The notes under the pieces were generated by a model, which was not told the DNA's origin, searched no databases, and saw nothing but the letters and a program-made list of their open reading frames with translations. A stretch of DNA of 41,339 nucleotides from Eubacterium sp. (GTDB lineage Bacteria > Bacillota > Clostridia > Lachnospirales > Lachnospiraceae): NCBI GenBank assembly GCA_017433295.1, contig JAFRHL010000019.1, forward strand, positions 1 through 41,339. The letters are read 5' to 3'. How positions within the stretch are numbered: the first letter of the stretch is position 1; the number at the start of each line of letters is the position of its first letter. The position numbers and the translations under genes are program-made. Shown one piece after another: positions 1 through 41,339 of the stretch.

Positions 1-258
1 ACTGATCAGGTAACCCTTATCAGCGGCGATGGCGATACACTCTTTGATGACATCCATAGCCTTGGGCAGACCCATGCTGACGATCACGATCTTGGTATCG
101 GGATCCTTGTCCTTGATTCTGGCAGCTGCCTCAAGGGCATAACCGTCAAAAGGATTCAGGATAGCCGGAACGCCTTCACGGATCAGTGTGTTTTTTACAG
201 GGTCGATCTTGATTTCTGTTGTGTCGGGAACCTGTTTTACACAAACAAGAATATTCAT
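1..258 (-). CDS. etfB: Electron transfer flavoprotein subunit beta, 5' part only
   Basis: The first 86 codons are present; the gene runs off the left edge. The start MNILVCVKQVPDTTEIKID, followed by the NPFDGYALEAA segment and the SMG region, matches the N-terminus of EtfB. This is the small subunit of the FAD- and nucleotide-binding flavoprotein that carries electrons between acyl-CoA dehydrogenases and other redox partners in the cytoplasm. In clostridia it usually sits with an acyl-CoA dehydrogenase and etfA in butyrate or related pathways, but those genes would lie outside the window. An AAAGGAGG site 8 bases before the ATG fixes the start. The shikimate kinase fusion lies upstream on the same strand with a 76-base gap. 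Confidence 0.93.
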   Translation of the reverse strand, partial: MNILVCVKQVPDTTEIKIDPVKNTLIREGVPAILNPFDGYALEAAARIKDKDPDTKIVIVSMGLPKAMDVIKECIAIAADKGYLIS

Positions 259-334
259 ACAATAGTTCCTCCTTTATTATATTAAGATATTGGGTTTAAA
301 GATACCTGAGATTGCTCCGTCCGGCACAGTCCTG

Positions 335-1120
335 TTAAGCCTTTTCTTCATCCAGCAGTCTCTGGATGACCTCTTCACAGATCTCCATCTCAGACTTGCC
401 GTCTGTCACGATAACAATATCCGCGGCTGCCTCATATTTCTCCCGGCGTTTTTCCATAAGATTTTGTACAAAATCCACGTTTTTATTATTCTCCAGAAGA
501 GGCCGGCTGTGGTCATCTTTGAGTCTGTCGAGAATGGTTTCCGGTTTTGCGGTCAGCAGAACGACTTTCCCGTTTTTACGCATCTCCACCACGTTTCTTT
601 CCCGAAGGGGAACACCTCCGCCGCAGGAGATCACCACATTGGTCCGGGACTGCATTTCGATAAGCAGGTTGGTCTCCGCGTTCCGAAAATACTCTTCCCC
701 GTAGATCTCAAAGATGTCTGATACGGTCATGCCTTCTCTCTCCGCTATGATCTGGTCCATCTCGATCACCTGCATGGCAAAAGCATCTGACAGCTGGGCG
801 GAAATGGTGGTTTTTCCTGCCCCCATAAAACCGATGAGGACAATATTGTAATCAAAGAGCTTCCTGGCCTGGATCTTCTTGCTGTTCTTTACTACTGCCT
901 TAAAAACGGCCTTGATCTCTTCTGCGTGTTTCTTATCCTTCAGGGATTCCTCCAGCCATTTTTCCTGTTTCTCTTCCTGCTTCGGCTGAAGAATATTGAG
1001 ATGATGCTGTTCCTTGTAGTTCATGATCTGCTCTACAATACGGTTTCTCATAAGCAGGGTATTAAGCAGGATCTCATCTGTCTGGGCCAGGTCGGCACGC
1101 AATAATTCAAGGTCTTCCAT
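335..1120 (-). CDS. aroK: Chorismate mutase-like / shikimate kinase fusion protein
   Basis: This is a bifunctional-looking aromatic amino acid enzyme of 261 residues. Residues 1-85 resemble an AroQ-type chorismate mutase helical domain (start MEDLELLRADLAQTDEILLN). Residues 90-261 are shikimate kinase: Walker A GFMGAGKTT at 97-105, the shikimate-binding Asp in EMDQIIAEREG, the GGGVPL loop, and the lid motif HSRPLLE. The kinase phosphorylates shikimate with ATP; the mutase would convert chorismate to prephenate. The kinase part is complete and well conserved. Mutase activity is less sure because I could not check every catalytic residue. A good site (AAGGAG, 8 bases) precedes the ATG, and a likely promoter lies at 1200-1205. 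Confidence 0.92.
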   Translation of the reverse strand: MEDLELLRADLAQTDEILLNTLLMRNRIVEQIMNYKEQHHLNILQPKQEEKQEKWLEESLKDKKHAEEIKAVFKAVVKNSKKIQARKLFDYNIVLIGFMGAGKTTISAQLSDAFAMQVIEMDQIIAEREGMTVSDIFEIYGEEYFRNAETNLLIEMQSRTNVVISCGGGVPLRERNVVEMRKNGKVVLLTAKPETILDRLKDDHSRPLLENNKNVDFVQNLMEKRREKYEAAADIVIVTDGKSEMEICEEVIQRLLDEEKA

Positions 1121-1199
1121 AGTTCGTCTCCTTTCAGTGGCCGGAAGGATTCCGGCTTCTATGCATCTGCTTGTTTTACACTTTAACGCTTTAAAACAT

Positions 1200-1205
1200 A
1201 GTATA
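1200..1205 (-). promoter_or_regulatory. Extended -10 element upstream of aroK fusion
   Basis: On the minus strand the bases read TGC-TATACT, an extended -10 box about 80 bases before the shikimate kinase ATG. A matching -35 is weak (TGTACA at a 19-base spacing), so the call rests on the extended -10. Confidence 0.4.
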
Positions 1206-1320
1206 GCACATACCGGTTCTTCTTGTACAGAGACGAATCAAATATTTTTCGGAACGCAATCTATCATTTTTTTCGATGATTTAAATCAGTCGAAATCGCT
1301 TTCTGTAGGGCCCGGATCCT

Positions 1321-2493
1321 TTAGAGATTAACTCTCCGTCCCTCCTCATCGGACACATAGGCGGCATACATGATCTTTGTGGTCTCCAGGGCGATATCGA
1401 TACCGGATTCAGGCTTCCTGCCATAAGCCACATCCTCGGCAAAAGCCTGCAGCTCCCCGATATAGCCCCTCAGGGTCTCTTCTGCCACAAACACACTGTT
1501 CCAGCCGGTCTTGCAGCGTAAATTTTCAGAGATATATACGTCTTCCAGTCCATCCTCGTCCATAAAGAAGCTCTTCATATTATCCGGAGGAGTCATGTTG
1601 CAGTTTAATACGCCATCATTGGTGATAATATTGATATGGTTCTGGATTCCTCCCATATAATGCTCGGTGCTTAAGATGACCGCTTTACTTCCGTCGGAGA
1701 AGGTGATGGTGATATGGCCGAAATCCTCCACATCATTAAATTTACTCAAAATGTGCTTTTTGGCCTCTTCGGGGAATCCCTTTACGATCCTTCCTGTATC
1801 TGCCATAACACTTACAGGCCTGATCTCATAACCCCGGACCTCAGATTCCACCTGCTTTAAGTAAAGAACACCGGCGATGGGATGGGAACCCAGCCGCATG
1901 ATGCTTCCTCCGCCAACCAGGTTCCAGTCCTTGGAAAGGGGTGAAGTGGAACCATGCACACTGCATTCCGCATTCATATAGATCACATAGCTCTTTTTCT
2001 TCCTGAGTATCTCTGCGGCCTTGACAATGGCAGGGGAATAAATGTAATTTTCAGCGTACATAAACAGGGTATTGCTTTTTGCAACCTTTTCCCTGCACTC
2101 TTCCAGGTCCTTCAGGATGCTCTCATACATCTTCCTTTTGGGCACTTTATCTCCCACAGGCTTTTCGTCCTCCTCTGTGCCGAAGTATCCGGTGAGGGGC
2201 TTGTCACAGATCACATGCTTGCCTGCCTCCAGGGCTTTATAGGCAAAGGGCAGATGAAGAAGCGGCGGCAGGGCGATGTCAATGATATCAACCTCCGGGT
2301 CGGCAAGGACCTTGTCATAATCTGCGGACGCATACTCATAATTCCATTTCTCTTTTAAGGCATTGGCCCGGGACAGATCATTGTCCACGGCAGCTTTCAG
2401 CCTGATATCTACACCATTCACTTTTATCCATGCATTGGAATGAAAATTCCCCGCAAAACCACAGCCGATGATGGCAACACCTAATACAGCCAT
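1321..2493 (-). CDS. Gfo/Idh/MocA family NAD(P)-dependent oxidoreductase
   Basis: This is a 390-residue cytoplasmic oxidoreductase. The N-terminal Rossmann fold starts VLGVAIIGCGFAGNFHSNAW (dinucleotide motif GxGxxG-like, 10-15), followed by DPEVDIIDIALPPLLHL. The family's EKP motif appears as CDKP at 96-99. The C-terminal half is the usual alpha/beta domain with the GSHPIAG segment. Members oxidise or reduce sugars, inositols and related polyols with NAD(P). Here the substrate cannot be named, and no sugar transporter or kinase lies beside it. A charged stretch of about 30 residues after CDKPLTG (EEDEKPVGDKVPKRK) looks like an insertion. An AGGAGGG site precedes the ATG. The gene is divergent from the nitroreductase. 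Confidence 0.9.
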   Translation of the reverse strand: MAVLGVAIIGCGFAGNFHSNAWIKVNGVDIRLKAAVDNDLSRANALKEKWNYEYASADYDKVLADPEVDIIDIALPPLLHLPFAYKALEAGKHVICDKPLTGYFGTEEDEKPVGDKVPKRKMYESILKDLEECREKVAKSNTLFMYAENYIYSPAIVKAAEILRKKKSYVIYMNAECSVHGSTSPLSKDWNLVGGGSIMRLGSHPIAGVLYLKQVESEVRGYEIRPVSVMADTGRIVKGFPEEAKKHILSKFNDVEDFGHITITFSDGSKAVILSTEHYMGGIQNHINIITNDGVLNCNMTPPDNMKSFFMDEDGLEDVYISENLRCKTGWNSVFVAEETLRGYIGELQAFAEDVAYGRKPESGIDIALETTKIMYAAYVSDEEGRRVNL

Positions 2494-2800
2494 TTTTATC
2501 CCTCCTGTTCATATCTGATTCGTTATTTCGCTGCTGTCGTAAAGACTTTTACTATTTATAAGAATAAAAGCTGATAAGCTCATTGTAAAGAAACAAAGTA
2601 TCGCTTTTCATTATATTTTCAGGGAAAATTTATCAGTTTTATCATTAAACTGTTAAAGGGACTTTATGCTATAGTATGGGTAGAAAAAACAGCTCAAAAG
2701 CCGGGCACATATGCCCCCCTTCCGGCTGCCGCGTGACGAAAAAGACCGGATCAATACAGACACCTGCTGTGATTTATGTTGATAAGAAAGGAGTAATATC
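2494..2800. other. Divergent intergenic region with extended -10 and nested hairpin
   Basis: This 307-base gap separates the oxidoreductase and the nitroreductase. On the plus strand an extended -10 box (TGC-TATAGT, boxed bases 2670-2675) could start the nitroreductase message. Just downstream, at about 2698-2727, AGCCGG pairs with CCGGCT around an inner GGGCA-CATA-TGCCC hairpin, so the leader may be structured. I do not recognise a riboswitch class. No gene is apparent in the gap. Confidence 0.4.
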
Positions 2801-3388
2801 ATGAATTTAAAAGAAGCGATTATGGGAAGAAGATCTGTAAGGAAATATAAGAATATTCCTGTCAGCGAGGAGGACATCCGGGACATCATTGAAGCAGGGC
2901 TCATGGCACCCTCCGCCTCCAATCTTCAGCCCTGGTATTTTGTTGCCGTATCCAGGAGAGACAAACTGGACGAGATCAGAGACACCATGCAGAAGGTGTC
3001 CCAGATCGTCATGCCCTCCCTGGAGGACCGGTTTAAGAACTATCCCAGGATCGTGGCCGAGACCAGACATTTTATCAGTATGCTGGGAGACGCCCCTTTA
3101 TGTGTCCTGGTATTCCTGTATAAAGACGATGAGACGTATCAGAGAAAGGAAACCGAGTTAATGCAGAGTACCGCTGCGGCCATCGAAAACATGCTCCTGA
3201 CCGCATACGATAAAGGCATCGGTTCCTGCTGGATGACCTCCCCTCTGGAATCCGGCCTGGATGCGGCATTGAAGGAAAAATTTGCTCCTGATAAGGGGAA
3301 AATGGTTGCCCTCCTCACCTTCGGTTATCCCGACCAGGAGCCTAAGATGCCCAGAAGGCGTGAGGGCAGATATGAGCTTATAATCTGA
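2801..3388 (+). CDS. Nitroreductase family protein
   Basis: This is a 195-residue FMN-dependent oxidoreductase of the nitroreductase superfamily. The start MNLKEAIMGRRSVRKYKN carries the RRSxRxY phosphate-binding motif for FMN. It is followed by APSASNLQPWYFV, the flavin/substrate loop typical of the family, and later GIGSCWM and LLTFGYP near the C-terminus. Such proteins reduce nitro compounds, quinones or flavins with NAD(P)H as cytoplasmic homodimers; the physiological substrate is unknown. A clear AAAGGAG site sits 7 bases before the ATG. The 3' end overlaps the convergent germinant receptor gene by 11 bases. Confidence 0.92.
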   Translation: MNLKEAIMGRRSVRKYKNIPVSEEDIRDIIEAGLMAPSASNLQPWYFVAVSRRDKLDEIRDTMQKVSQIVMPSLEDRFKNYPRIVAETRHFISMLGDAPLCVLVFLYKDDETYQRKETELMQSTAAAIENMLLTAYDKGIGSCWMTSPLESGLDAALKEKFAPDKGKMVALLTFGYPDQEPKMPRRREGRYELII

Positions 3389-6300
3389 TTTGTCCTTTTA
3401 AGACCGATAAAGAGGACCCCAAAGGGACGGCCTGATATACATGGATCTGCTTCCTGCCGTCATAGTAAGTCCTCAGGATATCCACAGGAGTCCGGCAGAT
3501 CTTACCGGACCATTCCTGCTGGTCGATAAGCTGCCTGACCTGCTGCCCCTCGCAGCCATCCGGAATTCCTTTCATTCCGGTCAGCTCCTTTATACTGCAT
3601 CTGGAGAAACAGACGGTGACATTGGGCGATTTTTGCCAGGCAGCATCCCATTCTTCAAGAAAGCGGATAAGGTCATCCGGTCTGGAAGCCAGACCGGGAC
3701 CGATAAAGATCGTAAAGATATGATTCCACTCGGGACGGCCGCTTTCTGTTCTGACAAGCTGTTTATCCATCTCTTCAATGCTTTGTGCCCGGATCTTCCT
3801 GATCCCGCAGGGAACCAGAGCCTCCTTCTCTTCCATCTTTGACAGCCGGGCCGCTGCAGGATAAAACAGATAGCTGTCTCCCTCCTTATCCACATACAAT
3901 GATAAGATATAGTTTTTCTTTTCCGCGTCAGATTGTTTTCCGCATCCGGTCAGGGTAAGGGGGACCAGCACAAGGAGAAAAAGCAGCAGGCCTGCCGCCG
4001 GCCTTTTCTTTCGGATCCGCCATTTCTCCCTGAAAGCATTCAGAGGCTTATCTCCATCGTGGAAGATGCTTATAAAAAATGGCAGCAACAGGATCAGGGG
4101 AAGGTCGATCCGGCTTTTGTATAAGACGAAGGTCCTGGCCAGAGGAAGAGAATCCGCAGACAGGCAGGCAGTTACGTAAATCAGAAATACAATTCCGGCG
4201 ACGGCCCGGCCCGTCTTTCTTTTTACCATTCCTTCTGCCATCTTCCTGCCGTAATACAGATATCCGGACAATACTCCGATCATGCAGAGGATCCAGTAAA
4301 CTGCCAGCAGGATGTCCAGCCTTTCCAGAAAGCCTCCCGGCAGATGGACCATCTGCATGATTTTTATGACAGACCAGGGGGTGGAGGCGGTCAGTTTTTT
4401 TCCCAGAGTTTTTACTGTCACAAACCAAAGGAGCAGATTACAGATATAACCTCCTGCCACGCCCCGGATGACACAGGAGCGGACAGAGGACCAGGCCATC
4501 CCGGGATCCGGCTCTCCCGGTTCGGGCCGGACAGGCTTACCGTTCCTCTCCGGTTCCGCTTTCTTACCCCTTCCCTTATTATCCTCACTCCCGGAACCCA
4601 GAAAGGGCACCAGGTAGTAAATACATTCCAGGGGCGTGCTGCATAAGAGCAGGTAATAACCGGCCCTAAATCCCGCCAAAGCTGCAGCCCGTAATTCCCT
4701 ATGGCTTCCGGCCGATATCCCCCACAGCCTTTCCGGACTGAATATTTCCTTTAGCTGGGAAAGTCCCTGCATTTTTGTAAATAATCCTGTCATGGTGGTA
4801 ATAATCAGCAGGGCAAATAAAAAAGCCACCCAGGGAAATATCAGTTCCAGAAATCGTCCGTGTTTCTGCAGATCAGTCCCGGCACAATAGACCAGCAGGA
4901 GGGCAAAGGGCAACAGCAGCCACCACAGCTTCTGGTCCGGCATATAGATATTGCGGATGGATAAACCGAAGAAGCCGGACAGGAAGGTAATATTAAGAAA
5001 AAACCGGACCAGATAGACGAGAACAGCCCAGCCGGGCAGGCTGCCGCAGGCACCCTCCCTGCATTCCATCCGCTTTCTTCCCATCCTGAGGAGAAACCAG
5101 GTAAAGAAAAACAGGAAAATCCCATAAAAAAGAAATGCCATCAGTCCTTCCCCCCGGTCTGCCAGGGCAGCCACTGCAGGATAGGAGAGGCCGGCTGCAC
5201 CGAAGCCTTCCACATAGATCAGCCTTGTCAGCTGTCTTCTTGATATCCGGTTCCCGGCCCGGATTCCCGGCCGGGGCAGATGGTATGTCTCCATCCGTCT
5301 TTTCTTTTCATCATTTCTTTGGCGTCCTCTCTCCGTTTCATGGTTTTCGTCGGTTTTTCTCCTGAGTTTTCTGCCCGGCCTGGTAAAATAAGGCCTTGTG
5401 ATCATCCGGGAGAGGGGATAGCGGACATAGTGATCCTTTCTGCTATTGTAATCCAGGTCTCCCCCGCAGACGGAAGGCAGCATATAGGGCACTCCGAAGG
5501 ACTCCAGCTGGGACAGGTGAAAAAGCAGGGCCGCAAAGGTCAGAAGGTATCCATAAATACCCCAGAGGGCTGCGGCAATGATAAAAACAAATTTCAAGAT
5601 CCTGAAAACCGCTCCGAAGGACTCATTGGGAACAATAAAGGAAGCCATGGCGGTAAAGGCCACCACAATCACCACAATGGTGCTGACCAGACCGGCGTCC
5701 ACCGCAGCCTGTCCCACGATAAGTCCGCCCACTATCCCGATGGTACTGCCCAGCTGGCCCGGAATATGGATCCCGGCCTCCTTTAACAGTTCAAACTGAA
5801 ATTCCATCAAAAGGACCTCTGCCACCACGGGGATGGCAATGCCGGTCCGGGCCAGGGCAATGGGCAGGAGGAATTTGGCAGGCAGCATCTCTGTGTGAAA
5901 GGAAGCCACTGCCACATACATGCCCGGAAGGCCTACGGCGAAAAGAGCCGCGGCAAACCGTAACAGCCTTGCCAGGGAGGCCACCGTCATGCGGCTGTAA
6001 TAATCGTCCCCTGCCTGGAAAAACATCTGGTAAGTCACCGGCAGGATCAGGACCCCGGGAGAGTTGTCCACCACCAGCACGATCCGGCCCTCTAAGAGGC
6101 CGCTGGCAGCCTTATCAGGCCGTTCCGTGTGCTGGAACTGGGGAAAGGGGGTCCACTCATTTTTCTCCATCAGCTGCTCCACCATGCTGCCATCCAAAAT
6201 CCCGTCCAGACTGATTTTTTCTACCCGCTTTCTGACCTCTTTGAGAAGCCCCGGCCGGACCAGGTCTTCCATATAGCAGATGGCCAGATCGGTTTTGGAC

Positions 6301-6872
6301 CGTTCCCCCACCATAGTATGCTCCATTTTCAGTCTCGGATCCCGGATCCTCCTGCGGATCAGGGCGGTATTGGTCCGGAAGTTTTCAGTGAAGCTGTCTT
6401 TGGGGCCCCGGATCACCATCTCCTGTTCAGTCTCCCCTACCCCTCTGGTGGGGAAGTCCTTCGTGGAAAGGAGAAGAGCCCTCCTGCAGCCCTCCACCAG
6501 GAGCAGGCTGTTGCCGGAAAGAATCCCTGTAAGAATATCCTCATAAGTCACCGCCTCCGTCCAGTCCACCATCTGGATCAGGTCTGTTTCCACAAAAGAC
6601 AAAAAGTTTTCAGAAGTAGTCTCCCCGGTCAAAAGCTCTCTGTCTTCTGCCTCCATCATGGGACGGATCACAAAATCCTGTACGGTCTGGGAATCGGTCA
6701 TTCCATCTACATAAAGGATAAATGCCTTCCTGTTTCCGCCACCGAAGCAAAATGGATTTTTCACCATGTCACCGCATTTATCCAGGGCTTTTTCAATAAA
6801 TGCTTTATCCTTATCGAAATTTCCCGTCAATTCCCCTGTTATTTTCTGATTTCTGTCATATACTATATCCAT
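3378..6872 (-). CDS. Tripartite germinant receptor: GerA-, GerB- and GerC-type domains in one chain
   Basis: This 1164-residue frame holds what are normally three separate spore germination proteins. Residues about 1-505 are a complete GerAA-type subunit: soluble N-terminal domain, SPGVLILPVT, then membrane helices with PFALARTGIAIPVVAE-type and VPNESFG segments. A highly charged linker (about 500-540) leads to a GerAB-type APC-superfamily transporter domain (about 540-935, start ISRRQLTRLIYVEGFGAAGLSYP). Residues about 960-1164 begin with a hydrophobic stretch and a lipobox LTGC (Cys977) and resemble the N-terminal part of GerAC. GerAC is usually about 370 residues, so roughly its C-terminal half is missing. 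The A, B and C subunits sense small-molecule germinants in the spore inner membrane. Frame, spacing and hydrophobicity continue without a stop. Confidence 0.88.
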   Translation of the reverse strand: MDIVYDRNQKITGELTGNFDKDKAFIEKALDKCGDMVKNPFCFGGGNRKAFILYVDGMTDSQTVQDFVIRPMMEAEDRELLTGETTSENFLSFVETDLIQMVDWTEAVTYEDILTGILSGNSLLLVEGCRRALLLSTKDFPTRGVGETEQEMVIRGPKDSFTENFRTNTALIRRRIRDPRLKMEHTMVGERSKTDLAICYMEDLVRPGLLKEVRKRVEKISLDGILDGSMVEQLMEKNEWTPFPQFQHTERPDKAASGLLEGRIVLVVDNSPGVLILPVTYQMFFQAGDDYYSRMTVASLARLLRFAAALFAVGLPGMYVAVASFHTEMLPAKFLLPIALARTGIAIPVVAEVLLMEFQFELLKEAGIHIPGQLGSTIGIVGGLIVGQAAVDAGLVSTIVVIVVAFTAMASFIVPNESFGAVFRILKFVFIIAAALWGIYGYLLTFAALLFHLSQLESFGVPYMLPSVCGGDLDYNSRKDHYVRYPLSRMITRPYFTRPGRKLRRKTDENHETERGRQRNDEKKRRMETYHLPRPGIRAGNRISRRQLTRLIYVEGFGAAGLSYPAVAALADRGEGLMAFLFYGIFLFFFTWFLLRMGRKRMECREGACGSLPGWAVLVYLVRFFLNITFLSGFFGLSIRNIYMPDQKLWWLLLPFALLLVYCAGTDLQKHGRFLELIFPWVAFLFALLIITTMTGLFTKMQGLSQLKEIFSPERLWGISAGSHRELRAAALAGFRAGYYLLLCSTPLECIYYLVPFLGSGSEDNKGRGKKAEPERNGKPVRPEPGEPDPGMAWSSVRSCVIRGVAGGYICNLLLWFVTVKTLGKKLTASTPWSVIKIMQMVHLPGGFLERLDILLAVYWILCMIGVLSGYLYYGRKMAEGMVKRKTGRAVAGIVFLIYVTACLSADSLPLARTFVLYKSRIDLPLILLLPFFISIFHDGDKPLNAFREKWRIRKKRPAAGLLLFLLVLVPLTLTGCGKQSDAEKKNYILSLYVDKEGDSYLFYPAAARLSKMEEKEALVPCGIRKIRAQSIEEMDKQLVRTESGRPEWNHIFTIFIGPGLASRPDDLIRFLEEWDAAWQKSPNVTVCFSRCSIKELTGMKGIPDGCEGQQVRQLIDQQEWSGKICRTPVDILRTYYDGRKQIHVYQAVPLGSSLSVLKGQIRL

Positions 6873-6961
6873 CTGATTGTCCCTCTACAAAAATACCTGA
6901 TAATTTACAGATCAATACCAGTATTTGATAAAAATTATTTTTTATACCTGCTTTTATCCGC

Positions 6962-6989
6962 TTGATTTTTCCCCTGATATCGGTATAAT
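6962..6989 (+). promoter_or_regulatory. Sigma-A-type promoter for ispE
   Basis: TTGATT (6962-6967) and a perfect TATAAT (6984-6989) are separated by 16 bases. They lie about 48 bases before the ispE start. Confidence 0.65.
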
Positions 6990-7036
6990 TCTATATATAC
7001 CGGAAATGTATACAAGATACAAAGGAGGAACAATCC

Positions 7037-7942
7037 ATGTCCGAACCTTTATCACTGAAGGCTTACGCCAAAGTAAACCTTGGTCTGGATGTTGTGCGCA
7101 GAAGAGACGACGGATACCACGAGGTGCGGATGATCATGCAGACGATACGCCTTTTTGACCGCATCACCTTGCAGAAGAATTCTTCCGGAAAAATTACTCT
7201 TTCCACCAATCTGCCCTATCTGCCGGTCAATGAGCATAACCTGGTCTATCGTGCCATAGATATTATGCGCCGGCATTATCATATTAAAGACGGAATCCAT
7301 GCTGACATCAACAAACGTATACCGGTGGCGGCAGGCATGGCAGGCGGAAGCACGGATGCCGCCGCTGCCTTTGTAGGGATGAACCAGATGTTTGAGCTGG
7401 GTATCAGCCAGGATACCCTGATGAAATACGCCGTATCCCTGGGAGCGGATATTCCCTTCTGTATTATGAGAGGTACTGCCTTGTCGGAAGGGATCGGAGA
7501 GCTGCTGACCCCTTTGGCCCCGATGCCTGAATGCTGGTTTCTGGTAGTAAAACCTGTCTTTTCCATGTCCACAAAATATGTATATGAAAACCTTGTACTG
7601 AACCAGGATACAATTCACCCGGATATTGACGGAATGGTCGAAGCTCTCGACCGGGGTGACCTTAAGGGCATCACCTCCCGGATGGGAAATGTTTTAGAGC
7701 AGGTGACCCGGATGCATTATCCGGATATTGAAAAGATCAAGGACTGTATGCATGAATTCGGGGCAGAAGAAGCCCTGATGAGCGGCAGCGGTTCCACCGT
7801 ATTCGGAATATTTATCAACAGGGGAAAAGCGGAAAAGGCAGCCGATGCCTGCAGGAGCAGATTTGCCATCAGACAGGTGGCCATTATCCGGCCATTTAAT
7901 AAGCCTGCATCCGTCTCAAGGAGAAAAATTCATGGAACATGA
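7037..7942 (+). CDS. ispE: 4-diphosphocytidyl-2-C-methyl-D-erythritol kinase
   Basis: This is a 301-residue GHMP kinase of the MEP (non-mevalonate) isoprenoid pathway. It phosphorylates the 2-hydroxyl of CDP-methylerythritol with ATP. The N-terminal KAYAKVNLGLDV motif contains the catalytic Lys. The GHMP glycine-rich loop PVAAGMAGGSTDAAAA (96-111) carries the catalytic Asp107. The C-terminal MSGSGSTVFGIF motif is also present, and the length is typical. An AAAGGAGG site and a TTGATT-16-TATAAT promoter lie upstream. The 3' end overlaps the GntR regulator gene by 11 bases, so the two are probably co-transcribed. Confidence 0.97.
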   Translation: MSEPLSLKAYAKVNLGLDVVRRRDDGYHEVRMIMQTIRLFDRITLQKNSSGKITLSTNLPYLPVNEHNLVYRAIDIMRRHYHIKDGIHADINKRIPVAAGMAGGSTDAAAAFVGMNQMFELGISQDTLMKYAVSLGADIPFCIMRGTALSEGIGELLTPLAPMPECWFLVVKPVFSMSTKYVYENLVLNQDTIHPDIDGMVEALDRGDLKGITSRMGNVLEQVTRMHYPDIEKIKDCMHEFGAEEALMSGSGSTVFGIFINRGKAEKAADACRSRFAIRQVAIIRPFNKPASVSRRKIHGT

Positions 7943-8624
7943 TCATTTAGCAGATGGAATGAATGAATACCTGCCTCTTAGAGATGTGGTTTTTAAGACT
8001 CTCCGGCGGGCAATCGTGACCGGGGAGTTTGCCCCCGGAGAGCGCCTGATGGAGATTACCCTGGCCAACCGCCTGGGGGTCAGCCGGACCCCCGTCAGGG
8101 AGGCGATCCGCAAGCTGGAGCTGGAGGGACTCGTCACCATGATCCCCAGAAAGGGCGCCCAGGTAGCAAGGATCACCGAAAGGAGCCTCCGGGAGGTCAT
8201 TGAAGTCAGAAGCGTCCTGGAGGAATTTGCTGCCTCCCTGGCCTGCCAGCGCATGGATGAAAATGACATGAGGGAGATGAAAGAGATTCATGAACAGTTT
8301 ATCAGGGCCGTTAAGGCCCATGATATCATGAAGATAGTGGACAGTGACGAAAAGTTCCACGACGCCATATTCAAAGCTGCCAAAAATGATCGTCTCCTTT
8401 CCATTATCGCCAATCTCAGAGAACAATTTTACCGTTACCGCCTTGAATATGTCCGGGACATAGAAGACTGTTCCCAGCTGACCGGCGAACACCAGCAGCT
8501 AATGTCAGCCATATTCCGCCATGACGAAGAGACCGCCCGCAGGATGATGAAGACCCATATCGGCAATCAGCAGGAGCGGGTATTAGAGCAACTATCTGAT
8601 CAACCGGTCGGGGAGGATATCTGA
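7932..8624 (+). CDS. GntR family (FadR/FCD subfamily) transcriptional regulator
   Basis: I start this gene at the ATG at 7932 (MEHDHLADGMNEYLPL), which has AAGGAG 8 bases upstream; a longer frame into ispE has no such site. The 230-residue product has an N-terminal winged helix (about 15-80, with ANRLGVSRTPVREAIRKLELEG). It is followed by an all-helical FCD ligand domain. Asp139, His143, His187 and His209 fit the D-H-H-H metal site of that domain. FCD regulators bind organic acids and repress nearby metabolic genes. No obvious target operon lies next to it, so the effector is unknown. It overlaps ispE by 11 bases. Confidence 0.93.
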   Translation: MEHDHLADGMNEYLPLRDVVFKTLRRAIVTGEFAPGERLMEITLANRLGVSRTPVREAIRKLELEGLVTMIPRKGAQVARITERSLREVIEVRSVLEEFAASLACQRMDENDMREMKEIHEQFIRAVKAHDIMKIVDSDEKFHDAIFKAAKNDRLLSIIANLREQFYRYRLEYVRDIEDCSQLTGEHQQLMSAIFRHDEETARRMMKTHIGNQQERVLEQLSDQPVGEDI

Positions 8625-8627
8625 ACG

Positions 8628-8650
8628 AAAAAGGGGAGTCCTCCTCCCCT
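8628..8650 (-). terminator. Intrinsic terminator of sipL
   Basis: On the minus strand AGGGGAG pairs with CTCCCCT (7 bp, 5-base loop), followed by TTTTT. The stem overlaps the sipL stop codon and fills the gap to the convergent gntR gene. There is no U-tract for the plus strand. Confidence 0.7.
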
Positions 8651-10220
8651 ATCCGATCAGGCTATCCATTTCCTTTAACAGGAGTAGTTTTCTTCCTGTT
8701 TCCAATGGCTCTGATACATTTTCGTTATATTGTTTTACCTTATCAATGGTGGTACCGAATCTCTTTGCGATCATCCACAGGGTATCTCCGGTCTTAACCA
8801 CGTAGCCGGTCACCGATGGAATATTGGCAATATCCTCTTCCCTTAAGGGGATTTCCTCTGCTTCATCGATCATTTCAAGCTCGTTTAAGGCATATCCCGC
8901 CACATAGATGCCGGCAACGGCCCGGATCTCCATTTCGTTACCGTCCACCACATAGCCGCCGATCTGTTCAAGCACTCCCCGGATCTCACAGCGGACATTA
9001 TCCATGGGGATCTGAGTCTCCACCAGGTATTCAAAGGGGATCACGACTTCCCTTGACTGAACAGGGCTTCCGTCTTCTCCGGCAATGAACAGAATTCTGG
9101 AGAAAATGACTCCCTGGGTATGGATCCCTCCGGATACGACCCTGGATTCTTCGATGCGTATACTGCCTTCGACATTCAGTATCTGCATCAGTCTGCTTTT
9201 TTCCCCCGGAGAAGCTATCCTGTGATTCACCTTGGTCTTGGCATTATTCTGAAATACAAGATTCTCAAAATGCATCTTCTTTGTTTTTAAATTAATATGG
9301 CGGTTATTGGCATACATATCCTTTAATACGGGCTGTTCCAGTTCCCGGCAGGCAAGGATATCCAGCTCCATCACCGCCTCCAACTCCAGGTTCCGGAGCT
9401 CCCCGTCGGAATCCGGTTTTATCACGGTCTGGTGATTCCCCAGGTTAACTGAAATACTGCCGATCAGGTCCTCCCGGCTGTCCGGACATTCCAGTTCATT
9501 ATTGAAAGGAATATCCCAGTCATAATACTGGACAGGGTCCTGGCGGTCTTCGCTTTCATACATCACAAACAAGAAAAGTTCTCCCCGTATGGCAAGCTTA
9601 CCATCCATCATCCTCACATCCACATCCTGAAGCCGCATGGAATTCCAGAGCACATCCCGGATATTTGGTTTCCCGGCCGGAAGACTGATCTCTGCCCGTA
9701 TCCTCTGCACATCTTTCTTGTTCATCACGACTTCAGTTATGGGAAGATTTTCATAAAGGCACTGTACCTTATCAGCATGGTCCACCCCTGTCGTACAGTC
9801 TATAAATTTCATTTCCGAGATCCTGACATGGAAAAAGAGAACTGAGCGCACACCACATTTTCTGGAATTAATGATGGTAACGGAAAGGTCTTCAATATCC
9901 GATGAAACTCTGGCATGATCTGTACTTTTCGCGCCTTCCGCATTCATATATTCTTCAAGGGGAAACTCGTGCTCCATGGTGGATATCCTCTGGTTTTTTT
10001 CATTGCTGATATACAATATTTCCACCAGAAGACAGCCCTTTATCCTAACCCGGTCATCCATCACCTCGACCTCATCTATATGTAGATCCCCCCGGCTTTC
10101 TACTATTTTTTCCATATCCGGCCTGGTATCCGGAACATTCATATCCTCATCCAAAGTGATCTGAACATTTTTTTCGAATTTCAGCATTCCGGAGCGCACC
10201 GGCATTTTCTCAATCTTCAT
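8649..10220 (-). CDS. sipL: SPOCS (DUF3794) repeat protein with C-terminal LysM, SipL-like
   Basis: This is a 523-residue spore morphogenesis protein. Repeated SPOCS/DUF3794 domains fill the first 460 residues (for example TLDEDMNVPDTRPDMEKIV, then VKINHR- and IPFEYLVETQIPMD-type segments). A LysM domain (GYVVKTGDTLWMIAKRFG) occupies about the last 50. This order is that of SipL in Clostridioides difficile, which binds SpoIVA and anchors the coat to the forespore in the mother cell. I use the ATG at 10220 because GGAGG sits 5 bases before it; an in-frame ATG four codons upstream has no ribosome site. A PrcB-like lipoprotein gene lies 74 bases upstream on the same strand. Confidence 0.9.
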   Translation of the reverse strand: MKIEKMPVRSGMLKFEKNVQITLDEDMNVPDTRPDMEKIVESRGDLHIDEVEVMDDRVRIKGCLLVEILYISNEKNQRISTMEHEFPLEEYMNAEGAKSTDHARVSSDIEDLSVTIINSRKCGVRSVLFFHVRISEMKFIDCTTGVDHADKVQCLYENLPITEVVMNKKDVQRIRAEISLPAGKPNIRDVLWNSMRLQDVDVRMMDGKLAIRGELFLFVMYESEDRQDPVQYYDWDIPFNNELECPDSREDLIGSISVNLGNHQTVIKPDSDGELRNLELEAVMELDILACRELEQPVLKDMYANNRHINLKTKKMHFENLVFQNNAKTKVNHRIASPGEKSRLMQILNVEGSIRIEESRVVSGGIHTQGVIFSRILFIAGEDGSPVQSREVVIPFEYLVETQIPMDNVRCEIRGVLEQIGGYVVDGNEMEIRAVAGIYVAGYALNELEMIDEAEEIPLREEDIANIPSVTGYVVKTGDTLWMIAKRFGTTIDKVKQYNENVSEPLETGRKLLLLKEMDSLIG

Positions 10221-10294
10221 ATCTGCCTCCATCTTTTTTATTTATTTCACTATATAATAATGTATGTGCCTGAAATAAAAATATGCAAAGCATA

Positions 10295-10774
10295 TCATGG
10301 CTCGATCAGACAAAGATCCCCGGTTTTTTTACATCGTACGATAAGCCGGGGCCAGCTTTTTTTCCGGATTACCTTCTCTCCCGCCGCCGGGCCCACAAGC
10401 TGGGTCCTCATGTACAGAATATGGCTGCCTCTGCTGCATTCTTCGACTCTCACACTATAGCCTCCATACTCTTTTTCCCCATAGCAGACCACAAGATATG
10501 TATACCCGCCGTCGTGAAAGGAAAATGCAGAGGGTTTCTGCTTCTTCTTTTCTATGATTGTCTGCAGCTGCCCGGGAAGCTGTTCCTTACTGCAGATCTC
10601 ATAGCTTACCTCTGATCTTTCGGCATGAATCGGGAACCTGCGCCCGCAGCCTGCCAGCAGCACTGCCGCAAGCAGCATCATCAGTAATCCTGCACCCCCA
10701 TGCGAGGAATCAATGTTCCCGGATCCGCCGGCCTTAAAAAAATTCATCTTGATTCCGAAAAAACCCATGATCAT
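10295..10774 (-). CDS. Putative PrcB-domain lipoprotein
   Basis: This is a small secreted or membrane-anchored protein. A hydrophobic stretch ends in LLAGC (Cys43), a lipobox. The C-terminal 70 residues (GGYTYLVVCYGEKEYGGYSVRVEEC onward, to RLIVRCKKTGDLCLIE) resemble the PrcB C-terminal domain. That domain was first described in a protease-complex subunit and is common in clostridial lipoproteins of unknown function. The start is uncertain: ATGs at 10774, 10768 and 10747 all have weak ribosome sites, and the 30 residues before the hydrophobic core are long for a signal peptide. It precedes sipL on the same strand, so a role around sporulation is possible but unproven. Confidence 0.65.
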   Translation of the reverse strand: MIMGFFGIKMNFFKAGGSGNIDSSHGGAGLLMMLLAAVLLAGCGRRFPIHAERSEVSYEICSKEQLPGQLQTIIEKKKQKPSAFSFHDGGYTYLVVCYGEKEYGGYSVRVEECSRGSHILYMRTQLVGPAAGEKVIRKKSWPRLIVRCKKTGDLCLIEP

Positions 10775-10855
10775 CTACTATCCTATGTCCATAATCAAAA
10801 AAAATGACCGGCCGGGCACATTTTCTTACTGCTTTCCTATTATCTGAAAATGTGC

Positions 10856-10861
10856 TATGAT
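10856..10861 (+). promoter_or_regulatory. Extended -10 element upstream of cca
   Basis: TGC-TATGAT forms an extended -10 box 32 bases before the cca start. The -35 region is poor, so confidence is modest. Confidence 0.35.
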
Positions 10862-10893
10862 AAGTAAAAACAAGGAAAACAGGAGAAGACATC

Positions 10894-12261
10894 ATGCAAA
10901 TCAAACTTCCGGTGCATGTATCCAAAATATTGAATATATTAGAGGCACATAATTATGAAGCTTATGTGGTGGGCGGCTGTGTCCGGGACTGCCTCCTGGG
11001 CAAGTCCCCGGCCGACTGGGATATCACTACCTCCGCCAGACCTGAACAGGTTAAGGCCCTGTTTCCCAGAACCATTGATACAGGGATAAAACATGGTACT
11101 GTTACCATAATGATGGGTAAGAGCGGATATGAGGTTACCACCTACCGTGTTGACGGTATTTATGAGGATCATCGGAGACCCAGTGAAGTTACTTTTACGG
11201 ACAGTCTCAAAGAAGATCTGATGCGCCGCGATTTCACCATCAACGCCATGGCATATAACGAAAGCCGGGGACTTGTCGATCTCTTTGGAGGTGCCGACGA
11301 CCTGAAAAGAGGTATGATCCGCTGTGTGGGGGATCCCGAGGAACGTTTTGAGGAGGATGCCCTCAGGATGATGCGGGCCATCCGTTTTGCCGGTCAGCTG
11401 GATTTCGAGATTCATGAAGATACTTTACGGGCCATCCGGACAAAAAGAGAGTTATTAAGAAATGTCAGCGCCGAGCGCATTCAGATGGAACTTCTGAAAA
11501 TGATGATCTCAGATCACCCGGACATTATCCGGACTGCCTGGGAAGTAAAACTCACTGACATCTTCCTGCCTGAATTCAACCAGATGATGATAACTCCCCA
11601 GAACAATCCCCACCACCGTTTCACTGTGGGGGAACATACTCTGCATGCACTTACCTGTATCCCCGCAAACCCCATCCTTCGTCTGGCCATTTTATTCCAT
11701 GATATCGGGAAGCCTCTGACAAGAAGCACCGACGAGGAGGGGATCGATCATTTTTACCGTCATGACAAGGTCAGCAGCCAGCTGACCAGGGTTATCCTAA
11801 AAAGGCTTAAGTTTGATAACAGGACCATTGATCTGGTAACGACCCTGATTCTTTATCATGACACCAGATTTAAAGATCCCAGAGGAAACGGACGCCGCCA
11901 GGTAAGGAGAATGATGCACAAGGTCGGCCCGTCACTGTTTCCATATCTCTTAAAGGTCATGGAGGCAGATGTAAGAGCCCAGAGTACCTATATGCAGGAA
12001 ATGAAACTTGATATTCTGGCTGAAACCGAAGAAGCCTGTCAGGAGATCCTGGCCGCAGAAGACTGCCTGAGCCTTAAGGACCTTAAGATCAACGGAAACC
12101 AGCTTAAAGACCTGGGAATCAGTGAGGGCAAGACCATTGGCTCCATATTAAACACCCTGCTTTCCATGGTCCTTGAGCACCCTGAACTTAATGAGTATAT
12201 TTACCTTGAGGAGCTTGCCTTAAAAATATATGCCCGGCTGACTGAAGAGAATAAAGAATAA
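10894..12261 (+). CDS. cca: CCA tRNA nucleotidyltransferase with HD domain
   Basis: This is a 455-residue class II tRNA nucleotidyltransferase that adds or repairs the 3' CCA end of tRNAs. The catalytic head has VVGGCVRDCLLGKSPADWDITTSA, with the two metal-binding acidic residues in DWD. The RRDFTINAMAY motif and the EDALRMMRAIRFA neck follow. A C-terminal HD phosphohydrolase-type domain is present (LFHDIGKP, then HFYRHDKVS). AGGAG lies 9 bases before the ATG. It is followed by cotS after 75 bases, in which a separate sporulation promoter may lie. Confidence 0.96.
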   Translation: MQIKLPVHVSKILNILEAHNYEAYVVGGCVRDCLLGKSPADWDITTSARPEQVKALFPRTIDTGIKHGTVTIMMGKSGYEVTTYRVDGIYEDHRRPSEVTFTDSLKEDLMRRDFTINAMAYNESRGLVDLFGGADDLKRGMIRCVGDPEERFEEDALRMMRAIRFAGQLDFEIHEDTLRAIRTKRELLRNVSAERIQMELLKMMISDHPDIIRTAWEVKLTDIFLPEFNQMMITPQNNPHHRFTVGEHTLHALTCIPANPILRLAILFHDIGKPLTRSTDEEGIDHFYRHDKVSSQLTRVILKRLKFDNRTIDLVTTLILYHDTRFKDPRGNGRRQVRRMMHKVGPSLFPYLLKVMEADVRAQSTYMQEMKLDILAETEEACQEILAAEDCLSLKDLKINGNQLKDLGISEGKTIGSILNTLLSMVLEHPELNEYIYLEELALKIYARLTEENKE

Positions 12262-12285
12262 TACCAATGATCCCTTCATAGGATA
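12258..12285 (+). promoter_or_regulatory. Possible mother-cell sigma (E/K type) promoter for cotS
   Basis: The box CATAGGATA (12277-12285) fits the CATAnnnTA -10 pattern of mother-cell sporulation sigma factors. An ATA -35-like element lies 16 bases upstream at 12258-12260. The location in the short gap before a coat gene supports it. The motifs are short, so chance matches are possible. Confidence 0.35.
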
Positions 12286-12336
12286 GACCATGCTGATGTT
12301 ACCTTTCACATGATCTGAATATGGAGGGATTATTTT

Positions 12337-13329
12337 ATGAACGAAAAATATCAGGAGCTTCTCATACAATATGATATTGAGATTCATTCTACCTTCAGGA
12401 ACAAGGGCACCTTTATGTGCGAGACAGACAGGGGACTGGCCATGCTGTCAGAATACCACAGTTCCCTCAACCGCCTTGCCCAGGAATATGAATGGAAGGA
12501 GGCTCTTTTTGCCGCGGGCTTTACTGCCACAGACAGGTATTTTGTTTCTAAAGAGGATAGCCTTGTGGTATATGACCGTTACCATACTCCCTTTGTCCTG
12601 AAACACTATTTCAAAGGCCGGGAATGTGACTGCTTAAACATATCTGATGTGGAAGGCGCCTGCCGCAATCTTGCATTACTCCACCAGGCTTCCACCCGTG
12701 TCCTGGAGGCCCCGGCTCTCCATCCGGAGTCAGAAAGCATTGCGGACCTGTTTGGCAGGAGGAACCGGGAGCTTAAAAGTATACGCAGGTACATCAGCCG
12801 GGTATCAAGAAAAAAGTCCTTTGAGCTCTTGTACATAAAGCATTTTCAGAAGTTCTATGATGAGGCCTGCCATACTCTTAACGCCCTTAAGGACCTGGAT
12901 AATCACTGTTATACACCGGAAAGCGGCATCTGCCATGGAGCTTACCAGCATCATAATATCCTCTTCTTGCCTGATGGTTCCATTGCCACCGTCAACTTTG
13001 AATCCATTTGCCGTCAGCCTTTTCTGATGGATTTTTATCTTTTTATGAGAAAAACACTGGAAAAAAACCACTATGATCACTGTTTTTTTGAGACAGGACT
13101 CCGGGCTTATTCTTCAGTCCGTCCGGTCACTGATGGGGACCTCCTTTTCCTGTATTTCCTCTTCCTGTATCCCGAAAAGTTCTGGAAAATATCCAACCGG
13201 TATTTTAACCGCAGGAAAAGCTGGGTCTCTCCGAAAATGGAAGAAAAGCTTAACGCCCTTCTTGAGCAGGATGCAGACCGGCAAAGATTTCTGTCCATCC
13301 TTAAGTCCCGCCTGCCGTCATTCGGATGA
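12337..13329 (+). CDS. CotS family spore coat protein (kinase-like fold)
   Basis: This 330-residue protein resembles the CotS/YsxE/YutH family of spore coat proteins, which share the aminoglycoside phosphotransferase fold. Visible marks are the N-terminal segment ending YEWKEALFAAGF, the LLHQAS segment, and ICHGAYQHHNILFLPDG, the position of the Brenner-type catalytic loop. The usual Asp of HGDxxxxN is replaced by Ala here, so kinase activity is doubtful and a structural coat role is more likely. GGAGG precedes the ATG by 11 bases. It follows cca and precedes dnaX on the same strand, with a candidate sporulation promoter just upstream. Confidence 0.88.
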   Translation: MNEKYQELLIQYDIEIHSTFRNKGTFMCETDRGLAMLSEYHSSLNRLAQEYEWKEALFAAGFTATDRYFVSKEDSLVVYDRYHTPFVLKHYFKGRECDCLNISDVEGACRNLALLHQASTRVLEAPALHPESESIADLFGRRNRELKSIRRYISRVSRKKSFELLYIKHFQKFYDEACHTLNALKDLDNHCYTPESGICHGAYQHHNILFLPDGSIATVNFESICRQPFLMDFYLFMRKTLEKNHYDHCFFETGLRAYSSVRPVTDGDLLFLYFLFLYPEKFWKISNRYFNRRKSWVSPKMEEKLNALLEQDADRQRFLSILKSRLPSFG

Positions 13330-13407
13330 AACTGCCGCATAGCTTGTGGGAATCGATAAGGCGATTTCGATTGATTTTCCGGCCTTTTATAAATTCAAGA
13401 CTCACTC

Positions 13408-13436
13408 TGGTCATTTTAACCGGTTTATGTTAGAAT
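13408..13436 (+). promoter_or_regulatory. Candidate promoter for dnaX operon
   Basis: TGGTCA (13408-13413), a 17-base spacer and TAGAAT (13431-13436) with an extended TG. The predicted start point is only about 15 bases before the dnaX ATG, giving a very short leader. Confidence 0.4.
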
Positions 13437-13457
13437 AATCCGCAGGAGAGTGATGAC

Positions 13458-15071
13458 ATGTCATATGTGGCTTTATACCGGAAATGGCGTCCGGACAATT
13501 TTGACCAGGTTAAGGGACAGGACGCCATAGTCCGAACCCTTCGAAATCAGATCATATATAATAGGATCGGTCATGCCTACCTGTTCTGCGGTACCAGGGG
13601 GACCGGCAAAACCTCCATCGCCAAGCTTTTTGCCAAGGCTGTGAACTGCGAGTGTCCCAAAGATGGTAATCCCTGTAATGAATGCCCCTCCTGCCGGGCT
13701 GTCAATTCCCAGAGTTCCCTTGATGTCCGGGAAATTGACGCTGCCTCCAACAATGGTGTGGATCATGTCCGGGAGATTCGGGAGCAGGTCCAGTATTCTC
13801 CTTCTTCCGGACGCTATAAAGTCTTTATTATAGACGAGGTGCATATGCTCTCTTCCGGTGCTTTTAACGCCCTGTTAAAAACCCTGGAGGAGCCGCCATC
13901 CTACGTCATCTTTATACTTGCGACGACGGAGAAGCATAAGATCCCTGTTACCATCCTGTCCCGCTGCCAGAAGTACGATTTCAAAAGGATATCAGCAGAC
14001 ACCATTACCGGTCATCTGACTGACCTGATGAAAAAAGAGCATATTGAAGCGGAGGAAAAGGCTCTTCGTTATATTGCCAGGGTGGCAGACGGATCCATGA
14101 GAGATGCCTTAAGTCTTCTGGACCAGTGTATATCTTTTTATCTGGACCAGCCCTTAAGCTACGACAATGTGCTGACTGTTCTGGGTACCGTGGATATCAC
14201 CGTATTCAACCGGCTGCTATGTCACATTCTGGGGCAGGATACCGGACAGGTATTATCTCTCATCGACAGGACCGTTATGGAAGGAAGGGAGCTGTCCCAG
14301 TTTCTTTCTGATTTTCTCTGGTATCTTCGTAATCTTCTGATCCTGAAAGATCAGACGGGAACCGAAAACAGTATCGATATGTCATCCGACAATATTTCTC
14401 TTTTAAAACAGCAGACAAAGCTTATTGAAACAGGAACCCTGCTGAGATATATTCAGGTTCTGTCCGACCTGTCCGCCCAGCTCCGGACGGCGACCCAGAA
14501 GAGGGTTCTCATGGAGGTCGGTTTTATCAGATTATGTCTGCCCCAGATGGATACGGATACCGAAAGTCTTCTGGAGCGTCTTCGCATTCTGGAACAGACG
14601 GTATCAGAAGGAAGCTTTATAAAGCAGCAGGCCTCCCCTCCGGCTCCGGGGAATCCCGGAGGCGGACAGGCTTCGAATACAGACACCGGTCACTCCGGGA
14701 TCAGCACGGATGCTGCTGATCTTTATAAAAGGTTTACTCCGGCTGAGGCTGCAGACCTGAAAGAAATAGCTGCTAACTGGAAAAAGATCCTGGCAGCCAC
14801 AGGAATGCCCATGCAGAATTTCCTTAAAGGGGCAAAGCCGGTTGTATCAGAAGACAGTACAATGATACGTCTGCTGTTTGAACACGATGATATGTCAAAA
14901 AAATATTTTGAAAGAGACCATCAGCGTAATCTTGATCTTCTTTCAGATATTGTGGCCCGGATCACCGGTAAAACAGTACATTTCGAATGTACAACCCTGG
15001 GCCGGATCGATACTGCACAGACGAATTATATCGATCTTAGCAAAATTCATCATGATATCATATATGAATAA
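13458..15071 (+). CDS. dnaX: DNA polymerase III subunits gamma/tau
   Basis: This is the 537-residue AAA+ clamp-loader subunit of the replicative polymerase. The start MSYVALYRKWRPDNFDQVKGQ is typical. Walker A GTRGTGKTS lies at 46-53. A four-cysteine zinc module follows (C65, C73, C76, C79). Walker B is IIDEVHMLS, and the sensor region is EEPPSYVIFILATTEKHKIP with the SRCQ arginine finger. The C-terminal third is the variable tau region, with a Pro/Gly-rich linker at about 395-415. I saw no strong slippery-site and hairpin pair for programmed frameshifting. It heads a dnaX-ybaB-recR-pfkA run. Confidence 0.97.
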   Translation: MSYVALYRKWRPDNFDQVKGQDAIVRTLRNQIIYNRIGHAYLFCGTRGTGKTSIAKLFAKAVNCECPKDGNPCNECPSCRAVNSQSSLDVREIDAASNNGVDHVREIREQVQYSPSSGRYKVFIIDEVHMLSSGAFNALLKTLEEPPSYVIFILATTEKHKIPVTILSRCQKYDFKRISADTITGHLTDLMKKEHIEAEEKALRYIARVADGSMRDALSLLDQCISFYLDQPLSYDNVLTVLGTVDITVFNRLLCHILGQDTGQVLSLIDRTVMEGRELSQFLSDFLWYLRNLLILKDQTGTENSIDMSSDNISLLKQQTKLIETGTLLRYIQVLSDLSAQLRTATQKRVLMEVGFIRLCLPQMDTDTESLLERLRILEQTVSEGSFIKQQASPPAPGNPGGGQASNTDTGHSGISTDAADLYKRFTPAEAADLKEIAANWKKILAATGMPMQNFLKGAKPVVSEDSTMIRLLFEHDDMSKKYFERDHQRNLDLLSDIVARITGKTVHFECTTLGRIDTAQTNYIDLSKIHHDIIYE

Positions 15072-15186
15072 TCATCATCAGGAACGCCCCGGCGTTCCGG
15101 GCGCATTTATCTCAGGACGAAAGTCACGGGAGTTCTGCGCCGGAGATTAAAATACTTTATACTACTACAATAGCAGGAGGTTTATT
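15072..15186 (+). other. dnaX-ybaB spacer with two predicted RNA hairpins
   Basis: This 115-base spacer holds GGAACGC-CCCG-GCGTTCC (about 15081-15098). A larger stem GGCGCA/TGCGCC follows (about 15100-15144), enclosing a GAC-GAAA-GTC tetraloop hairpin. There is no U-tract, so neither is a clear terminator. It does not match the small SRP RNA that lies near dnaX in some Firmicutes. It may be an mRNA processing or stability element. Confidence 0.35.
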
Positions 15187-15531
15187 ATGGCAAGAAGAGG
15201 CGGATTCCCGGGAGGAATGCCGGGAAACATGAATAATCTTATGAAACAGGCACAAAAGATGCAGAAGCAGATGGCAGAGACCCAGAAGGCTCTTGAAGAA
15301 AAATCCTATGAGGCAACTGCAGGCGGCGGTGTGGTATCTGTAACAGTTTCCGGCAAGAAGGAAATAACAGCTGTCCACCTGGAAGAAGAGGTGGTGGATC
15401 CTGATGATATTGAAATGCTGCAGGATCTGATCATGGCTGCCGCCAACGAGGCGCTTCGGGCTATGGAAGCGGACCAGCAGGCCCAGATGGCCAAATTCAC
15501 AGGTGGGCTGGGCGGAGGCCTGGGCTTCTGA
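15187..15531 (+). CDS. YbaB/EbfC family nucleoid-associated protein
   Basis: This 114-residue DNA-binding protein belongs to the YbaB/EbfC family. A Met/Gly-rich start (GGMPGNMNNLMKQAQKMQKQM) leads into the family's helix and the VSVTVSGKKEITAVHLEEEVVDPDD strand region, ending in a Gly-rich tail. It forms dimers that bind DNA. Its position between dnaX and recR is the conserved arrangement across bacteria. AGGAGG precedes the ATG. The stop overlaps the recR start (TGATG). Confidence 0.96.
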   Translation: MARRGGFPGGMPGNMNNLMKQAQKMQKQMAETQKALEEKSYEATAGGGVVSVTVSGKKEITAVHLEEEVVDPDDIEMLQDLIMAAANEALRAMEADQQAQMAKFTGGLGGGLGF

Positions 15532-16136
15532 TGAATTATTACAGCACCCAGATCACCAATCTGATCGATGAGCTGCTAAGGCTCCCGGGTATCGGCTCCA
15601 AATCTGCCCAGCGTCTGGCCTTTCATATCATCAATATGCCGGAGGAGCACGTGGAACATCTGGCCGAAACCCTTGTTAATGCCCGTAAAAAGATCCGTTA
15701 CTGCAGTATCTGCTGTACCCTCACCGACACAGATGTCTGCCCGATCTGCTCCAGTATTAAAAGGGACCATAGTACGATCATGGTAGTAGAGCATACAAAA
15801 GATCTGGCAGCCTATGAGAAGACAGGACAATACAGCGGTGTTTATCATGTGCTGCAGGGAACTCTGGTTCCAAGTCTTGGCAAGGGCCCCGATGAGATCC
15901 GTTTTAAAGAGCTGATGGATCGCTTGACCGGGGATGATCCGAAGATCAAAGAGCTGATACTGGCTACCAATTCCAGTCTGGACGGGGAAGCTACCGCCAT
16001 GTATATTACCAAGAAGGTCAAACCTCTTGGAATTAAGATCACCAGAATAGCCAGCGGAGTCCCCATCGGCGGAGAATTAGAATATATCGATGAAGTCACT
16101 CTTTCACGGGCTTTGGACCGCAGGATAGAATTGTAA
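15531..16136 (+). CDS. recR: Recombination mediator RecR
   Basis: This 201-residue protein works with RecO and RecF to load RecA at single-strand gaps. It has an N-terminal helix-hairpin-helix (LLRLPGIGSKSAQRLA), a zinc-finger region (C58, C61/C62, C70, C73), and a Toprim domain (IMVVEHTKDLAAYEKTGQYSG). The C-terminal Walker B-like region follows. It begins at the ATG that overlaps the ybaB stop, so the two are translationally coupled. Confidence 0.97.
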   Translation: MNYYSTQITNLIDELLRLPGIGSKSAQRLAFHIINMPEEHVEHLAETLVNARKKIRYCSICCTLTDTDVCPICSSIKRDHSTIMVVEHTKDLAAYEKTGQYSGVYHVLQGTLVPSLGKGPDEIRFKELMDRLTGDDPKIKELILATNSSLDGEATAMYITKKVKPLGIKITRIASGVPIGGELEYIDEVTLSRALDRRIEL

Positions 16137-16153
16137 AGAAAGGATGGTTTACA

Positions 16154-17227
16154 ATGAAAAGAATAGGCATGCTGACCAGTGGCGGAGACTGCCAGGCTTT
16201 AAATGCCACTATGCGGGGAGTGGTAAAGGGTCTCCATACCATGATGGGAAATGTGGAAATCTACGGATTCGAAGATGGCTATAAGGGTCTAATCTACGGA
16301 AACTATAAACGTATGACATCCCAGGACTTTTCCGGGATCCTGACCCGGGGAGGAACGATTCTTGGCACTTCACGCCAGCCCTTCAAAAAAATGAGAGTCC
16401 CCGATGCCAACGGACTCGATAAGGTGGAAGCCATGAAGTCCACATACCAGTATCTTGGGCTTTCCTGCCTGGTGGTTTTAGGTGGCAACGGAAGCCAGAA
16501 GACCGCAAATATGCTCAGCGAAGAAGGACTGAACGTGGTCTCCCTTCCGAAAACCATTGACAATGATCTTTACGGCACAGACATGACCTTCGGTTTCCAG
16601 AGTGCGGTGGATATCGCCACCGATGCCATAGACTGTATCCATACCACAGCTGCCTCCCATAACCGGGTATTTATCGTTGAACTTATGGGCCATAAGGTGG
16701 GCTGGGTAACACTTCATGCGGGAATCGCAGGAGGAGCCGATATCATCCTCATCCCGGAAATACCCTACAACCTTAACCACGTGATCTCCGCCATCGAGCG
16801 CCGTACCCAGCAGGGTAAGGGCTTTACCATCCTGGCAGTGGCTGAAGGAGCAATATCCGTGGAGGACGCCAAACTTTCCAAAAAAGAGTACAAGGCAAAA
16901 ATTGCAAAGCGTCAGCATTCCACCGTAAGCTACGAGCTTGCCGCCCAGATTGAAGAAGCCACGGGCCGCGAGGTCCGGGTCACCATTCCGGGGCACACCC
17001 AGAGAGGCGGAAGTCCTGTTCCCTTCGACCGGGTAATATCCAGCCGCCTTGGAGTCACAGCAGCTGAACTGATCAAAAATGAAGATTATGGCAAAATGGT
17101 CATCATGAAGGGATTTGAGATAGATACCATTCCACTGAATGAAACCGCAGGAAAACTGAAATATGTTTGTCCCGATGATCCCATAATAAAGCAGGCAAAA
17201 AATCTCGGAATATCTTTCGGGGATTAA
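16154..17227 (+). CDS. pfkA: 6-phosphofructokinase
   Basis: This 357-residue enzyme phosphorylates fructose 6-phosphate to fructose 1,6-bisphosphate in glycolysis. The start MKRIGMLTSGGDCQALNA is typical. The phosphoryl-donor site is GGNGS at 110-114: the Gly at the fourth position favours ATP over pyrophosphate, but the preceding Asp of the usual GGDGS is Asn. The catalytic loop is PKTIDND (132-138), with Lys where classical bacterial enzymes have Gly. These features place it with the longer, mixed-type bacterial PFKs rather than the 320-residue allosteric type. Donor preference is inferred. It follows recR by 17 bases and ends at a strong hairpin. Confidence 0.93.
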   Translation: MKRIGMLTSGGDCQALNATMRGVVKGLHTMMGNVEIYGFEDGYKGLIYGNYKRMTSQDFSGILTRGGTILGTSRQPFKKMRVPDANGLDKVEAMKSTYQYLGLSCLVVLGGNGSQKTANMLSEEGLNVVSLPKTIDNDLYGTDMTFGFQSAVDIATDAIDCIHTTAASHNRVFIVELMGHKVGWVTLHAGIAGGADIILIPEIPYNLNHVISAIERRTQQGKGFTILAVAEGAISVEDAKLSKKEYKAKIAKRQHSTVSYELAAQIEEATGREVRVTIPGHTQRGGSPVPFDRVISSRLGVTAAELIKNEDYGKMVIMKGFEIDTIPLNETAGKLKYVCPDDPIIKQAKNLGISFGD

Positions 17228-17262
17228 AGCGCATCCTTTTTAAATCTTTACAGGAAACAACA

Positions 17263-17305
17263 AAAACGGCTTCATAGAGCAGAAACGCTCCTGTGAAGCC
17301 GTTTT
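17263..17305. terminator. Strong bidirectional terminator between pfkA and the tad operon
   Basis: AAAACGGCTTCA and TGAAGCCGTTTT form a long GC-rich stem with extra pairing GAGC/GCTC. It has T-rich sequence after it on the plus strand and a matching A-tract on the left, so it can end pfkA transcripts and the convergent minus-strand operon. Confidence 0.88.
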
Positions 17306-17358
17306 CTTTATATATGTATTAAGCGAGATCTGCATACATATGTTTTATTATCCTCCAC

Positions 17359-18387
17359 TTAAGACCCCGGCGTTATGATAAAGGTCAGCAGGAATCCACA
17401 GGCAAGTCCCCCCAGATGGGCTGCGTTATCGATACCCGGATTGACAAATCCATAGGAAGCAGCGCAGACTGCCATAAAAATCACACCGGTCAGGCCGATC
17501 TCTTTCATATAAGACCTTCTTTTCCCCAGCGTATCTTTAATAATGAGGCAGATCATTCCCCCCATAATCCCGAATATAGCCCCGGATGCACCCGCTGCAA
17601 TATCTCCTGTCCCGCGCAGTGTAAAGAAAAGGGATGCCACCGAAGCCGCGATTCCGGAAGCCAGGTATATGATAAGATATCTTATCTTCCCGACGGCCCG
17701 TTCCAGCCGGGTTCCTGTCAGCAGCAGAACCATCATATTCTGGAGAAGATGTTCCGCTCCGAAATGAAGAAACATGGCAGCAAAAAGCCGGTAATACTGT
17801 CCGTTCAGGATCACATCGGTCCAGGACAACGCCCCCAGCCTGCCGATGTAATTACCATCATCCCCATGCCCACTTATATACAGGGCCAGAAAAACCAGTA
17901 TATTTATCGACACTATTGCCATGGTTACCGGCTGAAGCATTCTTTTTAATTCCAGATGATTCCTCCTCTTCTCCCCCTCATCCCATCGGATCAGAAATTC
18001 CTCCAGTTCCTTCTTCAACCCTGAAAAATCCGGTCTCTGCCTTTCAAAGATCAGGATCTCGGCATTTTTTCTGTCGACCCACCAGATATCAGGATAATTG
18101 ATCATTTCCCGGATACGGGTCTGTTCCGGGAGGTCCCGGCAAATCATCAGTGTCAGCCGCTCAACTTTCCTGCCTGACCGGATCATGATGTCCCTTTCAA
18201 TCTGACAAATCTCTTCTTCCTTTTCACGAATGGAAATCTCCGGCTGTCCCGGAAGCCTTTCCGGGATAATATCCACCAGGGCAAGATATGTCTCCTGGTC
18301 TTTTACCCACAGGATCCTGGTATGATGCTCCAGCCTCCGGAAACCCTTCTTAAGTAAAAAGCTCTGCAGTGCCTGTTCAAAAACCAT
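17359..18387 (-). CDS. Rhomboid family intramembrane serine protease
   Basis: This is a 342-residue protein. About 150 cytoplasmic residues without a family I can name (charged, with paired Trp at 102-103) precede a six-helix rhomboid domain. The active site is complete: HFGAEHLLQN (His213 and Asn217), GASGAIFG with nucleophile Ser268, and DNAAHLGG with His324. Rhomboids cut transmembrane segments of other proteins. It is the last gene of the minus-strand tad run, 54 bases after the FHA gene, and ends just before the terminator at 17263-17305. That position suggests, but does not prove, a pilus-related substrate. Confidence 0.93.
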   Translation of the reverse strand: MVFEQALQSFLLKKGFRRLEHHTRILWVKDQETYLALVDIIPERLPGQPEISIREKEEEICQIERDIMIRSGRKVERLTLMICRDLPEQTRIREMINYPDIWWVDRKNAEILIFERQRPDFSGLKKELEEFLIRWDEGEKRRNHLELKRMLQPVTMAIVSINILVFLALYISGHGDDGNYIGRLGALSWTDVILNGQYYRLFAAMFLHFGAEHLLQNMMVLLLTGTRLERAVGKIRYLIIYLASGIAASVASLFFTLRGTGDIAAGASGAIFGIMGGMICLIIKDTLGKRRSYMKEIGLTGVIFMAVCAASYGFVNPGIDNAAHLGGLACGFLLTFIITPGS

Positions 18388-18441
18388 AAATGCCTCCAGT
18401 TATTATTATTCACTGCAATTATAACTGAAATACATTTAATT

Positions 18442-19836
18442 TCAATAAATTTCTGTTTTCTTTTCTCCCGGCGGACAGTCCAGCATGATGAACTCAAAGC
18501 TTTCATTGGCAAAACGGATACGATTCCCCGGCTCCAGCTTCACAGGTTTCTCATAAATCAGTTCCAGCTCACCCACCCAGGTCCCATTTGTAGATCGCAG
18601 GTCCTGAAGGTCGTAATAGCCTGTCTGCTTCCCTCTGATGATTGCAGCGTGCCTTCGGCTTACTGCAGGATCTTTTATCACAAGCTGATTGATACCCTCT
18701 TTACTGCCTATGAAGTAGGGAAACTCCTTGATAACAGATATCTTTCCGCTATCCAGATTTTTCAGTGCGGGCTGAAGCATGTTTTTTCTGATCCCAAGTA
18801 CAGTTGTTCCGCCCTTTTCCTCCCATGAATAGTTGTAGGAGGGATATGGCACCTTACCCGGATCAAAATCATCTGTTTCTTCTGTCCCTATTAACTTCTT
18901 ACGTTTTCGGTAAAGGCAGAAGGCCCCGTCACCGCACAGGAGCATCCCGATAACACTTCCTGCCAGTATATATTTCAGGTTCGTTACCATGTTCTGACGA
19001 ATACCCGTCCAGAGGAAAACAATAAATGTGACAAAAAACATCAGGGTCAGGATCATGCATATAATCTCAAATATCAACAGTCTTCCTGCTGTTTTCAAAG
19101 ACTTCTTCTCCTCTTCTCCGGCCGGTAAAGAATCCGGCTCCCTGTAACCGGGGCGATATTCAGGTTGATAATAATCCTGAAAGGAAGGATAAATGCTTTC
19201 AGCCGGGTCAGTCTCATTATATTCTGTCTTTTTTTCTTCCGCTGATTCCTGAGGCTGATCCAGACACAGCTGTAAAGTTTTTTCCGTAAAAGGATGCTTT
19301 CTGATACAGCCATATGCAAAATAAGCAAACCGGATCAGGTTCATGTCATCGTAATCCAGCACCGTCAATATCCACTGAAACAGTCTTTCTATATTATCCC
19401 TGATACGGTCCTGTTTCTTTGGGGTATACAGCCAGCAATAGCAGCCTTCCTTCTCCTTAAAAATATTCTGGGGCTCAAAGCTTACCTGACTGAGGTCAAG
19501 CAGGAACCTGTCCAGAGTCTTAAGCAGACTTTTCATATTATTGATCAGGGCATATAGTTCTTCTTTTTTCAGAGTCCGCTTTTCCATTTCTTCCTTCAGG
19601 CAGCACATACCTGTCACTTCAAACAGCAGCTGCCTGTCACCGTTAATATCTCTGATCTTTACAGGAACCAGGTATTCCGGCTGATTAAGACACAATACAT
19701 GATATTCAACATCCAGATAATAAGGATTATCCAGGTCTTTGTACACCCTGAATTCTTGCATGCCTTCCACCAGTTTATCCACTAACTTTCCCTCCGAATC
19801 ATCAATGACGCTCTGTCTTTGTTTACTGCCCAACAC
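18442..19836 (-). CDS. FHA domain membrane protein with DUF6382-like N-terminus
   Basis: This is a membrane protein of about 464 residues. Residues 1-190 resemble the DUF6382 domain (kinase-like region with LLDLSQVSFEPQNIF). A variable linker and two transmembrane helices (about 252-276 and 288-308) follow. A C-terminal FHA domain (about 366-452) carries the phosphothreonine-binding marks GSK, SRRHA (393-397) and STNGTWV (415-421). It probably recruits a threonine-phosphorylated partner at the membrane. The start is a GTG right after the TadE stop; a TTG one codon later sits at a better distance (6 bases) from GGAG and may be the true start. Proteins like this accompany tad loci in related bacteria. 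Confidence 0.85.
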   Translation of the reverse strand: MLGSKQRQSVIDDSEGKLVDKLVEGMQEFRVYKDLDNPYYLDVEYHVLCLNQPEYLVPVKIRDINGDRQLLFEVTGMCCLKEEMEKRTLKKEELYALINNMKSLLKTLDRFLLDLSQVSFEPQNIFKEKEGCYCWLYTPKKQDRIRDNIERLFQWILTVLDYDDMNLIRFAYFAYGCIRKHPFTEKTLQLCLDQPQESAEEKKTEYNETDPAESIYPSFQDYYQPEYRPGYREPDSLPAGEEEKKSLKTAGRLLIFEIICMILTLMFFVTFIVFLWTGIRQNMVTNLKYILAGSVIGMLLCGDGAFCLYRKRKKLIGTEETDDFDPGKVPYPSYNYSWEEKGGTTVLGIRKNMLQPALKNLDSGKISVIKEFPYFIGSKEGINQLVIKDPAVSRRHAAIIRGKQTGYYDLQDLRSTNGTWVGELELIYEKPVKLEPGNRIRFANESFEFIMLDCPPGEKKTEIY

Positions 19837-20388
19837 CTACTCCAAAGCATCCCGGCTATTTACCGCAGACACGGCGGAAGCTTTCCATAAAAGACTCTCC
19901 CAGTCATTCACGGGCGCCGCTGCTTTCCCGGTAAACCGGCTGCCTTTACTGAGTCCTCCCGGGAGTTCACCTGAAAAGGACCGGCGGTAAGAAACGGTTC
20001 CGGAAGCCCTGACAAAGGATAATCCCGGTGTCACTTCTGTTCCTGTACAGGAGGCAATTACAAGCCTCTCCCTTATTCTCTTTTGAAATCTTGCTGATCC
20101 GGACTTTCGGATCCTGCCGGTACCCAAACCCGGGGCTGCTGACCGGTAAATCGTTTTTTTTCGATTGATTTTATATTCTCCCGTTTCCAGATCGCCCTCC
20201 TTATCCATCATCATGGCGGCTTCATCCGCAATGCGGATGGCCTCACTTTTTACTACGGACATATCCAGCAAAAAAACCATAAAAAGAACAAGCCCTGCCA
20301 TCCAGAGGATAACGGCAGGTATAAGAAGGGCAGCTTCCAGTGTAATACGCCCGCTTATTTTCCGCTGCTCATGGCACATCTTCCACAT
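19837..20388 (-). CDS. TadE-like pilus assembly protein 1
   Basis: This 183-residue protein has the TadE pattern. A short basic N-terminus is followed by GRITLEAALLIPAVILWMAGLVLFMVF, with the Glu typical of pseudopilin-like helices, then a polar extracytoplasmic region. TadE proteins are minor pilins that help assemble Flp pili. The rest (about 60-183) is basic and poorly conserved; I see no further domain. A GGGGG stretch lies 8 bases before the ATG. The gene overlaps the end of the second TadE gene by 34 bases and touches the FHA gene, so it is part of the operon. Confidence 0.8.
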   Translation of the reverse strand: MWKMCHEQRKISGRITLEAALLIPAVILWMAGLVLFMVFLLDMSVVKSEAIRIADEAAMMMDKEGDLETGEYKINRKKTIYRSAAPGLGTGRIRKSGSARFQKRIRERLVIASCTGTEVTPGLSFVRASGTVSYRRSFSGELPGGLSKGSRFTGKAAAPVNDWESLLWKASAVSAVNSRDALE

Positions 20389-21287
20389 ATCCTCATCCCC
20401 CTGACTTCACTGAGCCTGACCGCCCTTACAGTACGTTTTAAACCGCTGCAGGAAAGTCTGGAATGATAGCAGTCTCCCTCAGCTGTGATATATAAGGATT
20501 CCGGTATCTGGTTCTTCTTTATACACTTTTCACACCTTCGCACCCCTCTGGCTTCCAGACTCTTCACTGTCAGCAGACTGCCGCTGATCCGGAGACTGAT
20601 ATGGGTGCAGGATAAGCTGGTGTGATAAACAGAACCATGCTTTGTCAGATACACGATCCGGTCGTCATCGTCATCGTCGCCTTCCCCTTTGTGCAATATA
20701 TACCCGGTATACATTCTCCTGACCGAGTTTACCTTTTTCATCGTATACAGCTTCCCGACAAATGGCAGCGGAATTTTTAAGGCATAGACTGCCGTAACAC
20801 GTATCCTTCCAGCCTCCAGCCGGGGTTTTTGCATGGAAACCGTTATGCCGCGGCTTCCTCCGACAATACAGCCACTGCAAAGGTCCGACCCCTGAAAGAC
20901 GGAATAAAAAGCAACTGTGGGTTCTGCAAAATGCAGCGGGAGATCAGAAGATCCGGTTTTTCCATAAATGGCACTGACTGATTCCTGCTTTGCGCAGATC
21001 ATTGCTGTTTTTGAAACTGCATGCTGGATCTCCCCTTCCACCAGAAGAAGCTGCCCCATCATGATCAGGGCACAAACAGCGCTTAAGAACACCGGCAGGA
21101 GCAGAGCCGCTTCCACAGTGGCACTCCCCCGGCAAAAACGAGGACAGGGGGCAAAGCAGGATGCTCTTTTTCTCTTTTGAAATGGATTGACCGCTTGTGC
21201 CTGGAGAGACTTATTCCTTGAACTTGACAGATTTGCCTGCCGCGATAAATCATTCGCTGCAGAATAAAATGTATTTTTACAGAGCAC
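20355..21287 (-). CDS. TadE-like protein 2 with two C-terminal Cys/His repeats
   Basis: This 310-residue protein carries the TadE helix GSATVEAALLLPVFLSAVCAL (54-74), then an extracytoplasmic region, an Asp-run (about 204-209), and two repeats of one motif. Repeat 1 is 212-256 (VYLTKHGSVYHTSLSC ... RRCEKC). Repeat 2 is 265-304 (LYITAEGDCYHSRLSC ... RICGRC). The YH-x4-C and CxxC pattern looks like a metal-binding knuckle such as those in Ada-type and nuclease-associated domains. Zn binding is inferred. A GTG starts the frame with only a weak ribosome site; the first 50 residues are basic and might not all be translated. Confidence 0.72.
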   Translation of the reverse strand: MLCKNTFYSAANDLSRQANLSSSRNKSLQAQAVNPFQKRKRASCFAPCPRFCRGSATVEAALLLPVFLSAVCALIMMGQLLLVEGEIQHAVSKTAMICAKQESVSAIYGKTGSSDLPLHFAEPTVAFYSVFQGSDLCSGCIVGGSRGITVSMQKPRLEAGRIRVTAVYALKIPLPFVGKLYTMKKVNSVRRMYTGYILHKGEGDDDDDDRIVYLTKHGSVYHTSLSCTHISLRISGSLLTVKSLEARGVRRCEKCIKKNQIPESLYITAEGDCYHSRLSCSGLKRTVRAVRLSEVRGMRICGRCAMSSGK

Positions 21288-21346
21288 CCTGCTTCACCCC
21301 CTGTACTGATATTCACCAGGGAAAATTTAATTATCTGTTGGAACCG

Positions 21347-22897
21347 TCAATAACTGACGACCCTGCAAAGCTTCACTTCAAACATCGAATCCTGACTTTT
21401 TTTAATCCCCGGGAGGTTCACAAACCACCGGGCACATTGGATTTCTCCTGTCCACCGGAAGGAAAACAGACAGTTTTTCATCCTGAAACCAGGCTCCTTC
21501 AATGCCGTATTAACCTGCATAATATCCATCATTCTGTATAGAAAAACTTCATCTCGGCACTTAAGTAATAGGAACAGCCTTAAATAATCTTTATAAGCAG
21601 CCCCCTTATCCACATGCCTGATGGGTGACTTTTCTCTGAGTATGGCTGCCGCATTATCGAAGTTTAAGTTCCAGCTGGAAGCATCCTTTTTTACAGCAAC
21701 CTTTTCTCCTGCCAACAATGCATGCAGCTCCAGAAGAGACTCCCCATAGCTCAATGCGGCAGTAAGCAGGTGACAGACCGTTTCCTTGCCGTCAGGGAAA
21801 TCCATAAGATCTGTCAGGCTTTCCGCAAGGGCTTCTGCTTCTGCCCGGATTCCGGGATCCCGGCTGGCAAAGCTGTAGTTAGTCATAAATCGCAACAGCA
21901 GGATCCTGTCAGCCACAGACCTCAGATTGTCCCTGTCACTTCTTTTTCCCGCGATCAGATATTCCAGTTCATACAGCAGACCGCCGGACTCCTTATTATT
22001 GAGAGTCCCGTAACAGGAAAAGCATTGCAAAAGATATTCCAGAAGATCCCTGTTTTCAGAAAGATCAGTTGTTCCTGCATCATTACAGTCAAGGACCTCC
22101 AGATATTCCCGGCATCGTGACAGTTTATACCAGCTAAAAGCCATATCCTTTTCTCTGCCCGAAGGAATTCCTCTCAGATCAGCTGACGGAAGACCTTCCT
22201 TCCTTATAAAGGAATCTGAGATTTTTCCGGTCCCGTCGGAGGCATACAGGAGAACACCTGAATGAATCACCTGATTAAGCAGCTGCCGCAGATCAGTCCA
22301 GGATTTTTTATCCTTTACTATCTCAGGATCCGTCTCCCGGCTATTCTCCCCATCAGAATTTTCATTCTCATCTGCTCCCTCATTGTCATCTTCCGGCGGT
22401 AATTCTTCTCCGATGTTCTCACCGAAATCTCCGAAATTGTCCCTGGGCACTCTCTGCAGGTCTTTCACTGAATGCAGCAGCTGAATGATATCCCTGCCTG
22501 TCCGGACTCTCTTTTGTAAGGTCATATACTTACTGATCTGGCTTCGCAAGAACAACCCTTTCTCATCCACCGCAGTTTTCTCATCTGTTACAATAAGGTC
22601 CGGACAGTGAAATCCATAGGTGCCGGAAGTCCCATAGTGATTAAGAAAGTATATGGCATCCCCCTTAAGATACCCTTTCTCTCTGGGATCGAGAAAAAAC
22701 ACATGATACTTCCGAAAAAGATGTCTGTCGTAGTCTGCCAGTATCTCGTTTCCTGCTTCCTCAAATGCCTCCTCTGCCAGGGAGGATTCCATGTACCCGT
22801 GGATCCCCTCCAGTACACAGAAGGCCAGGCCCGTAAAGACCAGAAAGGCCATGGACAAAAAGACTGTAATATGACCACTTTCGTTCCACTTCTTCAA
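21347..22897 (-). CDS. DUF5702 family protein of the tad locus
   Basis: This 516-residue protein starts with a single hydrophobic helix (HITVFLSMAFLVFTGLAFCVLE) of the TadG/TadE-like kind. A long extracytoplasmic domain follows, matching DUF5702 proteins found in clostridial tad loci. An acidic low-complexity stretch at about 165-195 (EDDNEGADENENSDGEN) separates two parts. The function is unknown; a role as minor pilin or surface subunit fits. The start is TTG, overlapping the flp stop as TTGA, with AGGA 8 bases upstream, so translation is coupled to the pilin gene. Confidence 0.8.
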   Translation of the reverse strand: MKKWNESGHITVFLSMAFLVFTGLAFCVLEGIHGYMESSLAEEAFEEAGNEILADYDRHLFRKYHVFFLDPREKGYLKGDAIYFLNHYGTSGTYGFHCPDLIVTDEKTAVDEKGLFLRSQISKYMTLQKRVRTGRDIIQLLHSVKDLQRVPRDNFGDFGENIGEELPPEDDNEGADENENSDGENSRETDPEIVKDKKSWTDLRQLLNQVIHSGVLLYASDGTGKISDSFIRKEGLPSADLRGIPSGREKDMAFSWYKLSRCREYLEVLDCNDAGTTDLSENRDLLEYLLQCFSCYGTLNNKESGGLLYELEYLIAGKRSDRDNLRSVADRILLLRFMTNYSFASRDPGIRAEAEALAESLTDLMDFPDGKETVCHLLTAALSYGESLLELHALLAGEKVAVKKDASSWNLNFDNAAAILREKSPIRHVDKGAAYKDYLRLFLLLKCRDEVFLYRMMDIMQVNTALKEPGFRMKNCLFSFRWTGEIQCARWFVNLPGIKKSQDSMFEVKLCRVVSY

Positions 22898-23076
22898 TGG
22901 ATTTTTCCTACATTAGCCTGCATGGTAGCAAAGATGGAGCTCACAATCCCTTTTATATTGGACTGAAATATGATAACGAGCCCGATCAGCACCACAGTGA
23001 TCAGGATGACCTCCACAACCCCCATTCCGGCAGTGGGCGGGATACGCTTTTTCAATGCCATAACAGCTTTTTTCAT
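22894..23076 (-). CDS. Flp1-like type IVb pilin
   Basis: This is the probable major pilin, about 60 residues. A basic leader (MKKAVMALKKRIPPTAG) is followed by GMGVVEVILITVVLIGLVIIF. Prepilin cleavage would fall after Gly17, leaving Glu at position +5 of the mature pilin, which is the type IVb rule. The rest is a short tail, as in Flp pilins. I use the ATG at 23076 because GGAGG is 9 bases upstream; two earlier ATGs at 23085 and 23082 are too close to that site. No prepilin peptidase (TadV/CpaA) gene is in the window, so processing must use an enzyme encoded elsewhere. Confidence 0.85.
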   Translation of the reverse strand: MKKAVMALKKRIPPTAGMGVVEVILITVVLIGLVIIFQSNIKGIVSSIFATMQANVGKIH

Positions 23077-23165
23077 ATTCATCATCCTCCATTTTCAAAT
23101 TATATAGACAGTCAACCGAAACAACCGTTGATTTAAGAGCCCTGCCCGGTATATGCCTCTTGCTG

Positions 23166-24602
23166 TCAGAATCCCTGAAAACGGAGCACCGCAGGAAACA
23201 TGACAAGAAACATTACCAGGCAAAGCAGCACTACCATGGGAAACAGCAGCTTTGTTTCCGCTGTTTTTCCTGCCTTTTTCGCCCTGTCCATACGCTGCTG
23301 GAAAGCTTCCTTCTCCAGGGCCGACAGAATCTGCTCCCCTTCTTTGCTTCCCTTTACCAGTATCTGGGTCAGAGCGATGGACAATTTCTGATACTGGGGA
23401 CTTGCGCTCCTTCTCCCCCAGGTCATACAGACCTCCCTCTGGCTGGTGCCCATCTCCAGCTGTCTGCCCAGATACAGCAGATTCTCAAAGGCCTGTCTTG
23501 GCCCGTCGGTCTGCCTGGTTTCAAGATAATAGCCCGTTATCCTGTGGATGGCGGAAGATACGGACAGACCTGCCGTAAGAAAAAGCACCATCTGATGAAC
23601 GATCACCGGAAAGTCTTCTTCCTCTTCCTTAAGCAGCTTTTCTCCTGCTGCCTTTAACTTATAATATCTGCGAAGTACCGGCAGCAGAGGAAGAAAAAAC
23701 GCCAGCAGGATAAGACCCCGGACATATCCCATGGAACCGGGAAGGCAAATGACTGCTCCCTCCAATTCTTCCGGGAAGGATACAACATCATTGCCGGGAT
23801 CTCTCCTCTCAATACGCCGGAGCTCAGCCAGCACCTTATCATAAGGAGAAATACCTGTCCTATCTTCAGCCGGGATAAGACGGACCTTGTAAGTTCTGCT
23901 TTCTGACCAGGTACGGTATGAGGCAGTAACCTTTATCTTTGTAACTATCGTACCGGTGCCCCTTAAAGCCTTTGCCCTGTCCCCGGGAATCCCGTCTGCC
24001 CTGATCAGGGAATAATCTTCCGGCTGGTATTCCACATCAAAAGGGTAACCGGTAAGCATATCATCAAAGCGGAGGGGTTTATTCACTTTCTGTAAAGACC
24101 GGTTCCCGGCCCGCATATTCTTCTCCAGATCTTTAAAGAAATCAGCGAAAAGCACCTTTCTGCCTTCCGGGGACAGTTCCTGCTCTTCAATGGTGACCTG
24201 GGCCGCGGTGCTTCCCTCTTTATCACGGATGACCAGCTCCTGCTGCAGAGATCCCCGGCCGAAGGGATTCCTTTTTATCACAATCCTGTGTTCTGAAAAA
24301 TGTCTGCCTGCCAGCAGTCCCGCAGCAGCAAGAAGAAATATCAGAATCCCCCAGAACAGCAGAGAAAACTCTTCTTCAATAAATCTCCGGCATCTTTTCG
24401 CTGTCTCTTCATCCGTTTCGTAGTTACGTCTTATAAAATACCTTCCCGCAGTATGAAAAATAATTCCTCCAACCCCCGCCGGCAGCCTTCGGTACAGGTA
24501 TGAACCGGGTCTTACATACCATGGCATTTTGGATGATTTCCGTCTCACAGCCTGCCTGTTTTCCGAATGCTTCCGCCGGGAAAAGCCTTTAAATACTGCC
24601 AT
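23166..24602 (-). CDS. TadC-like inner membrane protein with a large insert
   Basis: This 478-residue protein ends in a type II secretion F-type domain (about 330-470, with LTAGLSVSSAI, QLEMGTSQREV and the closing helix LFPMVVLLCLVMFLVMFPAVL). It is a platform protein for pilus assembly beside TadB. Unusually, about 190 residues (about 100-290) lie between transmembrane segment 1 (79-97) and segment 2 (293-310). TadC proteins are normally near 300 residues. By the positive-inside rule this insert would be outside the membrane. It is polar and rich in beta-type sequence, and I do not recognise its fold. It lies 15 bases downstream of tadB. Confidence 0.8.
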   Translation of the reverse strand: MAVFKGFSRRKHSENRQAVRRKSSKMPWYVRPGSYLYRRLPAGVGGIIFHTAGRYFIRRNYETDEETAKRCRRFIEEEFSLLFWGILIFLLAAAGLLAGRHFSEHRIVIKRNPFGRGSLQQELVIRDKEGSTAAQVTIEEQELSPEGRKVLFADFFKDLEKNMRAGNRSLQKVNKPLRFDDMLTGYPFDVEYQPEDYSLIRADGIPGDRAKALRGTGTIVTKIKVTASYRTWSESRTYKVRLIPAEDRTGISPYDKVLAELRRIERRDPGNDVVSFPEELEGAVICLPGSMGYVRGLILLAFFLPLLPVLRRYYKLKAAGEKLLKEEEEDFPVIVHQMVLFLTAGLSVSSAIHRITGYYLETRQTDGPRQAFENLLYLGRQLEMGTSQREVCMTWGRRSASPQYQKLSIALTQILVKGSKEGEQILSALEKEAFQQRMDRAKKAGKTAETKLLFPMVVLLCLVMFLVMFPAVLRFQGF

Positions 24603-24617
24603 TGACCCTGACTCCTT

Positions 24618-25364
24618 TTAAAAATTTATTCTGATCATGGACTCTGTCCAGTAGTAACAGACGGCAGTCCCCGCAAGTACCAGGCTGGTCAGAATATGGC
24701 CCGGAACAGTCTCATACAGGCAGGACATATACTCATGATCCGTCACCCGCATATATGCAAAAACCATCAGGGGCATCATCAGCATAATGTTCTTCTCGTA
24801 GACCACGCCGCTTAGTATGACCTTAATTTCTTTCTGGGTATCCATTTTGATCTGGAAATTCCTTATGGTCTTCTTCAGGACCAGCACAAGGTTGCCGCCT
24901 GTATTCTTTACGATCTCCAGAACCCCCGCAAAATGCATGATATCCTCGCTTCCGGTCCTGCGGGCATAGATTTTAAAAAGCTCTTCCACTGGAATTCCCA
25001 GATCCATGCCATGAACGATCCGCCGAAGCTCCGGGACAGTGGGATCCTTTCTTCCTCCGCTGTTCTTTTCCAGCTCCGGCAGGGCCGCCCTCAAAGCATT
25101 CTCAATGGTATAGCCTGCCTGAACCGATATCATCAGGGACTGCAGAAGATTCCGGAATCCCCGGCTATATTTCCCTTTAAGAGACCTTTCCCTGTACTTA
25201 TCCCACTCTCTGATGAAAGGAATGAGCAGGAGCTGAAGGGGAAGAAGCCAGATCCGGTCCCCATAGCATAAGAGGTCAAGCAGGACCAGCAGGAGCTCGC
25301 CTGCCGCCACCTGAAGGAATCTTTTAGGGATGGTATTCCTCCAGGAAAGAGCAATATTTTTCAT
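24618..25364 (-). CDS. TadB-like type II secretion F domain protein
   Basis: This 248-residue membrane protein has two N-terminal membrane segments (about 15-50), then the T2SSF domain (about 68-200; FRNLLQSLMISVQAGYTIENAL, then EDIMHFAGVLEIVKNTGGNLV). It is followed by two C-terminal helices. TadB and TadC form the membrane platform on which the TadA ATPase works. AAAGGA lies 10 bases before the ATG, and the start overlaps the tadA 3' end by 41 bases, which indicates co-translation. Confidence 0.87.
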   Translation of the reverse strand: MKNIALSWRNTIPKRFLQVAAGELLLVLLDLLCYGDRIWLLPLQLLLIPFIREWDKYRERSLKGKYSRGFRNLLQSLMISVQAGYTIENALRAALPELEKNSGGRKDPTVPELRRIVHGMDLGIPVEELFKIYARRTGSEDIMHFAGVLEIVKNTGGNLVLVLKKTIRNFQIKMDTQKEIKVILSGVVYEKNIMLMMPLMVFAYMRVTDHEYMSCLYETVPGHILTSLVLAGTAVCYYWTESMIRINF

Positions 25365-26541
25365 AAAGATGATATCCTTTCAGCCTGTCCGTATAAAATA
25401 GTTCTCCGGTTTTTAAGAGCTTCCCTTCCTCCGGGGCATAGGAAAACAGAGGATTCATAACATAATCCTGCCCGTCAAAGCCCCGGATCTCACAGATCTC
25501 CAGTATCTTCCTCCGGCCGGAAGGGAGCCTTCCCAGGTGAATAAGTATATCGATGGAAGATGCGATCAGGCCCTGTACTGCCCGCAGGGGCATATCCATG
25601 CCCATCAGGGTCATGGTTTCCAGTCTTCTAAGAGCGTCCCGGCATGAATTCGCATGGATGGAACTTAAAGATCCGTTATGTCCTGTTGAGAAGGCCATCA
25701 GCATGGACACCGCTTCCCTGCCCCTGACCTCGCCGACTATGATCCTGCTTGGTCTCATCCGAAGACTCGCTTTGATCAGATCCTCCATGCTGATGCTGTT
25801 TTCCCCCTCCGCATTCGCGTCCCTTGTCTCAAGCCGGACCAGATTATCCATATGAAACTGCAATTCTGCGGAATCTTCAATGGTGATGATCCTCTCATCC
25901 GGTTCGATATATTCCGCAAGGGCATTAAGCAGAGAAGATTTACCGCTGTTGGTGGCCCCGTCGATGAGAATAGAGTACCTGCTTTTTATCAGGCAGGACA
26001 GCAAAGGGGCCAGTGTCTCGGGAAACTCCCTGTAACGGATCAGCTTGTCCATGGTCATTCCACCTTTTTGGAACTTCCTGATGGTGATCACCGGGCCGGA
26101 CAGGGAAACGGGAGGCAGAACAATATGCACACGGGACCCATCTGGCAGACGGCTGTCCACAATGGGAACCGTTTCGTTGACCATACGGTTGGTCCCCGCC
26201 ACCATCTGGTCTATCAGCCGGTATATCTCCGACTCATCGAGGAAACGGTCCGGAGTTTTTATCAGTACTCCCCGGCGCTCTATGAAAATATGTTCAAGAC
26301 CTGTGACCATGATCTCTGTCACCTCTTCGTCCCTCAGGTACTTCTCCAGAATATCCAGCCGGCGAATGGAATCAAAGACCTCCTGTCTCAGATTCTTTTT
26401 CTCCTGAAGACTGCCGTACCAGGCATGCCCTTCCCTCAGGATGGTCCTGTCAATTTCCCTGTAAACCGCTTCATCGGTCGCTTTCAGATCACAGTCCAGC
26501 TGGTGCAGCACCTCCTGGCGGATCTGATATTTATCCAGCAT
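25324..26541 (-). CDS. TadA/CpaF family pilus assembly ATPase
   Basis: This is the 405-residue motor ATPase of the tad system. Its motifs in order are Walker A GATNSGKSS (195-203), the Asp box TIEDSAEL (220-227), Walker B RIIVGEVRG (266-274), and the His box TGHNGSLSSIHANS (286-299), followed by DALRRLETM. The family N-terminal domain (EVTEIMV...IFIERRG, then INETVPIVDSRLPDGSRV-type) is complete. I start at the ATG at 26541, which has GGAGGGG 5 bases upstream; a longer frame reaches into the preceding gene without a ribosome site. The gap to the TadZ-like gene is 64 bases. Confidence 0.95.
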   Translation of the reverse strand: MLDKYQIRQEVLHQLDCDLKATDEAVYREIDRTILREGHAWYGSLQEKKNLRQEVFDSIRRLDILEKYLRDEEVTEIMVTGLEHIFIERRGVLIKTPDRFLDESEIYRLIDQMVAGTNRMVNETVPIVDSRLPDGSRVHIVLPPVSLSGPVITIRKFQKGGMTMDKLIRYREFPETLAPLLSCLIKSRYSILIDGATNSGKSSLLNALAEYIEPDERIITIEDSAELQFHMDNLVRLETRDANAEGENSISMEDLIKASLRMRPSRIIVGEVRGREAVSMLMAFSTGHNGSLSSIHANSCRDALRRLETMTLMGMDMPLRAVQGLIASSIDILIHLGRLPSGRRKILEICEIRGFDGQDYVMNPLFSYAPEEGKLLKTGELFYTDRLKGYHLYEKYCSFLEEYHP

Positions 26542-26605
26542 GATATCCCCTCCGTTCATGGCTGCTCCTGTCTCCTTCCGGCACCGGCAGATCAACAGCT
26601 CCTCC

Positions 26606-27520
26606 TCAATACTTTCCATATACCGGAGCAGATGGTCTTCCATCGGGATTGATGTCCAGATCCTCCCTGTACAGAATCTCGCAATGATCAAAGAGCCGTT
26701 GGCAGCCGGCTCTGACTGACTGCATGATATACTCGCAGCAATCAGCTACCTTTGTGTCGGTTCTGCTGCTGATCAGAAAAAACCTGTCCAGCCGGTCCAT
26801 CAGTCCGCTCCTTAAAAGCATGCCGCAGCCCATGCCCACACAGACACGGCGAAAGACTTTCTCCTGTTTAAGCAGGGAAAAAAACCACTGGTAATCTGTT
26901 TCGGAAAGCTCTGACAGGGGCAGGAAGGATACAGCAGAAGGTAAAAAATGGCAGCCGTCCTCCCGGACACTCAATTCCCGGATCCTTGAAATAATCTGGT
27001 CGTCCTTCAGATGGATATAGTAGCAAAGATCACCCATATGTCCTGTCTCCTCACCGGACAGAATTGAATCACGCATATCCCCCATGCCAAGATACAGGTC
27101 TCCCTCCTGCATATGGGCCCGGACGGCCGAAATCAGCAAGGAATCGCAGTATGGAGTGAAAAAGCCCACGACTTCACAGCTTTCATCTGTCTCACCGGAA
27201 AGAGTACCGGAAAAGCCGGTCTCCTTTTGGATCATCTCCATGAGTCTGTCCGGTGGATGAAAACGATAGTATGTGCCTGCTTCTTCAACATCGGAAATCC
27301 AGATCGTCCTATGTTCCATCAGCTCATCCTGCCTTTCCTCCGGCAGCTTACGGAAAAAGGACTGCTCAAGGACCATCAGTTCTTCCGGGTCCCCGGGTCC
27401 CTGCCACTGGCCGGGATCTGTAAAATGACGCAGCCTTATACTCTGATCCAGATGTCCTTCCAGAAACCTCCTCATTCTTCTTCCGTATTCCCCCTCAATC
27501 CCAAGCCTGACTGTAGCCAT
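26606..27520 (-). CDS. TadZ/CpaE-like protein without a recognisable P-loop
   Basis: This is the first gene of the tad operon, 304 residues. Its position and general plan fit TadZ/CpaE: an N-terminal receiver-like part (about 1-100), then a MinD/ParA-like part starting EVVGFFTPYCDSLLI (116-130). In active members this strand is followed by a GG-GKT/S loop; here that loop is absent (GFFTPYCDSLLI), so ATP binding is doubtful. It may act as a polar localisation factor without ATPase activity. I start at 27520 because a perfect GAGGTGAT site precedes it. The assignment rests on context more than on sequence. Confidence 0.55.
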   Translation of the reverse strand: MATVRLGIEGEYGRRMRRFLEGHLDQSIRLRHFTDPGQWQGPGDPEELMVLEQSFFRKLPEERQDELMEHRTIWISDVEEAGTYYRFHPPDRLMEMIQKETGFSGTLSGETDESCEVVGFFTPYCDSLLISAVRAHMQEGDLYLGMGDMRDSILSGEETGHMGDLCYYIHLKDDQIISRIRELSVREDGCHFLPSAVSFLPLSELSETDYQWFFSLLKQEKVFRRVCVGMGCGMLLRSGLMDRLDRFFLISSRTDTKVADCCEYIMQSVRAGCQRLFDHCEILYREDLDINPDGRPSAPVYGKY

Positions 27521-27549
27521 AACATCACCTCTCATTCCCGAGCAACCAT

Positions 27550-27578
27550 ATATTACCATATATATTAATATTTGTCTA
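27550..27578 (-). promoter_or_regulatory. Promoter of the tad operon
   Basis: On the minus strand TAGACA (27578-27573), a 17-base AT-rich spacer and TAATAT (27555-27550) with an extended TG. The predicted start gives a leader of about 23 bases before the TadZ-like ATG. Confidence 0.6.
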
Positions 27579-27689
27579 GTATTATTTTACATTTTTTCTA
27601 TTTATTGAGATATTTCGCATTGACATCCTTTGCAGCATACACAGGAACGGCAGAAAGATTTCTTTTCACAGGCTGTCATAAAGGCAGTC

Positions 27690-27716
27690 ATAATTCCCTT
27701 CCTCATCACATAGCAA
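27690..27716 (+). promoter_or_regulatory. Possible sigma-E-type promoter for bofA
   Basis: ATA (27690-27692), 16 bases, then CATAGCAA (27709-27716), close to the ATA / CATA pattern of mother-cell sigma factors. In Bacillus subtilis bofA is under sigma-E. The match is short. Confidence 0.3.
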
Positions 27717-27741
27717 TTAACAAAGGATGTACGAGGCACCT

Positions 27742-28014
27742 ATGGACCAAAACCAGATTATGCTGCTCCTGTCAGTTATTTTGTTCTTTCTTCTCATTAT
27801 CAATGAAATAAAAAAAAGGCCGGGGATCCTTCTGGCCTTTTTCGGCCGCGGAATCTCCGGTCTTTTATTTATACATTTTTTCAACCTGTTCTGTTTGAGC
27901 AGGGATATAGTCACTCATGTATCAGTCAATGGGGCCACAGCCCTGTTCTCCTGCTGCCTGGGTGTCCCCGGAGCCCTGCTGGCTTATGGAATCCGTCTGT
28001 GGGGGCTGCGTTGA
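27742..28014 (+). CDS. bofA: BofA-like pro-sigma-K processing inhibitor
   Basis: This is a 90-residue two-helix membrane protein. The conserved second half is HVSVNGATALFSCCLGVPGALLAYGI, corresponding to the NxxTAxxxGxLGxPG signature of BofA. In Bacillus, BofA holds SpoIVFA and the SpoIVFB protease inactive until the signal to process pro-sigma-K. I start at the ATG at 27742 with GAGG 5 bases upstream; an ATG at 27727 sits directly on an AAGG. The last 93 bases overlap the convergent YfhO gene. A terminator for that gene lies inside this coding sequence (27811-27842). Confidence 0.83.
   Translation: MDQNQIMLLLSVILFFLLIINEIKKRPGILLAFFGRGISGLLFIHFFNLFCLSRDIVTHVSVNGATALFSCCLGVPGALLAYGIRLWGLR
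27811..27842 (-). terminator. Terminator of the YfhO gene, inside bofA
   Basis: AAAAAGGCC (27813-27821) and GGCCTTTTT (27834-27842) form a 9-bp stem with a 12-base loop. On the minus strand it is followed by seven T, about 80 bases after the YfhO stop. On the plus strand it also ends in TTTTT and lies within bofA, so it could lower bofA expression. Confidence 0.72.
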
Positions 28015-30624
28015 ATCCGCTGTCCTCCTCTTAGACCTCACCCTCTTCCTCTTTGATCTCGCTGCCCTCCTCTTTCTGATAAATGGGGCAGCGATACAGG
28101 TGGTAATAAAAACAGCCAGAGAAAACAGGGAAAGCCTTAAGCCGGGCGCAAATCCGGGAGGCGTATAACTAATACTTACCTTATGCTCACCCTCCGGGAG
28201 ATCCACCGCAAGAAATGCATTTCCTATAAAAGCAGGATCTGCCCTTTTCCCATCGACCAGGATCTTCCATCCTTTATCATAGGGTATGGAAAAGAAAAGC
28301 ATCTGATCCGGTCCCGCCACGGCTGTACCTTCCATGTACCCGGAGGACCAGCGGCTTACCTTGAATGCCTGTCCGGTCATAACCTTTGTAAGCCTGTTAA
28401 ACTGCTTTACGTCAAAATCTGCTGCTGACAACCGGATATAACCATCGCTGTTCTCGCCCTTCAACCTCATATGGACAAGCAGGCTGCTGTTTTTTTTCAC
28501 CTGACCCACATAAAGCATGGAGCCATCCTTGTCTCCGCTGATCACACTCTCCCCGTCTACCTCTATCCGGACACGTTCCACCTGGGTACCATCATAAAAG
28601 AGGTAAAGCTTATCTATGGTTTTTTTGACGGGAATGGTAAATACAATATTATTGTCGTCCGATCTATCATAAAAGAAGTGGTATTCTCCGTCATTGGTCT
28701 TTTCAACCCTGCATCCCTTCGTGACCGGCTCCGGAACATCAAGAGTCTTAAAAATATTATCATAAGAATAGCCCTGATAGCTGAAATCATTCAGGACCCG
28801 GAAAGGATAAGCGCTGTCATAATACCAGTTATTGATAGCACGGTCTGTTACATAACCCACTGAAATGTTCTTTACAGGATTTTCATAGACAGAAAAATTA
28901 CCAAAGCTCTTTTTATATTCATAGTCTGTCTTTAACGTATCCTCCGGATGGAAATAAAGGTACCTGACATCCAGCATGACATCCGTAAGGGGCGTCGCCC
29001 CCTTATAAAGATACTCATTACAGCCGGTATAAAATCCCAGATTATCCATGATATTTACCGTGTTTTCCATGGCAGTAGACCCGAAAAGGCTGATCCCGTT
29101 CAGGCGGTACCAGGAGCTCTCATCCACTAACTTTGCGTCCGCCAGCTCAGAACGATAAAATGTTCCGTCTGAAAGCTCGTCCACAGCCTCCTCCATATCT
29201 TCTGTTCCTGAAAAGAACTTGCTGACACTGATCTGCCCTATGCTGCCAAAGCCCATCACGGCGGAAGCGCAGATCTCAACCACGGCAGCCATGCAGAATA
29301 AACGGATATACCATATTTTTCTGCGCCGGTCCATAGTCATAAGCAGAAGAACGGTTCCGTAAAAGACGAACAGCATACCTGCCGCACCGTAAACGATATC
29401 TTCCAGCGGAGTTTCCGCATATGACCGGCTCAGATAGAGCATTCCCACTCCCAGGGCGCTTGAAACCACTGTATGCCGGTTTTTCACCTCCTCCCGGTGA
29501 TCAAGCACCTCCACAAAGATACAGATCAGTACAAAGCCGAAAAGAAAAGAAAATCTGTTGGGAATCCCGTACTGGTCATGAAAACCATGCCAGATAAAAT
29601 TCAGGATATTTTCATTAAAACTGAGGTATAAAAAGCCAAGAAGAAGGACGGCTTTTATTTTTCGGACCAGTTTGATCTCCCCAATCTGCAGATACATAAA
29701 CAAGGCAAAAAGAGCAGATATCCCGAAATAAAGGTTGATGTTTCCGTCAAAGTTATCATGACTGATGGGAGCCGTCATCTCAAGCTGCCTGGTCATCAGG
29801 TCGCCAAAACCAGTCAGCCATTCATGGGATGGCAGCATCATTTCTCCGCCCGATGCTGTCTGTTTGATACCCATATATGCCGGGATCAGGAGCACAGATG
29901 CCAGACCCCCGGCCAGCAAAGAGTAAAAAGCAAAGGCACAGCCTCTTAAAAAAAACTGCCCATAATTCCTGAAAGGATAAAGCAGGTACCAGATGACTGA
30001 AAAAATACAGATCATAAAGGCAATATAATAATTGCAGTAAAGAGCATAAAAAAGGGCAAGGCAGTAAAGCCTTCCATCTTCCTCTTCTATCAGTATCTCG
30101 ATCCCCATCATAATGATGGGAAAGATCATAATGGAGTCAAGCCACATAACATTCCAGCTGTAACCTACCATATAGCTGTTTAAGGCATACAGGCAGGCCG
30201 CCGCCACTACCGACAGATCCGGACGTCTGCTCCTGTGATAAAAATAAATCCCCGCAGTAAGACCGGAAAGGGCAATCTTCAGTGTCACAAGCATACTGAC
30301 GGCCATATTGAGACTGGTTTTTCTGAACAATAAAATAACCAGGTTAAGGGGACTGGACAAGTAATAGGCAAACAAGGACAGAAAGTTTACACCCAGTCCG
30401 ATACGAAAACTGTAAAAAAGATTGTCTCCCCCCTTTAATTTATCATAAAGGACCGAAAAAAAAGGCATATACTGATGAAGTCCATCTACAATAATAAATG
30501 ATTTGTCTCCAAAGGGCTGCACCCCATAATATACCATACACCCGATCATTACGCTCAGGGGAAGCAGAAAGCAGAGAATATAAATATGTTTCTTATTAAG
30601 CCTTAACCCTTTTTCCTGTTCCAT
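27922..30624 (-). CDS. YfhO family multi-pass membrane protein
   Basis: This 900-residue protein matches the YfhO family. It starts with a membrane helix followed by FGDKSFIIVDGLHQYMPFFSVLYDKLKGG. About a dozen helices follow, including the SYNVMWLDSIMIFPIIMMGIE-type loop. A large extracytoplasmic domain with beta-type sequence (about 490-790) and a final helix come next. Family members are GT-C-like transferases that modify cell-envelope glycans such as lipoteichoic acid. The C-terminal 55 residues are a basic then Gln/Ser-rich tail, and the end is encoded opposite bofA. AAGGAG precedes the ATG. The start overlaps the GT2 gene by 22 bases. Confidence 0.93.
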   Translation of the reverse strand: MEQEKGLRLNKKHIYILCFLLPLSVMIGCMVYYGVQPFGDKSFIIVDGLHQYMPFFSVLYDKLKGGDNLFYSFRIGLGVNFLSLFAYYLSSPLNLVILLFRKTSLNMAVSMLVTLKIALSGLTAGIYFYHRSRRPDLSVVAAACLYALNSYMVGYSWNVMWLDSIMIFPIIMMGIEILIEEEDGRLYCLALFYALYCNYYIAFMICIFSVIWYLLYPFRNYGQFFLRGCAFAFYSLLAGGLASVLLIPAYMGIKQTASGGEMMLPSHEWLTGFGDLMTRQLEMTAPISHDNFDGNINLYFGISALFALFMYLQIGEIKLVRKIKAVLLLGFLYLSFNENILNFIWHGFHDQYGIPNRFSFLFGFVLICIFVEVLDHREEVKNRHTVVSSALGVGMLYLSRSYAETPLEDIVYGAAGMLFVFYGTVLLLMTMDRRRKIWYIRLFCMAAVVEICASAVMGFGSIGQISVSKFFSGTEDMEEAVDELSDGTFYRSELADAKLVDESSWYRLNGISLFGSTAMENTVNIMDNLGFYTGCNEYLYKGATPLTDVMLDVRYLYFHPEDTLKTDYEYKKSFGNFSVYENPVKNISVGYVTDRAINNWYYDSAYPFRVLNDFSYQGYSYDNIFKTLDVPEPVTKGCRVEKTNDGEYHFFYDRSDDNNIVFTIPVKKTIDKLYLFYDGTQVERVRIEVDGESVISGDKDGSMLYVGQVKKNSSLLVHMRLKGENSDGYIRLSAADFDVKQFNRLTKVMTGQAFKVSRWSSGYMEGTAVAGPDQMLFFSIPYDKGWKILVDGKRADPAFIGNAFLAVDLPEGEHKVSISYTPPGFAPGLRLSLFSLAVFITTCIAAPFIRKRRAARSKRKRVRSKRRTADSTQPPQTDSISQQGSGDTQAAGEQGCGPID

Positions 30625-31337
30625 ACCAATCTCCTTCGTCTCCTGAGGACAAACAGTCCCCTAATAATATTCCATCTCTTTTTCAGCATGGCTGCCGGGC
30701 TTCCGTGATGCATCATGGTTACATTCTCACCATGTCTCCGGTAGCGGATCAGTGGTTCCTTTATCAGGGCAACCCCGCCTGTCAGTTCGGCGGTCGTTCC
30801 AATCCAGTAATCATGCATATACATGTATCCGGGGATGGGAAGGATCAGAGGTAGCAGTTCCCGCCGGAAGGCCATACAGCAACCCACATAACTGTTTTTT
30901 ATGAAATTTTTCAAAATTCCGGTATTGCTTTTTCTTATCGTGAAAAGATCCGGCTGGCCATTGGGCTTCCCATGGGCATCCACCTGGGACGCATTGTGCA
31001 GGACTGCCATGGCATCCGACCGGGAAAAGGCCCGGAGGACTTTTTTCACCTTATTCTTTTCCCATATATCATCCTGATCTGACAAGAAAATATAATCTCC
31101 CCTGCACAGGCCAAGGGCATGTTCAAAATTGCGGATTACTCCCTGTCCCGGCCCCTTCGTGAGCCGGATCCGTCCATCGCCGGCTGCCCACTCTTCTAAC
31201 AGCTGACGGGAACCGTCCTCAGCCCCGTCAACAGAAATAATCACCTCGTCCTCCGGCTCCAGCTGCATTAATATAGAATCCAGCTGTTCTTTGATATATT
31301 TTTTTCCATTATAATAAGCAAGCGCAACAGAAATCAT
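30603..31337 (-). CDS. Family 2 glycosyltransferase
   Basis: This 244-residue enzyme has the GT-A fold: MISVALAYYNGKKYIKEQLDSIL, then the nucleotide-sugar strand EVIISVDGAEDGS. The metal-binding LSDQDDIWEKNKV motif (SDQDD) follows, and the later GCCMAFRREL and RYRRHGENVT segments are typical of rhamnosyltransferase-like GT2 proteins. It likely transfers a sugar to a cell-surface glycan. It overlaps the YfhO gene by 22 bases; the pair probably acts together, with the GT2 enzyme making a lipid-linked sugar for the YfhO transferase. That pairing is inference. Confidence 0.92.
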   Translation of the reverse strand: MISVALAYYNGKKYIKEQLDSILMQLEPEDEVIISVDGAEDGSRQLLEEWAAGDGRIRLTKGPGQGVIRNFEHALGLCRGDYIFLSDQDDIWEKNKVKKVLRAFSRSDAMAVLHNASQVDAHGKPNGQPDLFTIRKSNTGILKNFIKNSYVGCCMAFRRELLPLILPIPGYMYMHDYWIGTTAELTGGVALIKEPLIRYRRHGENVTMMHHGSPAAMLKKRWNIIRGLFVLRRRRRLVWNRKKG

Positions 31338-31504
31338 TACCCTTCTCTCCTTATCCGGTTATTTTACAAGGGACCGGCTCCGGAATTTTTTCGTCCCGAA
31401 TTAATATTTATTCAAAAGCTGGTCATTGAATTGCATCCTATTCAAGCACATCAATTTGATTCACACAATCTTCAAAAACAAGTCATATTTCGGTCACATT
31501 CTTA
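31338..31504. other. Upstream region of the GT2-YfhO pair, no clear element
   Basis: AT-rich sequence before the GT2 gene. Several TTG and TAT-rich stretches could be promoters but none has a good pair at 16-18 bases. No gene or repeat is seen. Confidence 0.4.
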
Positions 31505-31650
31505 ATATATAATAAAATCGGCAACAAAGAAATCCCTCTATTTCTTGTCGCTAAAGATTTTTTTCATATTTTGAAGCCCATATAATTTCATTGTATGGGC
31601 TTCCTCCTTTTTACGGTTCTTTTTATTTTTTTGAATAATCCCCGATGAAT
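31505..31650 (-). ncRNA. Candidate small structured RNA or leader
   Basis: A TATAAT box (31655-31660, minus strand) is followed by two stable hairpins. One is GAAGCCCATA/TATGGGCTTC (10 bp, 31573-31603). The other is GCGACAAGAAAT/ATTTCTTTGTTGC (31521-31551), followed by CGATTTTATT, a terminator-like end. The single non-Watson-Crick pair in the second stem is G-U on the minus strand but A-C on the plus strand, so the minus strand is the RNA. It could instead be the 3' end of the DUF815 message. Confidence 0.35.
31538..31591 (-). CDS. Possible 17-residue micro-ORF
   Basis: ATG to TAG encodes MKLYGLQNMKKIFSDKK. AAGGAGG lies 11 bases upstream. The start codon sits in the loop of the 31573-31603 hairpin and the ribosome site touches its stem, so translation may be controlled. 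The peptide matches nothing I recognise. Chance occurrence cannot be excluded. Confidence 0.25.
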   Translation of the reverse strand: MKLYGLQNMKKIFSDKK

Positions 31651-31663
31651 AATTATTATAAAT

Positions 31664-31688
31664 ATAGAATATATCAGACATATTCTAT
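31664..31688. repeat. 9-bp perfect inverted repeat
   Basis: ATAGAATAT and ATATTCTAT with a 7-base spacer, next to the candidate -10 box and over the DUF815 stop codon. It could be an operator or an AT-only transcript end. Confidence 0.5.
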
Positions 31689-32986
31689 CCGATCTGCCCG
31701 GCCAGGTAGTTGACAAACTGCTGGGCAGTTCTTCCCGAAATACCACCATGGGATAATTCCCATTGATTCGCCCTGGCACACAATTCCTTATCCGAAAGGG
31801 TGATCTGAGGATATTTTCTGGCCAGATTGATCACGATCTGATAATACTCTTTCTGGGAAGGTCTGGAGAAATTAATGGTAATACCGAAACGGTGAACCAG
31901 AGACAGCTTTTCCTGAACCGTATCAGACCGGTGCAGTTCATCGTCCATATCCGAACGGTCGGACCAGGTCTCACGGATGAGGTGCCTGCGGTTGCTGGTG
32001 GCATAAATCAGCACATTATCGGGCTTTGTCTCCATTCCTCCTTCAATGACTGCCTTAAGATATTTATATTCTATCTCAAATTCTTCAAAAGAAAGGTCAT
32101 CCATATAGATAACAAAACGATAGTTCCTGTTTTTTACATGGCTGATGATGGCGGACAGATACTTAAACTGATGTTTATATATCTCGATCATTCGGAGTCC
32201 CTGATCATAATACTGGTTTAGGATCGCCTTTATGCTGGTGGACTTCCCTGTTCCGGCATCCCCGTAAAGCAGGCAGTTGTTGGCAGTCCTGCCATTTACA
32301 AAAGCTTCCGTATTATTTATCAGCTTCTTTTTTTGTATCTCATAGCCTGTAAGATCGGAAAGGACCACCTTTTCCAGATTGTTGATGGGCACAAAACTCA
32401 GCCGGTCCCCGGAAGTATCAATCCTGAAGGCCTTATTCAGGCCGAACATTCCCACGCCATAATCCCTGTAAAAGCCGGTCACAGCATCAAAGAACTCATC
32501 CACATTCCCGGCTGCCGCCAGCTGGTCTGAGAGAGCCTGCACCTTTATACTGACATTTTTATTATACATTCTCTCCTTCTTACCGATGGCCCTGTAGTGA
32601 AGGAGAGTGGAAAAACAGTCTATCCCCAGGGTTTCTTCGATGGGAGAAAAATCATAATGAAACAGATTCATGAATACCTGAAAATCATTTTTAGCAAAAT
32701 GGTTCACGGTGCCGTCATTGGCCCCCACCTTTTCACTGGTCAGGCTGAAAGAATTCTCATTGGTAATGAGGACAAAGGTCAGGTAATTATGCCACAGGTT
32801 CTTATCAAACCCATAGGTGGTGCCCAGATCCAGCAGCTTTTTTACTTCCCTGTAAATGTCCGTGATCAGTTCCTCGCTGCGATAATGACAGCTGTCAAAG
32901 CTTTTAAATATCCTGGTAAGATTGGTAAGGATGCTGTCCTCCCCAAGCTGACGATAGAGGATCAGTTTAGATACTTCCCGAAACAT
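31685..32986 (-). CDS. DUF815 family AAA+ ATPase
   Basis: This 433-residue protein belongs to DUF815, an AAA+-type ATPase family of unknown role in Firmicutes and proteobacteria. The N-terminal 190 residues are helical. The ATPase core then has Walker A GDAGTGKS (242-249), a Walker B-like [12 protein letters not shown], and the sensor segment [20 protein letters not shown] with arginine-finger candidates. I start at 32986 (MFREVSKL), where GGAGAG is 6 bases upstream; an earlier ATG lacks a ribosome site. It lies 29 bases after the unknown gene and is the last of a four-gene run. Confidence 0.9.
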
Positions 32987-33015
32987 GCGCTTCTCTCCTT
33001 TCCACACAGCAAGAA

Positions 33016-33684
33016 CTACTGGTCTTCTCCTGTTTCATTGGCAGGGTCCGGAAGGCTGATGCTGTCAACATGAAGTGCTGCCAGTTCAGAGGCGAACTGC
33101 TTTTTCATTTCTTCTATCTTGTTTTTTGCTTCATCCCGGTCTCCGTCAAAGGCGGTGTATTCGCCAAGGCCCGCATAAACCGGCCCGTCTACTTCAGATG
33201 ATTCCTTTCTTACGCCCAGCATTTCCAGGCCGGGAAATGAATATTTTGGCCTGTCCTCGTCATGGACATTTCCGCTGCGGATATCTTCCAGGGTGATCAG
33301 CCCCGGAAAAGCATGTTTGGGGCGGTAATCCGGCATTTTAAAAACCTCGAAGCATTCCAGGATATTCTGGTCTGTCATGTCATCCGGCAATCCTTCCTTC
33401 AGATATGCGGGAAAATGTTCTTTGTAAAATTCATAAATAACCTGCTTTACCGCCGGCTCCTTCAGTTCGGCAGGATAGTCCTCATCATTGACATAAAAAT
33501 AATAGCGGTCCACATAGGGCAGGATCCTCTCCTCTGCTGTTATGGAGTGTATGGAAGGTACCGTATCATAATGTACCTCTTTTCTCCTTTTGGTACTCTT
33601 CTTTACCTTTGTCTCGGTGATTCCTTCCATATTGTGCTTGTCCATCTCAAAAAACAGACTTTTTAAAAGTGTGAATTCAAACAT
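33016..33684 (-). CDS. Unrecognised 222-residue protein upstream of DUF815
   Basis: I do not recognise this protein. It is soluble and acidic overall with a basic stretch at about 25-37 ([15 protein letters not shown]). [19 protein letters not shown] segment is echoed 28 residues later by [13 protein letters not shown], a short internal duplication. No membrane segment or signal peptide is seen. The ATG at 33684 has GGAGAGGAG just upstream; an earlier ATG lies inside that site. Its tight spacing to the DUF815 gene (29 bases) suggests the two products work together, perhaps as ATPase and partner. Confidence 0.75.
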
Positions 33685-33772
33685 AATCTCCTCTCCTGAC
33701 ACCTTCGGACTCCTGCCCCCCAGATCGGATCTTATGCCTACCGGGCCCGGGGCAGACTGAGCCTGCCTTAAC

Positions 33773-34351
33773 TTAGTCGGGGTTAAAAATCATCCGGACT
33801 GTGATGGAATCCGGGTCACTCCCCTTTGTGCAATATGTTTTTACAGTACATTCCGTGGCATCCGGCTGCACGACTGCATAGGCTGTGACCCATGCTTCCC
33901 TTCCGGGGGGGATCATACGGGTATCCCTCACATCCGTGTCCGTATTCGTATCTGTAAAGATCTGCCGGACCTTATTATCCTCACTTTCCAGAAAAACCAG
34001 GTCATTATAGCGGCATTCACAGGTTCCCTTATTAAGCACAGTCACATCAAAGCGGCACAGACGGCTTCCGGGCTCTGCATTCAAGTCTGCCTCTTTTAGC
34101 TCCGGTACCTTCTCCGCCAGGATCCCGCTCTTCCATTCCTGGGTCTGTGTCAAATCCTTAACCTCTGCCTCTTTAAGCTCAAGGTCATAATAAAACCCGG
34201 TGTTCTCACTGATTTCACTGATACCGCTGCCCACTCCTTTTATCACGTTTTTCAGGGCAGGGAGGAGGGAAAAGATCAGATACAGGACCACAAGTACCAC
34301 AAAGCCACGTACCGGTTTCTTTTTTTTAGGTTGTGATTCATTTTGATTCAT
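33773..34351 (-). CDS. Small membrane-anchored protein, DUF4352-like
   Basis: This 192-residue protein has a lysine-rich N-terminus, one membrane helix (about 15-32, RGFVVLVVLYLIFSLLPAL), and a predicted extracytoplasmic beta domain. That domain has a RFDVTVLNKG segment and an IPPGREAWVTAYAVV segment, which resemble DUF4352-type Ig-like proteins. It contains several Cys (CRF, CECRY, CTVKTYC). It begins 3 bases after the zinc-ribbon gene stop, so the two are co-translated. The function is unknown. Confidence 0.75.
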   Translation of the reverse strand: MNQNESQPKKKKPVRGFVVLVVLYLIFSLLPALKNVIKGVGSGISEISENTGFYYDLELKEAEVKDLTQTQEWKSGILAEKVPELKEADLNAEPGSRLCRFDVTVLNKGTCECRYNDLVFLESEDNKVRQIFTDTNTDTDVRDTRMIPPGREAWVTAYAVVQPDATECTVKTYCTKGSDPDSITVRMIFNPD

Positions 34352-34354
34352 ATC

Positions 34355-35332
34355 CTATTCCCCCCTTGCTTTCCGGGTAACCGGCAATTCGATCTGCACC
34401 ACTCCGCTGCAACGGACATTATTTAATGTAACGGTCTGGTCCGGGACGCAAAGTGTCACAAAATCGGTATCCTTATCCACAAAATACACTGCCATACCAT
34501 CAAAATCCTCCTGGTCAGAAATAAATTCCGACATAAACTCCGTGTTAAGGAGGATATTCAGTTTCTGGGCATCCATAAATGTCTTGTCTACCAGCTTCCT
34601 GTAATACTTTCCATCATAAACGTAGGGTCTTTGCCAGTATATGCCGCTGTAACCGATGGATGATTCATTATCGGACAGGTGGATGCCGATACACATTTCC
34701 CCTTTGGGAAGACCCGGAAGCTGCCCCTCCTCAAAAAGGACTACAGCACCGTTTCCATCGGAAGTAAGACTTAAATCACTTACCCTGATTCCTCCATTCA
34801 GTTCCTCGGCTGTCCTTTTGGTCACTTCAAGGGGCAGATCCTCCGATGATCCGGGTCCGAAGGACCCGGTGATCAGCCGGTGTATCCTTTCACCTGTTTC
34901 CATAAGCAATGGTTTTCCCACGGTCATGATGATAGCCAGAACAACGATGAGTAATACCAGTCTTTTCACCAGCTTTCCGGAAGATTTCTTCTTTCCGGCA
35001 TCCGCTGACCGGGTCCAGGCTTTTTGATCCTTCCCCTCCCGGTGTTCATGACTTCCCTCAGTATGACAATCTTTATTTGTGCTGATCTTCCGGCGGTAAT
35101 CTGTCTTTTTTTTGTGATTCTTTCTGTGAAAGAGCTTACCCGTGTCCTCCTCTTCCGTCTCCACAATACTTTTGGGAAGCTCATAGGTATTCTCTTCTAC
35201 ATTGTAGGAGCTGATCCATTCCTCATCACGATGAGGTGCCCCCGGCGGCCGGTTATAGAAACAACACCTGGGGCAGACCCCGTCTTTCTTATCGTAATCA
35301 AATACAGCCCCGCATCGCCTGCATTTTGCCAT
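34355..35332 (-). CDS. Zinc-ribbon membrane protein
   Basis: This 325-residue protein starts with a zinc ribbon (MAKCRRCGAVFDYDKKDGVCPRC; Cys at 4, 7, 20 and 23). A long charged linker (about 30-120) is followed by one membrane helix (about 121-138) and an extracytoplasmic domain of about 185 residues. I do not recognise the outer domain. The ATG at 35332 has GGAGG 8 bases upstream; an earlier in-frame ATG lacks a site. The promoter at 35424-35452 drives this gene and probably the next three. A sensor-like arrangement is possible but unproven. Confidence 0.78.
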   Translation of the reverse strand: MAKCRRCGAVFDYDKKDGVCPRCCFYNRPPGAPHRDEEWISSYNVEENTYELPKSIVETEEEDTGKLFHRKNHKKKTDYRRKISTNKDCHTEGSHEHREGKDQKAWTRSADAGKKKSSGKLVKRLVLLIVVLAIIMTVGKPLLMETGERIHRLITGSFGPGSSEDLPLEVTKRTAEELNGGIRVSDLSLTSDGNGAVVLFEEGQLPGLPKGEMCIGIHLSDNESSIGYSGIYWQRPYVYDGKYYRKLVDKTFMDAQKLNILLNTEFMSEFISDQEDFDGMAVYFVDKDTDFVTLCVPDQTVTLNNVRCSGVVQIELPVTRKARGE

Positions 35333-35423
35333 AAATGTATCCTCCATCCGGTACCGGTTCATACCGGTCACATATTTAACCGCTGTACATATACAGATCC
35401 GGTCATACTCAGCTTATACACTT

Positions 35424-35452
35424 ATGATACAATTATTCAGAATGATTAGCAA
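35424..35452 (-). promoter_or_regulatory. Promoter of the zinc-ribbon/DUF815 operon
   Basis: On the minus strand TTGCTA (35452-35447), 17 bases, TATCAT (35429-35424). The leader to the ATG is about 85 bases. Confidence 0.55.
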
Positions 35453-35468
35453 GGAAATAATTTTTTAA

Positions 35469-36653
35469 TTATCCGATATAGCGAAGGGCATCAATGGGTT
35501 TCTTCCTGGCAGCTTTATTTGCCGGATACAGACCGAACACCAAACCCACAAACATGGAAAAAGCCACTGCGATGATTACAATATTTACTGACAGATGATA
35601 GCTTACATTTCCCACCTGGTTGATGATCAGCATGGCCGCTCCGGACAAAACAATCCCCACAGCGCAGCCTAAAAGACTGATAATGAAGGCCTCGATAAGG
35701 AACTGAAGCATAATGGTCCCCCGGCTGGCGCCGATGGCCTTCCTGATGCCGATCTCCCTGGTCCGCTCCGTCACGGAAACCAGCATGATATTCATGATCC
35801 CTATGCCCCCCACCAGCAGGGAGATTCCGGCGATGCCACCAAGAAGCATGGTCATGGTCCCGTTTACATCTTCCATGACTTCCAGCACAGAGGACTGATT
35901 GATCAGCTTATAAGCATCCTCATCATTCTCAAAACGGGAAAGAAGCCAGGTCTTTAAAGCAGTTTCTGCCTGATCCATGGATTCTTCACTGGCAGAGGAA
36001 ACATAAAACCTGGTGATATTGGAGGAGAGACCGGTACCGGTCCTGATAAGGGTGGTAAAGGGAATATAAACATCATAGGTTTCCTCCATCATGGCGGACA
36101 TGGTGTTTGTTTCCTCTTTCAGGACACCGATGATCTGGTAGTCCATCCCATTTAAGGTTATATTCTGTCCCACCACATTGACATTGCCGAAAAATTCTTC
36201 AGCGGTGGTGCTGCTGACCACCGCCACCATGCTGTGGTTGCTAAGATCCACTGATTTCAGGAAACGTCCTGCTGCCAGAGATTTATTCTGTATGGTAAAA
36301 AGATCCCCGGTGGTGCCGTAAACTGTAGCTGTCTCCTCGTCATCTCCGGACTGATTGATCACCATGGAGCTTTGGGAAACCGGTGCAACAAGGGCCAGGG
36401 ACTCCTCCCCGGCCAGGTCTTTTAAGTCATCCAGCCGGACGGGCTTGCCCTTATCATCACTGATGCTGACGGAAAACAAGTTGGAACCCAGGCTGCTGAT
36501 GGATTCTGTCACGGAATCGGATGCGCTTGAAGTGATGGAGACAAGGACCACCAGGGTAAAAACACCAATGATAATGCCCAGCATGGTCAGAAAGGATCTC
36601 ATTTTATTGGCCACTATGGATTTCCAGGCCATCCTGGCCGACTGAAGGATCAT
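35469..36653 (-). CDS. MacB-like ABC transporter permease
   Basis: This 394-residue FtsX-type permease has an N-terminal helix (SIVANKMRSFLTMLGIIIGVFTLVVLV), a large extracytoplasmic MacB domain with VVSSTTAEEFFG, and three C-terminal helices. The C-terminal cytoplasmic loop has RTREIGIRKAIGASR, typical of this family. It works with the ATPase and adaptor genes just upstream to export peptides or toxic compounds. The start ATG at 36653 follows GGGAGGTGG by 4 bases and overlaps the ATPase stop as ATGA. An earlier ATG lies within the ribosome site. Confidence 0.93.
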   Translation of the reverse strand: MILQSARMAWKSIVANKMRSFLTMLGIIIGVFTLVVLVSITSSASDSVTESISSLGSNLFSVSISDDKGKPVRLDDLKDLAGEESLALVAPVSQSSMVINQSGDDEETATVYGTTGDLFTIQNKSLAAGRFLKSVDLSNHSMVAVVSSTTAEEFFGNVNVVGQNITLNGMDYQIIGVLKEETNTMSAMMEETYDVYIPFTTLIRTGTGLSSNITRFYVSSASEESMDQAETALKTWLLSRFENDEDAYKLINQSSVLEVMEDVNGTMTMLLGGIAGISLLVGGIGIMNIMLVSVTERTREIGIRKAIGASRGTIMLQFLIEAFIISLLGCAVGIVLSGAAMLIINQVGNVSYHLSVNIVIIAVAFSMFVGLVFGLYPANKAARKKPIDALRYIG

Positions 36654-37333
36654 ATTGCCACCTCCCATGCATGCCCGTCTTTTATCCGTATCTTCCGCTG
36701 GGCCTGGTCAGCCACCCATTCATCGTGGGTGATGAGTACAATGGTATTTCCCTGTCCATGCAGCTCATGAAAGAGCTGCATGATCTCCTGTCCGGTGGAG
36801 GAATCCAGATTGCCCGTGGGTTCATCCGCCAGTAAAATGGACGGTCCGGAAGCCAGGGCCCTGGCAATGGCGACTCTCTGCTGCTGGCCGCCGGAAAGCT
36901 CCGTAGGCTTATGGTCCGCCCTATTTGCGAGCTTCACCCTTTCAAGGGCCTCCCTCACCCTGGATTTACGTTCCTTTTTCCCCACCAGCTGGTAGATCAG
37001 GGGTAATTCCACATTTTCCCCGGCGGTCAGGTTCCCGATCAGGTTAAAATTCTGAAAGATAAATCCGATCTTCTTATTGCGGATACGGGCCAGCTGTTTT
37101 TCCGAATACTCTTCGATTAGCTGTCCTTCCAGATAATACCTGCCTTCATCCAGTGTATCCAGGCAGCCGATAATATTCATCATGGTGGATTTTCCGCTGC
37201 CGGAGGGCCCGATAATACTGACAAACTCCCCTTTACTGATGGAAAGGCTGGCGTGGTCAAGGGCTCTTACCTCATTGTCTCCGATCCGGTAGATTTTAGA
37301 GACATCCTCAAGGAGGATCATTTTTTCTGACAT
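36650..37333 (-). CDS. ABC transporter ATP-binding protein (MacB/LolD type)
   Basis: This is a 227-residue ATPase with all ABC motifs: Walker [10 protein letters not shown] (42-50), Q-loop [20 protein letters not shown], signature LSGGQQQR (146-153), Walker [14 protein letters not shown] (166-178), and the switch His in LITHD. The sequence matches the LolD/MacB group. GGAGGTGATC lies just before the start, and the start overlaps the adaptor stop (TGATG), so the three genes are translationally coupled. Confidence 0.95.
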
Positions 37334-39360
37334 CAGTGATCACCTCCGCCATTTCCTCCGGGCCCTCCGCTGTTATTTCCGCCACCGGAAGGAGGACCAT
37401 CATTACCGTTTCCGAAATTACCGTCCGGCCTTTCTCCGGGGCCTCCCGGTCCCTGCTGCATCATTAAGTCCCTCATATTCTGGGAATCTTCGTTTGAAAC
37501 AAGTTGATAGTAAACTGTGTCACCTTCCGATAATCCGCTTTTGACCTCCACATTTGTACCGTCAGAAAGCCCTGTCTCAATCTCGGTCCGGCCGGACAGG
37601 CTCCCGTCCTTATCCCGGCTGGTATAGACGAACTGTTTTTCTCCCTGCTCCTGAACTGCCGCAACCGGTATCAGCAGCGCATTTTCAGCACTGTCAGTAA
37701 CAATTACCACTGAAGCACTCATTCCGTCCATCATATTATCATCTCTGGGCACTGTAATCTCCACATCATATTTTGTGTTACCGTTACTTGCGGTGGCTGT
37801 AGAGGAGATTTTTGAAATAGTTCCTTCAAAAACCTGATCCTCCAGTGCATCCAGAGTCACTTTGGCCGTTTGTCCCTTCTCAATGGATAATATATCCAGC
37901 TCATCGATGCTCACCGTAACGGATACATTTTGCATGGTATTGATAGAAAATGCAGCCCCTTTATAAGTTCCGTAGAATTCTGTCGTGCCCTGACTTGAAT
38001 CTGAAGAAGAACCTGAGGAGGAAGCGGAAGAAGACATACCTCCCCCGAATCCTGACCCCGGATTTTGTGTACCTTTCCCGTTCTGGTTCGTATTAGTCTG
38101 TCCGTCTGTCTGGGAACTCCCGCTTTGATTGCCGGAAGCAGCGTCTGTATTCGATGAAGTTGATGAATCAGCTGCTCCTGATGAATCAGTAGTGCCTGAC
38201 GAGTTACTGCTGCCTGACGAGTTACTGCTGCCTGACGAATTGGCGCCGGCTGTTGAATCAGTACCGCCTGACGAATTGCTGCTGTCTGATGAAATGTTGC
38301 TATCTGACGAATTGCTGCTGCCTGACGAATTGGCGCCGGCTGTTGAATCGGTACTGACTGAGGGATCGGTACCGACCGATGGATCGCTGCCGCCTGATTG
38401 GTTACTGCCGCCTGAGGACGAGGCTCCCGTGTCTCCATTACCTTCATCTGCAACAGTCTTATCAGTATCTTTATCTTTCTCTGTTTCCGGAGCATTTGCA
38501 TCGGAGGGAGCCGAATTGCCATTATCCGCTGCGGACATTGACATCAGGGTTGCCGTGGGCCTTGAGCCGGAACTGGACATCAAGGTGGTTGCGGACGTTC
38601 CGCCAGAAACCGACATCAGAGTCGCCATGGACCTGGTGCCAGAAATTGATGTGTTCACAGCAGAAACTGAGGACGACCCGGAAGCGGTACTTCCTGAATT
38701 CGAACCCGATCCTGAAGAACCCGACCCGGAAGAATCGGAATCTGTCTGGTCAGTATCAGAAGAGCTGCCTGAGCTGGTCTGGGTATTGCTGGTCTCACTT
38801 CCTTCAGAGACATAGACTGCGGTAATGATTCCATCAGCGGTTGCCTTGATCACAGGGTTTTTATACAGCTTTTCAAGGGCAGTGATCCTCTTTTTGGCAT
38901 CCTGGATCTCCCCATTGATCTTCTCGATTTCCAGGTCTGAAAGATCATCGTCATCCAACTGGTCTTCCAGATCCTCTTTCGTCTCTTTTGCCTCAATTAA
39001 CTCACTTACCACAGATGTTTTATCTAATCTGGCAAGAATATCTCCCTTCTTTACCTCATCTCCCTTTTCCACCTGGACACTGCTGACCAGGACTCCTGTG
39101 GATACTACCACATCTGTTACATCATCCATGGAAATGTTACCGGTGGCAGAAACCGTGCTGTCAATGCTGCCGGTGCTGACCTCATAGGATTGAGCCAGGG
39201 TATCTGAGGCTTTCTTTTTGGAAGAGAAAACACTTCTGGCAAAAAGGCCTGCCAGACAAATGATGGCAGCCAGAAGTGCCCCTGCCGCCATGAGCTTTCT
39301 CTTTTTTATTTTTCCGGTTCTCCCGGAAATACCTTCCCTGAATTTTTTTAACTGTCCCAT
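37333..39360 (-). CDS. HlyD/MacA-type adaptor with a large Ser/Gly-rich insert
   Basis: This is the 675-residue adaptor of the export system. It has one N-terminal helix, then the first lipoyl half (SVQVEKGDEVKKGDILARLD), a short alpha-hairpin coiled coil (about 115-170), and the start of the second lipoyl half (ATADGIITAVYVSEGSET). About 270 residues of Ser/Gly/Thr/Asp-rich sequence then interrupt the domain before the second half resumes (FSINTMQNVSVTVSIDELD). A beta-barrel and a Gly/Pro-rich tail end the protein. The insert contains three copies of a short ATLMS-type motif and a DNA tandem repeat. I start at 39360, with AGGAGG 5 bases upstream. Confidence 0.88.
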   Translation of the reverse strand: MGQLKKFREGISGRTGKIKKRKLMAAGALLAAIICLAGLFARSVFSSKKKASDTLAQSYEVSTGSIDSTVSATGNISMDDVTDVVVSTGVLVSSVQVEKGDEVKKGDILARLDKTSVVSELIEAKETKEDLEDQLDDDDLSDLEIEKINGEIQDAKKRITALEKLYKNPVIKATADGIITAVYVSEGSETSNTQTSSGSSSDTDQTDSDSSGSGSSGSGSNSGSTASGSSSVSAVNTSISGTRSMATLMSVSGGTSATTLMSSSGSRPTATLMSMSAADNGNSAPSDANAPETEKDKDTDKTVADEGNGDTGASSSGGSNQSGGSDPSVGTDPSVSTDSTAGANSSGSSNSSDSNISSDSSNSSGGTDSTAGANSSGSSNSSGSSNSSGTTDSSGAADSSTSSNTDAASGNQSGSSQTDGQTNTNQNGKGTQNPGSGFGGGMSSSASSSGSSSDSSQGTTEFYGTYKGAAFSINTMQNVSVTVSIDELDILSIEKGQTAKVTLDALEDQVFEGTISKISSTATASNGNTKYDVEITVPRDDNMMDGMSASVVIVTDSAENALLIPVAAVQEQGEKQFVYTSRDKDGSLSGRTEIETGLSDGTNVEVKSGLSEGDTVYYQLVSNEDSQNMRDLMMQQGPGGPGERPDGNFGNGNDGPPSGGGNNSGGPGGNGGGDH
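38226..38349 (-). repeat. Direct repeat within the adaptor insert
   Basis: A 34-base segment occurs at 38226-38259 and again at 38316-38349, 90 bases (30 codons) apart. Both copies encode TDSTAGANSSGSS. Flanking related copies make this part of a degenerate minisatellite-like block. Confidence 0.75.
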
Positions 39361-39487
39361 AGTTTCCTCCTGTCCATACTTCTTGTAATACATTTGCCAA
39401 AACTCTTCAAACCATACAGCAACGTGGATTTTTAATAAATATGAACCAGATTAAGGAAATAATGTGAACAATTTATGAATATTTATT

Positions 39488-39530
39488 AAAAAAAATGTGT
39501 GGCTGTCCACCTTATGGGGCAGCCGCACAT
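39488..39530 (-). terminator. Terminator of the DUF4349 gene
   Basis: On the minus strand a stem of ATGTGCGGCTGCC against GGACAGCCACACAT, followed by eight T. It lies 49 bases after the DUF4349 stop and before the adaptor gene. Confidence 0.85.
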
Positions 39531-39578
39531 TTATGGTCGATATTCACGGGTCTCTATTTATGTTCATTCTTTCAAAAA

Positions 39579-40802
39579 CTATTCCTTATGGGAATCCGGA
39601 TCCTCCTTTGTGTCTTCATCTGTCCCGTCCGCCTGATTTTCCTTCTTTCCTTTGCCAAATCTGAATCTTCCTTTTTTCTCCTTTTTATCATTTCCGGCTG
39701 ATTCATTTCCTGAACTGGCAATTCTCCTTCTTTCCTCTTTCTTAATCCTCCGATGTTCGGCAAACCTGCGGCGAAGGGGTCTTGTGACAAACCAGATCAG
39801 GCCAAATACCAGGGCAAAAGGTAAGAGCCTGATGATCAGGAAGAGCAATCCTTCCATGAAGGAGAGAAATCCGCTCCAGGACTCCTCCAGAGTGTTATTG
39901 AGCCTTTCGATAAATGTATTGGTCTTCTTGCCCTCTGGAGCCTGTTTATATTCCAGAACCTCTCTGATGGTCATGGTCACTGTAGAATAAGCCACTTCAG
40001 TATCCATGGTGCTTAACCTGGTCTTATACTGGTTAAGCTGGGTCTGTACCTCCGTAAGCCTTTTTTCCACCGTGATCATCTCATCTATGGTCTTCGCCTC
40101 GTCCATCATCTTCATCAGCCTTTTTTCCTGGATCTTCAGGGACTCAATGGTCGCCTGGGTATCATAATAGGTTCTGCTGATGTTGGTCACATCCATGGAC
40201 TTATTCGTCATTTTCCCTTTGCCGTCAAGAGCCTTCAGGAAAGCCTGATAATCTTTAGCCGGAACCTTCACCACAATGGTACATTCCATGGTTCCTGATG
40301 TCTTCTGATGGCCGTCTATGTACCAGCCGGAATCATTATCATACTCATTCTGGCTTTCAATAATTCCAGAAAACTCTCTGATCTGCTTTTCGATCTCCTC
40401 CATGGTTTCCTTATAGGATGTTGTCTCAATAGTAAGATTACAAGTATAAACCAGTTTTTCTTCTTTTTTCTCTTTCTTTGTATCGGCAGCTGCCCCTGTG
40501 GTCCCATCCTGGCTGGTTTCCGTCTCCTGGCCATCTGCCTGGGGCTGGTCCCCGGAAGCCTCCAGCTTCTGCTGTCCCGGCTCCGCCTGCAAAGCTTCTG
40601 CAGACTCAGCCTCTTCGGCTTCAAAGCCCTGATCCCCCGATGCCGCCTTATAGCTTCCTCCGGAATCATTGGAATCGACCTGATAGCTGTCATAATCCGC
40701 AGACCGGGATTCTCTGTTTCCGGACAAATTTGAACCGGAACAGCCGGTTAACATGGCAAGAACAACTGATATCATTACTGCCAGCCTGAAATATCTTTTC
40801 AT
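39579..40802 (-). CDS. DUF4349 lipoprotein
   Basis: This 407-residue protein has a lipoprotein signal (AMLTGC, Cys21) and an acidic Gln/Glu/Ser-rich region (about 25-110). The DUF4349 domain follows (about 115-330), with LVYTCNLTIETTSYKETMEEIEKQI, a coiled coil at about 215-265, and YSTVTMTIRE. One C-terminal helix (LLPFALVFGLIWFVT) and a basic tail end it. DUF4349 proteins are membrane-anchored and their function is unknown. A good GGAGGTG site sits 5 bases before the ATG. The export operon starts downstream, after a terminator, so the two are separate transcription units. Confidence 0.88.
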   Translation of the reverse strand: MKRYFRLAVMISVVLAMLTGCSGSNLSGNRESRSADYDSYQVDSNDSGGSYKAASGDQGFEAEEAESAEALQAEPGQQKLEASGDQPQADGQETETSQDGTTGAAADTKKEKKEEKLVYTCNLTIETTSYKETMEEIEKQIREFSGIIESQNEYDNDSGWYIDGHQKTSGTMECTIVVKVPAKDYQAFLKALDGKGKMTNKSMDVTNISRTYYDTQATIESLKIQEKRLMKMMDEAKTIDEMITVEKRLTEVQTQLNQYKTRLSTMDTEVAYSTVTMTIREVLEYKQAPEGKKTNTFIERLNNTLEESWSGFLSFMEGLLFLIIRLLPFALVFGLIWFVTRPLRRRFAEHRRIKKEERRRIASSGNESAGNDKKEKKGRFRFGKGKKENQADGTDEDTKEDPDSHKE

Positions 40803-41056
40803 AATTACACCTCCAAAAATACAAAAACCTGTTCATCAGATTCCGATAAAATGATTATCCTTTATAAGATAAACAACGGAACCAGAGGAAATGTTGCACC
40901 AACAGATATATAGTTAATCCTTAAGCCTTTATGAATAACCGAGGATTTCCGCTTATCTTCCTAAAAAAGTCTTTATAACATCTTCTCGCTCACTATTCCA
41001 TCTCTTATTTCTCGGTGAATTTACAAGGACCTTAATACGGGCTCTTTTACATTTTT
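40803..41056. other. Leader or spacer upstream of the DUF4349 gene
   Basis: AT-rich sequence without a gene. A TGT-TATAAA box on the minus strand at about 40973-40978 may be a promoter close to DUF4349, but its -35 is poor. No repeat was seen. Confidence 0.35.
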
Positions 41057-41125
41057 AAAACCGCCATCCTTCGGCAACAGGATGACGGCAAAGACCATAG
41101 CCCCGAAGGATACTATAGTACGTTC
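41057..41125 (-). ncRNA. Two-hairpin RNA ending in a terminator-like stem
   Basis: Minus strand, 5' to 3'. Hairpin 1 is ACTATAG/CTATGGT (41119-41094), with a 12-base loop containing TCCTTCGG. Hairpin 2 is CCGTCATCC/GGATGGCGG (41088-41061), followed by TTTT. The loop sequence TCCTTCGG is complementary to CCGAAGGA in hairpin 2, so the two folds can compete or form a pseudoknot. Each stem has one G-U pair on the minus strand where the plus strand would have an A-C mismatch. I do not recognise a known class. Confidence 0.5.
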
Positions 41126-41131
41126 TTAATG

Positions 41132-41160
41132 ATTATAACATCCTCCGGAGCACCTGGCAA
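41132..41160 (-). promoter_or_regulatory. Near-consensus promoter for the two-hairpin RNA
   Basis: On the minus strand TTGCCA (41160-41155), 17 bases, TATAAT (41137-41132), with an extended TG. This is the best sigma-A match in the window. The predicted start is near 41125. Confidence 0.75.
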
Positions 41161-41168
41161 TTGCCAGG
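41153..41168. promoter_or_regulatory. Perfect 16-base palindrome over the -35 box
   Basis: CCTGGCAATTGCCAGG is fully self-complementary and covers the -35 element. It could be a repressor operator; on the plus strand it is followed by T-rich sequence and could alternatively act as a weak terminator. Confidence 0.5.
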
Positions 41169-41232
41169 CCTTATTTTTATACCCATTTTTGCGCTGGCGG
41201 TTACTGTTCAGACATCCAATATATTCAAAAAA

Positions 41233-41339
41233 TTATGTCATGTACGGTTGAATGAATGGATCTGTCTTTAAAGATGACCGGACAGAGAGTTCATCGCAAA
41301 CCCCGACCCACTTCACTGAGCTAATTGCTAACTCCGACT
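41233..41339 (-). CDS. Possible 3' end of a gene entering from the right edge
   Basis: One frame is open from the window edge for 34 codons to a TAA at 41233-41235, beginning SELAISSVKWVGVCDELSV. The family is not recognised, and 34 codons could be open by chance. Confidence 0.25.
   Translation of the reverse strand, partial: SELAISSVKWVGVCDELSVRSSLKTDPFIQPYMT

Follow-up and report, generated by a model that had tools for sequence, protein, structure and literature searches.

A GerA-family germinant receptor with its A, B and C parts in one frame in a Eubacterium sp. genome, and recurrent fusion of B to C, mostly with the internal lipobox retained, in Lachnospiraceae

Introduction

Germinant receptors of the GerA type, such as GerA of B. 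subtilis and GerI of B. cereus, are usually encoded by three genes, which supply an A domain, a B domain and a C domain led by a lipobox. Such receptors are modelled in PMC13170314 as a nutrient-gated ion channel, an oligomer of five or six A-B-C units. A literature search, with most subscription journals outside its coverage, found no paper on chains in which GerAB and GerAC, or all three parts, are fused. Outside the family, FbcH of Bradyrhizobium is a cytochrome b/c1 polyprotein in which a membrane protein is followed by an internal signal that signal peptidase cuts.

Here we analyse a stretch of 41,339 nucleotides from a Eubacterium sp. of the Lachnospiraceae (contig JAFRHL010000019.1, assembly GCA_017433295.1), which we call the window. 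One of its genes has the A, B and C domains in the order of GerA and GerI, likewise with a lipobox-led C; it differs from these receptors in being one frame instead of three genes and in having no Spore_GerAC C-terminal domain. Its layout resembles that of FbcH, which is an unrelated protein and has no lipobox. Closer to it are GerAB-GerAC chains of other Lachnospiraceae, including Anaerobutyricum hallii DSM 3353 (L076), which share the B-C fusion and mostly the internal lipobox; unlike in the window, A is a separate gene. Some of them differ further, L110 and L111 in having a full-length C and L118 in lacking the lipobox. Split receptors close to the window's also exist (G005/L069, the nearest row in the tree of A parts described below, and G039/L048), with a short C as in the window, in frames of 242 and 207 codons, and with A, B and C in three frames.

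Results

The window gene is a minus-strand reading frame that starts at an ATG and encodes 1164 amino acids with no internal stop. Its parts are as follows.

3378..6872, minus strand: GerA-type receptor A-B-C chain, one open frame of 1164 codons (ORF, Pfam, iterated profiles)
5391..6797, minus strand: A part, GerA domain, residues 26-494 (Pfam, matches to solved chains)
4074..5252, minus strand: B part, permease of GerAB type, residues 541-933, with about 10 membrane segments in the hydropathy profile (Pfam, iterated profiles, hydropathy)
3381..3944, minus strand: C part, GerAC N-terminal domain only, residues 977-1164 (Pfam)

A sequence-only reading of the window, made without database searches, had proposed one uninterrupted frame of this length (strand not given), the order A-B-C and a C cut short, and the profile searches agree on each point. 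Along the chain Pfam places GerA (PF03323) at residues 26-494 with 567 bits against a cut-off of 27, then Spore_permease (PF03845) with 43.5 bits against 23.4, a divergent match whose best stretch is 801-906, and then Spore_GerAC_N (PF25198) at 982-1137 with 35.9 bits against 27. Iterated profiles give about 17-505 for A, 541-933 for B and 962-1148 for C, in coordinates shifted by 4 residues (those ahead of the ATG in that numbering). The Spore_GerAC C-terminal domain (PF05504) has no match in the chain or in its genome, which is 91% complete, and counted from Cys977 the C part is 188 residues long. The N-terminal half of A is related, as in GerA-type receptors, to the solved chains 6o59_A (a germination protein) and 9prb_A (GerIA). 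The B part had no match among solved structures, and there a profile of 13 C parts returned a single unrelated row (E = 0.77); no GerAC structure was found by sequence. NSA2 ribosome-biogenesis chains, which had come up as matches of the C part (best E = 0.0001), were rejected as chance because the 13-C-part profile does not find them.

Within the genus, 11 matches share 72-77% identity with the window over most of the A part, and a twelfth (G008) shares 68% across residues 1-759. Because of this 72-77% identity and the family scores, a chance origin of the frame is excluded.

To which family, then, does the gene belong? An A domain, a B permease domain and a lipobox-led C N-terminal domain, the marks of a GerA-type receptor, are all present; three separate cistrons, a trait that is usual and not defining, are not. 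Nor do we take the PF05504 domain as defining, because a short C is also carried by 42 of 76 related loci in the family sample described below, where the tail after the C N-terminal domain measures 1-35 residues, against 133-221 residues in the other 34. All 13 genus loci have the short form. A short C is thus one of two common forms, found in fused and separate loci alike, and is not peculiar to this gene. The NCBIfam models GerXA, 2A0309 and Ger(x)C reach 311.1, 34.9 and 20.5 bits in the chain, far under their cut-offs of 850, 139.55 and 163.25, and the chain is not to be filed under them. It is the only GerA-family match in its 91% complete genome, which also holds two spoVAC/AEB-type matches. 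Judged by its sequence, the window gene is a GerA-family nutrient germinant receptor, a variant with A, B and C in one frame.

We next consider the joint between B and C. Matches to the window protein occur in 14 of the 24 genus genomes (the window's included), and in 255 of the 397 genomes of a broader search; the family sample consists of the 80 matches outside the genus, all those down to E = 1.5e-111, with more distant receptors (E about 1e-60) outside the counts. Four family loci with no visible B-C joint (L101, L051, L126, L142) are excluded from the B-C counts, and a distant A paralogue (G161, L120) is excluded from the counts. All counts refer to stop-to-stop frames in draft genomes, at loci chosen by closeness to the window protein, in practice to its A part, and several genera in the sample amount to two species each. 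In 12 of 13 genus relatives B and C share one frame, the exception being G005, which has a stop between them. Counted as above, they share one frame in 12 of 13 loci of the genus set with the window; in the family outside the genus they lie in one frame at 39 of the 76 scorable loci and in two at 37; and in other families in one frame at 1 of 5 loci, hand-picked from search matches. Overall, 52 of 94 loci are fused.

How often has this state changed? On a tree of 97 A parts (a quick IQ-TREE run), the fused/separate state requires 24 changes, at least 18 of which fall on supported (starred) branches, and the presence of the lipobox requires 6. This tree is blind to fusion versus fission, transfer of a locus would raise the change count, and the drafts may contain single errors. 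Shuffled labels give a mean of 31 changes, and for the fused group none of 500 shuffles reached so low a value, which means that inheritance accounts for part of the state. The row nearest to the window is L069, with B and C separate (support 99). In 18 independent pairs with one fused and one separate member, lipobox presence agrees in 15.4 on average, with neither direction favoured (median p 1). A first aligned set, which placed separate A and B-C rows on the full chain, was discarded when its B-C rows fell on the A part.

The start of C in the window consists of two features.

3945..3995, minus strand: hydrophobic segment with a basic lead-in, residues 960-976, a lipoprotein-type signal, read as TM11 (hydropathy)
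3942..3944, minus strand: lipobox Cys977, invariant in 14 aligned genus rows (alignment)

An internal lipobox at Cys977 had been claimed from the letters, and it is indeed there, reading LTGC, its Cys invariant in the 14-row genus alignment amid an otherwise variable segment. We count as a lipobox a Cys with G, A or S before it and a hydrophobic stretch ahead of that, a rule set after viewing rows missed earlier; it replaces a stricter pattern, too strict at -2, that found 28/39 fused and 31/37 separate family loci where the new rule finds 33/39 and 34/37. Under this rule 46 of 52 fused chains retain the Cys, as do 39 of the 42 C parts with a frame of their own (p = 0.73; absent in 6 and 3), whereas comparable B-part places have a Cys at 25 of 1398. 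Start sites behave differently: among Cys-bearing C parts, a Shine-Dalgarno-like C start lies 12-45 codons ahead of the Cys in 8 of 46 fused and 33 of 39 separate cases (p = 3e-10), and any ATG, GTG or TTG at that distance in 39 of the 46 fused loci, with none in the window and six others. Because C start sites are rare after fusion, C is seemingly made within the longer chain in the window and in most fused loci, and at the other 8 of the 46 it may still be started separately. Selection thus appears to keep the lipid-anchor site at most fused loci although C is part of a longer chain. Conserved to this degree, the lipobox hardly resembles a dead relic, and its retention fits what the sequence-only reading had held, that a lipoprotein signal after a membrane domain could be processed if the chain is cut. 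The recurrence of B-C fusions that retain an internal lipobox is a firmer finding than the A-B fusion discussed below.

A topology for the chain can be proposed from hydropathy and charge. By hydropathy B has about ten segments, with one more ahead of C, and basic residues, counted in loops placed by hand from that profile, number 43 of 141 in inside loops, 12 of 92 in short outside loops, 27 of 187 in the C part and 8 of 19 at the B-C joint. We infer that both joints are cytoplasmic and C outside, the same sides as in the three-gene form, for which PMC13170314 describes C outside and the counterparts of the joints in the cytoplasm. With the joints on the same side in both forms, fusion would need no change of topology. 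A would enter B, a LeuT-like permease of 10 helices, from the cytoplasmic side, and B would in turn enter the former C lipoprotein signal from that side, the signal becoming an 11th helix that takes C across the membrane. The kept lipobox would most likely remain a substrate for lipidation by Lgt and often for cleavage by LspA; the genes for both enzymes (lgt and lspA) are present in the genome. Cutting would release C from the polyprotein as a short lipoprotein and leave A and B as one chain; the product is likely to be 131 kDa in size, to be split by LspA into 110 and 21 kDa (calculated masses). A-B chain and C would then assemble 1:1:1 into an oligomeric ligand-gated channel, as proposed for other receptors. 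We lean, by a modest degree, towards this account as a whole: one GerA-family polyprotein, a signal serving as 11th helix, lipidation by Lgt, frequent cutting by LspA and 1:1:1 assembly.

One alternative is that the chain is left uncut, so that the signal is a permanent 11th helix tethering C and the lipobox is merely lipidated or a relic, and we give it perhaps a chance of one in three. It draws on the six fused chains that have no lipobox Cys, five of which carry a hydrophobic stretch within 30 residues ahead of the C domain that may be the helix in question or the final one of B. Four of the six (L104, L118, L158, L170) form one clade on the A tree, which seems to have given up the lipid anchor, and these losses imply that cutting is not needed everywhere. 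Against a chain that is never cut stand the 46 of 52 fused chains that keep the Cys, with no difference between fused and separate loci, and its invariance within a variable segment in the genus.

The A-B joint differs from the B-C joint. It holds the following features.

5253..5345, minus strand: A-B joint, charged linker, residues about 510-540; the A stop codon lies hereabouts in the relatives parsed (joint comparison)
5326..5334, minus strand: ribosome-binding-like GGAGAGAGG within the joint (read from sequence)
5309..5314, minus strand: ATGATG 3' of the ribosome-binding-like site, with the B part in another frame (read from sequence)
5292..5294, minus strand: Met527, the sole in-frame ATG, GTG or TTG within 30 codons ahead of the B profile match (start-codon scan)

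Among the 96 loci at which both A and B are seen, the window alone has them in one frame, and among the matches listed in broad searches there is no other stop-free A-B match; four candidates with long open frames and a stop-free match (G235, G366, G322, G385) each turned out to have a stop directly after A. The sequence-only reading was to count as refuted if relatives had three genes and this assembly were the only fused copy. Among the loci searched this is the case at the A-B joint, whose fusion is peculiar to the window, and not at the B-C joint, where the fused state is common.

The A-B fusion may be an assembly error or a very rare strain state; the species would then have one gene for A and another for B-C, like its relatives, and the B-C fusion with its kept lipobox would stand. 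This is possible because none of the other 95 loci is fused and because the joint contains a well-formed ribosome-like site and ATGATG out of frame. It is in keeping, too, with the separation of A from B-C in all 12 genus relatives that have the two on a single contig, and with the A gene ending 5-19 codons past a conserved GR motif, near the point where the window reads through, in the 8 of these 12 that could be parsed. For the true sequence to combine a normal end of A with a normal start of B, however, more than one base within about 100 would, by our reading of the joint, have to be wrong, and the remainder of the chain is open. In addition, Met527 has no Shine-Dalgarno-like word upstream, as in 18 of the 95 other B parts and unlike in the 77 that have one. 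We consider an error rather unlikely, and the fusion, which rests on one assembly, probably a real event. The joint looks like a former gene boundary recently turned into one frame.

B might still have a translation start of its own, at Met527 or through reinitiation, with A-B-C and B-C chains coexisting. The in-frame ATG and the strong ribosome-like site upstream of it invite this idea, but that site serves the out-of-frame ATGATG and Met527 is without a word of its own; we regard a separate start as improbable.

Upstream of the gene lies one further feature.

6919..6947, minus strand: promoter-like element GTATA-N17-AATACTG (pattern search)

The pattern GHATR-N17-NATAHTR, picked after inspecting the upstream sequences, precedes the gene at 9 of the 12 loci of the genus, the window among them, and occurs in 0.9% of shuffled upstream stretches; a stricter form occurs once in the window, with 0.04 expected. 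GerA-type receptors are expressed in the forespore and sit in the inner membrane of the spore, and the element is similar in form to the forespore sigma-G consensus.

We considered and rejected, as very improbable, a decaying receptor that became fused by neutral accident in a poorly sporulating host: divergence of the B and C parts is indeed fast (genus members share 36-51% identity with the window), G006 has an interrupted A gene and 10 of 24 genus genomes have no match, but the frame is fully open, the genus-invariant residues and the promoter-like element are kept, and spoVA, spoIIR and SipL-type spore genes are present in the genome.

Discussion

The function of the C subunit is unknown according to PMC8617281, and the A-B-C stoichiometry rests on models (PMC13170314). 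Natural B-C and A-B-C chains show that C can do without a separate gene and often without its C-terminal domain, and they argue for 1:1(:1) units. A bolder form of the polyprotein account, which we put forward only tentatively, is that the whole receptor is an A-B-C polyprotein whose buried signal, after ten helices, serves as a substrate of Lgt and LspA, the chain being split by lipidation itself; for B-C this maturation at an internal lipobox would have had many origins in Lachnospiraceae, and the fusion of A would be its extreme. The repeated fusions with a kept internal lipobox make the processing by LspA of a signal after a polytopic membrane domain testable, and since the genus includes A. 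hallii, a human gut commensal, this question is open to a cultured organism. If the polyprotein reading is true, a stoichiometry of 1:1:1 would be fixed at translation.

Cysteines of the C part

Two cysteines of the C part, Cys1022 and Cys1126 in window numbering (C46 and C150 in the first row of the alignment), are invariant in 13 of the 13 aligned genus C parts, and the topology that we derive from hydropathy and charge places both outside the membrane, where a disulfide between them is possible. The lipobox cysteine is absent from a clade of four fused B-C chains, in which the GerAB and GerAC parts share one frame (loci L104, L118, L158 and L170). At another locus, L037 in a genus relative (G006), an in-frame stop splits the A gene into 508 and 74 codons.

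Surroundings of the receptor gene

The window also holds the following features:

335-1120, minus strand: single frame that encodes both a chorismate mutase type II domain and a shikimate kinase domain
2801-3388, plus strand: nitroreductase gene, convergent with the receptor gene
6919-6947, minus strand: promoter-like element
8649-10232, minus strand: spore-type protein that carries SipL/SPOCS and LysM domains
37333-39393, minus strand: HlyD-like membrane fusion protein

The promoter-like element stands upstream of the receptor gene; its form is kept in the genus and resembles that of a forespore sigma-factor site. The spore-type protein is encoded close to the receptor gene. The nitroreductase gene shares 11 bases with the end of the receptor frame (3378-3388), and the HlyD-like gene contains a repeat array with an 18-base period at about 38161-38415.

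A possible fusion of a receptor chain to SpoIIR

At one locus, L107 in genome G222, the open frame also takes in SpoIIR:

1080-3536, minus strand: single frame of about 820 codons that contains GerAB, the N-terminal domain of GerAC, and SpoIIR (Spore_II_R)

When that genome was searched, this frame was the sole match to PF09551; on visual inspection, the SpoIIR part does not have a separate hydrophobic segment ahead of it. The coordinates put spoIIR close to the ger locus in three genomes, G008 (a genus relative), G209 and G230. Known from one draft assembly, a receptor joined to a forespore signalling protein would be very odd.
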